From NCBI RefSeq assembly GCF_003259225.1, contig NZ_QHJF01000011.1, forward strand, positions 1-64,000: DNA of 64,000 bases. Direction: 5' to 3'. The notes below the pieces were generated by a model. That model ran no database searches. It saw nothing but the letters and a program-made list of their open reading frames with translations, and had not been told where the DNA came from. Below are positions 1 through 64,000 of the stretch, piece after piece. A program made the position numbers and the translations under genes. How positions within the stretch are numbered: the first letter of the stretch is position 1; the number at the start of each line of letters is the position of its first letter. Source of the stretch: Marinomonas arctica. Its GTDB lineage: Bacteria > Pseudomonadota > Gammaproteobacteria > Pseudomonadales > Marinomonadaceae.

Positions 1-140
1 TTGAGTGATGAAGATTTTATGATCATCACTATATATTGACATTGGTTGCTCTAAATGGATAGCCCTTTTATATATACAGTAAGTGTATCGAACCGAGGTG
101 AACGTGGCTAGAGCGAAACGCTATTTTATCGTACAAACGG

Positions 141-623
141 CTATTTTATTGGCACAACAAGCACGGGTATTGAGCTGGTGTGAATAACCTTGTTCGCAGT
201 TGAGCCAATGATCATTTGACTTAAGCGGCCGTGTGTTCGGCTATTCATGACGATTAGGTCGGCATTTTTTTCTTTGGCAATACGCTGTATCGATTCGGCA
301 GGAACGCCGTTTACTATCATCGTTTCAGGTTTTTGCTCTAAGCTAGACAGCTCTTGTGAATATTGTTCCATAAACTCAGAAAGCAGTCTTTCCATACGCG
401 TATTGATGTCTTTGATAGCGTCTTTGCGCATCGCGGCTCTTACTTCTTCAGACATGTGGTTATTAATCATATTGGCTGCCTGTGCATTGAGTGGCTCTAC
501 CGCGTGCATCAATATGACTTTTGCGCCATGGGTATTGGCTAAGCTTAATACGAGCTCCATAGCCGCTTGTGTTTTGCCTTCTAGATCGCAAGCATAAATA
601 ATGGTGTTTATTTTAGGTAACAT
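141..623 (-). CDS. Universal stress protein (UspA family)
   Basis: 160 residues, a single Usp domain. The N-terminus has the first beta strand of the fold (TIIYACDLEG) followed by a helix. The C-terminus carries a version of the nucleotide-binding loop, THGRLSQ...IGST at about residues 130-142, followed by the closing strand IPVLVVPI. That loop is shorter than the classical G-2x-G-9x-G(S/T) motif, so ATP binding is uncertain. The family consists of cytoplasmic stress proteins that aid survival in stasis or oxidative stress. The ATG at 623 has a GAGG ribosome site about 8 bases upstream. It appears monocistronic. The family call is firm; the specific role is unknown. Confidence 0.9.
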   Translation of the reverse strand: MLPKINTIIYACDLEGKTQAAMELVLSLANTHGAKVILMHAVEPLNAQAANMINNHMSEEVRAAMRKDAIKDINTRMERLLSEFMEQYSQELSSLEQKPETMIVNGVPAESIQRIAKEKNADLIVMNSRTHGRLSQMIIGSTANKVIHTSSIPVLVVPIK

Positions 624-663
624 GGCAAGATCCTCTTTTTATGTACCTATAAGCTTAATCTTT

Positions 664-885
664 TTAACTTTTGTTGCTCTGATCTGTATCAATGATCGTG
701 TTGCTTATTTTATGGGCTGAATCCGACAAGCGGTTGGTAGCGTGTCGATCACTATGATTTGCAAATAAGAAACAGCTCATTGACGATAGCAATATAAAAC
801 CAATAAACAGCATTCCCCAATAATCCGTGGGTTTTTTACTGTTAGGACATTGTTTAGGGGCTGGGATAAAGTTTTTGGATTTCAT
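664..885 (-). CDS. Small single-pass membrane protein, hypothetical
   Basis: 73 residues. A polar, proline- and lysine-rich N-terminal segment of about 22 residues precedes one hydrophobic segment (about residues 24-43, YWGMLFIGFILLSSMSCFLF). A polar, Asp/Ser/Lys-rich tail follows. I do not recognise a family. The start at 885 has the upstream sequence GAGGAGCGTG, a plausible ribosome site. A near-consensus Fur box lies 33 bases upstream inside a 16-bp perfect inverted repeat, so iron-regulated expression is inferred. The positive-inside rule suggests the N-terminus is cytoplasmic. Reading frame, ribosome site and promoter element support a real gene. Confidence 0.6.
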   Translation of the reverse strand: MKSKNFIPAPKQCPNSKKPTDYWGMLFIGFILLSSMSCFLFANHSDRHATNRLSDSAHKISNTIIDTDQSNKS

Positions 886-906
886 AACACGCTCCTCGTA
901 AATCGC

Positions 907-943
907 GATTTATTAAATGATAATGAATATCATTTAATAAATC
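907..943. promoter_or_regulatory. Fur box inside a 16-bp perfect inverted repeat
   Basis: Bases 907-922 and 928-943 form a perfect 16-bp inverted repeat around a 5-base spacer. The core at 918-932, TGATAATGAATATCA, matches the 7-1-7 Fur consensus TGATAATnATTATCA with one mismatch. It lies between the divergent small membrane gene (start 885) and fklB (start 1075) and is closer to the former. Fur binding is inferred from the motif. Confidence 0.65.
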
Positions 944-1074
944 TATGGGGATGATTAATAAATTTTTAAAGCGATGTTTTTGGTAGGTGATTGGTTTGAA
1001 AAACAAGCCCATGAGATCTGCTTATGGTATGATGTGCGTCCAATTTTTTAGTCAATCAATAAGAGAGAGTAAAC

Positions 1075-1695
1075 ATGTCAGAACTGTCGTTCGACTCTAA
1101 CGAAGCTAAAATCGCCTACGGTATTGGTCGTCAAATCGGTGATCAACTCCGTGGTAGTGATCTTGGTGAATTGTCTCTAACGCATCTTTTCGCTGCGATT
1201 GAGGATGCCCTAAATGGCGCTGAAATGCGTGTTCCTGGTGCAGAGCTAGAAGCGGCTTTTGCTGAGCTACAGCAAAAAATGGAAGAAAAAAGCCGTGCAG
1301 CATCTGAAGAGAATGTAAAAGCCGGTGAAGACTTCCTTGCATCAAACAAAGTCAAAGACGGTGTTCAAACGACAGAGAGTGGTTTGCAATTCGAAGTACT
1401 GGAAGAAGGTACGGGTGCGACACCAAGCCGTGAATCAACTGTTCGTGTCCATTACGAAGGTCGTCTAATTGACGGTCAAGTATTTGATAGCTCTATTGCT
1501 CGTGGTGAACCTATTGAGTTCCCTCTAACTGGCGTTATTGCTGGTTGGACCGAAGGTCTTCAGTTGATGAAAGAAGGCGCGAAGTACCGTCTTACTATTC
1601 CTGCTGAATTGGCTTACGGTGCTCAAGGCGCTGGCGCCATGATTCAACCTTTCTCTGTGTTGCAATTTGATGTTGAGCTGATTGCGGTTGTTTAA
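1075..1695 (+). CDS. fklB: FKBP-type peptidyl-prolyl isomerase (FklB/FKBP22 type)
   Basis: 206 residues, the same length as E. coli FklB. An N-terminal helical dimerisation domain (residues 1 to about 90, beginning with an IAYGIGRQIGDQL helix) is followed by a linker helix and a C-terminal FKBP domain from about residue 105. The domain shows VHYEGRLIDGQVFDSS, the central GVIAGWTEGLQLM and the closing LAYGAQGAG segments that line the prolyl-binding pocket. There is no signal peptide, so it is cytoplasmic or peripheral. It catalyses cis-trans isomerisation of Xaa-Pro bonds during folding. The ribosome site AAGAGAGAG precedes the ATG. A REP-like element follows the stop by 18 bases. Confidence 0.95.
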   Translation: MSELSFDSNEAKIAYGIGRQIGDQLRGSDLGELSLTHLFAAIEDALNGAEMRVPGAELEAAFAELQQKMEEKSRAASEENVKAGEDFLASNKVKDGVQTTESGLQFEVLEEGTGATPSRESTVRVHYEGRLIDGQVFDSSIARGEPIEFPLTGVIAGWTEGLQLMKEGAKYRLTIPAELAYGAQGAGAMIQPFSVLQFDVELIAVV

Positions 1696-1713
1696 TAGAA
1701 CAGTTTAATAAAA

Positions 1714-1821
1714 TGTAGGCCGGATGAGCCGAGGTACGAGGCACTTACCTGTAAAAAAATAGCGGCGAATGGTCTCAATCCAACGCCTGATTACGGTCGT
1801 TCCTCCCTCATCAGGCCTACA
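1714..1821. repeat. 108-bp REP-like palindromic element with GTAG heads
   Basis: The ends form an inverted repeat: TGTAGGCCGGATGAG at 1714-1728 and its complement at 1807-1821, with 14 of 15 positions matching. The right half contains a 7-bp stem (GCCTGAT 1785-1791 with ATCAGGC 1810-1816) next to the GTAG head. This resembles E. coli REP units, which also begin GTAGGCCGGAT. It lies between the convergent genes fklB and the acetyltransferase gene. Confidence 0.65.
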
Positions 1822-1837
1822 ACTTAATGAATCACAA

Positions 1838-2254
1838 TTAAATGTCGCGTTCCATGCGGATGTGCATCTTGCCGGCTTCTAAAAACATTTTGCCATCAGT
1901 ATGGAAATTTTGTTTTTCGTAGAAGGTTTGTACATCAACTTGGGCATGCAAAAATACCTTACGAATGCCCATTTCTCTTGCCACTTTCACCGCTCGAGTT
2001 AATAGCATTTCGCCATAGCCTTGATGGCGATAGGCAGGCAACACAGCAAGTCGGCCAATTTGACCCTTCTCTGTTAAGCGACATGTTCCTGTGGGAACAG
2101 CGGTTGTACCAAAAGACACAAAGTGTACTGCGTCCTCATCAAGCTCGTCCCATTCGTCCTTTGGATCGATGCCTTGCTCGATGATAAAGACTTGTTTGCG
2201 CACAAAGGTGAGTTGATCTTTGCTACTGTTCCAGTCTGATGTTAATACCTTCAT
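1838..2254 (-). CDS. GNAT-family N-acetyltransferase
   Basis: 138 residues, a compact GNAT domain. Motif A is clear: IGRLAVLPAYRHQGYGEMLL, where RHQGYG is the acetyl-CoA pyrophosphate-binding Q/RxxGxG/A signature. Downstream are the strand KVFLHAQ and FYEKQNF, the usual motif B region. The substrate cannot be told. The ribosome site AAGGGAA is correctly spaced from the ATG. It starts 24 bases after the roxA stop, so the two are probably co-transcribed. Small acetyltransferases occur next to purB/roxA in related genomes as I recall them. Family call firm, function open. Confidence 0.88.
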   Translation of the reverse strand: MKVLTSDWNSSKDQLTFVRKQVFIIEQGIDPKDEWDELDEDAVHFVSFGTTAVPTGTCRLTEKGQIGRLAVLPAYRHQGYGEMLLTRAVKVAREMGIRKVFLHAQVDVQTFYEKQNFHTDGKMFLEAGKMHIRMERDI

Positions 2255-2278
2255 GTTATTCCCTTAATAAATGTGCTT

Positions 2279-3478
2279 TTATTCTTCCGCCGCCAATTCG
2301 ATAAGTCCTTGCTGACGAATTAGAAAGCGTACAAGAGGCTCTAGGTCGGTATTTTGTGTCAGATCCAGCCCAGAAAAATCGAATTCAACTTGATGGCAAA
2401 CCGCTTCCACAAAGCCTGTTAGTTCTGCGTCAACGAGTAGGTGTTCACCATTACAAAATACACGAATTTTGCCCTTATCTTCAGCACTTTGTTGAGCATA
2501 GTAGCAAAGACGTGCATCGCCGGGGCGAATGAAGGTTTGGCCCTGTGTTGCGCTGTTAAAAGCATTGTTTAGTTCTTCTTGATTCAGTGGCTCAAGGTAT
2601 TCAGGGTATTTGCTTTCACTCATTGTTTCCCCTAACCATTCTGCCAGTAGGTCAGGCTGGTTAATAAGACGAGTCAGTTCGGTTTGCAAATATTGAATGT
2701 CATCTTTGCTGATGTGCGCGCTGTGTTGGCGAGCCGCTGTTTCTGGCGCTGCAAAACGGTCCTTTACATTGTCTGTTTCACACAGTTTATCGCGAATGCC
2801 AGTTAAAACATCCTGCATGCTTGGCGCACGGAAACCGATGGAGTAGGTCATACATTCATCATCCAATGCGCGGCCATTGTGGGCAAAGTTCGGTGGTAAA
2901 TACAGAATATCGCCCGTTTCTAGTTCCCAATCCATGTCTGGATTAACCGGAAAGTTATCCAAAATATGTAATTTGATGTTCGGGATCGCCGAATCCTGGT
3001 ATTCATCTGGTGCTAGAACTTGCCAGCGACGTTTGCCTGATACTTGCACTAAAAACACATCGTATTGATCGTAATGAGGGCCAACACTGCCGCCTTCTGT
3101 GGCGTAGCTGATCATCACATCGTCTAAGCGCCAGCTTGGTAAAAATTCAAATTGTTCTTTTAACGCTTGGACTTCAGGTACCCAATGGTCCACGGCTTGA
3201 ACCAGTAGCGTCCATTCTTTTTCAGGTAGGGTCGCAAAAGTATCTTCGGTAAAAGGGCCTTGGCGCATTTCCCAAGGTCTGATTCCGTTTTCGATGACAA
3301 TACGAGATTCAATGTCTTCTTCCATTGCCATACCAGCGAGTTCATCTGCTTCTAATGGCAGAGTGAAATCAACAAGACCACCACGAATTAATAACGGCTT
3401 TTTTTGCCAATATTCGTCGATAAAGGTTTGGGCAGTCATGCCGCCAAGAATAGTCAATGGGGTGTTTAGGTCTGTCAT
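2279..3478 (-). CDS. roxA: Ribosomal oxygenase RoxA/YcfD (uL16 arginine hydroxylase)
   Basis: 399 residues, a JmjC-type cupin 2-oxoglutarate/Fe(II) oxygenase. The metal triad is visible as H135-x-D137 in GPHYDQYD and H200 in NFAHNG. A basic stretch (SGKRRW, about 148-152) follows the first ligands. The C-terminal part after about residue 260 matches the dimerisation and winged-helix region of the family. E. coli YcfD hydroxylates an arginine of ribosomal protein L16; the same reaction is inferred here. It is somewhat longer than the E. coli protein (373 residues). It lies 111 bases downstream of purB with a terminator between, so it probably has its own promoter. Confidence 0.92.
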   Translation of the reverse strand: MTDLNTPLTILGGMTAQTFIDEYWQKKPLLIRGGLVDFTLPLEADELAGMAMEEDIESRIVIENGIRPWEMRQGPFTEDTFATLPEKEWTLLVQAVDHWVPEVQALKEQFEFLPSWRLDDVMISYATEGGSVGPHYDQYDVFLVQVSGKRRWQVLAPDEYQDSAIPNIKLHILDNFPVNPDMDWELETGDILYLPPNFAHNGRALDDECMTYSIGFRAPSMQDVLTGIRDKLCETDNVKDRFAAPETAARQHSAHISKDDIQYLQTELTRLINQPDLLAEWLGETMSESKYPEYLEPLNQEELNNAFNSATQGQTFIRPGDARLCYYAQQSAEDKGKIRVFCNGEHLLVDAELTGFVEAVCHQVEFDFSGLDLTQNTDLEPLVRFLIRQQGLIELAAEE

Positions 3479-3541
3479 AAATCGCTCATTAAAAGAACAA
3501 AAGAAGTGGTGATGATCTTAGAAGCTAATGGCTTAAAAGGC

Positions 3542-3568
3542 AAAAAGAGCCGATAAATCGGCCCTTTT
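3542..3568 (-). terminator. Rho-independent terminator of purB
   Basis: An 8-bp stem with one mismatch (GAGCCGAT at 3547-3554, ATCGGCCC at 3557-3564) is followed on the minus strand by five T residues. It lies 20 bases beyond the purB stop. Confidence 0.75.
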
Positions 3569-3589
3569 ATTTACTTGTTACAGTAAGGC

Positions 3590-4999
<1,410 letters not shown>

Positions 5000-5054
5000 C
5001 TATTATAGGCAAAAGGGCGCAGGTAATACAGAGATTCACTGGTGGGATTGGTAT

Positions 5055-5091
5055 AAAAAAGCCCCGATGCGGCTTAAGTCGCATCGGGGCT
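5055..5091 (-). terminator. Rho-independent terminator of icd
   Basis: A perfect 12-bp GC-rich stem (AGCCCCGATGCG paired with CGCATCGGGGCT, 5060-5091, 8-base loop) is followed on the minus strand by a T tract at 5055-5060. It lies just downstream of the isocitrate dehydrogenase stop and upstream of purB. Confidence 0.9.
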
Positions 5092-5117
5092 GGTTGATAT
5101 TGCTATCAGGTTTTCGC

Positions 5118-7337
5118 TTAGAGCGACGCTAACGCTTGGTTGAAGGTCGCGCTTGGACGCATGATCTTAGCGACTTCTTCTAGGTTAATGTGGTAATAAC
5201 CTGTCAGACCTGCTGGTTTACCTTGAACCGCTGTCAGTTCCGCAACGATCGTCGCTTCTTTCTCAGTCAGTGCTTTCGCCAATGGCGCAAATTTCGCCGC
5301 CATTTCAGTATTGTCTGTTTGCGCAGCAAGCTCTTGAGCCCAGTACATGGCTAGGTAGAAGTGACTACCACGGTTATCGATTTCGCCAACTTTACGAGAA
5401 GGGGACTTGTTGGTGTCGAGCAATTTGCCAGTGGCTTTGTCTAGACATTTAGCAAGAATTTTTGCTTTCTCGTTGTTTTGCTTGATGCCAAGCTCTTCGA
5501 AAGATACCGCTACTGCCAGGAATTCACCTAGAGAGTCCCAGCGAAGGTAGTTTTCTTCCATTAGCTGTTGAACGTGTTTAGGAGCAGAACCACCCGCGCC
5601 AGTTTCGTACATGCCACCGCCATTTAGCATTGGGACGATTGACAGCATTTTTGCAGAGGTGCCCAATTCTAAGATGGGGAACAAGTCAGTTAGGTAATCA
5701 CGTAAGATATTACCAGTAACAGAAATGGTATCTTTACCGCGAATAATACGTTCCATAGAGAAACGGATCGCTTCGTTGTAGGACATAATTCGAATGTCTA
5801 AACCGCTTGTGTCGTGGTCTTTTAGGTAAGTTTCTACTTTTTTACGAAGCTCGTTATCGTGCGGACGAGCATCTTCTAACCAGAATACCGCTGGAGTATC
5901 AGATTGACGAGCACGAGTCACGCCTAGTTTTACCCAGTCTTTAATAGCCGCGTCTTTGGTTTGACAAGCGCGCCAGATGTCGCCTTTCTCAACGTTGTGT
6001 TGCATCAGGATGTTGCCGTTTGCATCCACAACGCGCATCACGCCATCGGCTTTCATTTCGTATGTTTTGTCATGAGAGCCGTATTCTTCTGCTTTCTGAG
6101 CCATTAGGCCAACGTTTGGTACAGTCCCCATTGTTACTGGGTTAAAGGCACCGTTGGTTTTACAGAAGTTAATGGTTTCTTGGTAGATACGTGCGTAAGT
6201 ACTGTCTGGAATAACGGCTTTTGCGTCGTGCGCTTTGCCATCACGGCCCCACATTTTACCTGAGTTACGGATCATCGCAGGCATAGACGCGTCAACGATG
6301 ACGTCACTTGGTACATGAAGGTTCGTGATGCCTTTGTCTGAATCGACCATGGCAAGTTCAGGGCGTACTTTGTATACGTCTTGGATAGCTTGCTTGATTT
6401 CTTCTTGTTTCGCTTCAGGAAGTGTTTTGATTTTATCGTAAACGCTGCCTAGACCGTTGTTTGGGTTAACGCCAATTTCTTTGAAAAGTTCGCCGTATTT
6501 TTCGAAAACGTCTTTATAGAAAACGGTTACTGCGTGACCAAATACGATTGGGTGAGAGACTTTCATCATGGTGGCTTTTAAATGCACAGACCACATGATG
6601 TTGTCTTCTTTCGCTTCTTGTAATGTTGCTTCAAAGAAAGCGCGAAGCTTTTTAGTGCTGATATTCATGCTGTCGATGATCTCGCCAGCAAGAAGCGGAA
6701 GTGATTTTTTCACTTCGACAGAACCGTCTTGACCAACAAACTCAATTTTAACGGTTTGAGCGGAATCCATAGTAACGGACTGCTCGGAAGAGTAAAAATC
6801 GCCTTCACGCATGTAATCAACGTGAGAAACAGAGGTCTTGCTCCATTTGCCCATTGAGTGAGGGTTTTTGCGAGCGAAGCCTTTAACAGCCGCTGGTGCG
6901 CGACGGTCAGAGTTACCTTGACGTAGAACAGGGTTTACTGCGCTACCAAGTACTTTTGAGTAGCGTGCTTGAATGTCTTTTTCTTCGTCGGTTTGTGGGT
7001 TTTCAGGGTATTCTGGAAGATCGTAGCCTTCAGCGTTCAGTTCTTTGATGGCGGCGTTAAGTTGTGGCAAAGACGCACTAATGTTAGGCAGTTTTACGAT
7101 GTTCGCTTGTGGGTCCGCGGTGAGGTCACCTAAGAACTTTAGGCCGTCTTCTGCTTGTTTGTCTGCAGGCAAACGATCCGAAAACGCAGAAATAATGCGG
7201 CTTGCTAAAGAAATATCGGTAAGTTTTAGTTCAATATCCGCTTCTTTTGCAAACGCGCCAAAGATTGGCAGCAAAGATGCTGTCGCGAGTGCTGGTGCTT
7301 CATCGGTCAACGTGTAATAGATGGTTTGTTTCGACAT
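5118..7337 (-). CDS. icd: Monomeric NADP-dependent isocitrate dehydrogenase
   Basis: 739 residues, the normal length of the monomeric (IDH-II) family and unrelated in length to the dimeric form of about 416 residues. It oxidatively decarboxylates isocitrate to 2-oxoglutarate, giving NADPH, in the TCA cycle. Characteristic segments include [18 protein letters not shown] near residues 135-152 (substrate-binding region) and the cofactor-domain stretch around [11 protein letters not shown]. The ATG at 7337 has GGGGAA upstream. It is flanked by its own terminator and by a REP-bearing gap, so it is probably transcribed alone. P. aeruginosa also has a monomeric idh gene in this neighbourhood, as I recall it. 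Confidence 0.96.
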
Positions 7338-7645
7338 ATAATTCCCCTAACATTTAAGGCTAGTTGCCTATTTGAATCGAAGATGACTTTTCGCCGCCAT
7401 TCCCTTATTTAAATCTTTTGAGCAGAAAACTGGTTTACAGATTTAAAAATTTGTGCCGTATAGTAACTTAAAAAACCACTTTTAAGATATTGGCCTTGAG
7501 ATATACTCAAAATTGATTTCAGTTATCTCCTGAAGGCGCGACCTATTTTTTTGTAGGTCGTGCTTTAGCGCGTCAAGGGTTTTGGTTTGGTGTTACCAGC
7601 TTTTTGTCGGCCTGAAGGCGCGACCTACATCGTTTTGTGTGATAG
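7338..7645. other. Intergenic gap between icd and hflD
   Basis: 308 bases without a gene. The icd-proximal part is AT-rich and should hold the icd promoter. It has short palindromes, such as CTTAAAA/TTTTAAG at 7467-7486. The hflD-proximal part is a REP-like repeat, listed separately. No small reading frame with a convincing ribosome site was seen. Confidence 0.6.
7529..7629. repeat. REP-like palindromic pair (TGTAGGTCG family), locus 1
   Basis: A full element at 7552-7629 begins TGTAGGTCGTGCTTTAGCGCG and ends with the inverted CGACCTACA. A partial right half, CCTGAAGGCGCGACCTA, precedes it at 7529-7545. The same sequence family recurs at 13895-14089 and 24501-24609. It lies just beyond the hflD stop. 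Confidence 0.8.
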
Positions 7646-8275
7646 TTAATTCCGTGCGTCTAAGGCGTTTAATAAGGCTTTTCTCTTAAAGATTAAATGC
7701 CAGCGTTTGCCGCCGAGTTGTCGCCATAGCATGGCGGCACGGATGCCTGCCATGAGGATGGCTCGAACTTGATTGGCCACATGTGGCTGTTGCAAAAATC
7801 GACTGTCGCCTTGCACTTGAATTCGAAAAGGCAGTTTGCTTAATGTGTCTTGGTACAGGCCTGAGATGGAGGCCAGCATATTTTCGTGTAAAACGCTTTC
7901 GTAGTGAGTTTTCTTCTGTTCTATCTGGGGGATGCGTTGGCCAATGATAGAGAGCATCTCAGGAGCTTTAGAAAGCTTGTTTTCAAGATGGATAAGGCTA
8001 AGAGCGTACCGTAGCGTATCTGGATTAACGCTGCTGCGTTCTTTTCCTAGCGCCTGTCGGGTAATTTTCCGGCCTAGTCCAAGGTTGCTTGAGCAATCCC
8101 ATTGCCCACCATAAATGTCTTCTGTAGAGGCGGCGCTAACCATTAAAATGCTGTCTAGTAATGGTTGTAAGCTGGCGTTATCGACTTGCCCGGTTTTTGC
8201 CAAAATGGACACCAATTCCGCGGCCTGAAACACAGCGGATAGGGCGATGGTTTGCTCTTTTTCTCTACTACTCAC
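7646..8275 (-). CDS. hflD: High-frequency lysogenization protein HflD homologue
   Basis: 209 residues (E. coli HflD 213), all-helical by composition, with no signal peptide. In E. coli it is a peripheral membrane protein that binds phage lambda CII; its native cellular role is unclear. Segments such as IYGGQWDCSSNLGLGRKITRQALG near residues 54-77 and the C-terminal VRAILMAGIRAAMLWRQLGGKRW are typical. The start is GTG at 8275, with a GAGAG ribosome site. It lies 17 bases after mnmA, matching the conserved mnmA-hflD operon. REP-like DNA follows the stop. Confidence 0.93.
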   Translation of the reverse strand: MSSREKEQTIALSAVFQAAELVSILAKTGQVDNASLQPLLDSILMVSAASTEDIYGGQWDCSSNLGLGRKITRQALGKERSSVNPDTLRYALSLIHLENKLSKAPEMLSIIGQRIPQIEQKKTHYESVLHENMLASISGLYQDTLSKLPFRIQVQGDSRFLQQPHVANQVRAILMAGIRAAMLWRQLGGKRWHLIFKRKALLNALDARN

Positions 8276-8292
8276 GTTTTTTCTCTCAATAA

Positions 8293-9414
8293 TTACTTGT
8301 TAAAAGCGACGTTGATGATGCCACCACCAAGACACACATCGTCTAGGTAAAACACCACAGATTGACCCGGTGTAATGGCTCGTTGCGGCTCGATAAACGA
8401 CACTTCAACACGGCCATCAGCAAGCTCTGTGATGGTACAATCTTGGTCTGCTTGGCGATAGCGGCACTTGGCTTTGCAGGTGAGAGGGAAGGTGGGTTTT
8501 GTCCTTGCAACCCAATCGAAATTGTCGGCAATTAAGTGTGTTTTAAACAAGGATTCGTGTTGTCCACCTTGTGTCACTTTCAACACATTGCGTTCCAGAT
8601 CTTTTTCCACCACATACCAAGGATCGTCAGAATACTTTGCGAGACCACCAATACCCAAGCCTTGGCGTTGCCCAATAGTGTGGTACATCAACCCATGATG
8701 GCGGCCAATTTTATCGCCTTCGAGGGTTTCTATATCACCAGGTTGAGCAGGCAAATATTGCTCTAAGAAGTCTTTGAAGCGGCGCTCGCCAATAAAACAA
8801 ATGCCAGTACTGTCTTTTTTGTTGTGAGTCACTAGACCAAATTCTTCGGCTAAACGACGCACTTCAGGCTTTTCAAGTTCACCAACGGGAAAGAGGGTTT
8901 TGGCAATTTCATCTTTCCCAACAGCGTATAAAAAGTAGCTTTGATCTTTATTGCCATCTAAGCCTTTTAATAATAAAGGTTCGCCGTTTTTTTCACCGCG
9001 GCGAACATAGTGGCCTGTGGCTATGTAGTCAGCGTTCAGTGCCATGGCGTATTCTAAAAAGGCTTTAAATTTAATTTCTTTGTTGCATAAAATATCTGGA
9101 TTGGGTGTACGTCCAGCTTTGTATTCTGCTAGGAAATGCTCGAACACATTGTCCCAATACTCTGCGGCAAAGTTGGCTGTGTGCAGTTTGATGCCTAATT
9201 TATCCGATACCGCTTGTGCATCTGCAAGATCGTCTTTGGCTGTGCAATATTCTGTACCATCGTCTTCGTCCCAGTTCTTCATGAACAGACCTTCAACCTG
9301 ATAGCCCTGCTGCATCAAGATAAGTGCAGACACAGAGGAATCAACACCGCCAGACATACCGACGATGACTTTTTTTGAATGGTTTGCGATGTTCGCAGTA
9401 GGGCTTTCTTTCAT
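8293..9414 (-). CDS. mnmA: tRNA-uridine 2-sulfurtransferase MnmA
   Basis: 373 residues from the ATG at 9414. A longer frame from a TTG at 9465 is open but would add 17 atypical residues. MnmA adenylates and thiolates U34 of tRNA-Lys, tRNA-Glu and tRNA-Gln. The PP-loop GMSGGVDSS lies near the N-terminus. The catalytic cysteines lie in [13 protein letters not shown] and [12 protein letters not shown]. The sulfur relay that feeds it, tusDCBE, lies elsewhere in this window (24.6-26.0 kb). The gene sits between nudJ and hflD, the conserved order. The ribosome site before 9414 is weak, so the start is somewhat uncertain. Confidence 0.95.
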
Positions 9415-9489
9415 GCGTTGTTGTGTCTCGACTGTTATTCGTAAAGCGAAGAGGCGCAGCCTCAAATGAATGTAATATTTGCTATTGTA

Positions 9490-9969
9490 TCACTTTCTTA
9501 GTGTCGGCATAGGCCGAAGAAACTGATCGGACAAAAAGCTTAAAGGAATAATGGGGTTATTAAATGAATCTTCAATGCAGGCACGAATTAACGGACTACG
9601 ATGAGGTAACTCGAGTATTTCTTCATAGCTTAACCAATGGCTAGAAACGATGTCATCATCGAGTGGCTCATTGCTTTCACTCACGGCTTCACAGACAAAA
9701 CACAAGCGATGAAAAGTATCGGCCCCTTCATAAGGGGTGAAGGCATAAATGCCCAGTAAGCCGATGGGTTTTACTAGCCAGCCAGACTCTTCTTTTGTCT
9801 CACGAATCACGGCTTCGATGACGCTCTCATTATTTTCGACGTGGCCCGCTGGTTGGTTTAGGACGAGCTGGCCGTTTTGCCACTCTTTCACCATGAGAAA
9901 ACGCTGGTCCTTTTTCACCAGAGCGGCGACGGTTAGGTGAGGCAGTCTTTCTCTTTCTTTGTGCTTCAA
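9490..9969 (-). CDS. nudJ: Nudix hydrolase (phosphatase NudJ type)
   Basis: 159 residues. The Nudix box is complete: GHVENNESVIEAVIRETKEE followed by SGW, fitting Gx5Ex7REuxEExGu. E. coli NudJ hydrolyses nucleoside di- and triphosphates and the thiamine precursor HMP-PP. The start is TTG at 9969, chosen because AGAGGTGA lies 8 bases upstream and the family's HLTVAALV strand follows at once. The first 140 bases overlap the 3' end of rluE in another frame, so translational coupling is likely. The order rluE-nudJ-mnmA-hflD is the conserved gammaproteobacterial one. Confidence 0.92.
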   Translation of the reverse strand: MKHKERERLPHLTVAALVKKDQRFLMVKEWQNGQLVLNQPAGHVENNESVIEAVIRETKEESGWLVKPIGLLGIYAFTPYEGADTFHRLCFVCEAVSESNEPLDDDIVSSHWLSYEEILELPHRSPLIRACIEDSFNNPIIPLSFLSDQFLRPMPTLRK

Positions 9970-10540
9970 AATGAGTCACCTCTTTCAATAAACTATCGGT
10001 TGGTGTTATATGATTCCATTGGCCTACAGGGGTGTTTTCTAGTGTATAAGGACCAATGGCATAGCGAATGAGTCTAAGTGTTGGAAAGCCAACCGCGGCT
10101 GTCATTCGACGAACTTGTCGGTTTTTTCCTTCGCGAATTTGCAACGACAACCAGCTAGTGGGAATGTTCTCCCTGTGTCTGACCGCTGGTATTCTTTCCC
10201 AAATATTAGGTTCTACTATGCGTTCAGCATGAGCTGGTTTCGTCAGCCCATCTTTCAGTTCGACACCTTGTTTTAGTTTGTCTAACGCGTCGTCTGATAT
10301 TTCTCCTTCCACTTGAACCCAGTAAGTTTTGGGCAGTTTGAAGTCGGGGGAGGCGATAATATGCTGCAGTGCCCCTTGATTCGTGAGCAGTAATAATCCT
10401 TCCGAGTCAAAGTCTAGCCGCCCAGCAGGGTAAAACTCTGGTATGTCAATATAGTCGGCTAGGGTAGATTTATCGCCTTCAGCAGAAAACTGGCTGAGTA
10501 CTCGAAAGGGTTTGTTAAATAAAATTAAGTTGGAAGACAT
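9830..10540 (-). CDS. rluE: 23S rRNA pseudouridine synthase RluE (U2457) with basic tail
   Basis: 236 residues, an RsuA/RluE-type pseudouridine synthase lacking an S4 domain. The catalytic aspartate is in PAGRLDFDSEGLLLL, and the RNA-binding motif GKNRQVRRM follows at about residues 137-145. E. coli RluE (217 residues) modifies U2457 of 23S rRNA. The last 46 or so residues are an Arg/Lys/Pro-rich, low-complexity tail that lies entirely over the start of nudJ. This tail is probably a secondary extension rather than part of the catalytic fold. Confidence 0.93.
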   Translation of the reverse strand: MSSNLILFNKPFRVLSQFSAEGDKSTLADYIDIPEFYPAGRLDFDSEGLLLLTNQGALQHIIASPDFKLPKTYWVQVEGEISDDALDKLKQGVELKDGLTKPAHAERIVEPNIWERIPAVRHRENIPTSWLSLQIREGKNRQVRRMTAAVGFPTLRLIRYAIGPYTLENTPVGQWNHITPTDSLLKEVTHFEAQRKRKTASPNRRRSGEKGPAFSHGERVAKRPARPKPTSGPRRK

Positions 10541-10590
10541 GGGTGCTATATATGTTTAAGAAGAACGGAAAGCGTAAAAAATACGCGAAA

Positions 10591-10629
10591 AAACACGTAT
10601 CTTACTCCTCGAGTGTGAGGAGTAAGATA
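10591..10629 (-). terminator. Stem-loop, probable terminator of cspD
   Basis: A perfect 13-bp stem (10598-10610 with 10617-10629) with a 6-base loop lies between cspD and rluE. On the minus strand a run of six T residues follows after about five bases (10591-10593 and adjacent). This suggests an imperfect Rho-independent terminator. Confidence 0.6.
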
Positions 10630-10664
10630 GCAAATCCGTAAGAGGATAGCGATGACGTTCTGTT

Positions 10665-10919
10665 TTAAGCGGGCTGGGCTTTTTTGTCGGTGGAATGAGT
10701 ATCCTCTTGTTTCGTTGTTGTGGGATTAATCTCAATGGCGTGTAGGCCCCTTTCCCCAGGCTCAACATTAAATGTTACTGTCTGTCCTGCTTTGAGGGTT
10801 TTATAGCCTTCGACATTGATCGCCGAATAATGAATAAACAAATCTTCATTAAAATCCTCTGAGACAATAAACCCGTAGCCTTTTGCGTTGTTAAACCACT
10901 TCACTGATCCGTGATACAT
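10665..10919 (-). CDS. cspD: Cold-shock domain protein (CspD-like)
   Basis: 84 residues. One cold-shock domain (about residues 1-66) has RNP1 KGYGFI and RNP2 LFIHYS for single-stranded nucleic acid binding. A polar Thr/Lys-rich tail follows. E. coli CspD inhibits replication in stationary phase and lies divergent to clpS, exactly the arrangement here, hence the symbol. The ribosome site AAGGAG precedes the ATG. Assignment among Csp paralogues rests mainly on synteny. Confidence 0.9.
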   Translation of the reverse strand: MYHGSVKWFNNAKGYGFIVSEDFNEDLFIHYSAINVEGYKTLKAGQTVTFNVEPGERGLHAIEINPTTTKQEDTHSTDKKAQPA

Positions 10920-11242
10920 GAGTTACTCCTTACGACTCTGATCGTTGTAAAACGTCTAACCATATGGTTGCCTGCATCATCAAAAATGCGCCATGATGTT
11001 GCTGGGCACCTTAAAAATTCAACCCGAATAGCGTAGATTACTAAATAGGTGCAACTTGTTTGTGTTGGATCAATGCTAGAATTTTAAGCATAAACATTGA
11101 TTGCACATTTAGTTACCCCAATAAAGAGCGTAGAAGCCCTTTTAGGATTTGTAAAATCCAAGTAGCTAAGTGTTGCGTATATAAGTCGTAATGCGTCAAG
11201 TTTGGCAAATTACGTAAAAAATTGTAGCCTCAGAGGCATGGG
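10920..11242. other. Divergent promoter region cspD / clpS
   Basis: 323 bases with no gene. A possible clpS promoter is TTGTTT at 11056-11061 and TAGAAT at 11077-11082, but the spacing is only 15 bases. A short hairpin GGATTT/AAATCC lies near 11146-11160. Nothing else was recognised. Confidence 0.35.
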
Positions 11243-11590
11243 ATGATTGTAGATCAACAAATTAGACTAGTATCAGAAGATGAGCAGCACGGACACTCCA
11301 ATATCGCGATTGCTCCTGAAGAAACAGAATTAAAACCACCTTCCATGTATCAGGTGGTGTTGTTTAATGATGACTATACGCCAATGGATTTTGTCGTGTT
11401 TGTGTTACAGCGTTTTTTTTCTATGGATGGGGAGAAGGCCAAGCAAGTAATGTTAGAAGTGCATACAAAAGGCAAGGGTGTTTGTGGTATTTACCCTTTT
11501 GATATTGCCGAAACCAAAGTCGCAATGGTACAACAGTTCGTGGAACAAAATGAGCACCCCTTAATGTGTGACCTACAAAAGGTCGACTGA
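11243..11590 (+). CDS. clpS: ATP-dependent Clp protease adaptor ClpS
   Basis: 115 residues (E. coli 106). The N-degron-binding core is visible: [14 protein letters not shown], containing the DDxTPM pocket motif, then [20 protein letters not shown]. The acidic, disordered N-terminal extension is typical and is the part that engages ClpA. ClpS delivers proteins with N-terminal Leu, Phe, Trp or Tyr to ClpAP. It starts with ATG at 11243, 20 bases before clpA on the same transcript. Confidence 0.97.
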
Positions 11591-11610
11591 TTCAGAGTGA
11601 GGGAATAGCA

Positions 11611-13866
11611 ATGTTAGATAAAGAACTAGAACAAACCCTGAATATGGCTTTTAAAGCGGCGCGTGATAAGCGCCATGAATTCATGACGGTAGAGCATCTA
11701 TTACTCGCTCTTATTGAAAATGGCGCTGCTTCAAGCGTCCTAAAAGCATGTGGTGTTAATTTAGAAACCTTAAGTCGGGAGCTTGAGGAATTTGTAAACA
11801 GTACAACACCGTTGATTCCAGAAAACGATGATGAGCGTGAAGTGCAGCCTACGTTAGGTTTTCAGCGCGTATTGCAGCGTGCTGTTTTCCATGTTCAGTC
11901 ATCAGGTAAACGAGAAGTGACTGGTGCTAACGTATTGGTGGCTATTTTTAGTGAGCAAGAAAGCCAAACGGTTTACCTATTGAAGCGTCACGGCGTGGCG
12001 CGTATTGATGTGGTTAACTACGTGGCTCATGGTATTTCTAAACTAGGTGACTCTTCCTCGCATGAAGCGGAACACGATGACGAAGCAGACGATTCCGTCG
12101 CGGCGCCGTTGCAAAAGTTTGCGACCAACCTAAACGAAGAAGCCAAAGCTGGGAAAATCGATAAGCTAATTGGTCGAGAATACGAAGTCGAGCGGGTGAT
12201 ACAAACCCTTTCGCGTCGTCGTAAAAATAACCCCTTGCTTGTGGGCGAGTCCGGAGTGGGTAAAACAGCGATTGCTGAGGGCCTAGCAAAACGAATCGTA
12301 GATGGACAGGTTCCTGATGTGATTGCGGATGGCGTTGTTTATTCGCTTGATTTAGGGGCTTTACTCGCAGGCACAAAATATCGTGGGGATTTTGAAAAGC
12401 GTCTTAAACAATTATTAGGCGATTTGAAAAAACTGCCCAACGCTATTTTGTTTATCGATGAAATTCACACCATTATTGGTGCGGGTGCGGCCTCTGGTGG
12501 TGTTATGGATGCCTCCAATTTGCTTAAACCCGTGCTTAGCTCTGGTGGTCTACGCTGTATTGGTTCAACCACTTTCCAAGAGTTTCGCGGTGTGTTTGAA
12601 AAAGACCACGCTTTGGCTCGTCGTTTTCAGAAAATCGACGTCAATGAGCCAAGCGTAGACGATACGTATCAAATTCTGAAAGGCATTATCGGGGCGTTTG
12701 AAGAACATCATAAGGTGAAATATGAAGAGCCTGCTTTGTTGGCAGCGGCAGAATTGGCGCAGCGTTATGTGACCGATCGCCACATGCCAGACAAAGCCAT
12801 TGATGTTATTGACGAGGCGGGTGCTTATCAGCGTTTGCAACCAGAAGGCAAGCGTAAGGCCATTATCACGGTTGCCGATATTGAAGACATCGTTTCTAAG
12901 ATTGCTCGGGTGCCTGTGAGGGCGGTTAACTCTGATGATAGACAAGTGTTGTCTAATTTAGAGCGCAACTTGAAAATGGTGGTGTTTGGACAAGATAAAG
13001 CCATTGATTCTTTGTCCTCAGCGATCAAGTTGTCGCGTGCGGGATTGAAAGCAGAGCAAAAACCAATTGGTTCTTTCCTCATGGCTGGGCCAACGGGCGT
13101 CGGTAAAACCGAAGTCACTAAGCAACTTGCTAAACAGTTGGGCTTGGAGTTAATTCGTTTTGATATGTCGGAATATATGGAACGACATGCGGTGTCTCGC
13201 TTGATCGGCGCTCCTCCAGGTTATGTGGGGTTTGATCAAGGCGGTTTGTTAACGGAAGCCGTGACTAAGAACCCACACAGTGTGGTGTTGTTGGATGAAA
13301 TTGAAAAAGCGCACCCAGAAGTCTTTAACTTGCTGTTGCAGGTAATGGATCACGGTACTTTGACCGATAACAACGGGCGTAAGGCGGATTTCCGCAACGT
13401 GATCTTAGTGATGACATCGAATGCGGGAGCAGAAGAATTAGCGCGTCGTTCGATAGGCTTCTCGAGTCAAGATAACTCTACCGATGGCATGGAAGTGATT
13501 AATCGCACGTTCACACCTGAATTTAGAAACCGTCTTGATGCGGTGATTCAATTCCAGCAGTTAGACGAACGCATTATCTTTAATGTCGTGGATAAGTTCT
13601 TGGTGGAGCTGCAGGCTCAATTGGATCCTAAAGGCGTCTTGTTGGAGGTCTCAGACACCGCCAGAGGCTGGTTAGCAAACAAAGGCTACGATCGTCAAAT
13701 GGGCGCACGTCCAATGGCTAGGGTCATTCAAGAGCATCTGAAAAAGCCGTTAGCGGATAAGATACTGTTTGGTGATCTGCATGAAGGTGGTCATGTTAAA
13801 GTGGCTTTGGATGAGAAAAGTGATGAACTGAAATTCGAAGTGATCAAAGAAGAGGTGGTTCATTAA
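11611..13866 (+). CDS. clpA: ATP-dependent Clp protease ATP-binding subunit ClpA
   Basis: 751 residues (E. coli 758). Domains in order: an N-domain double repeat (about 1-145), AAA-1 with Walker [10 protein letters not shown], a short linker, and AAA-2 with Walker [10 protein letters not shown], Walker [10 protein letters not shown] and the C-terminal D2-small domain. The ClpP-docking tripeptide IGF is in [10 protein letters not shown]. It unfolds substrates and threads them into ClpP. The ribosome site GAGGGAATAGCA is well placed. It is co-transcribed with clpS; downstream are tandem REP-like repeats and a terminator. Confidence 0.97.
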
Positions 13867-13894
13867 ACGGTCACAAAACGAATTCTATTGAGCT

Positions 13895-14089
13895 TGTAGG
13901 TTGCGCTTTAGCGCGTCAAGGTTTTTAGTTTGGTGTTATCGGGCTTTTGACGGCCTAAAGGCCGACCTACATGGGATTGGTTTTTAGTTTGGTGTTATCA
14001 GGCTTTTGACGGCCTAAAGGCCGACCTACATGGGATTGGTTTTTGGTTTGGTGTTATCGGGCTTTTGACGGCCTAAAGGCCGACCTACA
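13895..14089. repeat. REP-like array, locus 2: one full pair plus tandem 59-bp units
   Basis: A full pair at 13895-13971 contains GCGC-TTTA-GCGC and CGGCC-TAAA-GGCCG hairpins. The segment from 13921 onward repeats with a 59-base period: 13921-13979, 13980-14038 and 14039-14089. The copies differ at only a few positions. The array lies between the clpA stop and the shared terminator, filling most of the 307-base clpA/infA gap. Confidence 0.85.
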
Positions 14090-14103
14090 GGTATTAGAGA
14101 CAT

Positions 14104-14132
14104 AAAAAAACCGGACTCAGTCCGGTTTTTTT
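14104..14132. terminator. Bidirectional terminator between clpA and infA
   Basis: A 7-bp stem ACCGGAC/GTCCGGT with a 3-base loop is flanked by seven A residues (14104-14110) and seven T residues, so it works in both directions. The flanking genes converge here. Confidence 0.9.
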
Positions 14133-14173
14133 ATGTCATCGATTTAAGTAGGCCGATTGAAGGCTACTTAATA

Positions 14174-14392
14174 TTAACGAGCACGGTACACGATACGGCC
14201 TTTTGAAAGATCGTATGGTGTTAACTCAACTTTTACCTTATCGCCAGTCAAAATACGAATGTAGTTTTTACGCATTTTTCCAGAGATATGAGCAATTACA
14301 ACGTGTCCGTTTTCTAATTCGACACGGAACATGGTATTAGGCAACGTATCAATGATAGTGCCCTCCATTTCTAAGCCTTCTTCTTTTGCCAC
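14174..14392 (-). CDS. infA: Translation initiation factor IF-1
   Basis: 72 residues, the canonical length, a single S1-type OB fold. Segments include [24 protein letters not shown] and [19 protein letters not shown], nearly invariant in bacteria. IF-1 binds the A site of the 30S subunit during initiation. The start is GTG at 14392 (MAKEEG), with AGGA 8 bases upstream. The leader contains a 12-bp perfect stem-loop, listed separately. Its convergent position with clpA is conserved; the arginyltransferase gene that I recall beside it in Pseudomonas is missing. Confidence 0.97.
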
Positions 14393-14426
14393 AATAAGTG
14401 TCCTATGGTGTTAATACTTACATTTA

Positions 14427-14463
14427 GAGAGCTTTGCACGACTTAACGTCCTGCAAAGCTCTC
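14427..14463 (-). promoter_or_regulatory. 12-bp perfect stem-loop in the infA leader
   Basis: GAGAGCTTTGCA at 14427-14438 pairs perfectly with 14452-14463 across a 13-base loop. It ends about 34 bases upstream of the infA start and has no T tract. It is either a leader structure of infA mRNA or a weak aat terminator; the sequence does not decide. Confidence 0.5.
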
Positions 14464-14583
14464 ATTTAGTAGGCGCCGCTGTTACAGTGTGTCGCGCTAC
14501 TTTTGTCAGTTTAGTGCTGCTTTTTATCGGTTAGGCACTAATTATCACGTGCATTAAGCAACGCCTGAATTTTGATCGAGCGT

Positions 14584-14612
14584 ATTTTGCCTAAAAACGC
14601 AGCGTAAGGCAA
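14584..14612 (-). promoter_or_regulatory. Possible sigma-70 promoter for infA
   Basis: On the minus strand, TTGCCT (14607-14612) and CAAAAT (14584-14589) are separated by 17 bases, each matching 4 of 6 consensus positions. It lies downstream of the aat stop and about 190 bases before infA. The evidence is weak. Confidence 0.25.
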
Positions 14613-14657
14613 ACCTAGTTGTGCGCTTATCGCCTCTATTTTTAGTGATCCTCTTGC

Positions 14658-15437
14658 TTAAATGCGTTGTTTTTGTGTTTTTTGCCCCAGTTGAATGAGT
14701 GCTGGGTTGGTTGTTGTGGCGGGTATGAGTTGCTCCAATTGTTTTGAAAACACTTCTCGCTCGATTAATTTGGCACCCAGCGAAAGCAAATGCTTTGATT
14801 CGACTTGGCAATCGATGAGTTCGATATGGCAGTTTTGTGCGAGTTCGCAAAAAAGCTTTAGGGCCACTTTTGAGGCGTTGGGAACCAGCGAAAACATGGA
14901 TTCGCCAAAGAACATGTTCCCCATCGCGATGCCGTAAAAACCCCCAATAAGTGTTTCATTTTGCCATATTTCAATGGAGTGGGCGTAGCCCAATTTATGC
15001 AACTTTTGATAAGCGGTTTTGATGTCTTTTGATATCCACGTTCCTTCTTTGTTGACCCTTAACCCCGCGCAATGATTGATCACGGCAGAGAAATCTTGGT
15101 TTATTGAAAAAAACCATTGCTCATGCTTTGACGCGGTTTGGTCTATTTTTTTAAGGGCTTTTTTGAGTGATTTTGAAAGATGGAAATCGGCGGGTTTTAG
15201 TACGCATCGCTGTCTAGGATGCCACCATAGAATAGGGTCTGGATCACTGAACCATGGGAAAAACCCTTTGCTGTATAAATGGATTAATCGCGTGGTAGAT
15301 AGGTCTCCTCCAATGGCTGATAAGCCCTCAGGGTCTTGTAATGCTTTGCTTGGATTTGGTGTGTCGTAGGGCGACTCGGTGAGTAAAACGAGCTCTTGTG
15401 TGTCATCGGTATCTGAATCGGTGGTAGAGGTTTGCAT
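14658..15437 (-). CDS. aat: Leucyl/phenylalanyl-tRNA-protein transferase
   Basis: 259 residues (E. coli 234; a longer N-terminus here). It transfers Leu or Phe from aminoacyl-tRNA to N-terminal Lys or Arg, creating N-degrons for ClpS/ClpAP. The family core is plain: GLSAIGGDLSTTRLIHLYSKGFFPWFSDPDPILWWHPRQRCVL (about 39-81), GGFYGIAMGNMFFGESMFS and LIDCQVESKHLLSLGA. The C-terminus runs on with a Gln/Lys tail. It forms a functional group with clpS and clpA nearby. An ate/bpt gene does not accompany it. Confidence 0.96.
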   Translation of the reverse strand: MQTSTTDSDTDDTQELVLLTESPYDTPNPSKALQDPEGLSAIGGDLSTTRLIHLYSKGFFPWFSDPDPILWWHPRQRCVLKPADFHLSKSLKKALKKIDQTASKHEQWFFSINQDFSAVINHCAGLRVNKEGTWISKDIKTAYQKLHKLGYAHSIEIWQNETLIGGFYGIAMGNMFFGESMFSLVPNASKVALKLFCELAQNCHIELIDCQVESKHLLSLGAKLIEREVFSKQLEQLIPATTTNPALIQLGQKTQKQRI

Positions 15438-16008
15438 AGGGTGAGGATTATCCTGATGGATCTCGTTTTACAGCATTGTGTGGTGAGTATTTATTAAAAC
15501 GACCGACGAAAAAAAAGTCTATGAAAAAAAACCTTAAAAGCGCATAAAAAAATTAAAGAAATAAGTTTCCGATCCGTTAAATAGGATAAGTGGGTCGAAT
15601 TAAGTAAAAAAAAATATTAGACTTGCGACTTGCTGACACAATCTCATGCTCAATTGATTGAACTGTGCATGAATAAACGAAAAAAAATGTTCTTCGTTGT
15701 CTTTATTGGGTGTTTTTTGTCCAAAAAAGGCTTCAAGATGAAAAAAAAAAGAAAAAAAGTGCAAGGAATGCTTGACCGATAATAGAAAACTTGGTTTTAA
15801 TCAATGCATTCCATAACAGTAATTCGAAAGCATAATCGAATGCAGTATTGGGAATTAAGATAACTGGCTTTTTTGGCAATTGTCACAAAAGTGAAATCGA
15901 TCGGTTTTAAGATACATGAGTCGTTGATTTAGCAACGTTTCTTGGTTTGACGAAAATCTATCAATAGGTCTACAAGGCCACACAATATAATATAAAGGGG
16001 AATCTTGA
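15438..16008. other. Long A-rich region upstream of the porin-like gene
   Basis: 571 bases without a convincing gene, rich in A runs (A7-A10) and AT-rich overall. Short inverted repeats occur, including TCATGC...GCATGA near 15643-15672 and GCATTC...GAATGC near 15806-15843. It probably holds a long 5' leader and promoter for the outer-membrane protein gene. An unrecognised small RNA is possible but not demonstrated. Confidence 0.45.
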
Positions 16009-16890
16009 ATGAAAGCGATTAAACTTGCTTCTGTGTTTGCAGTATCTGCTGTTGCGGCTGCTGTTTCTACTGCCACTTTCGCTGCTGATGCCATCATTAC
16101 TGGTGAAGCTGGTGTTGAGTATGTTTCTTACAATAGCAGCGCAAATATGAATGATGCTGCTGACGGTACTGGTCTTGGCGAGCTAGAATTGCACGTTGAT
16201 ACTGGTCTTGTTTACGCTGAGCTTGAGTTCAAAACAACTGATGACAGCGAAACCGGTTACGGAAACGACGAAGCCGTTAAAATTGGCATCGAGAAATTGT
16301 ATGTTAAGCAAGGTGCCGTGTCTTTTGGTCGCTTTGATGGCTCAGTAGCAACTGGTTCTTTCTACGGCATGGATGAGATTTTCGATGGTGTAGACCTAGT
16401 AACGAGTGCAAAAAATGATACTGATAACACTGGCGTTCGTTACAAAGTAACGCCTGAGTTGACAATTGCTCTAGAAGCTACTTCTCCAACTGCAGCAGAA
16501 GATTCTGAAGTGGGTGTTGCTGCGTCTTACAAAAAAGACTTCGGCTTCATCAAAGCAGGTATCTCTGGTGGCGCTGTAGGCGATGCTAACGCAGCAAACG
16601 TAGGTATTCAGACAGTATCTGGTCCTTTCACTGTGTCTTTGAACTACGGTGTGGGCGAGAAAGGCGCGACAGGCCAAACTGATGTTGAGCAAATGACCTC
16701 TTCGATTGCTCTTGCTGCGACTGATGCTTTGACTTTCACTCTAGAATACTCAAATGATCTAGAAGCAGAGCAAGATGGCACTTACTTCATCGGTGAGTTG
16801 GCTTCTGGTGACTTGACTTACTACGTGAAAAACTACAACGGTGATTTGACTGTTGAACGTACTATTGTTGGTGTAAAAACTTTCTTCTAA
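16009..16890 (+). CDS. Porin-like outer-membrane beta-barrel protein
   Basis: 293 residues. A signal peptide at about residues 1-25 has two lysines, an Ala/Val-rich core and cleavage near TFA/AD. The mature part is rich in Gly, Asp, Thr and alternating hydrophobic strands such as GLVYAELEFKT and LTFTLEYSND. It ends in phenylalanine, the recognition residue for BAM insertion. Segments like VKIGIEKLYVKQGAVSFGRFDG resemble general porins of marine gammaproteobacteria. Strong GGGGA ribosome site. Substrate unknown. A terminator follows, so it is monocistronic. It occupies the place between aat and ftsK where I recall trxB in Pseudomonas. Confidence 0.88.
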   Translation: MKAIKLASVFAVSAVAAAVSTATFAADAIITGEAGVEYVSYNSSANMNDAADGTGLGELELHVDTGLVYAELEFKTTDDSETGYGNDEAVKIGIEKLYVKQGAVSFGRFDGSVATGSFYGMDEIFDGVDLVTSAKNDTDNTGVRYKVTPELTIALEATSPTAAEDSEVGVAASYKKDFGFIKAGISGGAVGDANAANVGIQTVSGPFTVSLNYGVGEKGATGQTDVEQMTSSIALAATDALTFTLEYSNDLEAEQDGTYFIGELASGDLTYYVKNYNGDLTVERTIVGVKTFF

Positions 16891-16946
16891 GATTTTTCTT
16901 TACAAGGCTTTTTCAATCAGAGAAAGCCTTTCTTAGTAAAAGCGAA

Positions 16947-16973
16947 AGCCAGCCCTTTGGGTTGGCTTTTTTT
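16947..16973 (+). terminator. Rho-independent terminator of the porin-like gene
   Basis: The stem AGCCAGCCC/GGGTTGGCT has one G-T pair and a 3-base loop, followed by seven T residues. Confidence 0.88.
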
Positions 16974-17052
16974 ATGGTAAGCTTAGCCAACTTGTGGCTC
17001 CGCTGGATGGAGTGTGGTTTGTTTTGATTAGCATAAGATAGGAAGGCGCGTT

Positions 17053-19806
17053 TTGTCAGAAGAAATGAGTGAGTCGGTACGATCACCAATTTGGGAATTG
17101 TTTGCCAAACAAGCGGCGTTTATTGCCGCTTTGCTAATGTTGTTTTTTTTCGCGTTGGCAACGTATTCTTATAGCCCTCAAGATGCGGGTTGGTTTTATT
17201 CCGGTAGTGGTGGTGCTATCCAAAACTCTATGGGCCCCATTGGCGCGGTTATTGCGGATTTGGTGTCGGGTTTTTTTGGTTCTTTGTTTTATTCTTTACC
17301 TCCGCTGTTTATTTGGGTGGCTATTATTCTATGGCGTAACCCCCATTCTTTATTGCCGCTTAATAATGCGCTGCTTTGCACTATTGGTAGCATTTTGTAT
17401 TTATCCTTTGGTTCTGTGTTGTGTTTTTTGCACACAGTGGGGGAATACTCATTGCAATACGGATCCGGTGGCATATTGGGCCGCGGTCTGGGGACATTGC
17501 TGTATGGCTTTATAGGTTACGACGGTGCCACGTTGGTGAGTTTAGCCTTAGTTGTTTTATCTTTTACCCTGTTGGCTCAATTGCATTGGCTGCATTTAAT
17601 GGATCGCCTTGGTGAGAGTGCTTATAAAATGGTGGTCTTTATCCGTCATAAGTGGGCTGACCGTCAAGAGGCAAAATCGACTCAACGTGCCGAAATGGCC
17701 GATTTGTTTGTGGATGAGGTGGAAGTTGAAGAGCCAGCCATTGTTCGTAAACGAAGAAAGGCGGCGACTGAGCCGTCAATAAATACCGTACCGTCCGATG
17801 GACATGCCAAAACGGATCCCTTATTTGAGGACGTTCGCATTGACAGCGAGCATTATGACGATGGCGGGCAAGCTAAAAAATTCAAGTTTCGTCTGCCTGC
17901 GTTGTTTTCGCGTTCAAAAGCTGCCAACACAGAAGACGCCCCAAGTGATGTGGTGACGGTTCATGAGGAGCCAGAGTTTAGTGGTCTAGATGATTTATCT
18001 ATCCATGACGATGATATTCAGTTTGGTGACACGCTGTATATTGAGGAGTCGTGGGACGATCCTAGAGAGAGTGCAGCACAACACAAGGCAATGGCTCCCA
18101 AGCAGCCCCCGGTGAGCAAGCCAGTTGCATGGGAAGACGAACAAGATGAGATGACGTTTGGTATTTCGAAAGAACAAGCCGACGCTAAGTTGTTTCAGCA
18201 CGATAGTGAAGACATGGTTCCCCCTGCACATAAACCCGCGTTTCGTACATTGTCTGAAGCTAAGCAGTTGGATTCGCTGGGTGGGCCTTATGCGGATGAA
18301 GTGGAAAACAAAAGAAAGGTAGAAACCTATTCGTTGCCAGATCGTTCGGTATTGACCACGCCTAAGCCCAAGCAGGGTGGTTACTCAGAAGACGAACTGT
18401 TGGCTTTGTCCGAGTTGTTGGAGCAGCGTCTTCAGGACTTTGGGGTGAAAGCCGATGTGGTGGAAGTGAATCCAGGTCCGGTGATTACGCGTTTTGAAAT
18501 CCAGCCTGCACCGGGTGTAAAAGTGTCTCGTATTACCAATTTGGCGAAAGATCTTGCGCGTTCGTTAAGTGTGATGAGTGTGCGCGTGGTTGAAGTGATT
18601 GCGGGTAAATCCACCATAGGCATAGAGATTCCGAATCAGGTTCGCGACACCGTTTATTTTTCAGAGGTGATTAATTGCGAGGCCTATGATAGATCCTCTT
18701 CGCCCCTGACATTGTCGTTAGGTCACGATATTTCTGGTGAGCCTGTTGTGGTCGATCTTGCCAAAATGCCCCATGTGCTGGTTGCTGGTACGACAGGGTC
18801 AGGTAAATCGGTTGGTGTGAACGCCATGATTCTGAGTATGCTACTCAAATCCACTCCGGATGAAGTGCGTATGATCATGGTGGACCCGAAAATGTTGGAA
18901 TTGTCCATTTACGAAGGCATTCCTCATCTTTTGACCCCTGTTATCACAGACATGAAAGACGCTGCTAACGGGTTGCGCTGGTCTGTCGATGAGATGGAGC
19001 GTCGTTATAAGCTGATGTCCAAGTTAGGGGTGCGAAATATTGCGGGTTATAACAAGAAGGTCCGTGATGCGATTGAAGCAGGTAAACCCATTCAAGACCC
19101 ATTATGGCAGCCTGAGATGGCCATGTTTTCAGAAGACGGTGTAGCGCGTACCGTGCCCCATTTAGAGCCTTTGCCTTACATTGTTATCATCGTTGATGAG
19201 TTTGCTGACATGATGATGATAGTGGGCAAAAAAGTAGAAGAGTTGATTGCGCGAATTGCTCAAAAAGCCCGTGCGGCAGGCATTCATTTAATCTTGGCGA
19301 CTCAGCGCCCTTCGGTAGACGTTATTACGGGTTTGATTAAAGCCAACATTCCAACTCGTATGGCGTTTCAGGTGTCGTCAAAAATAGACTCACGAACCAT
19401 TCTTGATCAGGGTGGTGCGGATCAGCTGCTGGGTATGGGGGATATGTTGTATCTTCCTGCTGGTTTGCCAACGCCAATTCGAGTGCATGGTGCCTTTGTT
19501 TCCGATGAAGAGGTGCATGCGGTGGTGGAAGAGTGGAAACAGCGAGGGGAGCCAGACTACATTCAAGATGTGGTGGTGAACCCAGAAGATCTGATGTCAG
19601 GAGAGGATAGTGAAGATAAAGACGCACTTTATGACGAAGCCGTGAAAATTGTCATTGAAACGCGTAAAGCCTCTATTTCCTCTATTCAACGTCGTCTTAA
19701 AATAGGGTACAACAGGGCGGCTAATTTGGTTGAGTCTATGGAGGCGGCGGGCTTAGTTGGACCAATGGGAACCAATGGTCAGCGTGATATTTTGATTCCA
19801 GAATAA
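17053..19806 (+). CDS. ftsK: DNA translocase FtsK
   Basis: 917 residues, longer than my recollection of the Pseudomonas form and shorter than E. coli (1329). Four N-terminal membrane segments (about residues 17-195) anchor it at the septum. A charged linker runs to about 420, followed by the RecA-like motor with Walker [11 protein letters not shown] and Walker [14 protein letters not shown]. The winged-helix gamma domain (about 850-917: [26 protein letters not shown]) recognises KOPS sites and activates XerCD. It moves sister chromosome ends at division. The TTG start is supported by AGGAAGG 7 bases upstream; an in-frame ATG lies four codons later. Followed by lolA. Confidence 0.97.
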
Positions 19807-19872
19807 AAGCGTCAATTTGGTGTTCTTGTATTGTGGGGCATTACCTTTTTAATGTGTTAGTGGAGAGTCATT

Positions 19873-20496
19873 TTGTTAAATAAAATCGTCACTGTGATTA
19901 TGTTTGTTGTCATCATCGCAGCTCAAGTGGCAAGCGCTCAAGCGGAAGAGGCTGGCTCAATAGAAAATTTGTTAGAGTCAAATCGAAACATTGAGGGTGA
20001 GTTTCGACAGGTTACGTATGATGAGAAAGGCAAGCAGTTACAAGTGAGTGAAGGTGTCTTCCTGCTTGCGCAACCTAATCAATTTGTTTGGGACAGTGTC
20101 ACGCCTTTTGCGCAGCGTATCATCTCTGACGGTAAAACAGTTACGATTTGGGATGTGGATTTAGAGCAGGCGACCAAGAAACCGCTATCGGGTACCGTAG
20201 GGAACTCTCCGGCCGCGCTGTTAGGGCAACCCGCAGCAGACGTTCTTCCTCATTACAACGTGACGGCGTTGGGTGATGAAAAGTTTCGTTTAACGCCAAA
20301 AGAGAATCAGGATCTCTTTCAGACACTGACTTTGTCTTTTCGAAATAAAGTCATTAGTGCCATGAGTATTTTGGATTCTTTGGGTCAGACAACGGTGATT
20401 GAGTTTAAAAATGTTGAGACTCATGAAGGCGTTGCAAAAGAGAATTTCATTTTAGATTTGCCTGACAATGTGGATGTGATAGTAGAAGGCCAGTAA
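19873..20496 (+). CDS. lolA: Outer-membrane lipoprotein carrier protein LolA
   Basis: 207 residues. A signal peptide at about residues 1-22 ends ASA/QA. The mature periplasmic protein shows the family pattern [36 protein letters not shown] and [19 protein letters not shown], the half-barrel that shields lipoprotein acyl chains. It ferries lipoproteins from LolCDE to LolB. The start is TTG at 19873 with GGAGAG upstream; a later in-frame ATG would remove the positively charged n-region. Its stop overlaps the rarA start (TAATG), indicating coupling. Confidence 0.95.
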
Positions 20497-21845
20497 TGAA
20501 AGATCTTTTTTCGGACATACCTGCCGAGGCATATCAGCCTTTGGCAGCGAGAATGCGACCTGTCAGTCTTGATGATTACATTGGGCAGTCGCATTTGGTC
20601 GGTCCGGGAAAGCCATTGCGAAGAATGGTTGAAACAGGTCATTGCCATTCTTTTATTCTATGGGGACCGCCTGGGGTGGGGAAAACCACCTTTGCTCAGT
20701 TGTTGTCCCACGCCCTTGATGCTCAGTTTATTGAGATTTCAGCGGTCATGTCTGGGGTCAAGGACATTCGTGCGGCGGTAGATCAGGCGAAGCAATTGCG
20801 CATGATGAACGGCACTCAAACGGTTTTATTTGTTGACGAAGTGCACCGTTTTAATAAATCTCAACAAGATGCTTTCTTGCCTTTTATTGAAGATGGCACC
20901 TTTTTGTTTATTGGTGCCACCACGGAAAATCCCGCTTTTGAATTAAATTCAGCGTTATTGTCGAGAGCGCGAGTGTATCGTTTAAAAACGCCGAGTGTTG
21001 ACGAAGTAAAGTGTGCTCTCCTGCGGGCGTTACAAGATCATCAGAAAGGTCTGGCTGCCAATGCTTTCTCTGGTGGCTTGCAAATAAACGATTACTTTCT
21101 GTCTGTGTTGGCTCAAGCGGCGGATGGGGATATTCGACGTGGGCTGAATTTCTTAGAGATATTGTCTGATCTTGTGGAGCCCGGAAGCAAGGTCACTCAA
21201 GAGCAGCTAGAAGATGTATTAGGCGGCAGTGTGCGTCGTTTTGATCGTAAAGGGGATGTGTTTTACGATCAAATTTCTGCTTTTCATAAGTCGGTTCGTG
21301 GTTCTTCGCCAGATGGCGCCTTATATTGGATGGCGCGCATGCTAGATGGCGGCTGTGATCCTTTGTATATCGCACGGCGTTTATTGGCGATTGCTTCAGA
21401 AGATATTGGCAATGCGGATCCTCGTGCCTTGCAAATTGGTTTAAATGCTTGGGATGTTTTTGAGCGTGTGGGACCGGGGGAGGGGAATCGTGCCATTGCC
21501 CAAGCGGCCGTGTATATGGCGTGTGCGCCTAAAAGTAATGCTGTTTATAAAGCCTTTAATCAGGCCATGGCGGACGTCGCTGCGCAACCCAGTTACGAGG
21601 TGCCTGTGCATTTGCGTAATGCGCCGACCTCATTGGCAAAAAGCATGGGGCATGGTGATGAATATCGCTATGCTCATAACGAAGAACATGCGTATGCGGC
21701 GGGTGAGAATTATTTGCCAGAGGAATTGGCCGAGATGCGTTATTATCAGCCAACTGACCGCGGTTTAGAGAAAAAAATCTCTGATAAATTGACTTGGTTG
21801 GAGAATCTAGACGCTCAAAGCCCACTGCGACGTTACGAGTCCTAA
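20496..21845 (+). CDS. rarA: Replication-associated recombination protein RarA
   Basis: 449 residues (E. coli 447), a clamp-loader-like AAA+ ATPase also called MgsA. Walker [10 protein letters not shown] and Walker [10 protein letters not shown] are clear, with sensor 1 FIGATTENP and the C-terminal tetramerisation domain ([22 protein letters not shown]). It acts at stalled forks and binds SSB. The ATG overlaps the lolA stop by one base, the conserved ftsK-lolA-rarA arrangement. Firm assignment. Confidence 0.97.
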
Positions 21846-21897
21846 GGTTTGTAGTGATCTGATTTGTTCCTGTAAAAGACACGCGAGAGAGACGCAC

Positions 21898-22269
21898 ATG
21901 ATGTATTTTATGATTGCTTTTGGTGGTGCTTTTGGTGCCTTGAGTCGTTATGGCATGACGAAATGGGTGAATACCTATTGGCATCATTATTTTCCCTTTG
22001 CCACCATGCTGATTAATGTATTGGGCAGTGTGCTAATGGGCGTGGCGTTTGTTCTGATAAGCGAGCGCATGCCATCACTTGAACCTTATCGACCGCTTGT
22101 TATGGTCGGATTTTTAGGGGCGTTTACGACTTTTTCGACTTTTTCGTTGGAAATTGTGTCACTTATTAATATGCAGGCTTGGCTAAGTGCCGTAAGCTAT
22201 TTATTATTAAGCTGCATTTTAGGTGTGGCTGGTTTGGCGATTGGAATGACGTTAACTCGTGCATTCTGA
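21898..22269 (+). CDS. crcB: Fluoride ion exporter CrcB (Fluc)
   Basis: 123 residues, four transmembrane helices. Family motifs are GGAFGALSRYGM near the start, INVLGSVLMG in helix 2 and GFLGAFTTFSTFSLE in helix 3, which includes the phenylalanines lining the fluoride path. It forms a dual-topology dimer channel in the inner membrane that exports fluoride. Two ATG codons lie three bases apart (21898 and 21901); either could be used. No fluoride riboswitch is recognisable in the 52-base gap to rarA. Confidence 0.95.
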   Translation: MMYFMIAFGGAFGALSRYGMTKWVNTYWHHYFPFATMLINVLGSVLMGVAFVLISERMPSLEPYRPLVMVGFLGAFTTFSTFSLEIVSLINMQAWLSAVSYLLLSCILGVAGLAIGMTLTRAF

Positions 22270-22297
22270 TTTCTATGCTAGATTGAAGACACCCTAA

Positions 22298-23638
<1,341 letters not shown>

Positions 23639-23688
23639 CGCTTTTGTTTTAGGGTGCTTTTGCGCTGACGTGCGATCGGTTTTAAATG

Positions 23689-23713
23689 AAAAAGCTTCTT
23701 AGAGGCTTTTTTT
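23689..23713 (+). terminator. Possible terminator between serS and cobA
   Basis: A 7-bp AT-rich stem, AAAAAGC/GCTTTTT, with a 9-base loop is followed by T residues. It is weak but correctly placed after serS and only 25 bases before cobA. Confidence 0.45.
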
Positions 23714-23737
23714 ATATGAAGTGGAAAACAGAAAACT

Positions 23738-24481
23738 ATGACGGGCAAGGTCTATTTGATTGGTGCGGGTCCAGGCGATCCAGAGTTATTGACGCTGAAA
23801 GCGTATCGATTATTAAAACAAGCGGACGTGGTGCTATATGATCGCTTGGTTGGTAAAGAAATTATCGAACTCATTCCTGAATCTGCAGAAAAAATGTATG
23901 TTGGAAAGGCCAAGTCTTTGCACAGTCTTCCGCAAGAAGAAATTAACAGCCTACTTGCCGCTAAGGCGAAAGAAGGCCACATGGTAGTGCGTCTCAAAGG
24001 GGGTGACCCTTTTATATTTGGGCGCGGTGGTGAGGAGCTTGAGGAGTTAATTGAAGAGGGTGTGCCTTTTGAGGTAGTGCCAGGTGTGACTGCTGCGGCC
24101 GGATGCGCGGCTTACGCGGGCATTCCTTTGACCCATCGTGACTACGCGCAATCTGTGCGTTTTTTAACGGGGCATTTAAAAGACGGTACAACGGATTTGC
24201 CTTGGGAAGAATTGGTTCATCCTGCACAGACCTTGGTTATCTACATGGGCTTAACGGGCTTAAAAGACATCAGTCAATCATTGATCCGATTTGGTATGAG
24301 TCCATCGATGCCAGTCGCGATTGTAGAGAAAGGCACGACGAGTGAGCAGCGTGTTTTTACCTCGACGATCCAAGATGTGTATGGTGTATCTATAGAGAAT
24401 GAAGCCAAATCTCCCGCTTTGTTGATTATCGGTGAAGTGGTGACCTTGCAGAAAAAATTAGAGTGGTACGGAAAATATTAG
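23738..24481 (+). CDS. cobA: Uroporphyrinogen-III C-methyltransferase (SUMT)
   Basis: 247 residues, a stand-alone SUMT without the CysG dehydrogenase/ferrochelatase module. SAM-binding segments include [17 protein letters not shown] at residues 5-21, [18 protein letters not shown] and [21 protein letters not shown]. It makes precorrin-2 from uroporphyrinogen III for siroheme or cobalamin. P. aeruginosa has cysG near serS as I recall, so the locus is comparable but the fused domain is absent. ATG at 23738. A REP-like pair follows the stop. Confidence 0.93.
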
Positions 24482-24500
24482 TAGTGGCTTGATGGATTGT

Positions 24501-24609
24501 TGTAGATCGTGCTTTAGCGCGTCAAGGTTTTTGGTTTGGTGTCATCCGGCTTTTGACGGCCTAAAGGCCGACCTACATGGTTTTTTGTCGGCATAAATGC
24601 GGACCTACA
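24501..24609. repeat. REP-like palindromic pair, locus 3, overlapping the tusE stop
   Basis: A full pair at 24501-24577 (TGTAGATCGTGCTTTAGCGCG ... GGCCGACCTACA) is followed by an extra right half ending GGACCTACA at 24601-24609. The last unit overlaps the tusE stop: CTA at 24605-24607 is read as TAG on the minus strand. It lies between the convergent genes cobA and tusE. Confidence 0.8.
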
Positions 24610-24925
24610 AGCAATTCGCAGGTTTTGGGAGGCCGGCAATTTTAGCAGCTAGCTTAGGGGGGCTGCCGGGAAATAAGGTCATTAGATAAATGCTTCGACC
24701 TTTTTCGGCCCCAAGTTTTTTGCTCACGGCTTTGACCAATGGGCGCATAGCTGGCGATACTTCATATTCTTGGTAAAAATCACGCAATATATAAATGATT
24801 TCCCAATGGGCTTCCGTTAGTGCAATGTCAACGTCTTGTGCTAATTGATGGGCAAGTTCGGGTGTCCAATCTTGTAGATTGAGCAAGTAACCTTCTTCAT
24901 CTAAAACGGCGGTTGTGTCTGTCAT
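24605..24925 (-). CDS. tusE: tRNA 2-thiouridine sulfur carrier TusE
   Basis: 106 residues from the ATG at 24925. A TTG at 24937 is in frame but overlaps tusB. DsrC/TusE family: LTEAHWEIIYILRDFYQEYEVSPAMRPLVKAV matches the conserved core, and the C-terminus PKPANCL keeps the penultimate cysteine that receives sulfur from TusD and passes it to MnmA. It is last in tusDCBE. Its stop codon lies inside the terminal inverted repeat of a REP-like element, which places that repeat immediately at the 3' end. Confidence 0.93.
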   Translation of the reverse strand: MTDTTAVLDEEGYLLNLQDWTPELAHQLAQDVDIALTEAHWEIIYILRDFYQEYEVSPAMRPLVKAVSKKLGAEKGRSIYLMTLFPGSPPKLAAKIAGLPKPANCL

Positions 24926-24930
24926 ATTGG

Positions 24931-25218
24931 TTACCAACTAATGTTCGCTTCGGCGGCAAAGGTTAAATCCACCCACTCTTGATCCGATAGCCCAATGCCA
25001 ATTTTTGGCGATATCCCATACGCTACAGCATCACTTTGCAAATAGTAGAGTTGAGTGTTTTTTGTCTCAATGGCTGTTTGTAGGGGTGCGGCATTCTGGA
25101 CAGTACGCAAAATCCCACTTTCTATCAGTAATACCTGATCATTGGTTTGCAAGCTATTTTGCCATGTGCTTTCCAGTGGTTCAGGGTAGGTAAGTTGATT
25201 GATTTGATGAAGTCGCAT
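24931..25218 (-). CDS. tusB: Sulfurtransferase complex subunit TusB
   Basis: 95 residues from the ATG at 25218, the same length as E. coli TusB. The frame is open further upstream within tusC, but MRLHQINQL is the natural N-terminus. DsrH/TusB family: LHQINQLTYP, the pocket segment DQVLLIESGIL and the ending ISW. It forms the TusBCD heterohexamer that relays sulfur to TusE. It starts two bases after the tusC stop and ends next to the tusE start, so translation is coupled. Confidence 0.93.
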   Translation of the reverse strand: MRLHQINQLTYPEPLESTWQNSLQTNDQVLLIESGILRTVQNAAPLQTAIETKNTQLYYLQSDAVAYGISPKIGIGLSDQEWVDLTFAAEANISW

Positions 25219-25220
25219 GA

Positions 25221-25565
25221 TTAAAACCGGAAAACTTGTTGATAGTGGGAGAACATTGCTTGCCATTCTGCCTGATTAAGCGGCTGAACGCCTTGCCAAG
25301 TCTTGGTGTTGTCTAGCCCTGAATTGGCCTCGATGAAAACGTTTTCGATGTCGTAAAACTCTAGTCCTGCCAGTAGCTTGTGAAGATTTTTACCGTGCTC
25401 TACGGTCGGCTGTTGGTCGTCTGTTAAGAGGGCTAAAGCGGCGCCAGATAGACACAAGTCGACAGGTTGTTCAAAGGTGGCCAATACCAAGGCGAGATCA
25501 AGGCCTTCTTTGCACGCTAGGCTAGAATAAGGGCTGGTATTTAGGTGAATCAGAGTGTGTTTCAT
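25221..25565 (-). CDS. tusC: Sulfurtransferase complex subunit TusC
   Basis: 114 residues (E. coli 119), DsrF/TusC family. The N-terminus HTLIHLNTSPYSSLACKEGLDLALVLATFEQPVDLC shows the first beta-alpha-beta unit. It is a structural partner in TusBCD and has no proven catalytic cysteine. It starts four bases after tusD and is followed two bases later by tusB. Confidence 0.93.
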   Translation of the reverse strand: MKHTLIHLNTSPYSSLACKEGLDLALVLATFEQPVDLCLSGAALALLTDDQQPTVEHGKNLHKLLAGLEFYDIENVFIEANSGLDNTKTWQGVQPLNQAEWQAMFSHYQQVFRF

Positions 25566-25569
25566 AGGT

Positions 25570-25962
25570 TTACCTAAATTGGATGACTTTATTGGTGGTG
25601 TTCATCAGGTCAACGAATGTGCCCAAGCCTTCCAGTTGGAAACCTTCGGCTAGGGTGTGCTGCTCTAGTTCATAACGACGGCTTTCAGTGTCGTTAATAA
25701 TGCCGCGTCTTACCGCCGCGGCGATGCATAAATACAGCGGAATGTTGTGCTGCTGTGCGATGTCTTGCCAAGCTTGAGTGATATTGATTTCGTCCCTTGG
25801 TGGCTGTGCTATTTGGTTGCCAATGAGCACGGCATCTTCATAAAAAAATACACCCTTTATGCTGTTGGGATATTCTAACAAGGCGGCTTTTATAAAGCGC
25901 AGAGCGCTATGGCACGCTTTAGTTTGATAGGGGGAGCCTGTGATAAGCAGGGTGTATTGCAT
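25570..25962 (-). CDS. tusD: Sulfurtransferase complex subunit TusD
   Basis: 130 residues (E. coli 128), DsrE/TusD family. The sulfur-accepting cysteine is in LYLCIAAAVRRG, about residue 79. The N-terminal TLLITGSPYQTKACHSALRFIKAAL and GVFFYEDAVLIGN are typical. It receives persulfide from TusA and hands it to TusE for MnmA-dependent thiolation of U34. First gene of tusDCBE. The gap to yccA holds a terminator, so tus has a separate promoter. Confidence 0.95.
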   Translation of the reverse strand: MQYTLLITGSPYQTKACHSALRFIKAALLEYPNSIKGVFFYEDAVLIGNQIAQPPRDEINITQAWQDIAQQHNIPLYLCIAAAVRRGIINDTESRRYELEQHTLAEGFQLEGLGTFVDLMNTTNKVIQFR

Positions 25963-26014
25963 TAAAAAATGACCTTTTGAGTAAACTGTAAAAGCGAATT
26001 AACCGATTTTACAC

Positions 26015-26043
26015 AGAAAAAAGGCCGCAGTCAGCGGCCTTTT
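26015..26043 (-). terminator. Rho-independent terminator of yccA
   Basis: A perfect 10-bp stem AAAAGGCCGC/GCGGCCTTTT with a 5-base loop is followed on the minus strand by T residues. It lies 17 bases after the yccA stop. Confidence 0.9.
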
Positions 26044-26060
26044 CGAATGGCTAAATAGAA

Positions 26061-26717
26061 TTACTCGTCGCGAGCCATACCAAGTAGAGACAGAATGCTT
26101 AAGAACATGTTGTATAAAGACACATACAAGTTCACTGTTGCCATGATGTAGTTGGTTTCACCACCACGAACGATTTGGCTAGTTTGCAGCAAAATAACCG
26201 CCGCTGAGAAAAGCGCAAAACCCGCAGAAATGAAGATCTGTAGAGCTGGCATTTTTACAAAAATACCGGCGATAACAGCAAACAAGAGAACAAAGAAGCC
26301 AACAGTAATGAATCCATTTAGGAAGCTAAAGTCTTTCTTTGATACCAGTGCATAAGCAGACAGACCAAGAAATGATAGCCCTGTGATGCCCAGCGCACTC
26401 ATGATTAAGCTAGCACCATTAGACAAACTTAGATAAGCGCTTAAGATAGGACCAAGAGTAAGGCCCATAAAACCAGTCAAAGCGAACACACAAAGAATAC
26501 CAGCAGAGCTGTTCTTAAATTTATGTGTTAGGAAAAGCAAACCATAAAAGCCTACTAATGTGATAATAAGACCTGGATGGGGTAAGTTGAAAGCCATGCT
26601 CATGCCCGCAGTGAAGGCGCTGAACAAAAGGGTAAGCGACAACAGTCCGTAAGTATTGCGGAGCGTTTTGTTGGCCGCTTGTGACGAGTGTGTCGAAAGG
26701 GCTTCAGTATAACGCAT
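26061..26717 (-). CDS. yccA: Bax inhibitor-1 family membrane protein YccA
   Basis: 218 residues (E. coli YccA 219) with seven hydrophobic segments from about residue 25 to 215. In E. coli, YccA is a substrate and modulator of the FtsH protease and protects a jammed SecY. The C-terminal LYNMFLSILSLLGMARDE, including the charged end, is typical. The ATG at 26717 has AGGAGT upstream. Placement next to the tus operon is conserved in E. coli and, as I recall, Pseudomonas. Confidence 0.93.
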   Translation of the reverse strand: MRYTEALSTHSSQAANKTLRNTYGLLSLTLLFSAFTAGMSMAFNLPHPGLIITLVGFYGLLFLTHKFKNSSAGILCVFALTGFMGLTLGPILSAYLSLSNGASLIMSALGITGLSFLGLSAYALVSKKDFSFLNGFITVGFFVLLFAVIAGIFVKMPALQIFISAGFALFSAAVILLQTSQIVRGGETNYIMATVNLYVSLYNMFLSILSLLGMARDE

Positions 26718-26814
26718 GGAATTACTCCTTTAGGGTTTAAGACAATCAATAGACTTAATATGCAGCCGAAAGTTCCAAACTTCAAGCGTGATTGTTTTTT
26801 TAGGGGGTAAATAC

Positions 26815-26845
26815 AAAAAAACACCGCAACATGGCGGTGTTTTTT
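26815..26845 (-). terminator. Terminator downstream of hpf
   Basis: The stem AACACCGC/GCGGTGTT with a 6-base loop is flanked by A and T runs. On the minus strand it follows the hpf stop by about 55 bases and precedes yccA. The T runs on both sides would also allow plus-strand use. Confidence 0.85.
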
Positions 26846-26899
26846 CCAGTATTTACAGTGACAAATTAAATGACCATTAACGGGTCGTGTCTTACCGTA

Positions 26900-27217
26900 T
26901 TAGTGTGTTATCGGCATTTTGTGTGTGGTGCTTGATTGCTTGGTCTTGTGCTTATCAATTTGCTTTGCCAATTTATCGACCATTTCGTCTATGGCGTAAA
27001 ATAATCTGTCTTCAGATGAGGCGGCGGCAAAAATTTCTTTGCCAGGAATGTGTACTCTCGCTTCCGCCTTTTGACTTTTGCTGTCTTTGAGTAAGGTGAC
27101 ATTCACTGAGGTTATTTGGTCGGTAAGTTTTGATATTTTACTGAGCTTGTCATGGATATGCTCTTTTATTGCAGGGGTTACATCGATATGGTGACCAGAA
27201 ATTTTGGTAGTGTGCAT
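26900..27217 (-). CDS. hpf: Ribosome hibernation promoting factor, short type
   Basis: 105 residues, the short HPF/YfiA family without the long C-terminal dimerisation domain. Segments include KISGHHIDVTPAIKEHIHDKLSKI, a KSQKAEARVHIPG strand pair and DRLFYAIDEMVDKLAKQIDKHK. It binds the 30S decoding region and silences ribosomes in stationary phase. It is not next to rpoN, the usual hpf site, so it may be a second paralogue (RaiA-like). Excellent ribosome site AGGAGG. Direct repeats lie upstream. Confidence 0.9.
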   Translation of the reverse strand: MHTTKISGHHIDVTPAIKEHIHDKLSKISKLTDQITSVNVTLLKDSKSQKAEARVHIPGKEIFAAASSEDRLFYAIDEMVDKLAKQIDKHKTKQSSTTHKMPITH

Positions 27218-27522
27218 ACTGCATTCCTCCTGAGTAACATTTGCAAAACAAATAACAGATAGGATCTAGAACACGTAATCTAGAACAGGTATAGCGAGGT
27301 GTAATTACCATCCTGTTGTTATCAGCATAGGCCTGCTTTTGGCTTGTGTCAAAGCTTTTCAATCGACTGATATTGGCAATATATTAGGGTGAAGCCTTGT
27401 CATTTTTAGGTGTGCTTGATCACAGTTCATTGAAGGTTCTCGTGCTTATGGGAACGGCTTTTGATAGACTGTTAGGCTAACTGTTGTGTTAGGTATGCAA
27501 AGCAAAGCGCAAAGCGAGATTT
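27218..27522. other. Divergent intergenic region hpf / replication pair
   Basis: 305 bases without a gene. ATCTAGAACA occurs twice as a direct repeat (27264-27273 and 27278-27287), 14 bases apart, about 50-70 bases upstream of hpf. A small palindrome, ATATTG-G-CAATAT, lies near 27370. These could be regulator sites. No other structure seen. Confidence 0.45.
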
Positions 27523-28332
27523 ATGTTGGATAACGACTATTCATTACCGATATCATTTTCAATGGCAGCCAAGATCGGCTTAGAGGAAACGGTATTGCTG
27601 ACTTTTTTGAAGCAGCAAGCGTACCTAGTCAGCTCCCATGTTTTACGAGTTGAAATGAGTCGACTGAGTGCCCAGTTGCCATTTTGGACTGTGCCGATGC
27701 TGATGCGTTTATTGGCGAACTTGCAAATCAGTCAGCTGTTGAGTTTTCAGCGCCAAGAGGAAATATTGGAGATTCATTTGTCCTCACCTCAAAAAGTCGC
27801 TCAAACCGTGATGCCAGCGGCGCCAATAGCAGAAAAAGACGACCCATTAATGAATAAAATGGACCGTTTACACAGGGCGGCTCGAGAAAAAAGCGAAGAG
27901 TTCACGCCGCAACCTAAAAGCTATCCACCAAAGCAGCCAGCTCGGCAATATGATGCTCCGTCTTCTCCGCCCGTGGTGAACGATCGTCGCGGTGTCACGG
28001 ATTTTGATTTGTATTTGGAGCAAAAAGAGCGTGCTCGACAACCAGACCAATGGCAACCTGAAGAAGCCACGTTAGAGCAAATTGGGCAGGCCGGTATTGC
28101 CCGTGAATTTGCTTTGTCGTTACAGACTGAATTTTTGTTAAGAATCAAAGAACAGCGCAAAAATGTTCGAACTTGGAACAGTGAATTTTTTAAATACGTA
28201 AAACGTCAGTGGCAATACAAACAATCGGATCGGTCTTCATATGAAGGAACCTCAGACAGTACAAAATTTACTAAAACCTCTCGAGAACAAGTTAGTGACG
28301 CCCTCAACAACATCCACGACACAGACTGGTGA
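27523..28332 (+). CDS. DnaT/lambda-O-like replication protein (possible DopC)
   Basis: 269 residues in three parts. A helical N-terminal domain (about 1-90) with winged-helix character contains SMAAKIGLEETVLLTFLKQQ, like the N-termini of phage replication-initiation proteins. A Pro/Gln-rich linker spans about 95-150. A C-terminal DnaT-like domain (about 160-235) contains WQPEEATLEQIGQAGI, FLLRIKEQRK, TWNSEFFKYVKRQW. It overlaps the next gene, a lambda-P-like protein, by 92 bases. A domesticated lambda-O/lambda-P-derived pair has been described in the literature as dopC/dopE, to my memory; identity with that pair is inferred. The role is probably in loading the replicative helicase. Confidence 0.72.
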   Translation: MLDNDYSLPISFSMAAKIGLEETVLLTFLKQQAYLVSSHVLRVEMSRLSAQLPFWTVPMLMRLLANLQISQLLSFQRQEEILEIHLSSPQKVAQTVMPAAPIAEKDDPLMNKMDRLHRAAREKSEEFTPQPKSYPPKQPARQYDAPSSPPVVNDRRGVTDFDLYLEQKERARQPDQWQPEEATLEQIGQAGIAREFALSLQTEFLLRIKEQRKNVRTWNSEFFKYVKRQWQYKQSDRSSYEGTSDSTKFTKTSREQVSDALNNIHDTDW

Positions 28333-29074
28333 GTACGGTTCGGGCGCTTATGCTAATAGTGGCCACACGGCGCGCGAATCAGGTCCAACAGAGGCAGAAC
28401 AGCAAACCCGAGTGTTAGTGAACATGTTGTTTGCACGCTTTAAGGCAATTTACACTCATAAATTTGCTTCTGCTTACAGCACCACAGACGAGGTGAAGTT
28501 GGCAAAGCGCGAATGGGCTATTGCCTTAAAAGGCTTTCAAGAGCCCTTGTTGGCGTATGCGGTAGAACGGACAAAAGAAGTTCACTCTTGGCCACCGACC
28601 ATCGCGGATTTTTTAAAGCTGATTAATACGGCTTATAAAGCGTATGGTTTAGTCGATCCTCGTTCTGCGTACCTTGAAGCCTGTGCTTGTCGCACTGATC
28701 CGTTACAATATAAATGGAGCCACCCTGCGGTTTTTTTTGCTGGTTCAGAGGTGGGCTGGTACAAAATCAAATCTGAAGAAGAGCGCATTAGTTGGCCGCT
28801 CTTTGAGCAAAGTTATTTGAAGGTGGTTGATCGTGTGATTGCTGGGGAGCGCCTAGTGGTGCCAAAAGTCATTATGATTGAAAATCAGCAACCACTTGCC
28901 GTGAAGGATTTGGCCAGTAAAATTGCTAAGGTTTTGTCTGTCGATGAAGCGCAAATCGCGCCTTTGCTGTATTACACGCAAAAAACGTATGGATCTGGTG
29001 TACGTAATCGTTATCGTGACATCAGTCAGAAAAAGCTGTTAGAAATGGGCTATACAGAAAAGTTGCCAGAATAA
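28241..29074 (+). CDS. Lambda replication protein P-like helicase loader (possible DopE)
   Basis: 277 residues. After a Ser/Thr/Gly-rich N-terminal stretch, the region from about residue 55 to 220 follows the lambda P pattern: LVNMLFARFKAIYTHKFAS, KLAKREWAIALKGF, SWPPTIADFLKLI, SYLKVVDRVIAGERLVVP. Lambda P binds DnaB and delivers it to the origin. The region upstream of MLFARF is not conserved, so the true start could be a later codon; the ATG at 28241 overlaps the upstream frame by 92 bases. No phage genes surround it and it sits beside uvrY-uvrC, implying a domesticated chromosomal gene. The last 50 residues are unrecognised. Confidence 0.75.
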   Translation: MKEPQTVQNLLKPLENKLVTPSTTSTTQTGEYGSGAYANSGHTARESGPTEAEQQTRVLVNMLFARFKAIYTHKFASAYSTTDEVKLAKREWAIALKGFQEPLLAYAVERTKEVHSWPPTIADFLKLINTAYKAYGLVDPRSAYLEACACRTDPLQYKWSHPAVFFAGSEVGWYKIKSEEERISWPLFEQSYLKVVDRVIAGERLVVPKVIMIENQQPLAVKDLASKIAKVLSVDEAQIAPLLYYTQKTYGSGVRNRYRDISQKKLLEMGYTEKLPE

Positions 29075-29194
29075 CGGTGCGTTTTTTCTATTTCTTATAT
29101 AACATAATTTTTTATTAGCAGGATGCTATAGGCGGTTTCATTCTAGGTAAGGTGGAAATCGACACAAGGCGTAGGAAAGTTTGGTGAGGTTGTT

Positions 29195-29836
29195 ATGTTG
29201 AAGGTATTGATTGTTGACGACCATGATGTGGTGAGCCAAGGCATTAGTCGTGTATTACAGGATGTAAAGGGTGTTGAAGTGGTTGGTGTGGTGCATTGTG
29301 GTGAAGAGGCTATTATTCATGCCAAAAAATGGTTGCCAGACATCGTCTTAATGGACGTGCATATGCCGGGCATCGGCGGCTTAGGGGCGACAAAAGAGAT
29401 AAAGCGTCTTCTGCCTAAAACCAAGATCATTGCGTTGTCCGCATTGGATGACAACTTATACCCCGTAAAATTACTTGAGGCTGGAGCCTCTGGCTATTTA
29501 ACGAAAGGTACCAACACCTCCGAGTTGCTCGAAGCCATTCAAATTGTGTCGAGAGGTGAGCACTATATTTCCAAGGGTATCGCCCAAAAAATGGCGTTGT
29601 CTAAATTCTCGATCGATGGTCAAGGGTCTCCTTTGGGGCAGCTATCAGACAGAGAGTTGCAGGTGGCGCAAATGATTGTGGATTGCAAAAAATCCAATGA
29701 AATCGCTGAGCATTTAAACGTGAGCCCTAAAACCGTAAGTACCTACCGTACTCGTATTTTTGCAAAGCTGAATATCGAAAGCGATGTTGAACTGATTCAT
29801 TTAGCAGTACGTTATAATGTGCTTGGTATGGGCTAG
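29195..29836 (+). CDS. uvrY: Response regulator UvrY/GacA
   Basis: 213 residues (E. coli UvrY 218). The receiver domain (1 to about 120) has the acidic pair D8/D9, the phosphorylation site D54 in LMDVHMPG and a lysine in TKGTNTS. The C-terminal LuxR-type helix-turn-helix is at about 150-205 (LSDRELQVAQMIVDCKKSNEIA, then LNVSPKTVSTYRTRIFAKL). With the BarA/GacS kinase it turns on CsrB-type small RNAs. It lies 18 bases upstream of uvrC, the classical uvrY-uvrC-pgsA operon. Confidence 0.96.
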   Translation: MLKVLIVDDHDVVSQGISRVLQDVKGVEVVGVVHCGEEAIIHAKKWLPDIVLMDVHMPGIGGLGATKEIKRLLPKTKIIALSALDDNLYPVKLLEAGASGYLTKGTNTSELLEAIQIVSRGEHYISKGIAQKMALSKFSIDGQGSPLGQLSDRELQVAQMIVDCKKSNEIAEHLNVSPKTVSTYRTRIFAKLNIESDVELIHLAVRYNVLGMG

Positions 29837-29854
29837 GCGAAAAACGAGGTTTGT

Positions 29855-31678
29855 TTGAGCCATTCAGAATTTGATCCTAAACACTTTGTCAGCAATTTAA
29901 CCACTCGGCCAGGCGTGTATCGCATGTACGATGTAAAAGGTGAGTTGCTTTATGTTGGCAAAGCTAAAAATCTTAAGAACCGTGTGGCGAGCTATTTTCG
30001 CGTGACGGGGTTAACCACCAAAACCATGGCTTTGGTGAGTCGTATCCACACCATTGAGATAGCGGTTACCAAAAGCGAAACGGAAGCGTTGTTGCTTGAG
30101 CAAACGCTGATTAAACAGCATCGTCCACCGTACAACATTTTGCTCCGTGACGATAAATCTTATCCCTATATTCTGCTATCCAATCATTCTCATCCGGCGC
30201 TGTTGTTTCGACGCGGCGATAAAACGGATAAAGGAACGCTATTTGGCCCCTTTCCGAGCGGCAGCGCGGTAAAAGACAGTTTGATCACCATGCAAAAGGT
30301 GTTCAAGGTGCGTCAGTGCGAGGACAGTACCTACTCGAATCGCTCTCGGCCATGTCTACAATATCAAATTAAGCGTTGCTCCGGGCCTTGTGTTGGGCTA
30401 ATCAGTGATGAAGAGTATGAGCTGGACGTTCGTCACGCTCGCATGTTTTTGCAGGGAAAAGACCAAGAGTTAACAGCAGAAATTTCTTCCCAGATGAGCG
30501 CGGCTGCAGCCGACATGGAGTTCGAGCGCGCCGCTGAGCTACGTGACCAAATCATTCAGCTTAAACACATTCAAGAACAGCAACATGTCTATGGACAAAC
30601 GGGCGAAGCTGACGTGATTGCTTCGATTATTCAGCCGGGTGGTTTGTGTGTTCATGTGATGATGGTGCGCAAAGGTAAAGTGGTTGGGAGTAAAAGTTAT
30701 TACCCCAAAATGCCCATTGAAATCACCGAAGGCGAATTATTGTCGTCTTTTATTGCACAATTTTATCTTGGTGGTATTCAAGAGTTACCGAAGACGCTTA
30801 TCATAAGCCATGAGTTAGAGGATGGTGATGCGTTGGTAGAAGGCATTTTTGAAACCACGCAGAAAAGAATCGAAGTGTTAAGCAATGTCAGAGGGCAGCG
30901 TGCCCGTTGGTTGGATTTGGCGAAGCTGAATGCCGAGCAAGGCTTGCAAGCTCGATTGTCGGATAAGCGTAATCATTTTAGCCGTATTACGGCATTGCAA
31001 AAGCTATTGGGCTTTTCCGAACCGCCAAAACACATGGAATGCTTTGATATTAGCCACTCTAGTGGTGAAGCAACGGTGGCATCTTGTGTCGTGTTTGGGC
31101 CAGATGGGCCGGACAAAAAGCGATATCGCTCCTTTAACATCGAAGGGGTTGAGCCTGGTGATGATTATGGCGCGATGAAGCAAGCCTTAACTCGTCGTTA
31201 CAAACGAGTGAAGAGTGGTGAGCTTGAAGCGCCAGATGTATTGCTTATCGACGGTGGTAAAGGTCAGTTGACGCAAGCAGAAAATGTATTGAAAGAATTG
31301 GGGTTGGTGAACATATTTTTGTTGGGTGTCGCCAAAGGTGACACTCGTAAGCCAGGCCTTGAAACCTTGTATATTGGTTCAAAAGAGGATGAGGTGGTTT
31401 TGCCGCCTGATTCAGCGGCGCTGCATTTGATTCAGCATATACGTGATGAAGCGCATCGGTTTGCCGTAAAAAGTCACCGACGTAGACGAGATAAGAAACG
31501 TCGTCACTCGGTGTTGGAAGATATTCCTGGTATTGGGCCAAATCGCCGTAAAGAGCTGCTGACGGCGTTTGGAGGGTATCAAGAATTGTTATCGGCAAGT
31601 CAGGAAGATATTGCTAAGGTGAAAGGGATTAGTGTCAAAAAAGCAGAAGAAATTTACCTCCACCTTCATAAAAGCTAG
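29855..31678 (+). CDS. uvrC: Excinuclease ABC subunit C
   Basis: 607 residues (E. coli 610). An N-terminal GIY-YIG nuclease (about 13-95: GVYRMYDVKGELLYVGKAKNLKNRV) makes the 3' incision. A UVR domain (about 203-238) contacts UvrB. The RNase H-like endonuclease domain (ECFDISHSSG, LLIDGGKGQL) makes the 5' incision. Two C-terminal helix-hairpin-helix motifs (DIPGIGPNRRKELL, VKGISVKKAEEIY) bind DNA. The start is TTG at 29855 (MSHSEF). It is co-transcribed with uvrY and pgsA. Confidence 0.97.
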   Translation: MSHSEFDPKHFVSNLTTRPGVYRMYDVKGELLYVGKAKNLKNRVASYFRVTGLTTKTMALVSRIHTIEIAVTKSETEALLLEQTLIKQHRPPYNILLRDDKSYPYILLSNHSHPALLFRRGDKTDKGTLFGPFPSGSAVKDSLITMQKVFKVRQCEDSTYSNRSRPCLQYQIKRCSGPCVGLISDEEYELDVRHARMFLQGKDQELTAEISSQMSAAAADMEFERAAELRDQIIQLKHIQEQQHVYGQTGEADVIASIIQPGGLCVHVMMVRKGKVVGSKSYYPKMPIEITEGELLSSFIAQFYLGGIQELPKTLIISHELEDGDALVEGIFETTQKRIEVLSNVRGQRARWLDLAKLNAEQGLQARLSDKRNHFSRITALQKLLGFSEPPKHMECFDISHSSGEATVASCVVFGPDGPDKKRYRSFNIEGVEPGDDYGAMKQALTRRYKRVKSGELEAPDVLLIDGGKGQLTQAENVLKELGLVNIFLLGVAKGDTRKPGLETLYIGSKEDEVVLPPDSAALHLIQHIRDEAHRFAVKSHRRRRDKKRRHSVLEDIPGIGPNRRKELLTAFGGYQELLSASQEDIAKVKGISVKKAEEIYLHLHKS

Positions 31679-31717
31679 GGTTTGCTAAGTGCATTTAGCG
31701 TAATAATTGGGAATAAT

Positions 31718-32278
31718 ATGAACATACCGAATATATTAACGTCCGTACGGATCTTTATGATTCCGATTCTTGTGGTAATTTATTATTTGCCGTGGGAAGG
31801 GCGCTACTACACCTGCGCGATTATTTTTGCCTTGGCAGCTATTACGGACTGGTTAGACGGTTACCTAGCAAGAAAACTGGATCAAACCACCGCGTTTGGC
31901 GCTTTTTTTGATCCCGTTGCCGATAAACTTATGGTATCCATTGCCTTAGTTCTGCTGGTGGCCAGCTATTCTAATCCATTATTAACCTTAGCCAGTGCTG
32001 TCATTGTTGGTCGTGAGATTGTGATCTCGGCACTACGCGAATGGATGGCGGAAATGGGTAAGCGTGCCAGTGTCGCCGTGTCGTATATCGGTAAGCTAAA
32101 AACCACCATGCAAATGTTGGCCATTTTCATTTTATTGGGTAGCCGGCCAGATACACTAGAAGCCCACGTAGGGGAGGCGGTCTTAATTGCGGCTGCGTTA
32201 TTAACGCTTTGGTCTATGTATGTCTACTTAAAAGCCGCTTGGCCTGAGCTAATGTCTAAAGAGTCGAACAAAAACTAA
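31718..32278 (+). CDS. pgsA: CDP-diacylglycerol-glycerol-3-phosphate 3-phosphatidyltransferase
   Basis: 186 residues from the ATG at 31718 (E. coli 182). A TTG at 31682 is in frame, but MNIPNILTSVR is the family start. The CDP-alcohol phosphatidyltransferase signature DWLDGYLARKL...GAFFDPVADK is complete at about 48-77. Four or five hydrophobic segments place it in the inner membrane. It makes phosphatidylglycerol phosphate. GGGA lies 6 bases upstream. The tRNA cluster that follows is the one next to E. coli pgsA. Confidence 0.95.
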   Translation: MNIPNILTSVRIFMIPILVVIYYLPWEGRYYTCAIIFALAAITDWLDGYLARKLDQTTAFGAFFDPVADKLMVSIALVLLVASYSNPLLTLASAVIVGREIVISALREWMAEMGKRASVAVSYIGKLKTTMQMLAIFILLGSRPDTLEAHVGEAVLIAAALLTLWSMYVYLKAAWPELMSKESNKN

Positions 32279-32374
32279 ACAGATTTAAAAAAAGTGCCTA
32301 AGTTAGCTATTTATTTGGATTTTTTCCTTGACGTGAAAGCTCAAATACATAGAATAGGCACCGTCTTTTGAGAC

Positions 32375-32449
32375 GCGGGAATAGCTCAGTGGTAGAGCAC
32401 AACCTTGCCAAGGTTGGGGTCGCGAGTTCGAGCCTCGTTTCCCGCTCCA
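32375..32449 (+). tRNA. tRNA-Gly (GCC)
   Basis: A complete cloverleaf: acceptor GCGGGAA/TTCCCGC, D arm AGCTCAGTGGTAGAGC, anticodon loop CTTGCCAA giving GCC, T arm with GTTCGAG, and encoded CCA. Equivalent to E. coli glyW in position. Confidence 0.97.
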
Positions 32450-32472
32450 ATCAAAAGATGTATCTGATATGA

Positions 32473-32546
32473 GGCCGGATGGCAGAGTGGTCATGCAGCG
32501 GACTGCAACTCCGTGTACGCCGGTTCGATTCCGACTCCGGCCTCCA
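32473..32546 (+). tRNA. tRNA-Cys (GCA)
   Basis: Acceptor GGCCGGA/TCCGGCC, anticodon loop ACTGCAAC giving GCA, T arm GGTTCGATTCC, and encoded CCA. It lies 23 bases after tRNA-Gly, as E. coli cysT does. Confidence 0.97.
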
Positions 32547-32557
32547 AAATCAGATAT

Positions 32558-32644
32558 GCCCGGGTGGTGAAATAGGTAGACACACAAGACTTAAAATCTT
32601 GCGATAGAAATATCGTACCGGTTCGATTCCGGTCCCGGGCACCA
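32558..32644 (+). tRNA. tRNA-Leu (TAA)
   Basis: Class II tRNA with a long variable arm (GCGATAGAAATATCGT region), acceptor GCCCGGG/CCCGGGC, anticodon loop CTTAAAA giving TAA, and encoded CCA. It is equivalent to E. coli leuZ. A degraded phage integrase begins 178 bases downstream, suggesting past use of this region as an insertion site. Confidence 0.97.
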
Positions 32645-32662
32645 TTTATGGTGCCTTTTTTT
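32638..32662 (+). terminator. Terminator overlapping the 3' end of tRNA-Leu
   Basis: GGCACCAT (32638-32645) pairs with ATGGTGCC across a 2-base loop, followed by seven T residues. The left arm uses the tRNA acceptor end and CCA, so terminator and tRNA 3' end share sequence. Confidence 0.85.
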
Positions 32663-32821
32663 ATGCCCAAACTTTCTTATCCCCTTCAAACCCTCGCCAT
32701 TTCTGGCTTTCAGCGTTTTCTTTCCATTATTAAAATTTTAAACTCCTCCTATCTTATGCTATGTTTTTCTGAATTTAGCGCATAAACAGCAGACTCTTTA
32801 GCACACATTTGGAGTTCAAAA

Positions 32822-33008
32822 TTGGCAACCGCATATAAGTACGGCAATGGATGGCGAGCACAAACTTGGATAAATGGAAAAAGAAAAAGCGGTTTTTTCG
32901 ACAAAGCGCGAGGCTGATCTTGGGCGCTTGGCAAAAAAACCAACAAAATTGAGAAAAAAGCAGACGTATGACTGTAATTCCGAGATAAGATTAGTATTGT
33001 TCCATTGA
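32822..33008 (+). pseudogene. Remnant of a phage integrase N-terminus (frameshifted)
   Basis: From a TTG at 32822 with GGAG upstream, the frame reads AYKYGNGWRAQTWINGKRKSG, typical of the arm-type DNA-binding domain of tyrosine integrases (xxGNGWRAxxxxxGKRxxxxF). The frame stops at 32915. Skipping one base in the T run at 32893-32898 restores STKREADLGRLAKKP, the usual next segment, which then runs to a stop at 33006 without further integrase sequence. A one-base insertion plus loss of the rest of the gene is the simplest reading. It lies directly downstream of the tRNA cluster. Confidence 0.7.
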
Positions 33009-33027
33009 TGCTTTTTAACTTTTTATT

Positions 33028-34989
33028 TTAACGAGAAAGGCACTGTTGTACGACATTTAATACGGTCAAATAGTTTTGTTCCTCATACACACCAAACCCG
33101 CTAAGCTGACGGGCTTTTATTTTGGTGAAGATAGGTTGTGTTAGGCCTGTTAAAAAACGCGTTATTAAGACGGCTGTCACCGGTGTGGCTGGGCTTTTGC
33201 TTCCAACATGCGCAGTGAACTCCTGTATATAGCCAGCCAAATCTCCCCATTTTTCTATATCATTGTTTAGGCCGGATGGCTGAGCAAATATAAGTACTTT
33301 TCCCCGACAAACCGAGCAATGCCCGCAATGCTCTGGTGAATCCTGATCCCCAAAATAACGGGCTAGATTGTGGTTTAAGCAGCGATCCAATTGAAAGAAG
33401 CGAATCATAGTGGCAAGACGTTCAATTTCGGCTGTTTGTTTTTCTTCAACGTATTGCTGTAATTGATTGGCCAAGGTTTGATGATGAAAGTGCTCGGTAT
33501 GAACTTGATACACTTCGGTTAAGCCTTTACTTTCGAGGGTAAGAACATGGTAATCGGCGGCGAATTCTAAGACTTGCAAGACATCGCCTCGGGATAATCC
33601 CGCTTCCTGAAAAAGTTTGTCGAAATTGGGTGTGCCCCAAATTTTCTTGTATTGAATGCCTTTTAATATGGCCTGGTAGGCGGCTTGCCATTGGGTTGGG
33701 ATGTGTTGTGCAAAAGCAATAGGGTCACCTTCCCATTTTAGGCGAACATCAGCGTAATAGCTGTATTTTGGCGTGATGGCACCCAATAGTTCGAGTTGTA
33801 CCAGCAAGGTTTTTAAAGGCAAAGAGCGAATATTTGTCTGCTGAGATAATCCATAAAGCTGTGTTTCCCATTCACTTTCATGAGTCTGTTCGGCTGTTTG
33901 CGCGGTAATGCAGCTCAGTAAATTGTCAATGTCGTGGGGCTCTGGCGTGTCACCATAGACAAAATTTTCTAAAGTATTTAATCCTTCTAGATTAGCAAGC
34001 AATACACAACGGCTTGGCTGATTGTCTCGCCCTGCGCGGCCAATTTCCTGGCTGTAGTTTTCGATTGATTTGGGCAGATCAAAGTGTACCACTAAGCGAA
34101 TATCTGACTTATCGATCCCCATACCAAACGCGATGGTGGCCACGATAATACGCGTTTTGCTGACCATGAAATCGGATTGGATTGCACTGCGAATCTCACT
34201 GTCCAAACCTGCATGGTAGGCGACAGCCGAGTAGCCATCGGCTTGTAGAGCGTGAGCGACATCTTCGGCCGTTTTCTGCTGAGTAACATAAACGATACTC
34301 GCGCCTTGTGTTTCATTGAGAATATTTTTTAAGGCGTTTAGTTTTTGATGGCTTTGTATGGGGATAAGATCAATATCTAAGTTGTGTCGATAAAAGCCCG
34401 TTTGCACTATGTGCTGAGGGTGAATTGCAAACTTTTGTGCCATATCTCGTTGCACACGACGCGTCGCGGTGGCGGTTAGCAGTAAGACCAATGGTATGGC
34501 GAGTTCTTGTTGATAAGAGGGTAGCTTTAAGTAGTCAGGTCGAAAGTTATGGCCCCATTCTGAAATACAATGGGCTTCATCCACCACTAGCATAGAAATG
34601 GGGATGTGTTTGATAAAGCGTCGAAAACGTTCGTTTTTAAAGCGCTCAACCGAAATCATCAAAATCTTAATGGTGCCATTCTGCACGCCAGACATAACAG
34701 CTTGGCTTTGATCTTTGCTTTGGCTGGAATCGAGGCAAGCGGCTGGAATGCCTTTGGCGTTTAAAAATGCCAATTGGTCATGCATTAAGGCGATTAATGG
34801 CGAGATGACCAATGTTAAATGGGGAAGTTGGGTCGCCGTAAATTGATAACACAGGGATTTTCCGGAGCCTGTCGGAAACACCGCAAGCGATGAATGCCCT
34901 GCGAGTAATTGTTCTATTGTTTGTTGTTGTCCTTCTCGGAATTCGTTAAAACCAAATATATTATGCAGTCCTTGCGCTAATGGTATCAT
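33028..34989 (-). CDS. recQ: ATP-dependent DNA helicase, RecQ family
   Basis: 653 residues. Helicase lobes span about 1-330: Walker A FPTGSGKSLCYQ, DEAH box VVDEAHCISEWGHNFRPDY, motif VI QEIGRAGRD. A long inserted region (about 345-535) precedes the zinc-binding cysteines (CLNHN...CGHCSVC, about 540-565). The end, GFGVYEEQNYLTVLNVVQQCL, resembles the RecQ winged helix, and no HRDC domain follows. It unwinds DNA 3' to 5' in recombination and repair. With its inserted region it may be a RecQ paralogue distinct from E. coli RecQ. Its ATG overlaps the srkA stop (ATGA). Confidence 0.88.
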   Translation of the reverse strand: MIPLAQGLHNIFGFNEFREGQQQTIEQLLAGHSSLAVFPTGSGKSLCYQFTATQLPHLTLVISPLIALMHDQLAFLNAKGIPAACLDSSQSKDQSQAVMSGVQNGTIKILMISVERFKNERFRRFIKHIPISMLVVDEAHCISEWGHNFRPDYLKLPSYQQELAIPLVLLLTATATRRVQRDMAQKFAIHPQHIVQTGFYRHNLDIDLIPIQSHQKLNALKNILNETQGASIVYVTQQKTAEDVAHALQADGYSAVAYHAGLDSEIRSAIQSDFMVSKTRIIVATIAFGMGIDKSDIRLVVHFDLPKSIENYSQEIGRAGRDNQPSRCVLLANLEGLNTLENFVYGDTPEPHDIDNLLSCITAQTAEQTHESEWETQLYGLSQQTNIRSLPLKTLLVQLELLGAITPKYSYYADVRLKWEGDPIAFAQHIPTQWQAAYQAILKGIQYKKIWGTPNFDKLFQEAGLSRGDVLQVLEFAADYHVLTLESKGLTEVYQVHTEHFHHQTLANQLQQYVEEKQTAEIERLATMIRFFQLDRCLNHNLARYFGDQDSPEHCGHCSVCRGKVLIFAQPSGLNNDIEKWGDLAGYIQEFTAHVGSKSPATPVTAVLITRFLTGLTQPIFTKIKARQLSGFGVYEEQNYLTVLNVVQQCLSR

Positions 34990-35972
34990 TTAGACATTTC
35001 TCCCCATTCTAGTTCACAGTTTTTCAGCTCATTAAGATGGTTTGTCCAGTACTCCTCACTGCCAAACCATGCGAAAGCCTTATTAAACGCTGGGTCATCC
35101 CAACGACTTTGTAACCAAGCCGCGTAGCTGATCACACGCGTACTTTTGAAAACATCTATTAGACTGAGTTCTCTTCTATCGAAGGGTAAATAGGTCTCAT
35201 ACCCTTCAATTATTTCACTCAACTGCAGTTGTGGATTTTCTGTTTGAGTGATGTGTAGCCATAAATCTTGCACAGCGACGCCGTTTTGGCAATCGTCAAA
35301 GTCTAACAAATGAAATTGTTCATTGTGTAGCATCAGGTTGCTGCGATGGCTATCGCCATGTATAGGTCGTAAAGACACTGGCCAGTATGCGTTTATCGCA
35401 GCTTGGCTCATATCGCGCAATTTGGCGATTTGCTTTTTGTAAATAGGCTTGAGTTTTTCAGGCAGCTGGCATTTTGTAGAAAAAGTATTTCCCACAAGAA
35501 TCTGGTTAGCGGCGTTATCTATTTGCGTTAAAGGGGAAACCGTAATGCGCTCTACAAAAGGTGATGACATGGTGTGGTGTAACTGACCAATTAGCTCACC
35601 AAGCTGATACAGCTGATCCAAATTATCCGCTTCAGGATGCTGTCCAATTAGCCGAGGAGACAAGCAAAAGAACATGCTGTTATGACGCAATACACTGTCG
35701 CCGTTAAATTCCAATGGTGCGACAACAGGTACCCCTGCCGCTTTTAACGTTAGTAGTGTTTGATGCTCTTCTCGAATTTGTGCTTCTGTCCAGCGTGCTG
35801 GACGGTAAAATTTAGCAATGACAGGTGTGCCATCTTCAATGCCGATTTGATAGACACGATTTTCATAGCTGTTAAGTGGGTAAATACGCGAGTCACTCCA
35901 CAATCCAGTGGATTCGACTGCGTCTAAAATGGCATCTGGCACTAAGGTCGAAAAAGAATGGGTAGCCGTCAT
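34986..35972 (-). CDS. srkA: Stress response kinase SrkA (YihE-like)
   Basis: 328 residues from the ATG at 35972, matching E. coli SrkA (328). An upstream ATG at 36008 would add 12 residues and lacks a ribosome site. Aminoglycoside-phosphotransferase/choline-kinase fold: PLNSYENRVYQIG (glycine-rich loop region), RPIHGDSHRSNLM (Brenner HGDxHxxN catalytic loop) and HLLDFDDCQNG (metal-binding DFD). E. coli SrkA is a Ser/Thr kinase that protects against Cpx- and MazEF-linked death. Its stop overlaps the recQ start by four bases. Confidence 0.93.
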   Translation of the reverse strand: MTATHSFSTLVPDAILDAVESTGLWSDSRIYPLNSYENRVYQIGIEDGTPVIAKFYRPARWTEAQIREEHQTLLTLKAAGVPVVAPLEFNGDSVLRHNSMFFCLSPRLIGQHPEADNLDQLYQLGELIGQLHHTMSSPFVERITVSPLTQIDNAANQILVGNTFSTKCQLPEKLKPIYKKQIAKLRDMSQAAINAYWPVSLRPIHGDSHRSNLMLHNEQFHLLDFDDCQNGVAVQDLWLHITQTENPQLQLSEIIEGYETYLPFDRRELSLIDVFKSTRVISYAAWLQSRWDDPAFNKAFAWFGSEEYWTNHLNELKNCELEWGEMSK

Positions 35973-36029
35973 AGTCTGCTGCTCTGGCGTAATAAAAAAT
36001 GAGCGCATGACGATAACGGTGTCGCAGGA

Positions 36030-37295
36030 TTATAGCAAGCCGAGGCGCTTTTTAAGCGTATACTTTTGAGCATCACTGAGTGGGGAAGCGTGACCAGATT
36101 TAATCAATCGATTCCACTGTTTCCAAGATTTAATGGCTTCACCTAGGTGGTCACGAGCTAGGTATTGTTGTATCTCCGCGCGGAAAGAGTTAGACACGGC
36201 CGCTGGATTGCCTTTTCCGAATGTACGTAGGCGAATGAGAGTACGTTTAAATTTATCGGCTAATTTTGAGTTATCTGTGCTGCTTGCCATCATGTTTGTT
36301 AAGCATTTTAAATAGTCGTAGTAGAACTCGACTTTTTCATTGCTGGTTTCTCGCGTTAGGCGAATGACCCGAGAGTAGGCTTGTTCAGCGCAGGGCCAAT
36401 CTTCTAGCCGCATGCTTATCTGTGCAAGTCTAAGGGCTCTTTCATATGATCGGGGCGACACTTCCAAGACACTTAGCATTGCGGACTGAGCGGCTTCTAA
36501 ATTGCCTAGACTTTCTTGTGCGTCAGCAAGTAGATCGTAAGCGGATAAAAAGTGTCGGCTTAAGCTGATGGTGTGTTCGAATTTTTTTATCGCGGCAGCG
36601 ATCGCGCCAAGTTTTAACTCGCACAAGGCGATACCAAAATGCGCCCAAGCCAAATTTTTGCTTTTTTGGGTGATCAGCATATAGTGGCTTTTTGCATCCT
36701 TGTAGCGACCCCGAGCATAGAGTGACTCACCAATGACTTTTAGGCATTGGCTCGCAAAATGCGGATATTGCACCATGACGGATTTGGCTTGAGATTCCAT
36801 GGTCTCAAAATCGTTTATTTTTCGTGCGTTGTTTATACTCTCAAAAGTTTTCTTTTGCGTTTCGACTCGCTCAAAGCGGCGAAAAAAAGCAGCGGGGGGA
36901 AAGGGTTTTACCAAATAACTATCAGGTTGATATTCCAACACACTGACCACACTTTCGTAAGCGGTGTCAGCGGTAATCATAATGAAAATAGTGGAGTGAT
37001 CTTGTGAATAGTTTTTACGAGAGGTTTCTAGAATTTGCTGACCATCTATGGTTCCACCTAAATTATAATCGGATAACACCACATCATAACGCTTTTCCAA
37101 AATGCGTTTTATAGCGGCTTGTCCTGAGGGTTCGACATCTATATCGGAGTAGCCCATCGATACCATTAAGGATTTGAGCATCAATCGCATTTCACCAAGA
37201 TCTTCAATGATCAAAACCCGTTTTTTTGCGGTCTCTGTTGATTTTCGCTGAATGTTATTGGTGTTTTCAACGCCTAGAGTGATTGCATCTGTCAA
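36030..37295 (-). CDS. Receiver-domain protein with TPR C-terminus, paralogue 1
   Basis: 421 residues from a TTG. The receiver domain (about 26-145) has acidic pair E31/D32, phosphorylatable D76 (LSDYNLGG), T108 and K130. The rest (about 165-390) is a helical tetratricopeptide array, with repeats such as AWAHFGIALCELKLGAIAAAIKKFE and AYDLLADAQESLGNLEAAQSAM. No DNA-binding, GGDEF, EAL or phosphatase domain is present, so output is probably by protein-protein contact. It resembles the next gene over its whole length. The partner kinase is unknown and none is encoded nearby. The TTG start has only a weak AGGT upstream. Confidence 0.85.
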   Translation of the reverse strand: MTDAITLGVENTNNIQRKSTETAKKRVLIIEDLGEMRLMLKSLMVSMGYSDIDVEPSGQAAIKRILEKRYDVVLSDYNLGGTIDGQQILETSRKNYSQDHSTIFIMITADTAYESVVSVLEYQPDSYLVKPFPPAAFFRRFERVETQKKTFESINNARKINDFETMESQAKSVMVQYPHFASQCLKVIGESLYARGRYKDAKSHYMLITQKSKNLAWAHFGIALCELKLGAIAAAIKKFEHTISLSRHFLSAYDLLADAQESLGNLEAAQSAMLSVLEVSPRSYERALRLAQISMRLEDWPCAEQAYSRVIRLTRETSNEKVEFYYDYLKCLTNMMASSTDNSKLADKFKRTLIRLRTFGKGNPAAVSNSFRAEIQQYLARDHLGEAIKSWKQWNRLIKSGHASPLSDAQKYTLKKRLGLL

Positions 37296-37620
37296 AGGGA
37301 CTACCTGACTCTAATAGGTTCTGGTTAAATCTAATTTTTCATTTATATCATTTGATAAATTAAAAAACCTATAGTTATCGTAAGTTATCGTTTAAATTTG
37401 TGATGATTTATTTCTTTTCCTTTTGAATCAACGTCTTAACTTATTCTTAAAATTGTTACAGAATGTAATTTTGTTTTTGTAAATCATTATTAAAAGTGAA
37501 TCAGGTAGCGTTACTTATGAAGCAAGTTGTCTCTACGAGACCGTTTATTTTTTTAATAAAATAGGCCGCTTTTGATTGACGATATCAAGTACATAAAAAC
37601 ATGTATTTTGCACTTGATAA
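37296..37620. other. Gap between the two receiver-TPR genes
   Basis: 325 AT-rich bases with no gene. A stem-loop just beyond the stop of paralogue 2 (TATCAAGT 37583-37590 with ACTTGATA 37612-37619, plus an inner TACAT/ATGTA pairing) lacks a T tract. The motif AGTTATCGT is directly repeated near 37373-37391, about 80-100 bases upstream of paralogue 1. The gap should hold its promoter. Confidence 0.45.
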
Positions 37621-38874
37621 TCAGAATAGTCCAAGTCTTCTTTTTAGCGTTAGTTCCTGTTCTTGTGTAATGGAGGAGGCCTTTCCAGATAAGATTAATT
37701 GTTTCCATTGCTTCCAAGATTTAATAGCGTCTTGTTTGCGTTCCCTATGAAGGTGTTGCTGAACTTCGACACGAAAAGAATTTGAGACAACAACAGGGTC
37801 GTCTTTCCCTAACAGGCGCAACCTTGTTAAAGAGCGCTGGAGTTTTTCGGCTGTCTGTAGTGAAGGCTCTTCAGTTTCTTGCAGTGCGAGAAGACATTTA
37901 AGATGTTCGTAATAGAATTCTATTTTTTCGTGCTGGGTATCTTTAGTTAAGCGAATCACTCTTGAATAGGCCTGCTCTGCCATTTGCCAATCTTTTAGTT
38001 TTACGCTGATTTTTCCTAGTTTTTTGGTTCTGGCTAGTGATCTAGGAGTGATTTCTAAACTTGCTAATATCGCCTTTTGTGCGCCTTTGAGATTGCTAAG
38101 TTGTTCGTGAGCATTAGCAAGAGTGTCATAAGCGGGTAAAAAATGGCGACTGATGCCGATGGTTTTTTCTAGACTTTTCACAGCAGACAGTGGCTGACCT
38201 AGAGACAGATCTGCTTGAGCAACCCCATAATGTGCCCAAGAGGCTTCTTGGTTATTTTTGAGTACGCGCATGTAGTGAATTTTAGCGGCTTTATAGTCTT
38301 TTCTAGAAAGCAAAGATTCGCCAATAGCCTTTAGACATAAGCTGATGTATTGAGGGTGTGTAGCCATAATCGCTTTGGCTTCGCTTTCCATGGCCTCAAA
38401 ATTCATTTTGCTTCGATGATCATCCATTGTTGAGAAGATGCTTTTTTGTAGCTTGATACGGCTTAGTCGACGATGCAAAGTGGCAGGAGTAAACGGTTTT
38501 ACCATGTAACTGTCGGGACGATGCTCGATTGCGCTGACCACGCTGTCATAACCCGTATCGGCGGTGATCATGATGAAAATAGTCGAGTGACCTAAGATGT
38601 TATTTTGTCGAGAAATTTCTAAAACTTGTTGGCCGTTAATTCGGCCACCAAGGTTGTAGTCAGACAATATGATGTCAAAATGTTTAGAAGCAATACGTTT
38701 CAGGGCACTTTGTCCTGAAGCCTCCACTTCTATGCTTGTATAGCCTAATGAAAGCATCATGGATCTGAGCATTAGACGCATTTCGTTCATATCTTCGATA
38801 ATCAATACTGATTTTTTACTGAGATCTTCCGTAATATTTCTATCTTTTTCCTGTGTGGTATGCACTTTTGTCAC
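37621..38874 (-). CDS. Receiver-domain protein with TPR C-terminus, paralogue 2
   Basis: 417 residues from a GTG at 38874, with AGGAAAA upstream. Same architecture as paralogue 1: a receiver domain (about 20-140; E27/D28, D72 in LSDYNLGGRINGQQ, K126) and TPR helices (about 160-385). Shared segments run throughout, for example GQQVLEIS, HSTIFIMITADT, ISRHFLPAYD and KRRLGLF at the very end. The pair therefore arose by tandem duplication with divergence. All phosphorylation residues are kept in both. An 11-bp perfect inverted repeat lies upstream. Function unknown. Confidence 0.85.
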   Translation of the reverse strand: MTKVHTTQEKDRNITEDLSKKSVLIIEDMNEMRLMLRSMMLSLGYTSIEVEASGQSALKRIASKHFDIILSDYNLGGRINGQQVLEISRQNNILGHSTIFIMITADTGYDSVVSAIEHRPDSYMVKPFTPATLHRRLSRIKLQKSIFSTMDDHRSKMNFEAMESEAKAIMATHPQYISLCLKAIGESLLSRKDYKAAKIHYMRVLKNNQEASWAHYGVAQADLSLGQPLSAVKSLEKTIGISRHFLPAYDTLANAHEQLSNLKGAQKAILASLEITPRSLARTKKLGKISVKLKDWQMAEQAYSRVIRLTKDTQHEKIEFYYEHLKCLLALQETEEPSLQTAEKLQRSLTRLRLLGKDDPVVVSNSFRVEVQQHLHRERKQDAIKSWKQWKQLILSGKASSITQEQELTLKRRLGLF

Positions 38875-38910
38875 GGGGTTTTCCTTGCTGACTCACGGTG
38901 TGAGTACAAA

Positions 38911-38938
38911 AAATTACAAATTTTTACATTTGTAATTT
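38911..38938. promoter_or_regulatory. 11-bp perfect inverted repeat upstream of receiver-TPR paralogue 2
   Basis: AAATTACAAAT (38911-38921) and its exact complement (38928-38938) flank a 6-base spacer, 37-64 bases upstream of the GTG start. This is a typical operator size and place. The regulator is unknown. Confidence 0.45.
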
Positions 38939-39034
38939 ATACCATGTTTAGTTGTATCCCCCATAATGCTTTTTGATTGATTCAACAAGGAAAAGCGCTG
39001 TATCAGGTGTATTGTGTTTGTCCGTAGTGCTTCG

Positions 39035-39685
39035 CTAATGCACTAAATTTGCTGTAAGCACAAAAATATCCATGTAACCTTGCTCATCATTACGTGGCTT
39101 TATGGGCAGAGCGCTATGGAAAAACTTTCGGTCGTTTAGCACCACAAATTCTCCTCTGTCAAAATCGTGGCTGATCAGCGCAGGACTATTTTTTCCGAGA
39201 TGAACATGGATTTTGCCACCTTCGATATTATGACGTTGCATCACATAGATTCCTATGCGGTCAAAGCCATCTTGGTGAATGCCCTCTGGTGCGACCTCGG
39301 CACTTTTATGGTCGGCGAAGATTCGTAATTGGTGCACTTCGATAGGCGTGTTATCAGCCACGTCGGCCATCGTTTGGAAGTGTTCAAATAGTTCGAGGAA
39401 GGCAGGGTCGTTGACTATTTTATCGTCGATCTCTTCATAACGGCGCACAATATTGCCTTGGAAATGATTAATGCTTTCGTCTTGAACAAATGCCTGAGAC
39501 GGTAAACGATGAATCTTGTTTTGAGTGAGAGTAAAACGTGAATAGCGACGTAATCGAAACGCGCCATCGGCATAAGGGTTCGGTGGTAAATGATCAAAAG
39601 AAGGAATCAGGTGGTTAACACTGTCTGATGTTAGCTGACCTAGTTCAAGGTAAAAGGGGGTATTTTTTGTTTTGTTGGTGATCAT
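39035..39685 (-). CDS. 2-oxoglutarate/Fe(II) dioxygenase, amino-acid hydroxylase-like
   Basis: 216 residues. It resembles the 2OG-Fe_Oxy_2 family, which includes bacterial free L-isoleucine and related amino-acid hydroxylases. The metal ligands are H137-x-D139 in EGIHQDG and H190 in KFFHSALP. A family-typical QLRIFAD strand precedes them and GYMDIFVL follows. It is cytoplasmic, with no signal peptide. The substrate cannot be deduced; a free amino acid or small metabolite is inferred. It stands alone between the receiver-TPR genes and a divergent chemoreceptor. Start ATG at 39685. Confidence 0.82.
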   Translation of the reverse strand: MITNKTKNTPFYLELGQLTSDSVNHLIPSFDHLPPNPYADGAFRLRRYSRFTLTQNKIHRLPSQAFVQDESINHFQGNIVRRYEEIDDKIVNDPAFLELFEHFQTMADVADNTPIEVHQLRIFADHKSAEVAPEGIHQDGFDRIGIYVMQRHNIEGGKIHVHLGKNSPALISHDFDRGEFVVLNDRKFFHSALPIKPRNDEQGYMDIFVLTANLVH

Positions 39686-39961
39686 GGTTTTATCCTCAAG
39701 ACTCTCATCGGCAGATTGTGCGCGATGGGGAAATTATTTTTTAGCGCCTTGTGAGCGTATTTTTAGTCTAGTCGGGTTTTGATAAAAAAACCTTTTTTTT
39801 ATGATTCTTGCTATCAAGAATTGGCTCTACGGTAGGCCGTGGTTGTTTTGATGGATTGATGAGGGTACGACTTTAGTCGCAAACTTCTTGTTTTACATTG
39901 ATCTTTTAGAAGTGTCGTTCAACACTAGCAAAAAAATAATAGTCAACAAAAGGGAAGACTG

Positions 39962-41524
39962 ATGCTTTATCTCCGCTTAGGTAGTGTTTTAGGACTGTTT
40001 GTACTCTTTACTTTGGGATATGCGCAAAATGTTATTTCCCCGCCATATATTATTGCCGGTTTATTGCTGAGTGGCATCTTAGGTGTTTCTGTGTTATTGC
40101 AGAAAAAAGATCCCTCTCAAATGTCCGTAGTCGCGTTAGACGGGGCTTCGTCAGCCGTGTTTTCAGACGTCAGTAAAACCGTAACTCATGCCACATCAAA
40201 AATGGCGATGGGAGCCGCCGAAGTCTCGCATTTTGTGGATACGCTTAGCAAGGACATTCACCTTACCCGTGACGACAGTCAGCAAATTACACAAGCGGTT
40301 GGAGCGCTTTCAGAGACAGGACTGACTCTTTCAAATCATTTAGGGCAATTAGCTCAGACAATGAGTGTGACGGCCAAATCCAGTCAGACGGCACAGCGCG
40401 CGCTTTTACAGAGTGCGGAGCAAATCAATCAGCTCACGCAAAAAGTACAGACTGCCAGTCAGCAGTTGGCTTTACTGACAAAAAGTGCCGATGATATTGA
40501 TAGCATTACAGCGGTGATTAAAGGCGTTTCCGAACAGACCAATTTACTGGCTTTGAATGCGGCTATTGAGGCCGCTCGGGCTGGTGAGCAGGGTAGGGGC
40601 TTTGCTGTCGTGGCGGATGAAGTTCGCGCTTTAGCGGGTAAAAGTGCTCATGCATCGGAGCAAATCTCAAGCTTGTTAGCGGACGTACGTCGCAATAGTG
40701 AACTGACAAATAATGAAATGGCAGCGCTACAAGAGTTAACAGAATCCTTATCCAATACCTTACTGGGGGAAACCCAGCGTTTCCTCTCGTTAACAGAAGA
40801 GGTTCAAAATGCGTCCATGGTGTTGTCCGAAGTGGAACAGGCAGGGGAAGATCTAGGCACCACAAGCACGCAAATCAATGGTTCTATTTCACGTATTAGT
40901 CAGTCTTTACACGATATTTCTGAGCGCAGTGATCGGCTTTCTCAGGAAGCCGCGCATTTGAGTCAGGGGGCTGAAGTGGTCTTTAGAGAATTGGATAAAG
41001 TCGATCAGTCGTTGTTTTTCTCTGAGTTGCTTAAGGTTGGTAAGGCGTCTGCCCAGGCGATTGGGCATTTGTTTGAAGAGGCAATCTCGAAAGGCGAGTT
41101 GACTCAACAAGCGGTATTTTCCACCGATTATCGCCCTATACCGGGTACTAAGCCGCAAAAGTTCAGTACGTCTTATGATACTTTTAGTGACCGTCACTTT
41201 CCTGCTATTCAGGAAGCGGTATTAGATAATTGTAAAGAGGTGATGTTTGCCGGGGCGGTGGATGTGAAGGGGTATTTCCCCACTCATAATAAAAAGTTTA
41301 GTCAGCCATTAACCGGTGATTATGAAAAAGATTTATTGAATAACCGAACCAAGCGAATTTTTAACGATGCGACAGGCCGTCGTTGTGGCGCCCATACAGA
41401 TTCGTTTTTGCTACAAACCTATAAACGGGATACTGGCGAAATATTGCATGACCTTTCTGTGCCTATTTTTGTTAATGGTAAACACTGGGGCGGTTTTCGA
41501 ATGGGATTCAAACCCATATCTTAG
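39962..41524 (+). CDS. Methyl-accepting chemotaxis protein with C-terminal sensor domain
   Basis: 520 residues. Two closely spaced N-terminal membrane helices (about 2-20 and 25-44) leave almost no periplasmic loop. The signalling domain (about 65-340) includes the hairpin tip [33 protein letters not shown] cytoplasmic C-terminal domain (about 350-520) contains [49 protein letters not shown] and HWGGFRMGF. This tail domain recurs behind the signalling domain in other bacterial receptors and looks Cache/PAS-like, so sensing is probably intracellular. Its ligand is unknown. GGGAAG ribosome site. Confidence 0.88.
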
Positions 41525-41556
41525 GGAGTTTGAATCCTCTGTTTCGAGTTTGATGG

Positions 41557-43596
41557 TTAACGTTTAGCAACAAAAACGCCACGATAAGCGCAGTGAAGAG
41601 TATTGTCTTTAATACTGAAGCCTGGCGTTTGGTAAACAACTTCTAGTGCATCACTTTCTGCTGGAAAAGGAACGCGAATAGGCGTATCGCTGCTGTAAAA
41701 GACGATCCAAAAATAACTAGAAAGGTCGGCAGACGTTAGCGTTAATGCGATAAAGTGACGCTCTTTATCGGCCCAATTTTCTGCGCTCATGGGTTCGCTG
41801 TGTTGGTTGAGCCAATGGATGTGATCAGATGAGGTGTGCTGATAAAGCGGGTCGTCTTCAAGACGAATTTCAGCCAATATTGGGTAGGTTTTGCGCAGTG
41901 TCATTAAGGTAGAAATGGTATGCTGCATGGCGTCTCTTGCAAGACGTGTTTCCTCATCTATATCCTGCCAAATTTGCCATGTCATGTCGTTGTCTTGGCA
42001 ATAGGCATTGTTGTTTCCTTGCTGAGTGTGGGAAAGCTCGTCCCCCCCTAAAATATGAGGCGTGCCTTGGCTTAGTAGCAGTGTCGCCATAAAGCAAAGT
42101 TGCTGGTTAAGGCGCTGTTGTTGAATATTTATGTCGTCAGTGTCGCCTTCTGTACCAAAGTTTTGGCTAAGATTGTCACTGTGCCCGTCACGGTTGTCTT
42201 CCATATTGGCAAGGTTATGGCGCTGGTGATAGGACACCAAGTCTTTCATGGTATAACCGTCATGATAGGTGATGTAGTTGACTGAAGTTAGAGCACTTTT
42301 TTGTCCTTTGTGAAACAGGTCTCTTGAACCTAAAAGGCGTGTCGCAAATTCAGGTACCATGCCTTTGTCACCGCGCCAGAAGCGACGCACCGTATCGCGG
42401 TATTGATCGTTACATTCGAGAAAACCTCTTGGAAATTGACCCACTTGATAGCCGTTTGGACCAATGTCCCAAGGCTCCATCACTAGGCAAGTTTCGCTTA
42501 AGATAGGGTCTTGAAGAATGGCTTGCAGTAAGGGCGCTTTAGGGGTGAAATCATGATCAGTGCGACCTAGATCAACCCCTAAATCAAAACGAAAGCCATC
42601 CACGCCCATCACTTCTACCCAATAACGCATGCTGTCGCAAATAAGACGAATGCTATTGGGATGGTAAGTGTCTATGCAGTTTCCGCATCCTGTGTAATTT
42701 AAATATTGGCCCGCTTGGTGACGATAATAGCGCGCATTGTCTAGACCTCGAAAGCAAACGCTAGAATGATCTAGCTCGCTTTCTGCTGTGTGGTTATAGA
42801 CAACGTCTAGAATGACTTCAAACCCTGCCGTTCTTAAGCCATCAACCATTTGTTGAAACTCCAAAACAGCGTCTTGTTTAGCGTAGGACGGTTCTGGTGC
42901 AAAAAAACTGATTGGATTGTAGCCCCAATAATTATTGAGCTCTAGCAACTCTAAATGGCGTTCGGTCATAAAACTGAAGCAAGGCATTAACTGAATGGTG
43001 GTAATGTTCAGGCTTTTTAAATGTTCAATACCCGCGGCGGAGATGACGCCAAGGTACGTGCCTTTTATTTCATCATCAATGGGGAGACTTTTGCTAAAAC
43101 CTTTGACATGCAGCTCGTATAAAGCACGGCTAGACGGGGTTACTTTCACCCTTGCCGGGCGGTTATGTTTGGCTGTCACGGTACGAACAATCGATTTCGG
43201 CACACAATAAGCCGAATTGACGCTGTTTAGCTGGCCTTCTTGGTTTATGGCTGATTGATCTTCATGCCAGACAAGTTTGTGACTGAGATCTCTTGCATAG
43301 GGATCTATTAGCAGTTTATGTTCGTTATAAAGCTGTTGCTGTTCTGGATTGAATTCGCCTTTAGCGCGTAAACCGTAATATTGGCCTTCTTTGAGGCCAA
43401 GCACTTCCATGTACCAAATGCCTTTATGTTTATTAATAAAAGGCAGCGGTTCTTGCTCCTTTCCATCTTGATCAAACAAACATAAATACAGTTGGCTGGC
43501 GTCTTCTGCGACCACGGCGAAATTAACACCGTCGTCGGTCACCGTCGCACCTAGAGGAAAACAGGCGCCATTGGAAGTCTGATGTGCTTGGTTCAT
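41557..43596 (-). CDS. glgX: Glycogen debranching enzyme GlgX (isoamylase family)
   Basis: 679 residues (E. coli GlgX 657). An N-terminal CBM48 domain (about 1-140) is followed by a GH13_11 catalytic barrel. Catalytic residues are the nucleophile Asp in DGFRFDLGVDLG, acid Glu in VMEPWDIGPNGY, and Asp in YITYHDGYTMKDLV. It removes alpha-1,6 branches from limit dextrins. It is last of three co-oriented genes, 46 bases after glgB, with AGAGG upstream. A TreX-type role is also possible. Confidence 0.95.
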   Translation of the reverse strand: MNQAHQTSNGACFPLGATVTDDGVNFAVVAEDASQLYLCLFDQDGKEQEPLPFINKHKGIWYMEVLGLKEGQYYGLRAKGEFNPEQQQLYNEHKLLIDPYARDLSHKLVWHEDQSAINQEGQLNSVNSAYCVPKSIVRTVTAKHNRPARVKVTPSSRALYELHVKGFSKSLPIDDEIKGTYLGVISAAGIEHLKSLNITTIQLMPCFSFMTERHLELLELNNYWGYNPISFFAPEPSYAKQDAVLEFQQMVDGLRTAGFEVILDVVYNHTAESELDHSSVCFRGLDNARYYRHQAGQYLNYTGCGNCIDTYHPNSIRLICDSMRYWVEVMGVDGFRFDLGVDLGRTDHDFTPKAPLLQAILQDPILSETCLVMEPWDIGPNGYQVGQFPRGFLECNDQYRDTVRRFWRGDKGMVPEFATRLLGSRDLFHKGQKSALTSVNYITYHDGYTMKDLVSYHQRHNLANMEDNRDGHSDNLSQNFGTEGDTDDINIQQQRLNQQLCFMATLLLSQGTPHILGGDELSHTQQGNNNAYCQDNDMTWQIWQDIDEETRLARDAMQHTISTLMTLRKTYPILAEIRLEDDPLYQHTSSDHIHWLNQHSEPMSAENWADKERHFIALTLTSADLSSYFWIVFYSSDTPIRVPFPAESDALEVVYQTPGFSIKDNTLHCAYRGVFVAKR

Positions 43597-43642
43597 TAAT
43601 ACCTCTAGATGCTGTCTGCGTTACTTTGCTGAGCGTTAGTGA

Positions 43643-45838
43643 TTAGGGTTTAGCTAGCCATTTTAACAAAACACCTGCCAGTGGTGGCACTTGCAGTTCA
43701 ATGCTTTGCTCGCGACCATGACTGACGATTGCTTGGGTCTGGTATGTTTTGACCTTGGCATAACCACTGCCTGTGTAGCTCACCTCATCCGTGTCCATGA
43801 CAATCTCATAACGGCCTGCTTTGGGCACGCCAATTCGATAGTTGCCATGTGGTGTTGGTGTAAAGTTAATGACCGCAATAACATGCTCGTCACTGTCTTT
43901 GGCTTTACGTGCAAAAACCAGAATGCTGTTGGCGCTGTCATCGTAACTGATCCATTCAAAGCCTTGGTAGGAATGATCAAACTGCAAACTTGGCTCATTT
44001 GTATAAAGATGATTCAAGTCTTTTGATAACGTTTGCTGGGCTTTGTGGTAGTCGGTCTCTAACAAATGCCAATCCAAAGAGCGTTCATGGCTCCATTCTT
44101 GGCCTTGGGCGAACTCATTGCCCATGAAGTTGAGTTTTTTGCCTGGATGAAAATACATGTAGGCCGAAAACGCACGTAAATTGGCAAATTTCTGCCAAGC
44201 ATCCCCTGGCATTTTAGTGATCATGGAACCTTTACCATGGACCACTTCATCGTGAGAAATCGGTAAGACAAATTGTTCATCAAAAGCATAAACCATACTA
44301 AAGCTGAGCTCGCCTTGATGATGTTGACGATAAATCGGATCGCGTTTGATATAAGCAAGCGAGTCGTTCATCCAGCCCATGTTCCATTTGAAACCAAAGC
44401 CTAAACCATTCATATAAGTCGGCTTGGACACCCCCGGAAAAGCGGTGGATTCTTCCGCGACGGTAAAACAACGGGGATGATTCAAATACACGGTTTCGTT
44501 CAAGCGACGCAAGAAATCGATGGCTTCGTAATTATGGTTGCCGCCGTCCTTGTTTGGAATCCATTCACCGTCTTCACGGGAGTAGTCTAGGTACAACATA
44601 GAGGCCACGGCATCCACACGAAGACCATCGATGTGGAATTCTTCTAACCAATATACCGCATTACTAATGAGGTAATTGACCACATGCTCTTTACCAAAGT
44701 CGTAAATAAGCGAGTTCCATTCAGGGTGCCAGCCTTTTTTGGGATCTGGGTATTCGTACTGCTTGGAGCCATCGAAATTGGCTAAACCATGGCTGTCGGC
44801 TGGAAAATGCGCGGGCACCCAATCCATAATCACGCCAATATTGGCTTGATGGAGCGCATCAACTAGGGCTTTGAATTCTTCTGGCGTGCCAAATCGTGAT
44901 GTGACCGCGTACAGGCCGACAGGTTGATAGCCCCAAGATCCATCGAATGGGTATTCTGTGATGGGCAATAATTCGACATGGGTATAGCCCATTTCAACCA
45001 TATAGGGAACCAGCTGATCTTTGATTTCCAAATACGTCAATGGCTGGTTATCCGCTTTACGACGCCATGAACCAATGTGTAGTTCATAAATGCTCATGGG
45101 CTGTTCGTAGATGTCTTCGATAGGCCGCTTAACCCAAGCGTCGTCTTGCCACTGGTGCTTGTTATCAAAACAGGTCACGCTGGCAAAAGAGGGGTATTGC
45201 TCAATACGTTGGGCATAAGGATCGCTGCGATGGGGCAAAATATCACCGGCGTTAGAGCGGATTTCAAACTTATAACGCGCCCCATGATTAACGTCGGGAA
45301 TGAATAGACGCCATATGCCGTCACCATTACTAGACATTGGATGAATGCGACCGTCCCAGGCATTAAAGTCACCAACTACAGACACGGAACGTGCTGCAGG
45401 GGCGTAAACCGCAAAGCGTGTACCTTGAATAGTGAGTTGATCGTTGACTTTTGCATTGGCCCGAATGGCGCCTTGGCTTTTGTAAAGATTCGCTTGGTGA
45501 TGATCAGGGTCTACAAAGGTCGTGTTAGGAAACTGGTACGGATCGACCAGCGTATAGGTACTTTTGTCTTTGTAAGTGATTTCGAGACGATAATGAAAGC
45601 GCGTTTTTTCTTTTGGCCATGCGGCGTGAAACAAGCCTTTGTCTTCTGTTTCAGTCATTGTCGCCAACTCTTGGTCTGAGTCTATGGCCAATACGCGAAC
45701 AGAAATCGCTTCTGGTTGCCACACAAGCAGTGACAAGCCTTTTTTAGAAGGGGATGATTGAAGTCCTAAACAGCCAAATGGGTCTGAACAGCGAGTGTTC
45801 AATACATCGTTAATTAGGGCATTTTTTATTAAATCCAT
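43643..45838 (-). CDS. glgB: 1,4-alpha-glucan branching enzyme GlgB
   Basis: 731 residues (E. coli 728). An N1 domain and CBM48 (about 1-225) precede the GH13_9 barrel. Catalytic residues: Asp in GLRVDAVASMLYLDYSRE, Glu in TVAEESTAFPGV, Asp in ISHDEVVHGKGSM. It transfers alpha-1,4 chains to alpha-1,6 positions in glycogen. The ATG at 45838 has GGAGAAG upstream. It sits 26 bases after the phosphorylase-kinase-like gene and before glgX, with no glgC, glgA or glgP in view, so the pathway is completed elsewhere. Confidence 0.97.
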   Translation of the reverse strand: MDLIKNALINDVLNTRCSDPFGCLGLQSSPSKKGLSLLVWQPEAISVRVLAIDSDQELATMTETEDKGLFHAAWPKEKTRFHYRLEITYKDKSTYTLVDPYQFPNTTFVDPDHHQANLYKSQGAIRANAKVNDQLTIQGTRFAVYAPAARSVSVVGDFNAWDGRIHPMSSNGDGIWRLFIPDVNHGARYKFEIRSNAGDILPHRSDPYAQRIEQYPSFASVTCFDNKHQWQDDAWVKRPIEDIYEQPMSIYELHIGSWRRKADNQPLTYLEIKDQLVPYMVEMGYTHVELLPITEYPFDGSWGYQPVGLYAVTSRFGTPEEFKALVDALHQANIGVIMDWVPAHFPADSHGLANFDGSKQYEYPDPKKGWHPEWNSLIYDFGKEHVVNYLISNAVYWLEEFHIDGLRVDAVASMLYLDYSREDGEWIPNKDGGNHNYEAIDFLRRLNETVYLNHPRCFTVAEESTAFPGVSKPTYMNGLGFGFKWNMGWMNDSLAYIKRDPIYRQHHQGELSFSMVYAFDEQFVLPISHDEVVHGKGSMITKMPGDAWQKFANLRAFSAYMYFHPGKKLNFMGNEFAQGQEWSHERSLDWHLLETDYHKAQQTLSKDLNHLYTNEPSLQFDHSYQGFEWISYDDSANSILVFARKAKDSDEHVIAVINFTPTPHGNYRIGVPKAGRYEIVMDTDEVSYTGSGYAKVKTYQTQAIVSHGREQSIELQVPPLAGVLLKWLAKP

Positions 45839-45864
45839 TCACTTCTCCAGCAAGGGTGAGCGTG

Positions 45865-48800
45865 TTAACTCAATGAGTGTTGGTGCTGATGACTGTGAAG
45901 TTTGCTCACGGCCCAACGCAAATATTGATTGACTTTATTTGGTGTTATTTGTGCGAAATCATCCAATGCAGCTTCAGCCCAGTTATCTTCCACATGTTCG
46001 GCTTGGTGCTGTCTAGCATGATCTAGTGCTGCTTTTGAGACTAAAACAGGTAGATTGATTTCTTGTTCAAACTTACAGTTTTTATGTTGTTTACAGAACT
46101 GTATGAAAGCATATAAGCCTTCAAAAATAAGACTCTTATACCAACTTGGATGAATGTCCGACGTTAAGGTTTCAATCAGCAATGCGAAGGTGTCTTCTCC
46201 TGGCGTCATAGAGCTGAGTGCGCGTTTACAATCGAGAGCGGTGTTGCTTTGTAAGTCACCAAATACAATGGTGTTTGCGTGACTTAAACTGTCCCAAAGC
46301 TGCAGTAGCATAGATTCTGGCAGCTTGGTGATCATACCCTGCTCAGAACGCCAGTCAAACCAGTCCACATCTTTCATCTTACTTTGCGCGTCGGTACTGT
46401 TGTGGTAGCGCATGTTGTTTGCCACGTGAGCAAATTCGTCATGCTTTTGTTGTAACACTTGTTTGAGGGCTTCGTAAAGCTTGCTTGGCGACACTCTGGA
46501 TAAGGTTTCAAAAACGGGAGCATCGTCCTCGGGATCAAATTGACGAGCACATAACATCGCTAAGTTGTGAATTCGTATGGTACGAACGCCAGAGAAAAAC
46601 TCAGGATGCACCTTAATCAGAGTCCCTGCAATGGCGATTAGCTCATGACAAATCACCAGACCAATCGGCGAGGATGACACACTTCTCAACATATCGAGAA
46701 TCACGTCCTGATGCAACGGAGTGCTGATATCGATCTCGGTTTCAGGGGTTTCACCAATAACCAGCAAACGCTGACGAACCGTGATATCGGCAATATAGGT
46801 AGCGAGATCCGTTGAAGGCTTTAAAATCAAGGAATACAGTTGTCGAGCACTGTGCCAGTTCTCAGAAAGTAAGGCTTGCAGATACACACTGTTCAACACC
46901 TTATAGGCGGTGACGGCCGGAGTTGAATTGGGGATGGTGTTCATTAATGCGCGACGACTGCCTAGCTCGATCAAGCAGTCGATGGCTTCGTGAATGTCTG
47001 GCTGTGCGGTGAAGCGACTCAGTAAGGTGTTCGTTTCTGCTGTTTTGATCGATTGCGGATCATAAGCTTTTGGCTTAGCGGATAATGGCCAAGGAGTGTC
47101 GTGAATGGGCAGTTTTGCACCTAGCTGGTTATGGTCCACAGCATTGATCATGATGGTGCGACGGTTACCCGATTTGAATGCATTTTTAGCCGATTGCGGA
47201 ATAACACGAAATTCTTCGTGTTCGCGTTTCTGTAACAAGCGAATGAATTCAAATAATTCATCACTGCCTTTCATGTCACTGATGGCTTCGTCAATCAGTA
47301 TGCTAAAAACCGCATTGGCTTGGTAATACCAATGGTCAGCAATGTTTTTTAATTCGTTACGAATATGAGCTTGGAACAACGCTGGATCGATTTTTCGATA
47401 ATCTTTGTCTTCGTTCTGAATCCAGGACAAACACAAATAGCTTTCATTGTTGATACTGAATGCTTGCGACGTTGCTAAGCTGTTTAATGCGCGGTTTGGC
47501 CGTCCGGTTAAGCCTAACGTTTCTGAGGCACCTAAATGTCGATAAGTAGCCACTAACTGCTCGGCGCTGATGGCTTTAATAGGCAGAATATCATCGAGCG
47601 TTTGGCATAGGCAGCCAGCATCAAGCAGTTTCTGTTTCACTTTGTCGTTTTGTGCCAAGATAACCATGGAAGTAGTGGCCTTGTTTGGCTTGTACTGGAC
47701 ACGATGTAAGCCTAGTGGGTCAAGATCATCTGTTTTAATGAGTTCTTCATCGAGCATTTTCCCCACTAAAAAGAGACTCTGTGCCCACACTAAAGGGAGG
47801 TTATCATTGGGTACACGTTTTTGTGAACCTGGTTTTTCCTTTTCAGCCAGAATACTTTCTTGTGGTACATAATAGAGTTCAGGGAGCAACATTTGCCCAT
47901 CTTTTTCGACCATCAAGGATTCGAGTTTGTGGCGATAAAAGTTGGCGCTTTCCCAATCACGAGCAAATAAACGATCGATATAAAGGTAAGTGAAAAACAA
48001 TGGCCATTCGGACTCAATGTGTTCGAAATTAATCAGTTCGTTGTATTCATAGTATATTCGACTTTGATCTTCTAATTCCGATTGATGCCCATCTAATAAG
48101 AAGCGTTTACAGCCATATTCTCCGCCCAGTTTATTGATGATTTCTTTGCGAGTGCGCCTGACAAGTTTTTCATCGTTAACGGCAAACGCAGGAAAACCTA
48201 TGATACTTAGGATTGCGCTGTCGACTTCTTTAGAACGTGATTCTTTAGGTAGTAGGGATTGCAATACAGAGCCTGCGCGGGCAACCGCATCGGCAAAAGA
48301 GTGCACCACCGCCCATTCAGGACCGTCCTCACCAAATAGATTTAGCCCATCCATGGCTTCCATGGCCGCCTTTGCCATGCCCACTGAGCTGGCATTAATT
48401 TCAGCTTTGCCATTATTGACCTTATTGCCGCGTTCCCAAATCCCGTAATCGGGTGTGCGATAGGTGCGTGAAATATAGTAAATGAGATTTTGGATGAAAT
48501 TAAATTCGTCGCGAGAAAAGATTAACTTACTGCCGGCTTTGGTCATTTGCGCCAGCATTAATAAATAAAAGCTGGTGGCATCAATTTGCAAATGTCCCCA
48601 AGCATCATCCGCCACGGCTTCTAAGCCTGTTTTAGTGTCGTATTTCGCGTGCAAGGCGTCTTTAGGATCTAGGCTGTGCTTAAAGGCTTCCACTTTGTGG
48701 GATTGACGCATCATGGCGAAAAGTAGACCGCGCATCATTTTTATACAGGCAAATTCAAGCTCGTTAGCACGTTTTTGCGGGTTAGAAGCGCGCTTGTACG

Positions 48801-48990
48801 CTAAATGTAATGCCCATACCGCCTGAATGCTGTAGACGTTATCGCGTACCCAGGCGTCGGTATAATTACCGTGATTGTTAATGCTCGTGCTGGCAGGGAA
48901 GAGTCCAGTAACTGGGTGCTGACGGGATAAAATTACCGCTTGAATATGTTGATAAAGGGAATCTAGCTTATCTTGTGTATCAGACGCCAT
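45865..48990 (-). CDS. Phosphorylase kinase alpha/beta-like protein with GH15 domain
   Basis: 1041 residues. The N-terminal half matches the GH15-like domain of eukaryotic phosphorylase kinase alpha and beta subunits nearly segment for segment: TDAWVRDNVYSI (44-55), KMMRGLLFAMMRQ, LHAKYDTKTG, WGHLQIDATSFYLLMLAQMT (131-150), DYGIWERGNK (181-190, candidate acid E186), NASSVGMAKAAMEA. Similarity continues into FPAFAV, EWPLFFTYLY, LPELY and a helical C-terminal region. The calmodulin-binding and prenylation tails of the animal protein are absent. It may hydrolyse glucans or act as a regulatory scaffold. First gene of the glg cluster. Confidence 0.88.
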   Translation of the reverse strand: MASDTQDKLDSLYQHIQAVILSRQHPVTGLFPASTSINNHGNYTDAWVRDNVYSIQAVWALHLAYKRASNPQKRANELEFACIKMMRGLLFAMMRQSHKVEAFKHSLDPKDALHAKYDTKTGLEAVADDAWGHLQIDATSFYLLMLAQMTKAGSKLIFSRDEFNFIQNLIYYISRTYRTPDYGIWERGNKVNNGKAEINASSVGMAKAAMEAMDGLNLFGEDGPEWAVVHSFADAVARAGSVLQSLLPKESRSKEVDSAILSIIGFPAFAVNDEKLVRRTRKEIINKLGGEYGCKRFLLDGHQSELEDQSRIYYEYNELINFEHIESEWPLFFTYLYIDRLFARDWESANFYRHKLESLMVEKDGQMLLPELYYVPQESILAEKEKPGSQKRVPNDNLPLVWAQSLFLVGKMLDEELIKTDDLDPLGLHRVQYKPNKATTSMVILAQNDKVKQKLLDAGCLCQTLDDILPIKAISAEQLVATYRHLGASETLGLTGRPNRALNSLATSQAFSINNESYLCLSWIQNEDKDYRKIDPALFQAHIRNELKNIADHWYYQANAVFSILIDEAISDMKGSDELFEFIRLLQKREHEEFRVIPQSAKNAFKSGNRRTIMINAVDHNQLGAKLPIHDTPWPLSAKPKAYDPQSIKTAETNTLLSRFTAQPDIHEAIDCLIELGSRRALMNTIPNSTPAVTAYKVLNSVYLQALLSENWHSARQLYSLILKPSTDLATYIADITVRQRLLVIGETPETEIDISTPLHQDVILDMLRSVSSSPIGLVICHELIAIAGTLIKVHPEFFSGVRTIRIHNLAMLCARQFDPEDDAPVFETLSRVSPSKLYEALKQVLQQKHDEFAHVANNMRYHNSTDAQSKMKDVDWFDWRSEQGMITKLPESMLLQLWDSLSHANTIVFGDLQSNTALDCKRALSSMTPGEDTFALLIETLTSDIHPSWYKSLIFEGLYAFIQFCKQHKNCKFEQEINLPVLVSKAALDHARQHQAEHVEDNWAEAALDDFAQITPNKVNQYLRWAVSKLHSHQHQHSLS

Positions 48991-49328
48991 GTTTGATCCT
49001 TTGTGTTCGAGACTTGTTGCTTAATGTTTACCTTGGTTTTGATTTACCTGTAAAACCACTATACCCAAACATAATGGGACTCACCAATAAGTTAAAGTAG
49101 TAAAGGCTCTTCTTTTTCACTTAATTTTTGAAAATACGCTTTTTTGCATAAAATCAGACGCCTATGCACAAAATCAGAGCATGTATTAACGATTAAGTTT
49201 AGTTTAAGAGCGTTTTTCGCTGTTATTTGATAAACAGATACACGGCTGGATTGGCTTTTTGAAAACCTAAAAATCGTGCTTTTGCCTTTGCATGATTTTT
49301 AGGCTAACGGGTTAAAGAGCGGAGAAAA
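48991..49328. other. Gap upstream of the glycogen cluster
   Basis: 338 bases without a gene. It should contain the cluster promoter near 49000-49150. It also holds the hairpin listed separately at 49262-49303. No operator was recognised. Confidence 0.45.
49262..49303 (-). terminator. Probable terminator of the chemoreceptor gene at 49.3-50.9 kb
   Basis: A perfect 10-bp stem CCTAAAAATC/GATTTTTAGG (49266-49275 with 49294-49303), with a short inner TGC/GCA pairing, is followed on the minus strand by four T residues. It lies 26 bases after the stop. Confidence 0.6.
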
Positions 49329-50942
49329 CTAAGTGCTAAACTGATGAACTAATTGACGCAGTCTACTCGCACATTCTTGCAGATTGTTGACCGAGGTCTG
49401 AATGTCAGTAGAGTTATGATTGGTTTCTTCACACACATTGGCAATGCTTTCTAGCGTCTGATGAACCATTTGAGAAGACGAGTATTGACGATCCGCCGCT
49501 TGGCTAATGTTACTGTTTAACTTGGAAATCGATAACACACCATTGGCGATTTCTGTAAAGGCTTGACCAGCTTGGGAGGTTTGCTCCGCGCCTTGGTTTG
49601 CAGTATTGCGAGCGGATTCCATGACTTCTACAGTGGTCAGTGTTTGTTGGGTTAATTGATCAATCAGTCCGCCTATCTCCGTTGCCGCCAGTTGTGAACG
49701 CTGAGCAAGGTGACGAACTTCGTCGGCGACGACAGCGAATCCTCTGCCTTGCTCGCCAGCACGTGCCGCCTCGATAGCGGCATTGAGGGCAAGTAGGTTG
49801 GTTTGATCGGCCACTTCTGCAATGATGCCTAAACGTTCGTTGATATGCGTCACGTCTTCACGCAGTTTTTGAATTTGCTGAGCGGCATCGCCGACTTCAA
49901 TAGAAAGCTGCTGAATATCTTGGTTGGCTTTATTCATCACACCAAGACCTTGTTTGGAGTGCTGTCCAAGCTCTTGCGTGGTGGTGTTTGCTCGTTCTGC
50001 AATGGCCAGTGTGTCTTCCACAGACGTCATGACACTCTGCATAAGTTCAGCGGCTTTGCTAGTGTTGGATAGTTGTTTTGATACGCCTTGGGCTGTTTTA
50101 TTGGTGGACTTATTTGTTTGTCCTACGATGCTATCTAGCGTTTCGCTGGAATGACTAACGTTACGGACAATCGATTGAAAGTCATTCATCATGCTGTTAA
50201 AGGCACGAGCCATTTCTCCCATTTCATCTAAGCCGCTAAATTCAACTCGTTGTGTAAGATCACCTGAATGTTGTACCGATGTCATGGTTTTACACAGGGT
50301 GGTTACGCGACTGGTGACAAGATGGATAATATAAAGGGCGGTTCCGCCCACTAATACAGTCAAGACGCTGACTAGAATGGCATAATCCACCAGGGCGCTC
50401 AGAAAAAAACGTATTACCGCGTTCATGGACGCTGTGGCAATAATGGTGATATTCCATGGGGTAAAGGTGGCGGCGCTGGCAATCATTCTATGGGCAATGC
50501 CATCGTTGCCTTGATACTCAAACTCGATGGATTGATATGGTTTTTTGCTCGCTAAGGACGCTGTATTGAGTGTTTCGCTAAGCGATGAGGGGATGTTGCT
50601 ACCTTTGTAAGTGATCGGTGCGTTCATCAAGGTACGATTGTTATTATCGATGATCCACAGCTCTTGTTGATCGCCATAGGTTAAACTTGATAGTAGAGTA
50701 ATGCCTTGCTGCTTTGCTTGCTCGGTCGTAAGCTCACCTGACTGTTGTTTTTGATAAATCGAGGTGAGTGTTGTGTTGGCTATGTCTAAAATATCTTGCG
50801 TGCGATCTTTTCGAGCATCAACATGGCTATTAAACAGAGAGGTCAAGGATACGAGAATAAGTGCCGTGGTTCCCATAGACATCAGACCTATAATGGCCCA
50901 CAACTTATAACGAATCTTTATATCATTGATGCGATCCAGCAT
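49329..50942 (-). CDS. Methyl-accepting chemotaxis protein with periplasmic Cache domain
   Basis: 537 residues from the ATG at 50942. GGAGG stands 4 bases upstream, which favours this over an ATG 17 codons earlier. Membrane segments at about 12-32 and 188-210 flank a single Cache-type sensor (about 35-185, with [16 protein letters not shown]). A HAMP domain follows at about 212-265, then the signalling domain with the tip [38 protein letters not shown]. The family usually senses small organic acids; the ligand here is unknown. Conventional topology, unlike the other receptor in the window. Monocistronic. Confidence 0.93.
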
Positions 50943-51177
50943 GTCGCCTCCGTTTAGATGTTTGGCATTATTGTTGGAATTCATATTAATCAATCAAATC
51001 AGTCGTTATTGCTATTGTTGTAAAAAAATTGAATTGATTGTTTTCATTGTGTAAAAGTTCAGCACTATTCCTAGAGTAAATGTTTTTCTAGACCTTGCCT
51101 AGTGTATAAAAATGAGCTGAGTCATTGTTTTTGAATTTAGGTGTTTAATTTTTCCAATAAAATAGGTAAGAGACGCG

Positions 51178-51612
51178 TTGTTGGATTATTTTTTTATACT
51201 GATCGTTGCTTTTTTATCCGCGACTATCTTGCCTTTGGGATCCGAAGGTCTGTTACTCTATTATGCTAACGATACGTCGCTATCGATATTTTTTTTGTGG
51301 TTTTGGGCCAGTTTAGGTAATACATTAGGGGGCGCGACAAATTGGTGGTTGGGGCATTATTTGGTTCGATATGAGCACAAAAAATGGTTTCCAGTAAGCC
51401 CTAAGGCTCGACAGAAAGCGGAATATTTTTTTAATCGGTATGGTGTGTGGAGTCTGTTACTTACTTGGCTTCCTGTCGTTGGTGACGGGATTGCTTTAGT
51501 ATCAGGCGTGTTGCGAACCCCTTTTCGGTATTTTTTACCTTTAGTTTTAGTTGGCAAAGCAGCACGTTATGCCTTAATTTTGTGGGGGCAACATTTACTA
51601 CTGACTTTATAG
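51178..51612 (+). CDS. yqaA: DedA/YqaA-family inner-membrane protein
   Basis: 144 residues (E. coli YqaA 142). SNARE-associated/DedA-like fold: SATILPLGSEGLLLYY with the acidic residue, LGNTLGGATNWWLGHY, and the re-entrant LTWLPVVGDGIALVSGVLR with RTPFRYFL. Three to four hydrophobic segments. DedA relatives act in lipid flipping; YqaA itself has no settled function. The start is TTG at 51178 with AAGAGA upstream. Monocistronic. Confidence 0.88.
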   Translation: MLDYFFILIVAFLSATILPLGSEGLLLYYANDTSLSIFFLWFWASLGNTLGGATNWWLGHYLVRYEHKKWFPVSPKARQKAEYFFNRYGVWSLLLTWLPVVGDGIALVSGVLRTPFRYFLPLVLVGKAARYALILWGQHLLLTL

Positions 51613-51738
51613 AAGGGCTAGAAACTAGCCAATACACGAATGAGTTCTTTGGTGTCACCATGAGACAAAGAGATCGCTTCGTACTTTAGTCGGAATAATA
51701 AGTGAATACTCTCAATGACGTACATGGAGATGAGAATA

Positions 51739-52422
51739 ATGGAAATATCCAAAAAGCTGGTCGTTATTATGGCTGGATTATCACTAGGCGCTTGTTCATC
51801 TGTGGACGAAAAAAATACCTTTATGACCTATACGGACCTGCAAGATAAAGTTCGTATGCATGAAGAGCAATGGCAGACTGTGCAGCCAAAGTTGGATCGT
51901 ATTGATGAATTGGAAGCGGAAATTGTGGCGCTTAAACAAGGTAAACCTCTCTCATCAAGGGCGACTGCTCGATCAAATAATATCGACAGTAACGGCTTGA
52001 TGGCCGATGAGAACTTTATGGGTGAAAGTGTTTCCGCTATCAATGTCGCACCAGCAATAGTCCCTGCACCTTTAATTGATTCGACTGAATCAGAGGAGAG
52101 TATGATGGCTCAAGAGGCTACGCCACTTGCCTCTGCTAGGTCGAATGCCGATGAACAGTATGGTGTTCAAGTCGCTTCTTATGGCAATTCTGATGAAGCG
52201 GCTCGTGGTTGGCGAGTACTGCTAGAATCGTACCCAACGTCTTTCGATGGTTTGGTGCCATTAGTTAATCAAAAAAACGTCAATGGTCGCACTATGTATC
52301 AACTAAAAGTCGGGCCCTTTGTGAATAAATCTTATAGTGCCGATTTTTGTAGAATGCTGAAGGAAAGAGGCAGAGATTGCCTGCTGACACAATACAATGG
52401 TGAGGCTATTCCCAATACTTAA
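51739..52422 (+). CDS. SPOR-domain lipoprotein
   Basis: 227 residues from the ATG at 51739; an earlier ATG at 51715 lacks a ribosome site. A lipoprotein signal has lipobox LGAC with Cys19, followed by SS, so outer-membrane sorting is likely. A predicted helix (about 33-60) and a low-complexity Ser/Ala linker lead to a SPOR domain at about 140-220 (YGVQVASYGNSDEAARGWRV, MYQLKVGPFVNKSYS). SPOR domains bind denuded septal peptidoglycan, so a role at the division site is inferred. No close named homologue recognised. Confidence 0.85.
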   Translation: MEISKKLVVIMAGLSLGACSSVDEKNTFMTYTDLQDKVRMHEEQWQTVQPKLDRIDELEAEIVALKQGKPLSSRATARSNNIDSNGLMADENFMGESVSAINVAPAIVPAPLIDSTESEESMMAQEATPLASARSNADEQYGVQVASYGNSDEAARGWRVLLESYPTSFDGLVPLVNQKNVNGRTMYQLKVGPFVNKSYSADFCRMLKERGRDCLLTQYNGEAIPNT

Positions 52423-52555
52423 ATAGCAGGAGATACGGAAAGATTCTGTGTTCTATCTGTTCTTGTGTTGCCCAGTTCTGATGGCCAGTACGCTGGTCGT
52501 CATGCTTCATTAAACACGATTAGGTATGAAGTGATGAACTGAGACTTTAGGCATG

Positions 52556-52606
52556 AAAAAGGCGCGTCTTGTTGCTGTTGATCAGAACATGAGACGCGCC
52601 TTTTTT
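52556..52606. terminator. Bidirectional terminator between the SPOR and DUF945 genes
   Basis: AAAAAGGCGCGTCT pairs with AGACGCGCCTTTTT, with a further TGTT/AACA pairing in the loop. A and T runs on the two sides serve both convergent genes. Confidence 0.9.
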
Positions 52607-52634
52607 GTGTGGCTTGATGTGGTGTTGACCCTTA

Positions 52635-53987
52635 TTACATTAAGGGAAAACTGAGATCGAATACCTTACCTTGGCCATTTTCTACTGTGATCTCACTCTT
52701 ATATTTGGCGTTCTTTAATCGAATGAGACCTTGTTGTGCCAAACCATCAACAAACAGTAAAGCTTGCTGTTTCACTTCTGGTGCGTTTAATGGCGCACGC
52801 ATTTGACTGGCGATGAATCGTTCAGCAAGTTTGGTTACAAGGTTCTGATCCGCTTCGATCTCTGCCTTTACTATGGTGTTATAAAACCAAAACTCTGGCG
52901 TAACCAGTGTTTCCACTGAGGGTGTGCTGATGTCAGCTAATCGACTCGTTAGCGTTGCATTAAAGCTGCCCTCAGGAAATGAGCCGCTGAATTTGGGTAT
53001 GTTGAACTCTGGTTTTGCTGCTAATACCTCACCAAGATTGTCTTGCATGAAAATAAGCAATGTTTCGTACATATCCTCAAAACTAGCGTTGTTCGTTGAG
53101 AAATTATCAGAGAAGTTTTTATAGTCAATAAAGAACTGGTTATCGAGATTATCCAGCTCAGTGACTAAAATAAGATCGTTGGCTTTAAAGTTATCAGAAG
53201 TAATCTCGTTAATGAGGTAGCTGACTTCCATATGGCCAAGCTGGGTTTCTTGATTTAAATTAGACCCCATTTCGATATTTAGCCCAGAGAGTTGGGTGTT
53301 AGCACCTATATTCAGTCTCTCTAAACTAAAATCAGTTGTGCTGTCGTAAAAACCACCTTGCATAATGGTGTCTAAGCTGGCATTAAGTTCTACTGATACA
53401 TTAAAACCTTCGGCCTTTAATGGTGAATAGGTATCGTCCACATTAATGCTTTCTAGATTTCCTTCATAGCTAAATGCTGTACTGGTCAGCTCGCCCTTTC
53501 CGCTGTAACCACTAAAGTGAAAGGTATCTTCTAAATTGCTGAAGGCGGGAATGTTATCCGCAACTTTTATGTTACCCATAACGCTGCCGAAGACAGACAA
53601 TTGATATAGCGGGGTGCTCTCATCCCAATTCAAAATGCTTCTTTGTTCATTGCCATCAATCTTGATAGTGGTTGTATAAAGGCCAAACAGTCCTTGGTTT
53701 GAAAATAACAACGGGCCATAATGCGTATCGAGTACAAGCTCAATGTCAATATTTTGCTCTTGCAGTGATGGGTCCATTTGAGCCGTGTTCAAAGTGAACA
53801 AGACTTTATTTTCAGAGCCAAACCAAGCGGAATCTGTGGAAATAATTTTGGCAGAATAACCAGGCGTTTTATTAATGTTGTCAATCAGCTCAACGACTTT
53901 CTCTTGATGTCTCGGCGCAATAAACTTAGGGGCAATTAGACAAGCAGCGACAAGTATGAAAACCAGTACAGCAAGGGTCTTTTTCAC
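52635..53987 (-). CDS. DUF945/YdgA-family protein
   Basis: 450 residues from a GTG at 53987 with AAGGAA upstream. An N-terminal membrane anchor or uncleaved signal (about 5-20) is followed by FIAPRHQEKVVELIDNINKTPGYSAKIISTDSAWFGSENKVLF, the hallmark opening of DUF945 (E. coli YdgA/YihF). The rest is beta-rich with repeats of Asp/Asn/Ser, ending ITVENGQGKVFDLSFPLM. Probably periplasmic facing and membrane-anchored. Function unknown in the family. Confidence 0.88.
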   Translation of the reverse strand: MKKTLAVLVFILVAACLIAPKFIAPRHQEKVVELIDNINKTPGYSAKIISTDSAWFGSENKVLFTLNTAQMDPSLQEQNIDIELVLDTHYGPLLFSNQGLFGLYTTTIKIDGNEQRSILNWDESTPLYQLSVFGSVMGNIKVADNIPAFSNLEDTFHFSGYSGKGELTSTAFSYEGNLESINVDDTYSPLKAEGFNVSVELNASLDTIMQGGFYDSTTDFSLERLNIGANTQLSGLNIEMGSNLNQETQLGHMEVSYLINEITSDNFKANDLILVTELDNLDNQFFIDYKNFSDNFSTNNASFEDMYETLLIFMQDNLGEVLAAKPEFNIPKFSGSFPEGSFNATLTSRLADISTPSVETLVTPEFWFYNTIVKAEIEADQNLVTKLAERFIASQMRAPLNAPEVKQQALLFVDGLAQQGLIRLKNAKYKSEITVENGQGKVFDLSFPLM

Positions 53988-54126
53988 TAGAAGTTCCTTT
54001 TCATTGAATGGATTTTAGGAGCGCGTATATTACAGGCTAAGCGCTGTGAAATAAAGGTTACATTGCCATCGTTAATTCGTATTCTTTACCTAATAATCTC
54101 ATTATTTTATAAAGGCTTAGTATCAG

Positions 54127-54810
54127 ATGATTTTTGAAGAGTATGCAAAGATAGTAAAAAGCTTTCAATACGAAGCTTCCTTGTCATTGACGGAGACTTT
54201 TGATGCTGTTTGCGCAGCACAGGATGCTCTTATTGCCAAGATTCTTGGAAAAGGGGCAACGATTGCGGGTTGGAAAGTGGTCGATAAGGAGGGGGTGATT
54301 ATTCTATCTCCTATTTTTGACTTTCAAGTATTCGCGAACCTTGGTGAAACACTTTCCTGCCAAGCCTTGCGTGGCACCGAGTTGGAAATTTGTTTTCAAT
54401 TTTTCGTACCAAGTAAGATTGACGACATGCATTTGTCAGTGGCTAAGCTCGTGCCTTTTGCGGCGGTTGAATTGATTCGTGCTGAGATTCACCCAACTAA
54501 TCATTCGGCATGCGATTTTTACTTTAATTATGGTGTGTTCGTGTCCTCGAAACCAGTATCTGGTGAACTGATTTTTGAAGGAGGTGATCAGGGATATGCC
54601 TTTTCTGCGGATGTTGAGCAACTTGTTGAGGCAAAGAAAGAGGTTCTCAAAAAAGGAGCGCTTCAGTGTATACAGCGTGGCTATGGCAATAAAGACTATT
54701 TTTTTATTACCGGTACCTTAAATGGGTTAGTGCCAGCGGCTGAGTCTTTAGGAGAAAATCGCGTGGTAAACCAAGGCGAAGTGCTAGTGCAGTTTAGTCT
54801 AGTGCCATAA
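54127..54810 (+). CDS. Hypothetical protein, possible MhpD-like hydratase/decarboxylase fold
   Basis: 227 residues, cytoplasmic. I do not recognise a named family, but the order of short motifs recalls 2-keto-4-pentenoate hydratase (MhpD): GWKV at 48-51, a SPIFD segment at 61-65, E85-x-E87 in GTELEICFQF, and E115 in FAAVELIRAEI. E-x-E plus a later Glu are the metal ligands in that family. C-terminal TGTLNGLVPA resembles the family's TGTxxG turn. No catabolic genes surround it. The ATG at 54127 has little ribosome site. The call is an inference from motif order. Confidence 0.5.
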   Translation: MIFEEYAKIVKSFQYEASLSLTETFDAVCAAQDALIAKILGKGATIAGWKVVDKEGVIILSPIFDFQVFANLGETLSCQALRGTELEICFQFFVPSKIDDMHLSVAKLVPFAAVELIRAEIHPTNHSACDFYFNYGVFVSSKPVSGELIFEGGDQGYAFSADVEQLVEAKKEVLKKGALQCIQRGYGNKDYFFITGTLNGLVPAAESLGENRVVNQGEVLVQFSLVP

Positions 54811-54828
54811 AGGCGAGTATGTTAGTTG

Positions 54829-54868
54829 AAAAACGGGAAGATTAGCGTACCAATCTTCCCGTTTTTTT
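54829..54868. terminator. Bidirectional terminator at 54.8 kb
   Basis: A perfect stem CGGGAAGATT/AATCTTCCCG with an 8-base loop is flanked by five A and seven T residues, between convergent genes. Confidence 0.92.
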
Positions 54869-54871
54869 ATA

Positions 54872-56485
54872 TCAACGTGCGGTTTTGCTATTGATGCTCA
54901 ATGCCATGGCTTCGGCGATTTTAATGCCGTCGATGGCCGCTGACATGATACCGCCCGCGTAGCCGGCGCCTTCACCAGCTGGGTATAAGCCTTTGGTGTT
55001 GATGCTTTCTAGGCTATCGTTATCACGTTTGATATTGATCGGAGCCGATGTGCGTGTTTCTACACCCGTTAATAGCGCATCATCAAAAGCAAAGCCTTTT
55101 ATCTTTCTATTAAAAGCGGGAATGGCTTCACGGATGGCCTCGATACAAAAATCGGGCAAGGCATCGGCAAGGTTGGTGAGTCTAATACCAGGCTTGAAAG
55201 ATGGCTCCACTGTACCGAGCTTTTCAGGTGTTTCATTACGCAAAAAGGCACCGACCGTTTGCGCTGGTGCGTCGTAGTTACTGCCGCCCAACTCATAGGC
55301 AAGACTTTCTAGTTTGCGTTGGAATTCGATGCCAGCGAGTGGTCCACCAGGATAATCGGACGGATCAATACCTACCACGATGGCACTGTTGGCGTTACGC
55401 TCATTACGAGAATATTGACTCATACCATTGGTCACCACACGGTGTTCTTCCGATGTGGCGGCCACCACGGTACCACCCGGGCACATACAGAAGCTGTAAA
55501 CCGAACGACCATTTTTACAATGGTGAACCAGTTTGTAATCGGCGGCCCCTAAAATTTCGTTACCGGCATTTGGGCCAAAGCGCGCTTTGTCGATAGCGGA
55601 TTGTTCGTGTTCGATACGGAAGCCAACCGAGAAAGGTTTGGCTTCGATATAGACGCCTTTGTTGTGTAGCATCTCGAAGGTGTCACGAGCACTATGGCCA
55701 ATGGCGATAGCAATGTGTTTTGAATACAGTTTTTCACCGTCAGCCAGTGTCACTCCTGTTATTTGCCCGTCTTCAATGTGTAGATCGTCGACACGGCAGC
55801 TAAAACGAATTTCGCCACCTAACTCAATAATTTGCGCGCGCATTTTTTCGACCATGGCGACCAGTTTAAAGGTACCAATGTGCGGCTTACTGACGTATAA
55901 GATTTCATCTGGTGCGCCCGCTGCAACAAATTCGTTGAGTACTTTGCGGCTGTATTGTTTTGGGTCTTTCACTTGGCTGTAGAGCTTACCATCAGAAAAA
56001 GTCCCCGCACCGCCTTCACCAAATTGCACATTAGACTCGGTGTTGAGGATTTTTTTGCGCCAGAAACCAAAGGTATCCTTGGTGCGTTCACGTACTTCTT
56101 TACCGCGTTCAAGTACGATGGGCTTGTAACCCATCTGAGCCAAAACCAAAGCCGCTAATAAACCACAAGGACCAAAGCCAATCACGATAGGGCGCTCAGT
56201 TAAGTTTGCAGGAGCTTGTGCCACAGGGTGATAGTTAAGATCTGGCGCGACTTTTACTTGTTGGTGATCGGCAAATTGGCTTAAAAGTGCTTGGTCACAG
56301 GTGGTTTCAACATCGATAGTGTAGATAAGAAAAATATTGCTTTTCTTTCTGGCATCGTAACCACGGCGAAAGATAGTAAAGCGAACGAGTTTCTCGGCTG
56401 GAATGTCCAGCAAGGACAAAATGGCGTTTTCTATCGCGTTGGTGTCGTGATCAAGAGGAAGTTGGATATTGGACAGTCGTATCAT
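54872..56485 (-). CDS. FAD/NAD(P)-dependent oxidoreductase
   Basis: 537 residues from the ATG at 56485 (MIRLSNIQLPLDH); the frame is open 40 codons further but that extension is atypical. An N-terminal ferredoxin-like domain (about 1-90) with RRGYDARKK is followed by the dinucleotide fold PIVIGFGPCGLLAALVLAQMGYKPIVLERG (GxGPxG, then E/R). A second motif is TFSDGKLYS, and the C-terminal FAD motif is LYPAGEGAGYAGGIMSAAIDGIKIAEA. This widespread family (MnmG/BaiN-like) has no proven substrate. It begins 149 bases after the DASS permease stop. Confidence 0.88.
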   Translation of the reverse strand: MIRLSNIQLPLDHDTNAIENAILSLLDIPAEKLVRFTIFRRGYDARKKSNIFLIYTIDVETTCDQALLSQFADHQQVKVAPDLNYHPVAQAPANLTERPIVIGFGPCGLLAALVLAQMGYKPIVLERGKEVRERTKDTFGFWRKKILNTESNVQFGEGGAGTFSDGKLYSQVKDPKQYSRKVLNEFVAAGAPDEILYVSKPHIGTFKLVAMVEKMRAQIIELGGEIRFSCRVDDLHIEDGQITGVTLADGEKLYSKHIAIAIGHSARDTFEMLHNKGVYIEAKPFSVGFRIEHEQSAIDKARFGPNAGNEILGAADYKLVHHCKNGRSVYSFCMCPGGTVVAATSEEHRVVTNGMSQYSRNERNANSAIVVGIDPSDYPGGPLAGIEFQRKLESLAYELGGSNYDAPAQTVGAFLRNETPEKLGTVEPSFKPGIRLTNLADALPDFCIEAIREAIPAFNRKIKGFAFDDALLTGVETRTSAPINIKRDNDSLESINTKGLYPAGEGAGYAGGIMSAAIDGIKIAEAMALSINSKTAR

Positions 56486-56634
56486 AGGAATCAATTGTAT
56501 AAATGCTGGGTAAATGGCTAATGGCGGAGATAATACGATATTTCCGCCCAAAAAGCTGTTCTCAAATGACAGAAGTGACCTTCTAAATGTGGCCGCCTCT
56601 GTCAAAACGTTTTATGTGGAAACTAAGCATTAGC

Positions 56635-58071
56635 TTAAAACATACCCAAAGCGTACCACCAAAGAAAGTTCAACGGCAGCAGCACCATGCTTGTCAGTAC
56701 AAAGGTAGCCAAACAAACTTTGGTGACCGCACTGATGGATAAATTTCCCAAAGCGATGGCCGTAATCAGTGGCGGTGCTTGATAAGGCAGCAAGACGTTA
56801 GAAAAGGCCAACACCTGCGTCATCAGCACGGCATGATTAGACAGCCCTGTTATGTTGGCAAGATGTTCCGCCATTGGCGTCATAATAGCAGGCACACCGG
56901 CTAAGTTAGTGACCACCGCCACGCACGTTGAAATAAAGGTCAGCAAGCTTAGATTTAATAAGGGGGCATTGGCTGAGAAAGGAATCACGTCAGTTAAATA
57001 GTTAACTAATATATTGCCCAGTCCCGAGTAAGCAATGATCGCGCTTAGCCCTATAATACCAGCGGCAAACAACAGTGTGCCGTATTGAATGTCTTTATCT
57101 ATGCTGTTTTTTGCCATTAAGCCAAGGCTTGGCCACAGGCAAACTAGTGCGGCAATAAGGCCAATCCAGCCCGCAGAAATATGGTGCAGGGAATCCGTAA
57201 ACCAAAACGCAAAACACGTACATAGCACAATTAAGAGGCGTGTTTCTATTTTGGTTATGGCCGATTTTTCGATTGTTGCTTGTACGGCTTGATTCGGGGC
57301 TTTATCAGGGAACAGCCATAAAATGACGCCGATGGTCATGATTAGCTTTCCGAATCCTAAGATGGGAAAATGCAATAATAGATATTCCCCATAAGACAAA
57401 GGTGCGTCATATAAGGCTTCTGTCATTCCCGACAACAACATGTTGGGGGCGTTGGCAGGTAAAATGGAAAAGGCGGGTAAAAATGTTCCGAATGCAGCGG
57501 CTAATAACATGCCCTTTCGGCCATTAGAATCTGAGTCGTAACCAAAATGATCTGCAAGAGAAACAATAATAGGGATTAACAATACGACCCGACTCACGCC
57601 AGATGGGATTAAAAACGCTAACCCCATAGCAAACAGCGCAATTTTAATAATCGTGCCTTGATAGCTGTTGCCAAGAATCAGCATTAGTAAGCGCGTAGCG
57701 CGTGAATTGATTCCCGTATGATTAATGGCGGCACCAAACACCATGCCACTGAATAGTAGCCAAAATGTTGACGATTGGAAGCCCGAAAATATCACCTGTG
57801 TTGGTGCCAACTGGGTGGCGGTGGCAAATGCAAACAATCCCAATGCGGGCCAATACGCGGGCACCAGAGACGTCGCCCAAAAGGCGATACAAATGAACAA
57901 TAACCCAGCTGTCAGAGATTGCGCTAGCGATAGAAATTGATAGGAAATAGCGCCTATGGTCAGTGTCATCACGACAATTAAATAAAGCGGCCAAGCTGGC
58001 TTGCTTGGTTTTTTCAATGAGGGAATGGGATACGCTTCTGCAGCCTGCGAAGGATGGTTTTTATTATTCAT
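56635..58071 (-). CDS. SLC13/DASS-family anion permease
   Basis: 478 residues from the ATG at 58071; an upstream in-frame start would place the N-terminus inside the intercistronic hairpin. About 11-13 hydrophobic segments with DASS-type features: ASPTQ-like SGFQSSTFWLLFSGMVFGAA, TRLLMLILG, LPANAPNMLLSGM and VTNLAGVPAIMTPMAEHL. These Na+- or H+-coupled carriers move dicarboxylates, citrate or sulfate; the substrate is unresolved. Probably co-transcribed downstream of argC. Confidence 0.85.
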   Translation of the reverse strand: MNNKNHPSQAAEAYPIPSLKKPSKPAWPLYLIVVMTLTIGAISYQFLSLAQSLTAGLLFICIAFWATSLVPAYWPALGLFAFATATQLAPTQVIFSGFQSSTFWLLFSGMVFGAAINHTGINSRATRLLMLILGNSYQGTIIKIALFAMGLAFLIPSGVSRVVLLIPIIVSLADHFGYDSDSNGRKGMLLAAAFGTFLPAFSILPANAPNMLLSGMTEALYDAPLSYGEYLLLHFPILGFGKLIMTIGVILWLFPDKAPNQAVQATIEKSAITKIETRLLIVLCTCFAFWFTDSLHHISAGWIGLIAALVCLWPSLGLMAKNSIDKDIQYGTLLFAAGIIGLSAIIAYSGLGNILVNYLTDVIPFSANAPLLNLSLLTFISTCVAVVTNLAGVPAIMTPMAEHLANITGLSNHAVLMTQVLAFSNVLLPYQAPPLITAIALGNLSISAVTKVCLATFVLTSMVLLPLNFLWWYALGMF

Positions 58072-58089
58072 TTGACACTCTAAGGTCAC

Positions 58090-58125
58090 ATTCCGCCTTC
58101 TAAGCAATATCAAAGAAGGCGGAAT
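58090..58125. promoter_or_regulatory. 12-bp perfect stem-loop between argC and the permease
   Basis: ATTCCGCCTTCT (58090-58101) pairs perfectly with 58114-58125, loop 12 bases, with no T tract. It fills the gap between the argC stop and the permease start, ending 18 bases before that start. It could stabilise mRNA ends or attenuate. Confidence 0.5.
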
Positions 58126-58131
58126 AGAGGG

Positions 58132-59070
58132 TTAGCGAAGGTTAACCGCAATGTCTTCGGCAAAACCCAACATGATATTAAGGTTTTGTACCGCGGCACC
58201 AGAGGCGCCTTTGCCGAGGTTGTCGAGCTTAGCAACCAAGATACCTGACTTATTACCGGGCTCGCTTAGAACAGAGAGCTCGATTTGGTTAGTGTCTTCA
58301 AGGCCATGTGGCGTCAAGAAAGGGGCTGCACTATCAACGACTAGGTTAAAGTCGTTTACGGTGACAAAGGTGTCATTGGCATATACTTCCGCCAATTTAG
58401 CCTGCAGTTGCGCCATAGTGACATCGCCTTTTAAGTTGATTGGCAAGAAAGTCAACATACCTTGGCGGAAGTTACCCACACTTGGAACGAAAATAGGCGC
58501 TTTGTCTAAGCCTGACCATTTTTTCATTTCGGCTAGGTGCTTGTGGTTGAAAGATAAGCCGTAGGCGCCAAATACCGGAGCATTGTTGGCACTTTCGTAA
58601 CGGTCAATCATGGAGTTACCGCCACCGCTATAGCCGGACACTGCGTTGATTGAATAATCATAAGATGCTGATAATAAGCCGGCTTCGATCAATGGTTTTA
58701 ACAGCAGAATCGCACCAGTTGGGTAGCATCCAGGGTTAGAGACAAACTGCGCGGCTTTGATGTTGTCACGTTGAGTGGCATCTAGTTCAGGCAGACCATA
58801 TACCCAGCCGTCAGCGACACGATGAACTGAACTGGCGTCCAAAATACGGCAGCCTTCTTCTTTTGCCAAAATCACGCTGTCTTTCGCGGCGTCATCAGGT
58901 AGACAAAGAACCGTGACATCGGCTTCTTTCATCAAGCGACGCTTTTCTTCCACATCGCGTTTTTTGTCTGGATCGATACTGATGATTTCAATGTGTGGGT
59001 GATTGACTAGGCGGTCTTTTACTTGCAGCCCTGTGGTGCCTGTTTCGCCATCAATAAATACTTTTTTCAC
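58132..59070 (-). CDS. argC: N-acetyl-gamma-glutamyl-phosphate reductase, type 2
   Basis: 312 residues from a GTG at 59070 with AGGA upstream; the frame is open to 59109. Short (type 2) AGPR. NADP loop VFIDGETGTTGLQV, catalytic Cys in VSNPGCYPTGA, and SGYSGGGNSMIDRYE plus PSVGNFRQGML for substrate binding. It reduces N-acetylglutamyl phosphate in arginine synthesis. No other arg gene is nearby. An intercistronic stem-loop separates it from the permease. Confidence 0.95.
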   Translation of the reverse strand: MKKVFIDGETGTTGLQVKDRLVNHPHIEIISIDPDKKRDVEEKRRLMKEADVTVLCLPDDAAKDSVILAKEEGCRILDASSVHRVADGWVYGLPELDATQRDNIKAAQFVSNPGCYPTGAILLLKPLIEAGLLSASYDYSINAVSGYSGGGNSMIDRYESANNAPVFGAYGLSFNHKHLAEMKKWSGLDKAPIFVPSVGNFRQGMLTFLPINLKGDVTMAQLQAKLAEVYANDTFVTVNDFNLVVDSAAPFLTPHGLEDTNQIELSVLSEPGNKSGILVAKLDNLGKGASGAAVQNLNIMLGFAEDIAVNLR

Positions 59071-59346
59071 AGTGTGATTCCTTACTGGATGTCTTAAACC
59101 AAAACACATCAGGTCATCTTGATCGATTTCCTGTCTTTATTGTTTCTTTGGTTGGTGATTAATATTTGTTAAATAGTGTAATGCATCAAGGTGCGGCTGA
59201 ATAGTTTATAGAAACGCTTAATGATCAAAAAAGCATTTTTATCCCGATTGTGTTCTGGAGTGTTTGAGGATGTATTTGTTTGTCTGTGTTGGTTCAGGTT
59301 CTGCGACAGGGTACACTTTGTCTTCTTAAATTCCTTGCGTATTGTT

Positions 59347-59721
59347 ATGAAAAAGTCGGATAAAAAAATAGAAAATGCTATTCGTGATGCGTTAACCAAC
59401 GTATGTGAAGTGGCATTGGAATCGGTTGATGGGTTTGTTTGGCTAACGCATTTAGTGAATTACAATGCGTTTCCTAATTCCCTCAAGATCATTTGTGTGT
59501 TCGAAACGGACGAGTCTTTGTCTCAAGCCATTGAAGCTAAGCAAGATGACTACCTTTGTCAGCTTATCCACCAAGAGTTAAGCGGTGTCGGCATCGCTAT
59601 CAAACTCAACCAACTCCGTCAGCTGGTGAGTTTTGACAGCGAAGAGGCTTGTGAGCGTTCTCATGCGGGAAAATGGAGCGAGCGACTTGCTAAGCGGCAA
59701 AGTAGCGTGACGTTGCATTAA
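59347..59721 (+). CDS. Conserved hypothetical protein (sometimes called Fis-like)
   Basis: 124 residues from the ATG at 59347. The frame stays open back to 59221, but the extra Cys/Phe-rich residues are not plausible. It begins MKKSDKKIENAIRDALTNVCEVAL, a pattern found in small Pseudomonas proteins annotated as Fis-family regulators, although no helix-turn-helix is visible. The rest is mixed alpha/beta with LVNYNAFPNSLKIICVFETDE. It may be a small stress or metabolic regulator. Function unknown. Convergent with the Kef gene. Confidence 0.65.
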   Translation: MKKSDKKIENAIRDALTNVCEVALESVDGFVWLTHLVNYNAFPNSLKIICVFETDESLSQAIEAKQDDYLCQLIHQELSGVGIAIKLNQLRQLVSFDSEEACERSHAGKWSERLAKRQSSVTLH

Positions 59722-59764
59722 TGTAACTTGCGTTGCTTATACCAAATAACCGAGTGTGAGTTGT

Positions 59765-61639
59765 TTAATCATCGGCTTGCTGTTGAATGTCTTGCATGGC
59801 TTTTTGAAGCTGCGGGTTCTTTTCTTCGAGGTATTTTTTAAGTCGAGCAATAAAGATTTTATTTTCATGGGCTGGTACGCCGATTTGATGGGCGTCGGCC
59901 ACTTCTACCATGGACACCTTATCGTGTTGGTTAAAGATGTTAATCATCTGTTCTGCTTTGTGATGAGAAATGCCCAAAGCCTCAAAAGCGGAACGCCCCA
60001 TACGCAAACTGCTGTCGTAATTTTCTCGAATGATGTCTCTACAGCCAGAAGCCCATAAATCGTAAACGTGATTGTTGTCAAAGGCTCTGGCAATGATATG
60101 CAGATCCGGGTAGGTTGCTTTAATATATTTGACGAGCTTGGTGACTTGTTCGGCATCATCAATGGCAATAATAAATAATGACGCCTCACTTATACCTGCG
60201 GCTTCCAATAAATCGGGTCGAGTGGCATCACCGAAGTAGTTTTTTACACCAAAATTTTGCAATGCGCGTAGGCGCTTCACGCTGAAATCAATCACGGTCG
60301 AGTGATAACCAGCGAGCCGTAAAAGATTGTCTATGGTGCTGCCCATTCGTCCAGAGCCCGCGATAATGATTTTATTATCATCGGGCATATCGTCCTGTGT
60401 CCCCGCCGTTTGGTCTGTGGCGTAACGGGGGGCAATAACGCGATCATACAGAATGAATAGCATAGGGGTGAGTAGCATAGATAACGCGACTACCAACAGC
60501 AAAATGTCAGCCACATCTTTTGAAATGACAGCGTTGCTGACAGTAAAAGACAATAAAACAAAACCAAATTCCCCCGCCTGAGCAAGACCTAGAGCAAACA
60601 GCCATTTGTTTGAACCACGAATACTGAAAATACGACCCAATATAAACAGCGTAGTGGCTTTCACCATGATCAATCCAAGCGTCAGGCCAAGGATGGATGG
60701 AAAGTGGCTGAACAAAAGTGAAAAGTTAATGCCTGCGCCAACCGTCATAAAGAACAGTCCTAGTAACAATCCTTTAAATGGTGCTATGTCACTTTCTAAT
60801 TCATGTCGATAAGGCGAGTTGGCTAGCACCACGCCAGCGAGGAAGGTGCCAAGAGCCGGAGACAGCCCAACCAATGACATCAACAAAGTGGTGCCAATAA
60901 CGAACATCAGCGCCGCGGCAATAAAGAGTTCGCGCAGTTGCGCGACAGCAATAAAACGGAAAATAGGCGTCACTAAAAAGCGACCACTCAAAATAACAAT
61001 GGCAATGGCGCCTATGGTGACGAAAGCGGTTTGCCACGCCTCTAATCCTGCGACCAGAGAGACAGAGTCTGAGTGATTGCCTGTTTGTGTCACATCGGCA
61101 GAGTGACTCAGGGCTGCGATTAATTCCGGTGTGGCAAGCAACGGAATAAAAGCCAGCATGGGGATGACAACAATGTCTTGCGCTAACAATACGGCGAAAG
61201 AGGATTGGCCACCATCCGACTTCATTAAACCTTTTTCGGTTAGGGTTTGAATCACAATGGCTGTTGACGAAAGGGCGAGTACCAAACCAATGGCAAGGCT
61301 GGTGCGCCATTCTTGTTCAAGCAGCATGCCTGCCGCCATGATAAGAAGGGCGGTCAGCACAACTTGCCCACCACCTAGGCCAAATAATTTGGACCTTAAC
61401 GCCCACAGTTTTTTAGGATTTAATTCAAGCCCGACCAAGAACAACATTAAGACAACACCTAATTCAGCAAAGTGCTGAATGGATACAATATTCACATCGA
61501 ACAGGCTCAGTAATGGGCTGATAATAATGCCGGCTAGCAGATAACCTAGCACTGAGCCTAATCCTAAGCGTGATGCAATGGGAACCGAAATGACCCCAGC
61601 TACTAGAAAAACAAAGGTTAACAGCAGCGCGTCGGTCAT
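59765..61639 (-). CDS. Kef-type potassium/proton antiporter (KefB/KefC-like)
   Basis: 624 residues. An N-terminal CPA2 exchanger domain with about 12-13 membrane segments (1-385), including SRLGLGSVLGYLLAGIIISP and LVGLELNPKKLWALRSKLFGLGG, is followed by a cytoplasmic RCK/TrkA-N domain (about 410-530). That domain has the Rossmann loop IIIAGSGRMGSTI, an acidic residue in VIDFS and the GDATRPDLLEAAG segment. In E. coli, glutathione adducts open KefB/C to acidify the cytoplasm against electrophiles. The specific paralogue cannot be named. It lies 61 bases after hemG. Confidence 0.92.
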   Translation of the reverse strand: MTDALLLTFVFLVAGVISVPIASRLGLGSVLGYLLAGIIISPLLSLFDVNIVSIQHFAELGVVLMLFLVGLELNPKKLWALRSKLFGLGGGQVVLTALLIMAAGMLLEQEWRTSLAIGLVLALSSTAIVIQTLTEKGLMKSDGGQSSFAVLLAQDIVVIPMLAFIPLLATPELIAALSHSADVTQTGNHSDSVSLVAGLEAWQTAFVTIGAIAIVILSGRFLVTPIFRFIAVAQLRELFIAAALMFVIGTTLLMSLVGLSPALGTFLAGVVLANSPYRHELESDIAPFKGLLLGLFFMTVGAGINFSLLFSHFPSILGLTLGLIMVKATTLFILGRIFSIRGSNKWLFALGLAQAGEFGFVLLSFTVSNAVISKDVADILLLVVALSMLLTPMLFILYDRVIAPRYATDQTAGTQDDMPDDNKIIIAGSGRMGSTIDNLLRLAGYHSTVIDFSVKRLRALQNFGVKNYFGDATRPDLLEAAGISEASLFIIAIDDAEQVTKLVKYIKATYPDLHIIARAFDNNHVYDLWASGCRDIIRENYDSSLRMGRSAFEALGISHHKAEQMINIFNQHDKVSMVEVADAHQIGVPAHENKIFIARLKKYLEEKNPQLQKAMQDIQQQADD

Positions 61640-61700
61640 CTCATCAGGTCCTAGTGTTGTTGTAAGTGAATTTTATCGGTGTGTGGCTTTGCCAATTGGC

Positions 61701-62231
61701 CTAAGGCATATCGCAGACGGCTTGTGCAAAGCGGTCAACGCTCTGCCAATCGGTAAATTCCATATTGGTTTTTGGGTCGGTAGGGCCTTTGGTCATCCAC
61801 ATAATAAAACGAATCATATTTCGATCGATAAAGCCGTATTTTGGGTAATTAAGTTTCCCCGCAAAGACGCCTTTTAAGGCTGGTTGCCAATGAAGCTGGT
61901 CGAGAAATTTGATGATATAGGGGTTGGTATCTGGCTGGCATTTCTCGGGTTTTCTGGCAACAAGGTTAACGGTGTAAAATGCGCTGGATTTGCTTTCAAG
62001 TTGGTCCTTGTGCTGGGTAATAAAATCGGCAACGATCTTTTGATGTTTGCCGTAACGAATACTGGCACCAATGACAATCTTGTCATGGCTGGCAAGCGTC
62101 TGCGCGGTGGCATCTTCCACCGCAACGAGCGTGACGGCATCGCCTTGGCTTTCGATAAAGGCTTGCATTTTTAGGCTGATCTTTTTTGTGTGACCGTCTG
62201 TAGTGGCGTAAATCAGTAAAGTATTAGACAT
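61701..62231 (-). CDS. hemG: Menaquinone-dependent protoporphyrinogen IX dehydrogenase HemG
   Basis: 176 residues (E. coli 181). Flavodoxin fold: TLLIYATTDGHTKKIS is the FMN phosphate loop, KIVIGASIRYGKHQK a second loop, and FAGKLNYPKYGFIDRNMIRFIMWMTKGPTDP the long HemG-specific insert tied to quinone and membrane contact. It oxidises protoporphyrinogen IX in heme synthesis using respiratory quinone. It lies between the RsgA-type gene and the Kef-type gene, all on the minus strand. Confidence 0.95.
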   Translation of the reverse strand: MSNTLLIYATTDGHTKKISLKMQAFIESQGDAVTLVAVEDATAQTLASHDKIVIGASIRYGKHQKIVADFITQHKDQLESKSSAFYTVNLVARKPEKCQPDTNPYIIKFLDQLHWQPALKGVFAGKLNYPKYGFIDRNMIRFIMWMTKGPTDPKTNMEFTDWQSVDRFAQAVCDMP

Positions 62232-62347
62232 GGTAATTCAGAAAAGCTGCCTCGTTTGGTTTGGCGTAAAAAATAAATAGTGAGCGGGTTGTTATAAACA
62301 CTCAAGAGCGTGCTGTAAAGGGCGCGAACTTTTTATTCTAAGGCGCA

Positions 62348-62380
62348 TAAAAAAAGCGGCTCATATTGAATGGCCGCTTT
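62348..62380 (-). terminator. Rho-independent terminator of the RsgA-type gene
   Basis: AAAGCGGC (62353-62360) pairs with GCCGCTTT (62373-62380) across a 12-base loop, followed by T residues on the minus strand. It lies 19 bases after the stop. Confidence 0.85.
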
Positions 62381-62399
62381 CTGTTTTGCAAATCGTATT

Positions 62400-63377
62400 T
62401 TATTCCGCAGAGCTGTGTTTTCGAGCGCGTATGTCAGATTGTGCACTACGATAAAACTTTTCCTGAGGCTTAGACTTGGTTACTTGATCATCGTCGCTGT
62501 CTTCGCTGCGCAACAGTAAAAAGTCCGCAACGCGGTGGGCGTCTAAGCGGTTGGCTTTAACGGCGGCTTTAATGGCGCAACCTGGCTCACCTTCGTGTTG
62601 ACAGTCACTGAATCGACATTGCTTTTCAAGTGCAATGATATCGGCGAAATTGGCAATCGCACTGCTATCGAACTGCGCAAGCTGTAATTCACGCATGCCC
62701 TTCGTATCGAGCAAAATCGCGCCAGATGGCATGATTTTTAATGCTCCTGATTGGCCGATATTTCTTTGTGCTTTACCGCTTTCCGAGGATTGCATCAAAG
62801 TATTAATCAAGGCCGACTTTCCAGAGCCTGCCGCACCAAGTAGGGCAATGGTTTTGCCTTTTTTAAGGAAAGGCGACAAACAGCGTAGGCTGTTCGCATC
62901 GAGAGCGTTAACCGTTTCAACGATGAGCAACGGATCCAATTTTTCGACCTGAGCGCGTTTTTCTGCTGTGTCTTCACAAACATCGGATTTTGTGAGCACG
63001 ACAACCGCATCCGCTTGGGCTTCATGGGTGATTTCCAAATAGCGTTTAATCAGTGCCAGATTGAAATCTTGATTCAGTGCGCAAATTAAAAACACCGTAT
63101 CGATATTTGAGGCAATGCCTTCGAATACAGAGCTTGGCTCCAAAAGGCGCAAGAAATGATGTTCTGTATCAGTGACAATCCAGTCTCCCACAGTCATGCT
63201 GGGCATATCTGGATGGCTCTCCAAGGTGAATAAGCCAAACTCACTAACAATCTCGTATTGACTGCCTTGCTGAGAACAGATGCGTGCAATGCGATTCGAT
63301 TCTAAATCATCCAATGATAACTGTTGTTGAAAGTAAGCTTGCCAGCCTAACTCCAATAAAGTAAACGTGGAATCCAT
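62400..63377 (-). CDS. rsgA: Ribosome small-subunit-dependent GTPase A family (RsgA)
   Basis: 325 residues from the ATG at 63377 with GGGG upstream; a start at 63431 is possible but atypical. An OB fold (about 25-85) is followed by a circularly permuted GTPase: G4 LTKSD (consensus NKxD), G1 GAAGSGKS, G3 DTKGM (consensus DxxG). A zinc domain CRFSDCQHEGEPGCAI ends the protein. RsgA assists late 30S maturation. Altered G4 and the Lys in G3 suggest a divergent paralogue; canonical RsgA is usually beside psd or orn. Confidence 0.87.
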   Translation of the reverse strand: MDSTFTLLELGWQAYFQQQLSLDDLESNRIARICSQQGSQYEIVSEFGLFTLESHPDMPSMTVGDWIVTDTEHHFLRLLEPSSVFEGIASNIDTVFLICALNQDFNLALIKRYLEITHEAQADAVVVLTKSDVCEDTAEKRAQVEKLDPLLIVETVNALDANSLRCLSPFLKKGKTIALLGAAGSGKSALINTLMQSSESGKAQRNIGQSGALKIMPSGAILLDTKGMRELQLAQFDSSAIANFADIIALEKQCRFSDCQHEGEPGCAIKAAVKANRLDAHRVADFLLLRSEDSDDDQVTKSKPQEKFYRSAQSDIRARKHSSAE

Positions 63378-63504
63378 TAATATTACCCCAAGCGAAATAC
63401 GCCATCGTAAATAAGAAGCAATGTGCTTCAATTAGTACAACCGAACATAAATGCATTTTATGTTCTAGCCAGAAAATTACACTAACGTGTTATGAACCAT
63501 TTAT

Positions 63505-63537
63505 ACACTGTGCTAATTTATGAGATTAGCACAGTGT
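63505..63537. promoter_or_regulatory. 13-bp perfect inverted repeat between rsgA and aguA
   Basis: ACACTGTGCTAAT (63505-63517) and its exact complement (63525-63537) flank a 7-base spacer in an AT-rich 290-base gap. No T tract on either strand. It could be an operator of the RsgA-type gene or an mRNA end structure of aguA. Confidence 0.5.
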
Positions 63538-63667
63538 GAGAGCTCTACAAACAGAAATATCGTTGTCATGAAAAAGCATTATGATGATTGTTTTTATGTT
63601 GGAATATTCTCATAAAATCGATAACAAAATATTACTTTTTAAGACCATTTAAGTACGCAATAAGCCA

Positions 63668-64000
63668 TTATACGGATTGCTTTTTAGGCACTTGTTGAGT
63701 AATACAGTGAATGTTTCCACCGCCGAGTAATATGTTTCTCGCTGGTACACCGATCACTTGGTGGTTGGGAAACGCATTCTGTAGAATCTGTTTGGCTTGC
63801 TCATCCGTTTTTTCATCAAGTAACGGAAACACAATGCCATTGTTACAAATTAAAAAGTTTGCATAAGAGGCGGCGAGGCGTTCTCCCACTTGGCGGTTCA
63901 TGTAAGGGCTTTCTGTAAGATTTTCGGCTTCGTCTGCTGAGACAAAAAGCGGACCTGGCAGAGGCAGTTTGATAATTTCTAACTGACGTCCTTTGGCATC
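63668..64000 (-). CDS. aguA: Agmatine deiminase, C-terminal part (cut by window end)
   Basis: 110 residues visible; the frame stays open to the window edge, so the N-terminal two thirds are outside. The end of the guanidino-modifying fold is clear: [30 protein letters not shown], then [19 protein letters not shown], whose cysteine is the catalytic nucleophile. It converts agmatine to N-carbamoylputrescine in polyamine formation. Classical agmatine deiminases end just after this motif, as here. Its partner aguB is not in view. Confidence 0.95.

Follow-up and report, generated by a model that had tools for sequence, protein, structure and literature searches.

A chromosomal dopC/dopE pair of phage origin as the probable replicative-helicase loading system of Marinomonas arctica

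The window analysed here, a stretch of 64,000 nucleotides of the Marinomonas arctica contig NZ_QHJF01000011.1, carries two overlapping genes, dopC and dopE, whose parts are listed in Table 1. The initial annotation had placed two open reading frames with a 92-base overlap at this site, beside uvrY-uvrC and free of phage genes. Both frames and their overlap are confirmed, with products of 269 and 277 aa. The neighbours are housekeeping genes (TusBCD/TusE-like, YccA-like, hpf with an S30AE domain, uvrY, uvrC and pgsA-like), and no phage genes were seen adjoining the pair. Pfam matches support hpf, uvrY and uvrC; the names tus, yccA and pgsA were read from the ORF sequences.

Table 1. Features of the dopC/dopE locus, in coordinates of the window
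Feature	Position	Strand	Description
dopC	27523..28332	+	269 aa; a winged helix joined by a disordered linker to a single DnaT domain, followed by the C-terminal H-D-T-D-W tail; initiator/assistant protein
DopC winged-helix domain (predicted), aa 12-86	27556..27780	+	AlphaFold pLDDT about 83-94 by blocks; weak Foldseek matches
DopC DnaT domain (PF17948), aa 175-235	28045..28230	+	Pfam 2e-9
dopE	28241..29074	+	277 aa; lambda-P-family protein, probable helicase loader
dopC/dopE dual-coding overlap	28241..28332	+	92 nt
Invariant 16 nt	28315..28330	+	HDTDW in the dopC frame, TTQTG in the dopE frame
DopE N-terminal helical domain, aa 55-126	28403..28618	+	Fold of SPP1 G39P (1no1) and the lambda P N-domain
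DopE Phage_lambda_P homology region, aa 59-205	28415..28855	+	PF06992; 9oa1_Z Z 11.2 over 160 residues
DopE C-terminal three-helix module, aa 211-277	28871..29071	+	Exceeds the C-terminus of lambda P in length; characteristic of clade I DopE

Gene order and overlap are kept across the named Marinomonas and Maribrevibacterium loci examined (L073-L098, some of whose contigs stop short of the outermost genes), with the exception of L088. At that locus (L088:6001-6835, Marinomonas rhodophyticola KJ51-3) dopE lies in two frames with small length differences from the window, reflecting either an assembly error or a real disruption. A search with a DopE profile, A1, found the gene in 11 of 11 genus members sampled. 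By the gene-order comparison and this genome sample, the pair is fixed in the lineage and lies outside prophages. In two genomes (G058 and G110) some 1.08 Mb separates the pair from the putative dnaA, which gives no positional link to oriC.

Of 26 Marinomonas-group sequences compared, 25 have an overlap of exactly 92 nt and one has an overlap of 95 nt. Across the 25 sequences that share the 92-nt length, third positions of the dopC frame are variable at 15 of 31 sites within the overlap versus 55 of 60 upstream (Fisher p=8e-6), and those of the dopE frame at 17 of 30 versus 57 of 60 in the core (p=2e-5). This reduction indicates that both reading frames are constrained and, together with the conserved length, that the overlap is not a product of chance. 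Near its end, the 16-nt run at 28315-28330 is invariant in all 25 sequences, and within the overlap the tryptophan codon of DopC forces a glycine in DopE.

The second protein had been described as lambda-P-like, and lambda P is indeed its clear best PDB match, both in sequence profile and in fold. DopE matches Phage_lambda_P (PF06992, 4.6e-8; Pfam) and PHROG 109, 'P-like helicase loader' (1.9e-23), while profile A1, built from 20 DopE proteins, retrieves lambda P (E=1.2e-7) and SPP1 G39P (1no1, E=0.0016) from the PDB. Its AlphaFold2 model is all-helical with a mean pLDDT of 84, and the best Foldseek match of this model is lambda P in the DnaB-lambda P complex (9oa1), with probability 1.00 and E 1.1e-3; the TM-scores are low, perhaps because the domains are differently placed. 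VIA-align superposes DopE residues 47-210 on lambda P (9oa1_Z) with Z 11.2 over 160 residues, and residues 55-126 on G39P (1no1) with Z 8.8 and an rmsd of 1.6 over 67 residues. No AAA+ domain is matched in DopE by Pfam, which sets it apart from the AAA+ loaders DnaC and DnaI and agrees with its lambda-P-like helical model. DopE thus shares sequence profile and fold with lambda P, and differs from it in being chromosomal, in length (277 versus 233 aa), in its longer C-terminal three-helix module and in its N-terminal 50 residues, which are predicted to be disordered and bear the motif encoded in the overlap.

Residues 103-233 of lambda P are sufficient for DnaB binding, and one helix of lambda P is placed alongside the linker helix of the neighbouring DnaB subunit (PMC6391071). 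DopE proteins form two clades with different C-termini: in profile comparison the end of clade II aligns to the lambda P C-terminus, whereas clade I, which includes the DopE of the window, ends in the longer module. A helix clearly corresponding to the C-terminal one of lambda P is lacking in clade I, which counts against reading its members as loaders.

The first protein had been called DnaT/lambda-O-like, of which the DnaT part is borne out. DopC matches the Pfam DnaT family (PF17948, 2e-9, aa 175-235), a domain shared with E. coli DnaT, and yields no Pfam match to Phage_rep_O (PF04492, lambda O) at E<=1, so that 'DnaT-type initiator' is the better name. Its AlphaFold model (mean pLDDT 74) comprises a winged helix, a linker, one DnaT domain and the tail. 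The N-domain has weak Foldseek matches to ArsR/HxlR/MarR winged helices, resembles the N-terminal winged helix of phage O-like initiators and could be a diverged relative of the Phage_rep_O domain. Iterons like those of oriLambda were sought in dopC, and only chance repeats, no iteron array, were found. Relatives of DopC carry one to three DnaT domains, some representatives lacking the N-domain, and a search of phage records with DopC returned no match.

The most constant part of DopC is its end. The pattern [DN]-x-[DSN]-W occurs at or near the C-terminus in 72 of 73 named loci and in 34 of 34 order representatives (31 scored by script; L253, L274 and L277/L030 by reading the correct upstream ORF), against a background of about 6% of all ORFs, DopC proteins included, with this pattern in their last 30 residues. 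The sole exception, Marinobacterium alkalitolerans (L140:5106-6693), has a DopC ending in TNTDDF and an altered DopE motif as well. The Aliamphritea locus (L124) has no overlap; its DopC retains DTDW and its DopE is without the motif, and some phage initiators beside P-like genes carry a similar tail with an overlap of 4 nt or none (L017, L170, L174 and L180). These cases disfavour the DopE N-terminal motif (T-x-T/A-G) as the conserved element and favour the DopC tail. The tail is probably a docking peptide, whose partner is perhaps DopE. Where the phage P-like genes are more distant (L202-L244), the initiators upstream of them often have another recurrent ending, for example TIIDI or IDMGVIDA.

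The initial annotation had made the role of the pair depend on a genome lacking dnaC and dciA, and profile searches find it so. In this 4.45-Mb genome, of estimated completeness 100% and with one dnaB copy, no dciA was found by Pfam or by A2, a profile of 11 order-specific DciA sequences that detects DciA in 86 other genomes. A search for the IstB/DnaC family, covering dnaC and dnaI, returns only ORFs of 551 and 816 aa, whose lengths and matched regions fit DnaA and Lon, respectively. Absence of this kind has been noted before: a 2016 paper listed Cellvibrionales, most Thiotrichales and three Oceanospirillales without dciA and dnaC/I (PMC5109545).

A census of the order, a sample of 245 genomes at a completeness threshold of at least 90%, places this absence in a wider pattern. 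DopE only was found in 154 genomes, DciA only in 85, both in three and neither in three; the P-like loader was thus detected in 157 by A1, and DciA in 88, comprising 86 by A2 and two by Pfam. A six-frame census with PF06992 missed the window's own dopE and was therefore dropped in favour of A1. The same failure implies that profile searches might overlook a dciA that had diverged strongly, although A2 found DciA in almost all of the genomes sampled from the DciA families. Among the genomes with both loaders, the P-like protein of G054 (L019) falls in a phage clade and the P matches of G130 and G209 are weak (3e-8 and 9e-15). Those with neither are one member of a DopE family in 350 contigs (G078) and two of DciA families (G176 and G206). 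Apart from the three 'both' matches, the split by family is clean. DopCE and DciA, unrelated in sequence and found in different genomes, thus appear to fill the same role and niche across the order. Elsewhere in the class A1 gave few matches, mostly with prophage-like scores. Overlapping dopC-dopE genes with W tails also occur beyond the order in two reduced genomes of about 1.2-1.3 Mb (G411 and G503; L281 and L282), and no DciA or full-length DnaC-type match was detected in either.

The exclusion of DciA does not stem from one inherited event. In an rpoB-rpoC tree the DopE families are intermixed with DciA families, and their grouping as one clade is rejected (AU p=0.0032, 139.9 log units), which makes repeated displacement of DciA probable. 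The DopE label changes at least three times, by gain or loss, on well-supported branches. The tree groups families f2, f7 and f31 with the DciA family f19, taxonomic names having been presumptively matched to these genomes by us. This grouping resembles a published clade of Endozoicomonadaceae, Zooshikella and Pseudomonadaceae (PMC7498684). In the DopE tree the chromosomal proteins form two supported clades with phage P proteins between them; their monophyly relative to phage P proteins is not rejected (AU p=0.24), and DopE alone therefore fits one or two phage sources. One P-like protein from a 'viral' contig (L171) lies inside chromosomal clade II, and the contig is possibly a misassigned bacterial one.

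Phage relatives of the whole pair are also found. The initiator of L020 combines an HTH and a DnaT domain, ends in TDTDW and overlaps P by 71 nt, and DnaT domains occur in the phage initiators of L020, L165 and L198. Genes for a repressor and a Q-like antiterminator surround an O/P-like pair in a lambdoid prophage (L278), which genome G205 carries in addition to a resident dopE elsewhere. Such relatives are what would be expected if the pair in the window were itself a prophage remnant or cargo without host function. This reading is scarcely credible, given the constraint on both overlap frames, the presence of the gene in every genus member sampled and throughout the DopE families, and the housekeeping neighbours.

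Two further explanations grant the pair a host function of another kind. DnaT is a replication restart factor in E. coli, in which DnaC serves both routes. Since DopC holds the only DnaT domain above the cut-off in this genome, the pair might mainly serve PriA-dependent restart in the manner of DnaT-DnaC, with DnaB loaded at oriC by other means. The dual service of E. coli DnaC makes a restart-only role unlikely, as does the near-perfect exchange with DciA, which suggests that the whole loader role is taken over, and no other loader was found by the searches above. DopE might also inhibit or regulate DnaB while another, unrecognised protein acts as the primary loader, for the lethality of lambda P to E. 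coli is ascribed to sequestration of DnaB (PMC3640518, PMC4926192). The failure of the same searches to reveal that loader bears on this idea too, and mutual exclusion with DciA implies replacement rather than regulation; an inhibitory role is accordingly very improbable.

The evidence instead points with good confidence to a resident DopC/DopE system, derived from phage, that took over replicative-helicase loading from DciA. Brezellec et al. in 2017 are said to have described a chromosomal lambda-P-like loader with a partner derived from a phage initiator in bacteria devoid of dciA and dnaC/dnaI, and the pair in the window fits this description. The initial annotation had invoked this proposal correctly: PMC13326638 lists DopE among the loader families, citing Brezellec et al. 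2017 (Genome Biol Evol 9:1561, evx111). The assignment was made by features and loader absence. No experimental demonstration of DopCE function was found in the literature searched. The overlap, the tail, the DopE subtypes and the repeated displacement may be new relative to the literature compared, which excludes the 2017 text.

Loading by this pair can most plausibly be envisaged as follows. DnaA would open oriC, and DopC would use its winged helix and DnaT domain to bind the melted DNA. DopE would hold the DnaB hexamer by its lambda-P-like C-terminal half and open the ring without an ATPase activity of its own. Brought to DopC, it would then deposit DnaB on the single strands. A system acting in this way would be essential to the organism. 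It is possible, though we lean against it, that DciA gave way to a phage replication cassette on several independent occasions within one order while DopC and DopE stayed tied by the near-universal [DN]-x-[DSN]-W peptide encoded inside dopE. If so, a single stretch of DNA encodes a docking peptide and, in the other frame, the beginning of the protein that it probably binds.

Helicase loading is indispensable for replication in bacteria, and DopCE would represent a third solution to it besides DciA and DnaC/DnaI. The pair in M. arctica is ordinary for its clade, and DopCE is among the least-tested helicase-loading systems. Marinomonas is cultivable and its dopC/dopE pair compact.

Follow-up and report, generated by a model that had tools for sequence, protein, structure and literature searches.

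That phosphorylase kinase (PhK) contains GH15-like domains was recognized in 2003 (Pallen; cited by PMC10978961 and by PMC2639635). In the cryo-EM structure of human PhK, domain D1 superimposes on glycosidase 5Z3F and residues E185 and E371 of the alpha subunit are named as the catalytic pair, yet human alpha displays no activity toward maltose, isomaltose or glycogen. The purpose of these domains is still said to need investigation, as alpha looks catalytically intact and its activity has not been found (PMC10978961). A GH15 enzyme takes part in glycogen catabolism in the archaeon Sulfolobus acidocaldarius: a strain mutated in its GH15 glucoamylase behaves in glycogen assays like one impaired in catabolism (PMC11046441, a review). 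In methanotrophs, glucokinase has been credited with the reuse of free glucose from glycogen (PMC6406325). It is also already known that the Pfam model of the PhK C-terminal domain, KPBB_C, matches bacteria.

One such bacterial relative is encoded in Marinomonas arctica, within the window analyzed here, a stretch of 64,000 nucleotides. The open reading frame occupies 45865..48990 on the minus strand, reading from 48990 to 45865, and its 1041-residue product comprises a GH15 domain followed by a region resembling PhK D2-D5. D1, a GH15-type (alpha/alpha)6 domain, covers residues 1-433 (47692..48990, minus strand) according to Pfam and a structural model of D1. The Pfam Glyco_hydro_15 profile matches residues 8-523 (E 5.1e-69) at 234 bits, against a curated cut-off of 22, and the phosphorylase b kinase C-terminal domain KPBB_C (PF19292) matches residues 826-1037 (45880..46515, minus strand; E 4.3e-29). 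Pfam finds no N-terminal beta-sandwich or starch-binding domain in the protein. The gene is the sole GH15 gene of the source genome, and M. rhodophyticola holds a 99% protein match. The protein is likely an active intracellular GH15 exo-alpha-glucosidase (glucoamylase) acting on glycogen.

The relationship to PhK extends over the whole length of the protein. A phmmer search of the PDB returned the two large human PhK subunits, alpha at E 2.6e-157 and beta at E 9.1e-138, and no further entry at E<=1, so that no PDB glucoamylase was reached by sequence. A profile built from 20 bacterial homologs aligns with human alpha at 1037 bits, over residues 6-1168 split into three colinear segments, and with beta at 868 bits, over residues 46-1078. 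Over D1, the Marinomonas protein shares 52.8% identity with human alpha and 43.7% with beta. Identity to alpha rises to as much as 60% in the D1 domains of other bacteria (locus L050), above the 47.6% that alpha and beta share with each other. The original prediction of a full-length, colinear PhK alpha/beta homolog is thus borne out by phmmer, by the Pfam GH15 and KPBB_C matches and by the 20-sequence profile, and its coordinates and motifs (DAWVRDNVYSI, MRGLL, LHAKY, WGHLQ-DATS and NASSVGMAKAA, all within the 1041 residues) were correct. The layout is that of the PhK family, with a GH15-like D1 followed by KPBB_C and colinearity throughout. Like PHKA and PHKB (PF00723 plus PF19292), the bacterial form is colinear over its whole length, and its catalytic pair resembles that of alpha. 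Unlike them, it is a single gene, with no gene for the PhK gamma or calmodulin delta partners in its neighborhood. The C-terminal CaaX farnesylation motif present in the human subunits is also missing, the protein ending in ...HSHQHQHSLS; because of this absence, it is best described as a PhK-family homolog and not as a PhK subunit of the animal kind. A further difference is genomic, the bacterial gene being linked to glg genes in Marinomonas and to glk elsewhere.

In the window, the PhK-like gene lies directly upstream of glgB, encoding 1,4-alpha-glucan branching enzyme (43643..45838; NF003811, 945 bits), and glgX, encoding glycogen debranching enzyme (41557..43596; TIGR02100, 746 bits). All three genes are on the minus strand, with gaps of 26 bp between the PhK-like gene and glgB and 46 bp between glgB and glgX. 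This placement, already described in the original prediction, recurs in 27/27 named Marinomonas loci examined, and because of that conservation the gene order is not attributable to chance. The operon probably starts at the PhK-like gene, since the nearest upstream gene, encoding an MCP, is separated from it by a 338-bp intergenic region (48991..49328, minus strand). Promoter prediction over these 338 bp gave no standout call. An inverted repeat, CCTAAAAATC/GATTTTTAGG, was seen by eye at 49266-49303 of the window (minus strand), with an 18-nt loop and followed by T's; it could be a terminator of the upstream MCP gene, leaving space for a promoter belonging to the operon itself.

The active site of D1 is conserved among the bacterial homologs. 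By alignment, E186 (codon at 48433..48435, minus strand) is the predicted general acid and corresponds to E185 of human alpha, and E371 (codon at 47878..47880, minus strand) is the predicted general base and corresponds to alpha E371 and beta K408 (human residues from PMC10978961). These two glutamates and the 21 further D1 positions checked around the active site, 23 in total, are identical in 31/31 bacterial homologs whose overall identity reaches down to ~35%. The choice of E186 as a catalytic residue is supported accordingly, and loss of the catalytic carboxylates, set beforehand as the observation that would count against the idea, did not occur, both being kept at the sequence level. In human beta, the base is replaced by a lysine and the equivalents of W47, R49 and W131 are also lost. 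The intact pair does not by itself prove activity, because human alpha has it and is inactive in assays. The wider comparison of D1 may bear on this: of 111 positions invariant across the 31 bacteria, 97 are retained in alpha and 80 in beta. Among the 14 that differ in alpha are T35, H40, G41, Y43, E250, H302, Q303, N395 and N397, some of the changes sitting in an N-terminal loop that is shortened in human alpha. The bacterial form thus differs from human alpha in retaining E250, H302, Q303 and the STxxxxHGxY loop residues, and the changes at E250, H302 and Q303 and in part of the N-terminal loop are candidate reasons, drawn from alignment, for the missing activity of alpha.

The D1 model (pLDDT 60.5, pTM 0.69) has a usable fold, with loops below 50 pLDDT and low confidence around the active site. 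Its best structural matches are to PhK (Z 27-30; alpha D1 Z 30.4), followed by glycosidase 5Z3A-E (Z 20) and bacterial glucoamylase 1LF6 (Z 19.3); dextran dextrinase, glucodextranase and fungal glucoamylases also appear among the matches. An (alpha/alpha)6 barrel matching GH15 enzymes at Z 15-20 is therefore present in a model of moderate confidence. The protein shares the GH15 Pfam domain, the (alpha/alpha)6 fold and the paired glutamates with GH15 glucoamylases (Thermoanaerobacterium-type 1LF6, Aspergillus 1GAI, glycosidase 5Z3A-E) and with glucodextranase 1UG9, but differs from them in having ~600 extra C-terminal residues, common only with PhK. A full-length AlphaFold model built from 19 sequences (pLDDT 63, pTM 0.41) was set aside, being poor at the active site and having PhK matches that lean on sequence.

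Outside Marinomonas, the gene keeps different company. A glucokinase gene (PF02685) lies two or fewer genes from the PhK-like gene in 13/26 non-Marinomonas genomes (25 searched genomes and a Sulfuricurvum MAG), representing 7/13 families; for the families, a rough binomial in which every genome is assumed to hold 3500 genes yields 1e-14. Domains of these neighbors were confirmed on examples, and glucokinase positions were also mapped genome-wide. Glucokinase is directly downstream of the PhK-like gene in loci L028, L044, L049, L050, L051, L053 and L054. In L076-L079 it is upstream, in the order edd-glk-eda-PhK or glk-eda-PhK, while in L080 it immediately precedes the PhK-like gene and in L056 it is divergent. 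A MalQ-type gene follows the PhK-like gene in L077, L079 and L080 (Pfam-confirmed for L077), and a MalK-like ATPase is also downstream in L077 and L079. A single frozen glk-PhK event is unlikely because the arrangements differ, yet several of them share ancestry in the tree. The remaining dozen or so non-Marinomonas genomes have no glucokinase neighbor, and in two of these (L052 and L055) the contig ends there. A glucokinase neighbor fits an enzyme that releases free glucose, because free glucose needs glucokinase and the product of phosphorolysis does not.

Relatives of the protein are scattered across bacteria. Genomes with PF19292 number 14/369 in the class, 18/245 in the order and 8/398 in the phylum, each count including the source genome. 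PhK-like relatives occur in Pseudomonadota and Campylobacterota, one of them in the Sulfuricurvum MAG, and Synechococcus elongatus, a control genome, is positive for PF19292. The viral contigs searched held no relative, and the plasmids searched gave a single weak match of 24%. In Marinomonas itself, the gene is present in 41/42 genomes, all 41 of which carry glycogen synthase and glucokinase, the latter being found in 42/42. Phosphorylase is distributed differently: 14 of the 42 genomes have a full-length canonical enzyme, two a divergent one only, and 26 none. PF00343, a profile that should cover MalP-type enzymes too, is missing from 25/41 PhK-positive genomes, several of which are assembled as one contig (G431, G462, G490, G969 and G976). 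The only Marinomonas genome without the PhK-like gene (G963) is also without glycogen synthase and phosphorylase, and the source genome does carry GlgP. These 25 genomes, capable of making glycogen, keep the PhK-like gene without a phosphorylase, a pattern expected of a glycogen-degrading protein and not of a phosphorylase regulator. A similar case is locus L092, with a glgB-glgX-malQ-PhK cluster in a genome without phosphorylase; this cluster and the MalQ-type genes of L077, L079 and L080 count toward the glycogen glucoamylase reading.

From the homology, the conserved catalytic pair, the gene neighborhood and the co-occurrence observed, we infer an activity, a substrate and a product. GlgX would take off branches, and the PhK-like protein would hydrolyze glycogen or derived maltodextrins to free glucose, which glucokinase, encoded elsewhere in Marinomonas and adjoining in many other bacteria, would convert to glucose-6-phosphate. 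Such hydrolysis would be an alternative or a supplement to phosphorolysis by GlgP. Catalysis would follow an inverting mechanism with E186 as general acid and E371 as general base, and the -1 subsite likely includes W47, R49, D50, W131 and R296. A fold like that of animal PhK alpha/beta is probable for the D2-D5 region, which may serve in homo-oligomer formation or glycogen binding. The S. acidocaldarius route offers the parallel of a GH15 enzyme in glycogen catabolism, although it is archaeal, has another gene setting and is not described as PhK-like (PMC11046441).

An active GH15 hydrolase could instead work on imported maltodextrin, isomalto-oligosaccharide or trehalose and not on stored glycogen. 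Glucodextranase and dextran dextrinase among the fold matches of D1 favor this, as do a weak match to the NCBIfam trehalase TreH1 (33 bits, the cut-off being 820) and the operons of family f188, which contain malQ and a MalK-like ATPase. We nonetheless consider such a substrate unlikely, given that the Marinomonas partners are glgB and glgX and that the gene follows glycogen synthase both in presence (41/41) and in absence (1/1). Counting against the glucoamylase reading, the source genome has GlgP and also three full-length GH13 alpha-glucosidase-like genes, two of them adjoining sugar ABC transporter genes, and enzymes of this kind could hydrolyze maltodextrins in Marinomonas.

The original prediction had offered glucoamylase and regulatory scaffold as two possible roles; the first is well supported by the invariant pair, the glk neighbors and the phosphorylase-free genomes, and the second is disfavored. 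A scaffold would perform no chemistry of its own but would bind glycogen and regulate phosphorylase or some other glg enzyme, possibly with the help of a protein kinase. Colinearity with PhK alpha/beta through the D4/D5 region agrees with this, as does human alpha with its intact pair and undetected activity. In the source genome, outside the window (G000:C40, L075 10200-14536), a gene for a PP2C-phosphatase/Ser-Thr-kinase fusion is followed, after 92 bp and on the same strand, by glgP. However, this pairing is found in just 3/13 Marinomonas genomes with canonical glgP examined, and the kinase-phosphorylase link was dropped as probably incidental; no kinase is consistently linked. The absence of phosphorylase from most PhK-positive Marinomonas genomes also stands against a scaffold, which would have no need of a catalytic pair and substrate-site residues invariant in 31 sequences or of a glk neighbor, and this role is accordingly regarded as improbable. 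That a eukaryotic gene was recently captured and its sequence kept without a settled bacterial role is very improbable, since the high D1 identity to human alpha is outweighed by the diversity of the bacterial sequences, all separated from human alpha and beta by a branch with 99/96 support, by their spread over Pseudomonadota, Campylobacterota and S. elongatus (a Pfam match), and by a genus-wide operon in Marinomonas.

The glycogen glucoamylase reading has consequences for the descent of PhK. In a D1-D2 tree, human alpha and beta, the two eukaryotic sequences included, pair (99/96) opposite all bacteria, with a shorter branch for alpha and a long one for beta; the tree was left unrooted, as the GH15 enzymes of the PDB are too distant for sequence search to supply an outgroup. 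Such a topology is compatible with a gene duplication on the eukaryotic side and stronger decay of beta, and with either direction of descent. The ancestral role suggested by the original prediction is therefore plausible only, in a tree without a root and with two eukaryotic sequences. The balance is about even for a wider proposal, in which an intracellular glycogen glucoamylase of bacterial type gave rise to the large subunits of animal PhK, the enzyme still stands in for glycogen phosphorylase in bacteria, and animal alpha became a pseudoenzyme through substrate-site losses outside the pair (for instance at E250, H302, Q303 and the N-terminal loop).

If the glucoamylase reading is true, the origin of an animal regulator would be explained. 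It may also answer how glycogen is broken down in some gammaproteobacteria that synthesize glycogen without GlgP, a gap raised in PMC4301808. Neither a bacterial PhK alpha/beta homolog nor its glucokinase linkage came up in a literature search with most subscription papers outside its reach; within the literature searched, that glucokinase/Entner-Doudoroff linkage is new, as are the Marinomonas genomes free of phosphorylase and the bacterial invariants lost by human alpha. The question of the PhK GH15 domains becomes directly testable with a bacterial homolog that is encoded by a single gene, has a D1 identity of 53-60% and is linked to genes for glycogen and glucokinase.

Several smaller observations accompany these loci. 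In M. pontica (L025 8001-10935), the PhK-like ORF is in pieces, and the glgB and glgX ORFs are fragmented in M. rhodophyticola (L002) and M. pontica, reflecting either decay or assembly errors. In L044 (12514-15813), a gene for a 1099-residue Ser/Thr kinase-AAA-TPR protein is divergent from the PhK-like gene, and it was not seen beside that gene elsewhere. At 36030-38874 of the window (minus strand), two adjoining genes of 421 and 417 aa are apparent paralogs encoding a response-regulator receiver plus TPR protein. A 2OG-Fe dioxygenase gene (PF10014) lies at 39035-39685 on the glg strand (minus), with an opposite-strand MCP gene between it and glgX, and in L026 a similar-looking dioxygenase gene immediately follows glgX.
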